A stretch of 15,819 nt of DNA from contig JBFMHD010000051.1 of NCBI GenBank assembly GCA_040752395.1, positions 1 through 15,819 of the forward strand, given 5' to 3'. The notes beneath the pieces are model-generated. The model saw only the letters and a program-made list of their open reading frames with translations, did no database searches and was not told the origin of the DNA. This DNA is from JBFMHD01 sp040752395 [NCBI: Candidatus Hydrogenedentota bacterium]. Its GTDB lineage: Bacteria; JBFMHD01. The position numbers and the translations under genes were made by a program. Positions 1-15,819 of the stretch are shown piece by piece; position 1 is the first letter of the stretch, and every line of letters begins with the position of its first letter.

Positions 1-1
1 A

Positions 2-1213
2 GCATACGCAGACTTTAATCGTTCGCTCTGGCAGTATAGAAAACCTATTCTATCGTTACCGAACTCGGAATTTACAGAATGGCTTGTTGATTATCAGGTA
101 TATAATCGTTGTGGAAAAGATTTGTTGAGTTTACGATTAATTGATGAGAATGGTTCAGAGGTAGCGTATGTAATAAAAAGAAGGCCACCTGATTTAAAAA
201 TAAATTATATTATTTCACAGATTACAGATTTTACACGAGGTAAAGATTATATAAGATTTGAGATAGATACAGGTAGAAACCAGCAGTTTCATAACTATAT
301 AGAATTCTCGATAAAAAAAGAAGAATATCATATTCCTGTAACTATTGAAGGTAGCAGTGACCAGCAGAACTGGAAGGTTTTACGCGATAAGGCTTATATT
401 TTGCGATACCAGACAGACCATCCTGTTTCTGGCAATGAACTATATTACACCCAGTCTAATCTTAGATTTTTACGGATAACTTTTAAAAGCAGTCTATTAA
501 AAGAAGAAAATTTGATCTCTGTAAGGATTGCCAGGGTAATTAAAGAGAGCGGAGAACTTGTTGAACGTAAATTTACCAAAATCTCAGAAACCATCATTGG
601 GGATCAATATGGTCCGGACTCTGTAATTCTACTTGATTTAGAAAAAAGAGGGTTCACTCATCAGGAATTATCACTTATCTGTGATGATAAAACTTATACG
701 CGTATAGTAGATATTTATGATGGCGATAGTTCTAATGGGCCGTGGCAGTATATCGGTACAGGGTCTATTTATAAATATGGTGGAGAAAAAAACGATATTG
801 TTGAATATGATGAGAGTATAAAGCGCTTTATAAAAGTTGTTATACATAATTATGATGAGAGTCCTTTAACTGTAAACGTGATTTCTGTAAGAGGGGTGCC
901 GAGATATATTGTTTTTCCTACTATTACTATTTCGCATCCTGAATTTTTATATTATTGTAATAATAAAGCTCGTATGCCGATATACGATTTCAGCAGAGAA
1001 TGTGAAAAGAAATCAGAGATACCAGAAGCCAGTCCCGCAGAACTTGGTAACGAAGAACCGAACCCATATTTTAAAGGCGAAATAATAGAAAAACCGTTCT
1101 GTGAACGTTACCCGTGGGTGATCTATATCGCTCTCGGTTCTGGTATAATCATTCTTGGACTTATAGCAGCTCTATTGATGAAACCACAACCACCAACATC
1201 ATCTCCACACTAA
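2..1213 (+). CDS. DUF3999-like membrane-anchored protein, 5' partial
   Basis: The reading frame is open from the first complete codon of the window, so the gene begins upstream; 403 residues are visible. The TTG at 122 is internal, because sequence before it (WQYRKPI at about residues 10-16) already looks like the start of a mature DUF3999-type protein. The visible part reads as two beta-rich, discoidin-like modules, then a LYYCNNKARMPIYDF block near the C-terminus that resembles the conserved YYGNPxARxPxYDL block I associate with DUF3999. One C-terminal transmembrane helix (WVIYIALGSGIIILGLIAAL) ends in a short charged/proline tail, so the bulk should face the periplasm or surface. The function of the family is unknown. 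It ends 13 nt before the next gene, consistent with one operon. Family assignment is by remembered pattern, not search; fold and topology are firmer than the name. Confidence 0.72.
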   Translation, partial: AYADFNRSLWQYRKPILSLPNSEFTEWLVDYQVYNRCGKDLLSLRLIDENGSEVAYVIKRRPPDLKINYIISQITDFTRGKDYIRFEIDTGRNQQFHNYIEFSIKKEEYHIPVTIEGSSDQQNWKVLRDKAYILRYQTDHPVSGNELYYTQSNLRFLRITFKSSLLKEENLISVRIARVIKESGELVERKFTKISETIIGDQYGPDSVILLDLEKRGFTHQELSLICDDKTYTRIVDIYDGDSSNGPWQYIGTGSIYKYGGEKNDIVEYDESIKRFIKVVIHNYDESPLTVNVISVRGVPRYIVFPTITISHPEFLYYCNNKARMPIYDFSRECEKKSEIPEASPAELGNEEPNPYFKGEIIEKPFCERYPWVIYIALGSGIIILGLIAALLMKPQPPTSSPH

Positions 1214-1226
1214 AAATGGTGAAAAA

Positions 1227-3746
1227 ATGAAAAAATATTTTATATTAACTTCTATAATAATTTTTTTAGTTAATGCCTCATTATCGGGCCGAATAATTAA
1301 TGCATCACAGGATGACATTATAAAGATTATTGAAAAAGCCAAAAAAGGGGATGTGATAAATCTTAACCCGGGTATCTATAAAACCAATCTTATCTTAAGT
1401 GATGGAATAAGTATCACTTCTATAGATAAGATTAACACTGTTATAGAATCACAAGATACAGAAAAATACAGTATAATTAAATATGGTTCTGGTATAATAG
1501 AAAACATCACAATTATTAACGGGATTTATGCGACTAATTCTGATGCTGTTATACAGAATAACATAATAAAAAATAGTAATCACCACGGGATCCAAACAGC
1601 ATTCTTTAATGGTAAAATAATAAATAATATAATCGAGAACAATAAATTAGATGGTATAAAATGCTATAACTCAAATGCTACAATAACAAATAATGTTATA
1701 AGCTCTAATGAAGATGATGGTATACAGGTTTTACATTCAAGTCTTGTAATAGATTCAAATCTTATTGCTAATAATCGGAACAATGGTGTGGAGTTCTGGT
1801 TTGATGATAAGACCGAGGTGAAAAATAATACTTTTATTCAAAATGAGAATGCTTTTAAATTTATAGTCGGAAATAAGAATGCTAATTTTATAGATAACAC
1901 GGTTAATAATGAAGTAATAAAAGTTATTCCAGATAGAGTTGAACAAGCCAGGGATGAGATAACTAGAGAAAGACAAATAATTCCAAGTTTTATCACTGAT
2001 ACAGAGGGCATTAATGATGCGCTTTATTATATAATGCTTAAGCTAGCTGATTTTAATCTTGACCACCGTATTGAAAAATCCGATATAGACTTACCAGTGT
2101 TTTTAAATCTCTTTTCAAATACTCTGAATACAGGTAAATATATAAAAGGTTTTGCAGATAAATTGTCTGAGACGGTTTGCATAAGTTATAAAATTGATAA
2201 TATCTTATCTATTGATAGTCTTGCACCATTCCGCACGATGGATGCCACGGAATGTCGCGAGATAAAACTACCTAAAAAGTATCCGCTTGAACTGAAAAAT
2301 TATATAAATCAGATATATCAATTAACTGAAATGTATTATGAAGAATACAATAAGGTTAAATCTAAATTAAAAGACGAGGAATGGGATTTTATAAACGATA
2401 AAATAAAACATATCTTTACAGTTAAAAGACCGCTAAGCCTGACTTTAAAAGAAGAACTCAGACAAAAAGATGAGGATGATAAAGAAGAATTAAAATTAAA
2501 AATGTTGTTTGAAAAAATTGATTTAACTAAACTTCAAATCATAGGATATAATATAATTAGAATCGCTGAAAAAATTAAAGAGATAGATTTCTCTAAAATA
2601 AATAATAAGACCAATTTTAATAAAAAAACACCGTTCGGCGAGATAAGGATATGCACAGAAGATAATAACCCCCATCTTAATTCTGATTGTTTTATCTTGA
2701 TTGATATATCAGGTGATGATGTGTATAAAAATAATATTGCAAACTCTAATGAAAATAAACCTGTATCTTTATATTTTGATTTAAAAGGGAATGATAACTA
2801 TACATCAGATAATAATTTTGATATCGCTTCAGCTTACTTTGGCATAAGTTATATTTATGATAAAGAAGGTAATGATAGATATGTAGCCAAAAATAATTCC
2901 ATCGCTGCTGCTTATTTCGGGATGAGTATAATAGATGATAACTCAGGTGATGATTATTATGAATGTAACAACTATGGGATTTCATCTGCGATGTTTGGTG
3001 TTAGCATCCTGCAGGATTTAAATGGTAATGATGTTTATAAAGCAGGAACATATTGCCAGGGTTTTGGACTTACAAAAGGGTATGGTATTATATTTGACAG
3101 AGAAGGGAGTGATAATTATCTGAGCGGCAATACTATGGCTGATGCTATAAGAAATGAGGCGCATAGTATTACTATGAGCCAGGGGTTTGGTTATGGGATA
3201 AGACCTCATATCTCTGGCGGACTCGGTTTGATTATTGATAAATCAGGTAATGATTTATATAAATCAGATGTATTTGGCCAGGGAGGTGCCTATTTTCTTT
3301 CTATTGGTGGTCTTATTGATTACTCAGGTGATGATGATTATATATCTTACAGTTACTCTCAAGGTGCTGGTGTGCATCTTGGTATAGGCGCTCTTATTGA
3401 TATAGCAGGTAATGATGAATACACATCCCATAATGTCTCACAGGGTATGGGGCTTGATATGTCATTTGGTTTACTCTGCGACTTATCCGGTGATGATTTT
3501 TATAAGATCCATGATTTTGGCCAGGCTGCGGGCTATGCAAATGGCATAGGACTATTGATAGAAGAATCAGGCAACGATGCATATTTTGCTTATGGTAAAG
3601 ATACCGGATACGGCGAATATTTCATAGATAGAGAGTTCGGCAGTATAGGTATATTTTACGATAAATCAGGTGATGATACCTATCAAAGAGCTAAAAATAA
3701 TTCTATTCAACGAAAAGATAGATACGGTTTATTTTATGACAAATAA
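1227..3746 (+). CDS. Exported beta-helix protein with C-terminal GNDxY repeat domain
   Basis: 839 residues. Residues 1-20 are a clear signal peptide (MKKYFILTSIIIFLVNASLS). Residues about 25-230 form a right-handed parallel beta-helix of the pectate-lyase/NosD type: repeated short strands with Asn ladders (NNIIKNSNHHGI, NNIIENNKLDGI, NNVISSNEDDGI). Residues about 235-480 are mostly charged and helical, without a recognised domain, and carry two of the four visible luminal-type Cys pairs (C318, C344; C476 and C488 follow). Residues 491-839 hold twelve copies of an xG(N/D)DxY unit. No catalytic motif was seen; a structural, adhesive or glycan-binding surface role is inference. The start is the only sensible ATG, 13 nt after the previous stop, with a weak GGTGAAAA site. 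Its end overlaps the next gene by 11 nt, suggesting coupled translation. Confidence 0.88.
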   Translation: MKKYFILTSIIIFLVNASLSGRIINASQDDIIKIIEKAKKGDVINLNPGIYKTNLILSDGISITSIDKINTVIESQDTEKYSIIKYGSGIIENITIINGIYATNSDAVIQNNIIKNSNHHGIQTAFFNGKIINNIIENNKLDGIKCYNSNATITNNVISSNEDDGIQVLHSSLVIDSNLIANNRNNGVEFWFDDKTEVKNNTFIQNENAFKFIVGNKNANFIDNTVNNEVIKVIPDRVEQARDEITRERQIIPSFITDTEGINDALYYIMLKLADFNLDHRIEKSDIDLPVFLNLFSNTLNTGKYIKGFADKLSETVCISYKIDNILSIDSLAPFRTMDATECREIKLPKKYPLELKNYINQIYQLTEMYYEEYNKVKSKLKDEEWDFINDKIKHIFTVKRPLSLTLKEELRQKDEDDKEELKLKMLFEKIDLTKLQIIGYNIIRIAEKIKEIDFSKINNKTNFNKKTPFGEIRICTEDNNPHLNSDCFILIDISGDDVYKNNIANSNENKPVSLYFDLKGNDNYTSDNNFDIASAYFGISYIYDKEGNDRYVAKNNSIAAAYFGMSIIDDNSGDDYYECNNYGISSAMFGVSILQDLNGNDVYKAGTYCQGFGLTKGYGIIFDREGSDNYLSGNTMADAIRNEAHSITMSQGFGYGIRPHISGGLGLIIDKSGNDLYKSDVFGQGGAYFLSIGGLIDYSGDDDYISYSYSQGAGVHLGIGALIDIAGNDEYTSHNVSQGMGLDMSFGLLCDLSGDDFYKIHDFGQAAGYANGIGLLIEESGNDAYFAYGKDTGYGEYFIDREFGSIGIFYDKSGDDTYQRAKNNSIQRKDRYGLFYDK
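2697..3743 (+). repeat. Twelve-unit protein repeat of about 27 residues (GNDxY repeat)
   Basis: The motif (S/A/E/N/K)G(N/D/S)DxY occurs at residues 495, 520, 547, 573, 599, 626, 673, 700, 727, 754, 781 and 814 of the upstream-defined protein. Spacing is 25-27 residues, exactly 27 from 673 to 781, with two longer gaps (626-673 and 781-814). The late units follow D-x-S-G-(N/D)-D-x-Y, then about six residues, QGxG, four residues, (I/F)GxLI. The protein ends in GLFYDK, the opening of a thirteenth unit. Nucleotide identity between units is low, so this is an old protein repeat, not a recent DNA expansion. Confidence 0.9.
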
Positions 3747-4644
3747 ACAATTTTATAGATGTTTCTATTTTTTTATTTTAAATCTTTTTTTTAGTAGCTT
3801 AATCTTTGGCTCTGATTATAATTTTGATGATTTTGATGATATTATCTCTTATGCGCTAAATCCAGCAACCGCTCAGAGACAGACCGCTAACTGGGCAAAA
3901 GATATACTGAATAAAGATACACCAGCTATAATAAATCTTGTAAACCATCTTAATACAACTAATCCACACTCACTCTGGGAGATTAAATATCTCCTGAAAG
4001 ATATAGGTAAACCTGCGGTAGAACCATTGCTCGATTATGTTTCAGATACAATAACCACCGGCAATCTCACAGCTATTTATGTTCTTGGTGAAATAGGTGA
4101 TCACAAAGCACTTGATAAACTTTTGCAATTATTAGAATCAGAACATCCCCCTGTCCGAAGCAATGCAGCGCTTTCTATTGGTAAAATCCCTGATGAAGTC
4201 TCTATTGATAAACTGGTAAAATTATTAAGTGATACTTACCCGATGGTAAGAAAATCAGCTGCTGTATCTATTGGAAAGATCGCGCCAAAAAACGAAGATG
4301 TTATTTATGCATTATTAGAAAACGTTGATGATACTTATTATTTTGTCAGATTCTCTGTTTGTGAAGCCATACAGAAATTTGATACAGAAATATTAACTAA
4401 TGTCTTATTAACAGAGATAAAAAACACAAAAGATACCGAAACTTTAAGATTAATTATGAGGATACTATCAGGCTCTAATATAAACTCTAATGAAATCTTA
4501 AATATAGTAAGAGAGATATTTTATACCACACAGGATGAGTTAATAGCTGAATATTCACTTGCAATATTGCCGAATAGTAGTAATCTAAAAAATGAATTTT
4601 ATAAAAAATTCAGGCGGTATCCTTATGAGAAAGAGAGAAAGTAA
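3736..4644 (+). CDS. Exported HEAT-repeat protein
   Basis: 302 residues from the ATG at 3736. An in-frame ATG at 3670 exists, but only the 3736 start places a signal peptide (hydrophobic CFYFFILNLFFSSLIFG, residues 9-25) at the N-terminus, so it is preferred. This start lies inside the last codons of the preceding gene (11-nt overlap), which suggests translational coupling. Residues about 62-215 contain four to five HEAT/PBS-lyase-like helical pairs, e.g. TAIYVLGEIGDHKALDKLLQ (112-131), VRSNAALSIGKI (140-151) and VRKSAAVSIGKIAP (171-184). The remaining C-terminal part is helical but more diverged. HEAT arrays are protein-binding scaffolds; the export signal puts it outside the cytoplasm, where the beta-helix/GNDxY protein is a natural candidate partner (inference from operon position). 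Confidence 0.86.
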   Translation: MTNKQFYRCFYFFILNLFFSSLIFGSDYNFDDFDDIISYALNPATAQRQTANWAKDILNKDTPAIINLVNHLNTTNPHSLWEIKYLLKDIGKPAVEPLLDYVSDTITTGNLTAIYVLGEIGDHKALDKLLQLLESEHPPVRSNAALSIGKIPDEVSIDKLVKLLSDTYPMVRKSAAVSIGKIAPKNEDVIYALLENVDDTYYFVRFSVCEAIQKFDTEILTNVLLTEIKNTKDTETLRLIMRILSGSNINSNEILNIVREIFYTTQDELIAEYSLAILPNSSNLKNEFYKKFRRYPYEKERK

Positions 4645-4885
4645 AAAGATTAAGAAGCTAAAACAGATAGCCACTGAATTAATCTACGAAGACGAAGCCT
4701 TTATCGAGATTTTAAGATTAAGAATCAAGGATGAAGATAAGATACGAGAGATACTAAAAGACCTGTTAAAAAAAGCTATAAGATTGGTATATAAAGCCAG
4801 AGGGCTATCAAATAAAGAAGCATATAATTTTTTATATAGAAAAATAAAAAGATTAAAAGAGAGGGTAATTTTAAAGCTTACTTAA
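4625..4885 (+). CDS. Small basic helical protein of unknown function
   Basis: 86 residues from ATG 4625. An AGGCGG ribosome-binding site at 4612-4617 lies 7 nt before this ATG, which favours it over the ATG at 4592 that would add 11 residues. The gene overlaps the HEAT-repeat gene by 20 nt. The protein is rich in Lys, Arg, Glu, Ile and Leu, has no signal peptide or membrane segment, no Cys, and is predicted by eye to be almost entirely alpha-helical (RESKKIKKLKQIATEL; REILKDLLKKAIRLVYKA; KEAYNFLYRKIKRLKERVIL). I do not recognise a family. It is probably cytoplasmic and could bind nucleic acid or a partner protein, but that is only inferred from charge. Its stop codon overlaps the stop of the convergent CBM9-like gene. 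Confidence 0.65.
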   Translation: MRKRESKKIKKLKQIATELIYEDEAFIEILRLRIKDEDKIREILKDLLKKAIRLVYKARGLSNKEAYNFLYRKIKRLKERVILKLT

Positions 4886-4897
4886 AAATTATTACCC
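4863..4897. terminator. Hairpin across convergent stop codons, possible two-way terminator
   Basis: GGGTAAT (4863-4869) pairs with ATTACCC (4891-4897), and TTTAA/TTAAA can pair inside with an unpaired AATT on one side. The hairpin covers both stop codons of the convergent genes (4883-4885 plus strand, 4880-4878 minus strand). It lacks a long GC core or strong U tract, so a terminator role is tentative, but no other terminator candidate is visible between the two operons. Confidence 0.35.
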
Positions 4898-5594
4898 CGA
4901 AACATTCAGGTTCGTGGAACCAGTTCTTTGTTTTGCTCCAGGCATAATACTTCGTCGCCTGATTAATATCTACATCTATGCGATAAAAATTGATAGCCCA
5001 TTTCTTGCCTTTAATATTATCACTGATTCTTAAACTTTTTAAGGGTATTTTTATCTCAGTAACCCATCTCAGATGTTTATAGTCCTCTTCTACAGAAGAA
5101 GCAGTCTTTAATTCCTTGCAATCCCACTTTATAGCGTTTTCAAAATCTATTTTTTGAGAATACTTTATATATGCATCAAATACGGTATTAACAGGGTTCA
5201 CTTCAAACTCAAAATAAGTTTTGCCCTCTCCTTTGATATCTATAAATACTTCACAAGCATCGTCACTGTAGACAGGGCCATCGTTATCTGTTATGTTGTT
5301 TATCAGGATATCATCTTTGCATTCAAAAGCGATGTATAAGTTATCTTTGTCATAGCAGACCCGAACCACGGTCTCGTCTTTTACTTTTTTATTTGTCTTT
5401 ATCTCATAAAACTCATTTAATTTTTTCGCACGCAACCACACCCTCTCATCTAATCTGCCATCAATTACAATCTCTTTGTTGGTAAAGACAGCAGTGTATT
5501 TATTTATTCGAGTTGCAGAAAGAAGCAAGGAATAAGAAGTAAGAAACAAGAAAGAAGTAGTAAGTGGTAAGATAGAAACTATATTTCTTATCAT
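4878..5594 (-). CDS. Exported CBM9-like (carbohydrate-binding family 9-like) protein
   Basis: 238 residues from ATG 5594. This start overlaps the TGA of the upstream gene in an ATGA arrangement, a classic coupling signal, with a GGAG site at 5609-5606. An ATG at 5615 would add only seven residues. Residues about 7-28 are a hydrophobic signal sequence. The rest is one CBM9-like/DOMON-type beta-sandwich: IVIDGRLDERVWLRAKKL (42-59) is the family's opening 'iDG-lde-W-A' signature, followed by DNLYIAFECKD (84-94), DDACEVFIDI (111-120), YFEFEVNP, WVTEIKIPLKSL and WAINFYRID. Family members bind sugars or serve as stand-alone outer-surface sugar or electron-transfer domains; the ligand cannot be read here. 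Position behind an alkaline-phosphatase-superfamily enzyme and GH31 suggests carbohydrate binding. Part of the signal-peptide coding region is made of a pyrimidine repeat (see the repeat entry at 5518). Confidence 0.85.
   Translation of the reverse strand: MIRNIVSILPLTTSFLFLTSYSLLLSATRINKYTAVFTNKEIVIDGRLDERVWLRAKKLNEFYEIKTNKKVKDETVVRVCYDKDNLYIAFECKDDILINNITDNDGPVYSDDACEVFIDIKGEGKTYFEFEVNPVNTVFDAYIKYSQKIDFENAIKWDCKELKTASSVEEDYKHLRWVTEIKIPLKSLRISDNIKGKKWAINFYRIDVDINQATKYYAWSKTKNWFHEPECFGVIIFK
5518..5570 (-). repeat. Pyrimidine-rich CTTCTT-type repeat inside signal-peptide codons
   Basis: On the minus strand this stretch is a run of ACTTCTT/GCTTCTT/TTTCTT words. Similar words occur at 7331-7349 (minus) and 14077-14097 (plus). 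Here the repeat is translated and supplies the Leu/Ser/Thr/Phe-rich hydrophobic core of the CBM9-like protein's signal peptide. Confidence 0.55.
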
Positions 5595-7288
5595 TTTAAC
5601 TTTATCTCCACCCATTCACTGAATTTTCTCGGTTCTTTATCAATAGCCACACGCATTTTATATGGGTTTCTTATAACAAGAAATGTTTCCCAGTAGTTTT
5701 TTGAAAACGGTCCAAAACTTTTTTTGTTACCTTTTACTTTCATAGTACCATCTAAATAATATAAACCATCACCAACCTTGTATTCTATAACGTAAGGGAT
5801 AGCATCTTTTCCAGTCCAGGTAATATCAACCCTTCCCTGTAGATTCTCATAAGAAAGTATGTCTCCATTTTTCGGGAATATCAATTCAGGCGGTTCCGGG
5901 ACATTGGTTAAATCAAGTTCCTCTTTTTCAAATAAACCCTTTATTTTTGCAATTAACCCCTTTTGTTTAATAGATTTTCCTTGTGGAACACTCTGTTCAC
6001 AGCAAAGCAGCCAGTTGAATAATTTAGTCTTGTATTCTTTTGCGATCTCTGGATAAGTATCTATTACATTAATTAATTCGTCAGGGTCATCTTTTAAGTT
6101 AAACAACTCAAACCTTGTCACATCTTCTTTGTACTGATAATGTATTAGTTTCCATTCTGATGTTCTGACAGAACGAATATAGTCAGTAACGTTTTTCGGG
6201 TCAGGTTCACTATAACCATATCTTGATGTTTCGCTGAAAGCTATCCGGTCTTCAGTCTCAAGTCCTTGTATCATTGGTAAAAGGGATTTCCCCTGTAAAT
6301 ATTCAGGTATCTCTATGTTCATTATATCAAGTATTGTAGGCATTATATCAATACCTCTTACCTGAAGCAATATCTTTTTGTCTACTGGCAATTCTTTTGG
6401 GAAACTAATAATAAACGGTGTATGGATTATCTCATCGTATAAAGTCCCGGCAGATGATGTAGAGGCATGGCCTATGAAATTATGGTCAAGCAGCTCTTCA
6501 CCATGGTCAGCACCAATAATGATTATAGTTTTATCGCGTAAATTATATTTATCAAGCATATCAAGAAGCCGTTTTATATCGTCATCCAGATATCTAATTT
6601 CAGCATCGTATAAAGCCTCAATAATTTCTTTATCTTCTGGTTTGAATTCAACCGAGCCTTTTTTAATCATATAATTCGTAAAAACACTCTTATATATCCG
6701 TTCTTTACTTTCGTCATTCTTATACATCGAATCATCTAAAAACATTTTTATATATGTATCAGTAGCATTATACGGTAGATGGGGGTGTAAAAACTGGTAC
6801 CATATAAAAAATCTTTCATTACGATGAGCTTCTAACCAGTCCCAGGGAGCAGAGTCAGTTATAAAATCATCAAACCCTAAATTGCTATGGTTCTCATTTA
6901 TCTGCCAGCCCTGTAATTTCGGAATCAGATAACCATAATCCCGTAATATCTCAAGTGGCAGGTACCAATCCTGTGAGATGCTTATATCTCTTGTGACAAC
7001 CTTGTGTACAGGTGATTCAAGCGAAGAAAAAATTGAGACAAGGCTCTGATTGGTCCAGCCTGATGGATTTATCAGATTATAAAAAAGAACACCATTTTTA
7101 GCTAATGTATCTATTGTCGGACTCGTTACCCTTTTTGTATAACCGTAACAATTTAAATGGTCGGGTCTAAAGGAGTCAGCAGCAATAAATAGAACGTTGT
7201 ATAATTGCGGTTCCGCGTTTTTTATGAAAAAAAATATAATAAGAAGAATTGTTATTAAGATAGCTATGGTCAATAAAATCTTTTTCAT
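5591..7288 (-). CDS. Membrane-anchored sulfatase-like / alkaline phosphatase superfamily enzyme
   Basis: 565 residues from ATG 7288, chosen because GAGGAAG sits just upstream and the protein then begins MKKILLTI with a transmembrane or signal-anchor helix (residues about 4-22). The TTG at 7339 would add 17 residues made largely of repeat sequence. The superfamily fold is clear: metal-site D38 in ADSFRPDHLNCYGY, FLHPHLPY (H168, H170), and ADHGEELLDHNFIGH (D261, H262, H274). The nucleophile region reads SGWTNQSLVSIF, so the Cys/Ser-x-Pro-x-Arg formylglycine motif is absent and Thr79 occupies the nucleophile position. That makes a phospho-transfer or hydrolysis role as likely as a sulfatase role. 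Residues about 462-565 form an Ig/Fn3-like extension. The catalytic domain should face the periplasm. The ATGA overlap with the CBM9-like gene implies joint expression. Confidence 0.88.
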   Translation of the reverse strand: MKKILLTIAILITILLIIFFFIKNAEPQLYNVLFIAADSFRPDHLNCYGYTKRVTSPTIDTLAKNGVLFYNLINPSGWTNQSLVSIFSSLESPVHKVVTRDISISQDWYLPLEILRDYGYLIPKLQGWQINENHSNLGFDDFITDSAPWDWLEAHRNERFFIWYQFLHPHLPYNATDTYIKMFLDDSMYKNDESKERIYKSVFTNYMIKKGSVEFKPEDKEIIEALYDAEIRYLDDDIKRLLDMLDKYNLRDKTIIIIGADHGEELLDHNFIGHASTSSAGTLYDEIIHTPFIISFPKELPVDKKILLQVRGIDIMPTILDIMNIEIPEYLQGKSLLPMIQGLETEDRIAFSETSRYGYSEPDPKNVTDYIRSVRTSEWKLIHYQYKEDVTRFELFNLKDDPDELINVIDTYPEIAKEYKTKLFNWLLCCEQSVPQGKSIKQKGLIAKIKGLFEKEELDLTNVPEPPELIFPKNGDILSYENLQGRVDITWTGKDAIPYVIEYKVGDGLYYLDGTMKVKGNKKSFGPFSKNYWETFLVIRNPYKMRVAIDKEPRKFSEWVEIKLK

Positions 7289-7330
7289 AAAACTTCCTCT
7301 GAAAAACATTGTAACTATAATAATATCAAG

Positions 7331-7349
7331 TAGAAGCAAGAAGCAAGAT
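7331..7349 (-). repeat. Short pyrimidine CTTCTT-type repeat in intergenic gap
   Basis: The minus strand reads TATCTTGCTTCTTGCTTCTA in the 79-nt gap between the GH31 gene and the sulfatase-like gene, about 45 nt upstream of the latter's start. It shares the CTTGCTTCTT words of the stretch at 5518-5570 and lies in the same orientation relative to its downstream gene. Confidence 0.5.
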
Positions 7350-7367
7350 AAACAAACATCTGGTTTT

Positions 7368-9575
7368 TCATACGTTGTGTAGAGCGCAAAAGCGATTAGG
7401 GGGCTCCTTTACTAAACACTCTATCTTTAGCGATTTACCACTGTATTCGATCGCTATTTCAAAACTACTAAAAAATGAGATTAGTTCATCAAAAACTTTA
7501 TATACCCTCTTCCAGCGTATAATTTTATTGTTTATTTTAACACTATCTATAATTATTCTGTCAATAAAATGTAATATTAATCTTAACCTTCTTTTCTTTT
7601 TAACATTTTTATAATAGCCCGACATTTTACCAATAATGATGATAACTCTGTTATTATCTGATTTGACTTTTACAGGGATTTTTATGTATTTACCCTTTTT
7701 ATATTCATCTGTTATGCCGTCGTCTTCGTAATACACAAATTCGCTCTGTTTATGCGGAAATATCTCAAAAGATAAAATGTCATTCTTCTTTTTACCAATA
7801 TACGTAATATCTTGATTAACGGGTATTATCGAGCCCATTTTTACAAAAAATGGTATTTTTGAGATGGGGATACCTAAAGCCTTAAGGCAATTACCTTTTA
7901 TAGTAGTACCATCCTCTATATCTATCCATTCTCCATCAGGGAAAAATATCTGTTTTTTTAGATACTCTTTATTTTTCTGTGGTCTGACAACAGGTGCCAC
8001 TAAGATATTATCACCAATCATATATTGATACTTAAATTCATAGGATTCAGCATCTTGCGGATAATTGTGATACATAGCCCTTATAATAGGGAGCGCCTCG
8101 TTATAGGAGATATGTGCGTGAGTATAAAAATATGGTATTAGTCGGTATCTTAAACGAGTATATTTCCTGAATATTTCAACACTCTCCTTGTCATAATTCC
8201 ACGGCTCTCTTATGCCGTGGTTACTATGAGTTCTCATAATCGGAGAGAAACAACCGAACTCTATCCAGCGTATGTATAAATCTTTATCTAATTTATTGCT
8301 TAAAAAACCGCCTAAATCATGTGACCAGTAATTTGTTAACACATTGCCTGCTGTATACGTGAAATAAACCTGATATGCGAGTGTCTTCCAGGTAGAAAAA
8401 GTGTCACCTGAAAACCAGACCGGATATCTATGAGACCCTATGCCACCCCATCTGCTTAATATTAAACCACGTTTCTTTGTACTCTCACTTCTGCTTTTAT
8501 AATAAAAATAATTAAGCCGCATCTGGGGATTAAGTGTTTCATAACCATTACTGCCTGGTGCTATCTGGTCCACAGCACCCCAACCATCAACCCACCAGAA
8601 ATCTATACCAAGCCTTATTTTAGGTTTTAATAAAAGCTCGCAGAATGCAGTAACCTCTTTTTTATTACCAAAGTTGCACCGCCATTCAGTCATATCCTTT
8701 TTAAGATACTTTTTTATTTTATCAAAACTTGTATCAGAGCACGCCAGGGTCTCAGATGAATTGTAACCTGGATGGTCATTCAACGAAAGTTTTATTCCAA
8801 GCCGTTTCATTTGCTTTATGAATTTTTCAGGATTATAAAAATATTTCTCATTCCAATCATAACCACGCCATCCCTCTTTTCTCCAATCAGTATCAATAAC
8901 CATAACATCAATCGGGATACTAGATTCACGATACCGTTTAACTAAATCTATGAATTCATCCTGGGTATAAGCGTAGTATCTACTACACCAGTATCCAAAA
9001 GCGAAGAGAGGCGGTAGATTGGGTTTCCCAAAGATTTTAGAAAACTCAGATAACCCTGCTTTATAATTATTACCATACCCTATGAAAAAAAGGGTTTTAT
9101 ATCCCTTATTATATTCGAAACCTGGCCAATCTTTATTCTTATCCCAGAAGGTATAAGTATTGTCATAATACGCATAAACCCCGTTTCTGCTTAATACACC
9201 ATCACTTAAATCACCGGGTTTAACACATTTAGGAAACATAAACAGATGTAAGAAAGAGCCACCAAGGTTTTTATTATCCTTTTTACCATAATACCATTTT
9301 TTTGTTGAATTTTTATAGCTGTAAAATACCTGGAGACTCTTTTGGTTAAAACCAGCCCAAGCTGAGTTATATAGAATTTCTATATATTTTGTCTTTATTC
9401 TAAGAACCGAGCCCTTAATATTTACGATGGCGTCAGGAGGCATTATATTATTTATCTCTGTTACGAATAGCTCTTTATTAATAAATTTACCAGTGGGAGA
9501 ATACTCTGCTTTGAATGAATAATCAGATAATAGAGTAAATCTTGCTTTTTTAAAGTGGATAATGTGCTTTTTCAT
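7368..9575 (-). CDS. Glycoside hydrolase family 31 alpha-glycosidase
   Basis: 735 residues. No signal peptide, so probably cytoplasmic. The N-terminal beta-sandwich (about 1-185) precedes the catalytic TIM barrel, which starts at LFAFGYWCSRYYAYTQDEF (191-209). Active-site landmarks: IDTDW (227-231), LNDHPG (265-270), nucleophile D330 in FWWVDGWG, acid/base D391 in HRYPVWFSGDTFSTW, and MRTHSNHG (447-454). C-terminal beta domains include FPDGEWIDIEDG and a DUF5110-like region with YYEDDG (615-620). Family members cleave alpha-linked gluco- or xylo-type sugars with retention; exact substrate cannot be assigned. It heads the minus-strand unit, with the sulfatase-like gene starting 79 nt downstream. 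No Shine-Dalgarno is visible before ATG 9575, and a candidate promoter would place the transcript start almost at the ATG. Confidence 0.95.
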   Translation of the reverse strand: MKKHIIHFKKARFTLLSDYSFKAEYSPTGKFINKELFVTEINNIMPPDAIVNIKGSVLRIKTKYIEILYNSAWAGFNQKSLQVFYSYKNSTKKWYYGKKDNKNLGGSFLHLFMFPKCVKPGDLSDGVLSRNGVYAYYDNTYTFWDKNKDWPGFEYNKGYKTLFFIGYGNNYKAGLSEFSKIFGKPNLPPLFAFGYWCSRYYAYTQDEFIDLVKRYRESSIPIDVMVIDTDWRKEGWRGYDWNEKYFYNPEKFIKQMKRLGIKLSLNDHPGYNSSETLACSDTSFDKIKKYLKKDMTEWRCNFGNKKEVTAFCELLLKPKIRLGIDFWWVDGWGAVDQIAPGSNGYETLNPQMRLNYFYYKSRSESTKKRGLILSRWGGIGSHRYPVWFSGDTFSTWKTLAYQVYFTYTAGNVLTNYWSHDLGGFLSNKLDKDLYIRWIEFGCFSPIMRTHSNHGIREPWNYDKESVEIFRKYTRLRYRLIPYFYTHAHISYNEALPIIRAMYHNYPQDAESYEFKYQYMIGDNILVAPVVRPQKNKEYLKKQIFFPDGEWIDIEDGTTIKGNCLKALGIPISKIPFFVKMGSIIPVNQDITYIGKKKNDILSFEIFPHKQSEFVYYEDDGITDEYKKGKYIKIPVKVKSDNNRVIIIIGKMSGYYKNVKKKRRLRLILHFIDRIIIDSVKINNKIIRWKRVYKVFDELISFFSSFEIAIEYSGKSLKIECLVKEPPNRFCALHNV

Positions 9576-9584
9576 ATTGCGTAA

Positions 9585-9612
9585 TCTATATAAAATTTAT
9601 AAATTTTATCAA
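9585..9612 (-). promoter_or_regulatory. Candidate promoter for GH31 gene overlapping a perfect palindrome
   Basis: On the minus strand TTGATA (9612-9607), 16 nt, TATAGA (9590-9585) resembles a sigma70 promoter. Transcription would begin within a few bases of the GH31 ATG at 9575, giving a leaderless or nearly leaderless mRNA. Positions 9590-9609 are a perfect 20-bp AT-only palindrome (centre at TATA, arms ATAAAATT/AATTTTAT), well placed to act as an operator between the divergent GH31 and radical-SAM genes. A two-fold symmetric AT run can also arise by chance. Confidence 0.4.
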
Positions 9613-9649
9613 TAAAAAACGCATCTCATTTACAACCAGGACATTGTTT

Positions 9650-10669
9650 ATGAAAACAACAAAAGAATGGAACGACTGGCACTGGCAAATTGCAAATAGT
9701 ATCACAAGCTATAGTCAATTAAAAAAAATAATCAATCTTTCCTGGTTCGAATCCATAAAAACACTACAGATATTGCAAAAACCGCTTCGTATTACACCGT
9801 ATTTTGCAAAACTCATTGATAAAAATAATACCAACGACCCGTTACGTAGAACAGTTGTCCCCTCTATTTTTGAATTCAAAAAAACCAAAGGAGAAAAAAA
9901 AGACCCGCTTGATGAGGAAAAACAAAGTCCAGTAAAAGGGCTTGTTCATCGTTACCCTGATAGGGTACTTCTCTTAACAACATCGCTTTGCGCTACGTAT
10001 TGCAGGTATTGCAATCGCAAAAGACTGGTTGGTAAAAAAAAGGGTTGTTATTTAAGTTTTGCTCAATGTGAAAGAATTTTTGATTATATCAAAAGTAATA
10101 AAAATATAAGAGATGTTTTGTTTTCAGGTGGTGACCCGTTAATACTTGAAGATGAACATCTGGATTATTTGTTAAAAAGAGTAAAGAGTATCCCAAACGT
10201 TGAGGTAATGAGAATCAGCACCAGGATACCTGTTGTGCTACCCTACAGAATTACTCGCTCTCTACTCAAAATATTAAAAAAATATCAGCCGCTCTGGGTG
10301 AATATACATTTTACTCATCCCTGTGAGATCACAGATGAGGTAGAAAAAACCTGCAACAGACTCGCAGATTCCGGGATACCGCTTGGTAGCCAGACCGTGT
10401 TATTAAAAGATATAAATGATAATCCTGAGGTATTAAAAAAATTATTTCATAAACTTGTAAGGCTTCGTGTTAGACCATATTATTTATTTCAATGTGAACG
10501 TGTGATAGGGTCAGCACATTTCAGAACAGAGATTAATAAAGGGCTTGAGATTATTTCTTCGTTAATTGGACATACCTCTGGTTTTGCTGTGCCTGCTTAT
10601 GTTATGGACACACCTCGTGGTAAAGTCCAGTTATTACCAGGATTGAAAAATATAGACCGATTATTATAA
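9650..10669 (+). CDS. KamA-family (lysine 2,3-aminomutase-like) radical SAM, PLP-dependent enzyme
   Basis: 339 residues from ATG 9650; AGGA at 9638-9641 is 8 nt upstream, better placed than for the TTG at 9644. The order of motifs is that of lysine 2,3-aminomutase: WNDWHWQIAN (7-16), LRITPYFAKLID (46-57), DPLRRTVVPS, HRYPDRVLLL, the [4Fe-4S] cluster motif CATYCRYC (C114, C118, C121), SGGDPL (159-164), TRIPVVLPYRIT (191-202), and a C-terminal PLP lysine K325 in MDTPRGKVQLLPG. The Asp pair that holds the substrate amino group in clostridial enzyme (D293, D330) corresponds to E283 and D320 here. It is shorter than typical 400+ residue enzymes, ending soon after the PLP lysine. A lysine, glutamate or protein-lysine aminomutase are all possible; the substrate is unresolved. 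A 6-bp hairpin (CGATTA/TAATCG, 10658-10672) overlaps the stop codon. No partner acetyltransferase is adjacent. Confidence 0.9.
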   Translation: MKTTKEWNDWHWQIANSITSYSQLKKIINLSWFESIKTLQILQKPLRITPYFAKLIDKNNTNDPLRRTVVPSIFEFKKTKGEKKDPLDEEKQSPVKGLVHRYPDRVLLLTTSLCATYCRYCNRKRLVGKKKGCYLSFAQCERIFDYIKSNKNIRDVLFSGGDPLILEDEHLDYLLKRVKSIPNVEVMRISTRIPVVLPYRITRSLLKILKKYQPLWVNIHFTHPCEITDEVEKTCNRLADSGIPLGSQTVLLKDINDNPEVLKKLFHKLVRLRVRPYYLFQCERVIGSAHFRTEINKGLEIISSLIGHTSGFAVPAYVMDTPRGKVQLLPGLKNIDRLL

Positions 10670-10681
10670 TCGTGGATATTA

Positions 10682-10818
10682 TTAGGTGCGTAAAATCTAA
10701 TATTCTGACTGTAAAAAAATCGAAAATAATCTTGATATTTAATAAAAAATGGCATATAATTAATTGAAAGGATTTAAGGAAATTTTATGGGTAAAGTTTT
10801 TGAGAAAATAAAAATACA
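10682..10818 (+). repeat. Direct repeat, copy 1: promoter/leader and first codons of protease gene 1
   Basis: Matches 11268-11404 at a constant offset of 586 nt without gaps. In the 105 non-coding bases there are only three differences (10710 T/C, 10725 A/G, 10739 T/C), and the first 32 coding bases are identical. Similarity then falls sharply at 10819. Confidence 0.97.
10732..10760 (+). promoter_or_regulatory. Sigma70-type promoter of protease gene 1
   Basis: TTGATA (10732-10737), a 17-nt spacer and a perfect TATAAT (10755-10760). The start point would be near 10767, leaving a leader of about 20 nt that carries AAGGA at 10776-10780, 6 nt before the ATG. Confidence 0.8.
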
Positions 10819-11206
10819 GAATTATGAGGATATTATTCGCGCAAAGGATGGTAGATTGGATAAAAGTAAAATTCGGCAGATTGAGGTCGAGGGATTGGTT
10901 GATACCGGAGCAACGTTATTGCAATTACCAAAAAATATAGTTGATAATTTAGGATTAGAGGTTTACAGGGAAGTTACTGCCACTTATGCTAATGGGAAAA
11001 AAGAGATAAAAGGGGTAGCTGGCGGGATCAGACTTGAAATTCTCGGTCGTCAGGCTGAAGTGGAGTGTATTGTTGAGGAAGAAGGGACAAATGTATTAAT
11101 CGGACAGATACCATTAGAAGCAATGGATTTAGTTGTTGATTGCCGTACTAATAAATTAGGACCTCGGCCTGAATCGCCAGATATGGCTATGATAGATATG
11201 TTCTAA
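10787..11206 (+). CDS. Retropepsin-like (clan AA) aspartic protease, copy 1
   Basis: 139 residues. The catalytic signature is VDTGAT with D39, T40, G41 followed by LLQLP, typical of single-domain retropepsin-like proteases that work as homodimers. A flap-like segment (ATYANGKKE, about 66-74) and the second-strand block VLIGQIPLEAMDLVVD complete the fold. No signal peptide or membrane segment is present, so it is probably cytoplasmic. The C-terminal tail LGPRPESPDMAMIDMF is acidic, Met-rich and identical in copy 2. Cellular prokaryotic members of this clan have poorly known substrates; there is no reverse transcriptase or other retroelement gene nearby. A strong own promoter lies upstream. It could alternatively be a non-peptidase binding protein, but the DTGA motif is intact. 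Confidence 0.88.
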   Translation: MGKVFEKIKIQNYEDIIRAKDGRLDKSKIRQIEVEGLVDTGATLLQLPKNIVDNLGLEVYREVTATYANGKKEIKGVAGGIRLEILGRQAEVECIVEEEGTNVLIGQIPLEAMDLVVDCRTNKLGPRPESPDMAMIDMF

Positions 11207-11267
11207 TGTTTATTGACCACTGTTTATGCCACCGAAACCCAGAACATTGAGGATATAGCGAGCACCT

Positions 11268-11404
11268 TTAGGTGCGTAAAATCTAATATTCTGACCGTAA
11301 AAAAATCGAAGATAATCTTGATATCTAATAAAAAATGGCATATAATTAATTGAAAGGATTTAAGGAAATTTTATGGGTAAAGTTTTTGAGAAAATAAAAA
11401 TACA
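11268..11404 (+). repeat. Direct repeat, copy 2: promoter/leader and first codons of protease gene 2
   Basis: Second copy of the 137-nt repeat that begins at 10682. Its left edge lies in a short hairpin, GCACC (11262-11266), loop TTTA, GGTGC (11271-11275), whose left arm is missing at copy 1. The 61 bases between gene 1 and this edge match nothing else I can see in the window. Confidence 0.97.
11318..11346 (+). promoter_or_regulatory. Sigma70-type promoter of protease gene 2
   Basis: TTGATA (11318-11323), a 17-nt spacer and TATAAT (11341-11346), unchanged from copy 1. AAGGA at 11362-11366 is 6 nt before the ATG. None of the three leader differences touches the -35, the -10 or the ribosome-binding site. 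Confidence 0.8.
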
Positions 11405-11792
11405 AAATTTAGAAGATATTTTTTTATCAGAAAAAGGATATATTCTTAAAGATAAAATTAGAGAAATTGAGGTCGAAGGTCTTGTCGATACTGGTGCAAC
11501 CTTACTACAATTGCCTAAAGATATTGTTGATAAATTAGGATTAAAAATTTACAGGGAAGTTACTGCCACTTATGCTGATGGCCGAAAACAAAAAAAGAGT
11601 GTGGCAAGAGGGCTTTTAATTGAAATTCTCGGTCGTCAGGCTGAAGTAGAATGCATTGTAGAACCAGAAGGGTCGCAGGTACTGATCGGTCAAATCCCTC
11701 TGGAGGCGATGGATCTGGTTGTTGACTGCAGAACGAATAAATTGGGTCCGCGACCAGAATCGCCTGATATGGCTATGATAGATATGTTCTAA
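11373..11792 (+). CDS. Retropepsin-like (clan AA) aspartic protease, copy 2
   Basis: 139 residues, the same length as copy 1 and about 80% identical in protein (27 differences by my count). VDTGAT is intact with D39. Differences cluster at residues 13-31, just before the catalytic strand, and at 66-84, the presumed flap region, where substrate contact would be expected. From VLIG to the C-terminus (37 codons) the protein is identical although 18 codons differ silently, so this part is under strong protein-level constraint. If the active form is a dimer, the two copies could form a heterodimer; that is inference. No terminator is evident before the inverted-repeat element that follows. Confidence 0.88.
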   Translation: MGKVFEKIKIQNLEDIFLSEKGYILKDKIREIEVEGLVDTGATLLQLPKDIVDKLGLKIYREVTATYADGRKQKKSVARGLLIEILGRQAEVECIVEPEGSQVLIGQIPLEAMDLVVDCRTNKLGPRPESPDMAMIDMF

Positions 11793-11810
11793 CGTCCTTT
11801 TTTATTTCTT

Positions 11811-11943
11811 GAGATCTCTTTTAAACCCTATCTCGCTTATGGGTTACAAAGTGACAAAGGCAAAAGAGACACAAAGGAATATAAAAAACCTCAAAAACTT
11901 TGTGCCTTTGTGCCTTAAAAAAACGACTTTTAAAAGAGACCTC
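11811..11943. repeat. Nested inverted-repeat element (MITE/REP-like)
   Basis: Outer arms GAGATCTCTTTTAAA (11811-11825) and TTTAAAAGAGACCTC (11929-11943) pair at 14 of 15 positions. Inner arms, AAGGCAAAAGAGACACAAAG (11857-11876) and CTTTGTGCCTTTGTGCCTT (11899-11917), are imperfect complements built from a CTTTGTGC word. The loop is an A-rich 22 nt. No coding capacity for a transposase. It lies where the 5' half of the following protease remnant should be. Confidence 0.6.
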
Positions 11944-12136
11944 TGGAGAGATTATTGAGCGAGATTATGGTATCGCTTGTTTTGTGATTGATGGTATAGG
12001 TAAGGGTGGTTCAGATGTTATCTTTGGTGAGGAGACTGCTGCTGAATTATTAGGATTGCTTACACTTGAAAGTATGGCATTAACTGTAGATACAAAAACA
12101 GGTGAATTAAAACCAATAGAATTGTTTTTATTATAG
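11944..12136 (+). pseudogene. 5'-truncated clan AA aspartic protease remnant
   Basis: From about codon GEIIERDYGIACFVIDG the frame encodes the C-terminal half of a retropepsin-like protease: DVIFGEETAAELLGLLTLE, then LESMALTVDTKTGELKP, which aligns with LEAMDLVVDCRTNKLGP of the two intact copies. The catalytic DTGA strand and everything before it are missing in all forward frames upstream. The TTG at 11900 would start the frame inside the inverted repeat and gives a nonsense N-terminus (MCLCALKKRLLKET), with no convincing ribosome-binding site. The copy is diverged and has a different tail (ELKPIELFLL), so it comes from another subfamily rather than a recent duplicate. A short, expressed regulatory fragment cannot be excluded. 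Confidence 0.7.
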
Positions 12137-12321
12137 AATTTTTGGGTGTCCTATTAGATTCTTATATTGTGAGATCTGTGCAATTCGAGCAGAATTTTAA
12201 CTTAACTACCTTGTGTCAAAAGTCCTCAAATAGAAGTTTGGTTGGTGGCACTGCCACCTTAGGCTTTATAAGTATGGGAGTTTACATAATATCATATAAA
12301 AAAAATTTTTGAAATTAATAC

Positions 12322-12349
12322 TTGACAAAAGTTTAAAAATCTGTAAAAT
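12322..12349 (+). promoter_or_regulatory. Strong sigma70-type promoter of porin gene
   Basis: A consensus TTGACA (12322-12327), a 16-nt spacer and TAAAAT (12344-12349), embedded in A/T tracts that could act as an UP element. Start of transcription would be near 12356, leaving an untranslated leader of about 285 nt. The later TATAAT at 12352-12357 is too far (24 nt) from the -35. Confidence 0.7.
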
Positions 12350-12388
12350 TATATAATCTAATAAATTTTTATTAAACTCCTTAATTCT

Positions 12389-12454
12389 CCTCTGGCAGTG
12401 CTTTGTGCTCTGGAGGACAAGTTCCTGAACGCTTATTGTCACGTTTGCAGGAAC
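12389..12454 (+). promoter_or_regulatory. Two adjacent leader hairpins of unknown class
   Basis: Hairpin A: CCTC (12389-12392) with GAGG (12413-12416), continued by GCA/TGC inside, with bulges. Hairpin B: GTTCCTG (12421-12427) with CAGGAAC (12448-12454), continued by AACG (12428-12431) with CGTT (12442-12445) after a 2-nt bulge, 10-nt loop. They lie near the 5' end of the predicted porin mRNA. They may stabilise the message or bind a ligand or RNA; I do not recognise a riboswitch class. Confidence 0.5.
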
Positions 12455-12476
12455 GCGGTTCTTTAATTGTTTTAAA

Positions 12477-12486
12477 AAGGAGGTGA
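12477..12486 (+). promoter_or_regulatory. Perfect extended Shine-Dalgarno without a following start codon
   Basis: AAGGAGGTGA is fully complementary to the conserved 3' end of 16S rRNA. No ATG, GTG or TTG lies at normal spacing after it, and the next ATG on this strand is the porin start at 12641. The GTG within the motif itself would open only a 9-codon frame (MKQRFQGLD), and an ATT at 12493 a 10-codon one. It may be a ribosome standby site or leader-peptide signal. Confidence 0.6.
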
Positions 12487-12640
12487 AGCAAAGATTTCAA
12501 GGTCTGGATTGAAATACGGACCATAAAACCAGAGAACCAGAAACATTAGGGAGAGAAAGTATAGATCCCAAGATTCAAAAAAAGAGTTTGAAAATTTGGC
12601 GCCGTAGAGCGCTGTTAACATAAATTTCGGAGGACGTATA

Positions 12641-13813
12641 ATGAAAAAGGCTATTTTAGCAATAATTATGACTTTCTGTTTGGTTACCGTAGTATATGCT
12701 GACATTGAGATATCTGGTCATGTTGTTACAGTCTGGTCAGATGCACAGTACGATGAGCTGACTGCCAGAGGGACATCGGCAGGAGTACCATTGGCATTGA
12801 CAATGGGTAGTGGTCCCCAGGTGATTGAGAATAACCCGTTATCAAGTGGTGTTTACCAATTAAATTCGACTGCTGCAGCTGCTGCAGATGTATTAGCGGT
12901 TGCAGAGATCGAGCTTGATATCGATGCTGATATTACTGACAACATCTCAGCAAGGATCGATCTTGAAGCTGCTGAAAATCTTGGTCCAGATGTCGAAGCT
13001 GCTTACATTAAACTTGTACAGCCATTTGATGTGCCGTTTGATGTTATCGTTGGTAAGTTTGTTGCTCCGGTTGGCGTCGAGCCACAGGAACAGATTGACA
13101 GAAAACTTATCACAAATTCATTACCTGATAAATTTCTTCCAAATACTCTAACAGGTATAGCAGTCACTGGAACAGTTTCAGCGATTGACTATGTAATTTT
13201 CTATGTCAATGATCTTGATGCTGGTGACAATGATCGTAATGAGGTTACTGATGGTTCGAATGCAATTGGTGCGAGACTTGCTACAAGCCCGCTTGAAGGT
13301 CTTGATATCGGTATCGCATACGCAGTCGAGAGCTTAAATGATGTTACCAATCTCAATCCAACTGACGTTGATTTTAGAGTACTTGACGTCGATGCAGTGT
13401 ATGCAAATGGGCCATGGGAAATCCGTGGTGAATATTTAGCTGCAAGCGAAGACGATTCAGCTCCAGAAATTGTTTATGTCGGTGGTTTTAACACAAATGG
13501 AGACCAGGATGTGGATGCTTACAGTATTCAGGTTTCTTATGATGTAGATGAACAGATCAATGTTGTTGCAAGATATGCGAATGAAGAACCTAATCAGGCA
13601 AATGCAAGAAGAACCAATAACAATCTAGGAGCTACTAGAACTGCGCTTGGGAATGAGTATACAGTAGTATCAGTTGGTGCTTCGTATGCATTCAGCGAAA
13701 ATGCGATTTTCAAGATTGAATATTCTGATATAGATACAGAAGAAGCTACAGGTGTCCCAGTATATGACCCAGATGACAATCTTATTGCATGCGAGTTAAC
13801 AGTTGCCTTCTAA
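12641..13813 (+). CDS. Porin-like outer-membrane beta-barrel protein
   Basis: 390 residues. Residues 1-20 are a signal peptide ending VVYA, so the mature protein starts at D21. The mature chain alternates short amphipathic strands with acidic loops (AEIELDIDADITDNISARID, AAYIKLVQPFDVPFDVIVGK, AIGARLATSPLEGLDIGIAY, EIRGEYLAAS, YSIQVSYDVDEQINVVARYA, YTVVSVGASYAFSENAIFKI) and ends in a C-terminal Phe (ELTVAF), the usual outer-membrane assembly signal. A long polar N-terminal segment (about 30-80) may be a loop or plug. There are few Cys residues and many Asp, typical of porins; specificity is not readable. GGAGGA at 12629-12634 decides the start. Consensus promoter, structured long leader, strong ribosome-binding site and terminator indicate high expression of a single-gene unit. 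Codons are visibly less AT-biased than in the neighbours, consistent with high expression. Confidence 0.88.
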   Translation: MKKAILAIIMTFCLVTVVYADIEISGHVVTVWSDAQYDELTARGTSAGVPLALTMGSGPQVIENNPLSSGVYQLNSTAAAAADVLAVAEIELDIDADITDNISARIDLEAAENLGPDVEAAYIKLVQPFDVPFDVIVGKFVAPVGVEPQEQIDRKLITNSLPDKFLPNTLTGIAVTGTVSAIDYVIFYVNDLDAGDNDRNEVTDGSNAIGARLATSPLEGLDIGIAYAVESLNDVTNLNPTDVDFRVLDVDAVYANGPWEIRGEYLAASEDDSAPEIVYVGGFNTNGDQDVDAYSIQVSYDVDEQINVVARYANEEPNQANARRTNNNLGATRTALGNEYTVVSVGASYAFSENAIFKIEYSDIDTEEATGVPVYDPDDNLIACELTVAF

Positions 13814-13830
13814 GTTGATGATGTAATTCA

Positions 13831-13875
13831 GCAAAAGAAAGCCCGGGTTGGGTTAACTGACCCGGGCTTTTTTGC
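13831..13875 (+). terminator. Intrinsic terminator of porin gene
   Basis: AGCCCGGGT (13840-13848) pairs perfectly with ACCCGGGCT (13860-13868), loop 11 nt, followed by a T run; flanking GCAAAAG and TTTTTTGC extend the stem. The GC core is striking in this AT-rich sequence. It begins 18 nt after the porin stop codon. Confidence 0.96.
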
Positions 13876-13890
13876 TTTAAAATAATTTTC

Positions 13891-13919
13891 TTGATTTTTA
13901 ATAGGATTGATTATATAAA
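13891..13919 (+). promoter_or_regulatory. Candidate promoter for tRNA-Val and thrS
   Basis: TTGATT (13891-13896), a 17-nt spacer and TATAAA (13914-13919), giving a start near 13926 and about 70 nt of 5' precursor before the tRNA. It lies just after the porin terminator, so a fresh promoter is expected here. Confidence 0.5.
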
Positions 13920-13995
13920 TATATTAATGATGAAGCCACAGATAAGGCTCGCTGTTTAATGAGGTTTTTATCTTAAGTATTTTAGGATATAATGT

Positions 13996-14072
13996 GGGCG
14001 CATAGCTCAGGTGGTGAGAGTACTTGCTTGACATGCAAGGGGTCGAAGGTTCAAGTCCCTCTGCGCCCACCA
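13996..14072 (+). tRNA. tRNA-Val (anticodon GAC)
   Basis: 77 nt including an encoded CCA. Acceptor GGGCGCA pairs with TGCGCCC; D-arm GCTC/GAGT; anticodon stem CTTGC/GCAAG with loop TTGACAT, so the anticodon is GAC, reading GUC and GUU; variable loop GGGTC; T-arm GAAGG, loop TTCAAGT, CCCTC, which leaves one A-C mismatch in the middle of the T-stem. Discriminator base is A. The thrS ATG follows 55 nt after the CCA, and the two may be co-transcribed. Confidence 0.96.
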
Positions 14073-14076
14073 CTCT

Positions 14077-14097
14077 CACTTCTTACTTCTTGTCTCT
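14077..14097 (+). repeat. Pyrimidine-rich CTTCTT-type repeat between tRNA-Val and thrS
   Basis: TCACTTCTTACTTCTTGTCT and following bases share the ACTTCTT/CTTCTTG words of 5518-5570 (minus). As at the other two places, the pyrimidine strand is the coding strand of the gene just downstream. Confidence 0.5.
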
Positions 14098-14127
14098 TTC
14101 GTTATCTTACTCTAAAGGATATAAATT

Positions 14128-15819
14128 ATGGAAGAATCAAACCATTCTGATGATAAAATCAAAGACCTCGATACTATGCGACATACAGCCTCGCATATTA
14201 TGGCACAGGCAGTGCTTCGGCTCTTCAAAGGAACAAAACTCGGGTTCGGACCCACAATCGAGGATGGGTTCTACTATGATTTTGATTCAGAGAAAGTTTT
14301 TACTGAGGAAGATTTCAAAGAGATAGAAAAAGAAATGAAAAAAATAATAGATGAAGATCTCCAGATTATTCGTAAAGAGATATCGAAACAGGATGCATTG
14401 GAGTTATTCAAGGATAATAGATATAAAATTGAGCTTATAAACGAGATTACTGATGTAACGGTCTCGGTTTATTCACAGAGTGAATTTACTGACCTGTGTC
14501 GGGGACCGCATCTGTCATCAACTGGTAAAGTAAAAGCATTCAAGCTTTTAAAAGTAGCAGGCGCGTACTGGCGTGGCAAGATAGAGAACCCGCAACTCCA
14601 GCGAATTTATGCAACCGCCTTCTTTAATAAAAAACAGCTCGATTCTTATCTGCATAAATTAGAAGAAGCAAAAAAAAGAGACCACCGTAAAATCGGCAAA
14701 GAGCTCGATCTGTTTTCGTTTCACGAAGAAGGACCAGGATTTGTTTTCTGGCATCATAAAGGGTATCTACTCTTTAAAATGATTGAGGAACTGATACGTA
14801 CAGAGTGCAAAAAAAGAGGATATATTGAGGTTAAAACACCGGTTATCCTGAATGATGCATTGTGGCGCAGAAGCGGACACTTTGATAATTTTAAAGATAA
14901 TATGTATTTCACAACTATCGAGAATAAAAGCTATGCAATAAAACCGATGAACTGCCCGGGTAGTTTGCTTATCTATAAATCACGGCTACATTCTTATCGC
15001 GAACTACCACTTAGATTCGCAGAGATGGGTGAGGTGCACAGACATGAGTTGTCTGGCGTTTTGCATGGTCTCTTCCGTGTCAGAAGCTTTACTATCGATG
15101 ATGCTCATATATATTGCACCACAAAACAGATTGAGAACGAGATACTTGATATGGTCGATTTCACAATAGAGGTTTACAGGAGGTTTGGGTTTGAGGAGTA
15201 CGATATCTATATAGCAACCCGACCGGAAAAGTATATAGGCTCACTCGAAGACTGGGAACTCGCTACGGATAGTCTAATGAAGGCTTTAGAACTAAAAAAG
15301 ATCGCATACAGGCTAAAACCAGGCGAAGGCGCGTTCTACGGACCAAAAATTGAGTTCAACATAAAAGATTGTTTAAAACGAAACTGGCAATGCGGCACCA
15401 TACAGGTCGATTTCTCAATGCCAAAACGCTTCGAGGTAGAATATATCGCAGAGGACGGTAAACCCCACACTCCGGTAATGATACATAGAGCGATTATCGG
15501 CTCTGTTGAACGGTTTATAGGTGTGCTAATAGAACATTACAAAGGTGCATTTCCTTTCTGGCTCGCACCTTTGCAGGTAAAAATACTTACGGTAACAGAT
15601 AGAGCAAAAGATAGAGCAATCGAGCTTGAGAAGATTTTAGTAGATGAAAAGATCCGGGCTGAAACTGACCTGCGGAATGAGAAAATAAGTTTAAAAATAA
15701 GAGAAGCCCAGCTTTTGAAGGTACCATATATGATAATTTTGGGTGATAGAGAGATAAAAGAAGGGAATATCTCAATAAGGACAAGAAAAGGGGAACAGCT
15801 TAATAATATTTCAAAAGAA
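14128..15819 (+). CDS. thrS: Threonyl-tRNA synthetase lacking the TGS domain, 3' partial
   Basis: 564 residues are visible; the frame is open to the window end, where the anticodon-binding domain is nearly complete. It charges tRNA-Thr in the cytoplasm. The editing domain is intact: H19-x3-H23 (HTASH) and C124-x3-H128 (CRGPH), which hydrolyse Ser-tRNA-Thr. The class II catalytic core carries the zinc ligands C276 (MNCPG), H327 (DDAH) and H453 (VMIHRAI), with spacings of 51 and 126 residues as in the E. coli enzyme, and motif 2 around RFAEMGEVHRHELSGVLHGL. The usual N-terminal TGS domain of about 60 residues is absent: the protein begins seven to ten residues before the editing domain, and the tRNA gene directly upstream leaves no room for it. 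AAGGA at 14115-14119, 8 nt before the ATG, confirms the start. TGS-less ThrRS forms exist in other bacteria. Confidence 0.97.
   Translation, partial: MEESNHSDDKIKDLDTMRHTASHIMAQAVLRLFKGTKLGFGPTIEDGFYYDFDSEKVFTEEDFKEIEKEMKKIIDEDLQIIRKEISKQDALELFKDNRYKIELINEITDVTVSVYSQSEFTDLCRGPHLSSTGKVKAFKLLKVAGAYWRGKIENPQLQRIYATAFFNKKQLDSYLHKLEEAKKRDHRKIGKELDLFSFHEEGPGFVFWHHKGYLLFKMIEELIRTECKKRGYIEVKTPVILNDALWRRSGHFDNFKDNMYFTTIENKSYAIKPMNCPGSLLIYKSRLHSYRELPLRFAEMGEVHRHELSGVLHGLFRVRSFTIDDAHIYCTTKQIENEILDMVDFTIEVYRRFGFEEYDIYIATRPEKYIGSLEDWELATDSLMKALELKKIAYRLKPGEGAFYGPKIEFNIKDCLKRNWQCGTIQVDFSMPKRFEVEYIAEDGKPHTPVMIHRAIIGSVERFIGVLIEHYKGAFPFWLAPLQVKILTVTDRAKDRAIELEKILVDEKIRAETDLRNEKISLKIREAQLLKVPYMIILGDREIKEGNISIRTRKGEQLNNISKE

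What the first reader, a model, noticed from the sequence alone, without database searches (positions are those of the whole stretch)
10682..11404. Protease gene pair whose promoters/leaders are far more alike than the coding regions
Seen: 105 non-coding bases differ at 3 sites and the first 32 coding bases at none, yet the last 37 sense codons before the stop differ silently at 18 while coding the same protein. Non-coding DNA evolving more slowly than synonymous sites means either recent gene conversion of the leader or strong constraint on a regulatory element, possibly binding a shared regulator or small RNA beyond the plain -35/-10.
Basis: seen in the sequence. Interest (0 to 1): 0.6.

Follow-up and report, generated by a model that had tools for sequence, protein, structure and literature searches.

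The report
Tandem protease genes with homogenised leader
Two neighbouring bacterial genes for a retrovirus-like protease share an almost identical start region although the rest of their DNA has drifted far apart, most likely because one copy's start was recently pasted over the other's; this is a known kind of event, with an unusually strictly kept protein tail as the odd detail.

Summary
Leaders 10682-10786 and 11268-11372 differ at 3 of 105 bases, the first 32 coding bases are identical, and the last 37 sense codons differ silently at 18 with no amino-acid change. Both genes encode 139-aa clan AA (retropepsin-like) aspartic proteases, 81% identical. They are sister paralogs (support 0.972); the nearest relative found is about 58% identical. 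Silent sites are saturated over codons 92-131 (13 of 36 same-residue codons identical, 14.2 expected by chance). Three short coding islands are completely identical (22 of 22, 9.6 expected), though they lie in weakly conserved protein parts; the two central ones show no raised silent identity across 33 family members. Leader identity ends abruptly upstream. No Rfam family or stable leader fold supports a regulatory RNA. Best reading: recent gene conversion of leader and 5' end, perhaps plus short coding tracts, over an old tandem duplication. A shared-regulator explanation is less likely but not excluded. Unexplained: no amino-acid change in 37 C-terminal residues despite heavy silent change. 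No own genome or close strain was available, so a third-copy test could not be run.

The parts
10682..10786 (+). leader of copy 1: promoter-like site and 5' untranslated region, the repeated non-coding unit
   Evidence: 3 of 105 bases differ from 11268-11372; -35 TTGATA / 17 / -10 TATAAT at 10732-10760
10787..11206 (+). copy 1: 139-aa clan AA aspartic protease, DTGA at residues 39-42
   Evidence: ORF; PF13975 E 1.3e-7 over its cut-off; TIGR03698 46.1 bits, under its cut-off
10740..10818 (+). longest exact run (79 bases): -10, 5' UTR, ribosome-binding site, start and first 32 coding bases; partner 11326-11404
10962..10990 (+). identical coding island 1 (29 bases), partner 11548-11576
11034..11061 (+). 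identical coding island 2 (28 bases), partner 11620-11647
11180..11206 (+). identical coding island 3 (27 bases, to the stop codon), partner 11766-11792
11207..11267 (+). spacer between copy 1 and the second leader; no clear relation to the DNA after copy 2
   Evidence: best ungapped match 25 of 61
11268..11372 (+). leader of copy 2
11373..11792 (+). copy 2: 139-aa clan AA aspartic protease
   Evidence: ORF; PF13975 E 1.1e-7 over its cut-off; TIGR03698 57.6 bits, just over the cut-off of 57.35
11930..12138 (+). probable 3' relic of a third, different clan AA protease gene (about 65 C-terminal residues)
   Evidence: tblastn to protease loci, best E 2.2e-10, 47.6% over 63 residues; no Pfam or NCBIfam match up to E 10

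Best explanation
An old tandem duplication of a retropepsin-like protease gene, each copy with its own promoter, in which the leader and 5' end (about 137 bases), and probably a few 27-29 base coding tracts, were recently homogenised by gene conversion between the neighbours. The tract runs up to the limit of detectable homology at 10682/11268 and ends near codon 11. Shown: the mosaic of identity, silent saturation in the diverged part, and the sister relationship of the copies. Inferred: that homologous recombination made the tracts, the direction of copying, and that both copies are expressed from the same sigma-70-like promoter.
For: Leader distance 0.029 versus dS 1.45 or saturated in coding parts. 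Same-residue degenerate codons identical: 13 of 36 in codons 92-131 (14.2 expected at saturation) but 9 of 9, 8 of 8 and 5 of 5 in codons 59-68, 84-91 and 132-139 (3.8, 3.2, 2.6 expected). Clustering of identical codons (sum of squared run lengths) beats shuffles at P 0.002-0.006. Three long base runs: sum reached in 0.0002 of saturated simulations and 0.0036 of codon-column permutations. Islands are weakly conserved protein parts: mean share of homologues with copy 2's residue 0.29, 0.32 and 0.17. Over 33 members silent identity in islands 1 and 2 is 0.317 and 0.300, against 0.334-0.343 in the diverged parts. The window pair is monophyletic, 0.972.
Against: No third sequence close enough for a phylogenetic conversion test. 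The single longest run is not significant under codon-column permutation (P 0.13), and the runs count for codons 12-139 is not either (P 0.08 and 0.07). Codons 2-12 (0.396) and 132-139 (0.426) have somewhat raised silent identity across the family, so start and tail identity may partly reflect constraint. The three leader differences all lie at or upstream of 10739, so the core promoter to codon 11 is the perfectly kept part, which constraint would also give. Bases next to the start are also fully kept between orthologues of G102 and G103 (20 of 20).
Confidence: 0.66

Rival explanations
1. Strong constraint: the whole 105-base leader binds a shared regulator or small RNA and is kept by selection while the coding parts drift.
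For: The perfectly kept run covers -10, UTR, ribosome-binding site and start; orthologues in G102 and G103 keep 20 of 20 bases before the start.
Against: It would need nearly every base constrained, including 28 identical bases (10682-10709) upstream of the -35. Rfam matches only a tRNA in the window; the two leaders fold worse than shuffles, z +1.75 and +1.80. No listed match in 45 genomes covers more than about 60 of the 137 bases. An orthologue pair with 393 of 414 coding bases identical shares only 24 of 60 upstream bases, and the tandem pair of G469 shares 17 of 60. It does not explain the coding islands.
Confidence: 0.15
2. The shared leader is simply recent and the coding 3' part of copy 2 is foreign: copy 2 recombined with a diverged homologue (horizontal transfer), leaving a chimera.
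For: Copy 2 is a compositional mosaic: third-position G+C 7 of 58 in codons 1-58 but 18 of 39 in codons 93-131 (P 0.0003); copy 1 shows no such shift (P 0.64) (test chosen after seeing the data). Relatives are found in a minority of genomes in each of several phyla.
Against: The donor would have to encode the same 37 C-terminal residues; the closest relative found differs at 16 of 37. Islands inside the diverged part need extra events.
Confidence: 0.14
3. Assembly artefact: an assembler joined strain variants through the exact 79-base run.
For: No whole genome is held for the window; the exact run could exceed an assembler's k-mer.
Against: The two leaders differ at three sites and have different flanks, and both reading frames are intact.
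Confidence: 0.05

Closest known systems
Gene conversion (concerted evolution) between tandem paralogs
   Same: Sharp tract of near identity inside an otherwise diverged tandem pair
   Different: Tract covers mainly promoter and 5' end; formal third-copy test lacking. The process is known from general knowledge; a preprint on gene conversion in a bacterium was seen in a search listing only (PMC13061034)
NCBIfam TIGR03698 clan_AA_DTGF / Pfam PF13975 gag-asp_proteas
   Same: DTGA motif and domain match in both copies
   Different: Copy 1 scores under the TIGR03698 cut-off; the models cover about residues 29-124 only, while the relatives share segments outside it
Bacterial retropepsin-like proteases (RimB, RloA; Rickettsia APRc)
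   Same: Single-domain DTG protease; RloA forms dimers with the active site at the interface (PMC12239564, passages)
   Different: Sequence match to APRc structures is not significant (E 0.055); RimB and RloA were not compared here

Membership tests
Clan AA (retropepsin-like) aspartic protease | D-T/S-G catalytic motif in the expected domain | tested here: met
   D39 T40 G41 in both copies; D39 in 30 of 31 and G41 in 29 of 31 homologues; PF13975 above cut-off in both
Clan AA (retropepsin-like) aspartic protease | retropepsin fold and homodimer | tested here: inconclusive
   AlphaFold2 on an alignment of the two window proteins gave mean pLDDT 46.4; no dimer test possible
TIGR03698 clan_AA_DTGF | score over curated cut-off 57.35 bits | tested here: inconclusive
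   copy 2 57.6 bits, copy 1 46.1 bits
Gene conversion tract | identity far above the background of the same pair, with sharp edges | tested here: met
Gene conversion tract | identity not explained by protein constraint | tested here: met
   islands in weakly conserved segments; no raised silent identity in islands 1 and 2 across the family, though raised in the start and tail
Gene conversion tract | tree conflict between tract and flank using a third copy or strain | not testable with these tools
   no own genome; nearest relative found about 58% identical
Known regulatory RNA element | match to a curated RNA family or stable structure | tested here: not met
   only a tRNA in the window at gathering scores; leader z-scores +1.75 and +1.80

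The most novel reading that the evidence does not exclude
The two genes encode protomers that must pair: the identical first 12 residues and unchanging 37-residue tail form a shared dimer interface, while the middle, including the likely flap region, diverged to make an asymmetric heterodimeric retropepsin whose equal dosage is kept by a common, conversion-maintained promoter.
Probability: 0.1. Interest if true: 0.6.

Novelty: new member of a known kind. Interest (0 to 1): 0.27.

Why it matters
It is a small, readable example of partial concerted evolution in bacteria, where a promoter and start region are homogenised while the bodies of the genes diverge. If the unchanging C-terminal tail reflects paired function, it would point to heterodimeric retropepsin-like enzymes in bacteria, which could be tested directly with the two proteins. 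The one paper looked into on bacterial retropepsins (PMC12239564, passages) holds the word heterodimer 0 times; that is not a literature survey.

Tried and rejected
Further copies of the 137-base repeat in the own genome could not be sought because none is held. Protein-based scans with the protease found no relative in genome contigs or viral contigs. The neighbouring aminomutase found none in viral contigs and 32 loci in genome contigs, 55% at best; 22 of these 32 were used as entry points to whole genomes (0 of 22 with a match). Plasmid records gave 7 of 72,556 with a distant match, all Synechocystis, about 30% identical; phage records none.

A dispersed mobile element was considered and dropped: no DNA match in plasmids or phages at E 0.01. 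In 45 of the 89 genomes with a protease match, 43 gave matches to the 137-base unit at E up to 1, but those listed are short pieces (best E 4.1e-4, 40.1 bits, 37 of 137 bases; up to about 60 bases at 73%); at most 19 candidates per genome were scored and the list was cut. An antisense 43-aa ORF over leader 2 and spacer (11341-11210) was considered: no Pfam match, and all three leader differences change its residues in the copy 1 frame, so it is not taken as a gene. The promoter-like match on island 1 was set aside: 8 such sites found in the region, 5.5 expected. The structure model was too poor to use, so no fold search was run. PHROGs gave nothing up to E 0.1; PADLOC gave only weak matches to peptidase models, best E 3.8e-4.

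Paper searches, listings only: retropepsins in bacteria, gene conversion in bacterial paralogs; none of the listed titles treats conversion of bacterial leader regions. TIGR03698 is named in no held paper. One paper was looked into by passages.

Full report
Observation. The two copies align without gaps at an offset of 586 bases. The non-coding leaders 10682-10786 and 11268-11372 differ at 3 of 105 bases and the first 32 coding bases not at all; the last 37 sense codons differ at 18, all silently. The pattern is a mosaic, though: besides the leader run of 79 exact bases there are exact coding runs of 29, 28 and 27 bases, and upstream of 10682 the similarity drops to 13 of 62.

What the genes are. 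Each encodes 139 residues with a DTGA motif, 81% identical, matching PF13975 in both and TIGR03698 just over its cut-off in copy 2 only. Upstream is a KamA-family (lysine-2,3-aminomutase-like) radical SAM gene ending at 10669. A sigma-70-like site TTGATA-17-TATAAT sits at the same place in both leaders (8 promoter-like sites in the region, 5.5 expected in shuffles). After copy 2, 11930-12138 encodes what looks like the C-terminal part of a third protease of a different subfamily (best E 2.2e-10; missed by Pfam and NCBIfam).

Relatives. Searches with a profile of the two proteins gave a match in 0 of 22 genomes, 8 of 82, 13 of 247, 5 of 117, 24 of 247 and 27 of 345; the broader TIGR03698 model in 12 of 46. 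Searches (3 of 106; 1 of 2; 1 of 1) added no closer relative. The closest is in G526, about 58% identical to copy 2. From 41 homologous proteins extracted, 31 that were complete, of 110-185 residues and of at least 60 bits went into the alignment with the two window proteins; 10 were left out. In the tree the window copies are sisters (0.972) and G526 is next (0.912); copy 1 has the longer branch. Other neighbouring protease pairs seen: G469 C41, G381 C15, and a second G469 locus with two matches to the relic (L092).

Divergence along the pair. dS is 1.45 for codons 12-139 and beyond estimation in codons 93-131, while dN there is 0.07. With the window's codon usage, codons 92-131 have as many identical same-residue codons as chance (13 of 36, 14.2 expected); codons 12-58 have somewhat more (19 of 33, 13.8 expected). 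Codons 59-68, 84-91 and 132-139 have all of theirs identical (9 of 9, 8 of 8, 5 of 5; 3.8, 3.2 and 2.6 expected). Shuffle tests give P 0.002-0.006 for clustering of identical codons, 0.006-0.03 for the longest codon run, but 0.04-0.08 for the runs count. For exact base runs, codon-column permutation gives 0.13 for the longest, 0.001 for the third longest and 0.0036 for the sum of three; simulation at saturation gives 0.0088, 0 of 5000 and 0.0002.

Is it constraint? The islands are not strongly conserved protein parts: the mean share of homologues with copy 2's residue is 0.29, 0.32 and 0.17. Other segments are as low (0.23 in 69-83, 0.28 in 93-102), but the best kept, 103-131 (0.47), is where silent sites are scrambled. 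Over all pairs of 33 family members except three close pairs (the window pair among them), silent identity is 0.317 and 0.300 in the two central islands, 0.335, 0.334 and 0.343 in the diverged parts, and raised in codons 2-12 (0.396) and the tail (0.426). So start and tail may carry some constraint; the central islands show none.

Leaders elsewhere. G495 and a G469 copy have 393 of 414 coding bases alike but 24 of 60 upstream; the G469 pair shares 17 of 60 upstream. In the orthologues of G102 and G103, 357 of 381 coding bases, 20 of 20 bases before the start and 39 of 60 (ungapped) are alike. These relatives are distant, so they say little about this leader itself. The leader RNA has no stable fold and no Rfam match. 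In 45 genomes with relatives, 43 had matches to the 137-base unit at E up to 1, but those listed are short A+T-rich pieces, best 40.1 bits.

Conclusion on mechanism. Gene conversion between the tandem copies, covering the leader to about codon 11 and perhaps three short coding tracts, is the simplest account. Direction and machinery are inferred. The rival in which the 3' part of copy 2 came from a diverged relative gains some weight from its third-position G+C shift (7 of 58 to 18 of 39, P 0.0003), a test chosen after seeing the data. On checking, confidence in conversion was set at 0.66 instead of 0.68 because bases next to the start are also fully kept in one orthologue pair.

What stays odd. 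Between the copies 27 of 90 residues differ in 13-102 and 0 of 37 in 103-139, whereas copy 2 differs from G526 at 37 of 90 and 16 of 37 (P 0.0008). Changed codons are 23 silent and 27 replacement in 12-102, 18 and 0 in 103-139 (P 0.00003). The tail has thus been kept more strictly since the duplication than over the longer split. Bacterial RloA enzymes are dimers with the active site at the interface, and in HIV protease strands from both termini build the interface sheet; in RloA, however, these strands do not interdigitate (PMC12239564, passages). A shared interface kept for pairing is therefore possible but speculative, and the structure model was too poor to help.

Verdict. A real and correctly measured pattern with a probable ordinary cause; low to moderate interest, raised a little by the unchanging tail.

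Noticed in passing
window 11930-12138 (+): Probable C-terminal relic of a third clan AA protease of another subfamily directly behind the pair.
   Followed up: partly
window 11262-11275: Small hairpin GCACC-TTTA-GGTGC at the left edge of leader 2; only its right half lies in the repeat, so copy 1 lacks it.
   Followed up: no
window 11210-11341 (-): Antisense ORF of 43 codons across leader 2 and spacer with a protein-like look; no Pfam match, and the three leader differences change its residues in copy 1.
   Followed up: partly
window 2702-3693 (+): Beta-helix protein gene 1227-3746 holds five copies of a 35-base repeat that spell repeated D-x-S-G-x-D-x-Y-like peptides.
   Followed up: no
L001 2501-2911: In a Synechocystis plasmid a distantly related protease gene sits inside a type III-B CRISPR (Cmr) gene cluster, on the opposite strand to its neighbours; copy 2 also matches weakly (E 6.5e-4) a PADLOC model of an aspartyl protease in type III operons of Sulfolobales.
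   Followed up: no
L075 17-2048: A close relative of a G469 copy (131 of 138 residues) lies about 800 bases from two ORFs that look like IS21-type istA/istB (named from recall).
   Followed up: no
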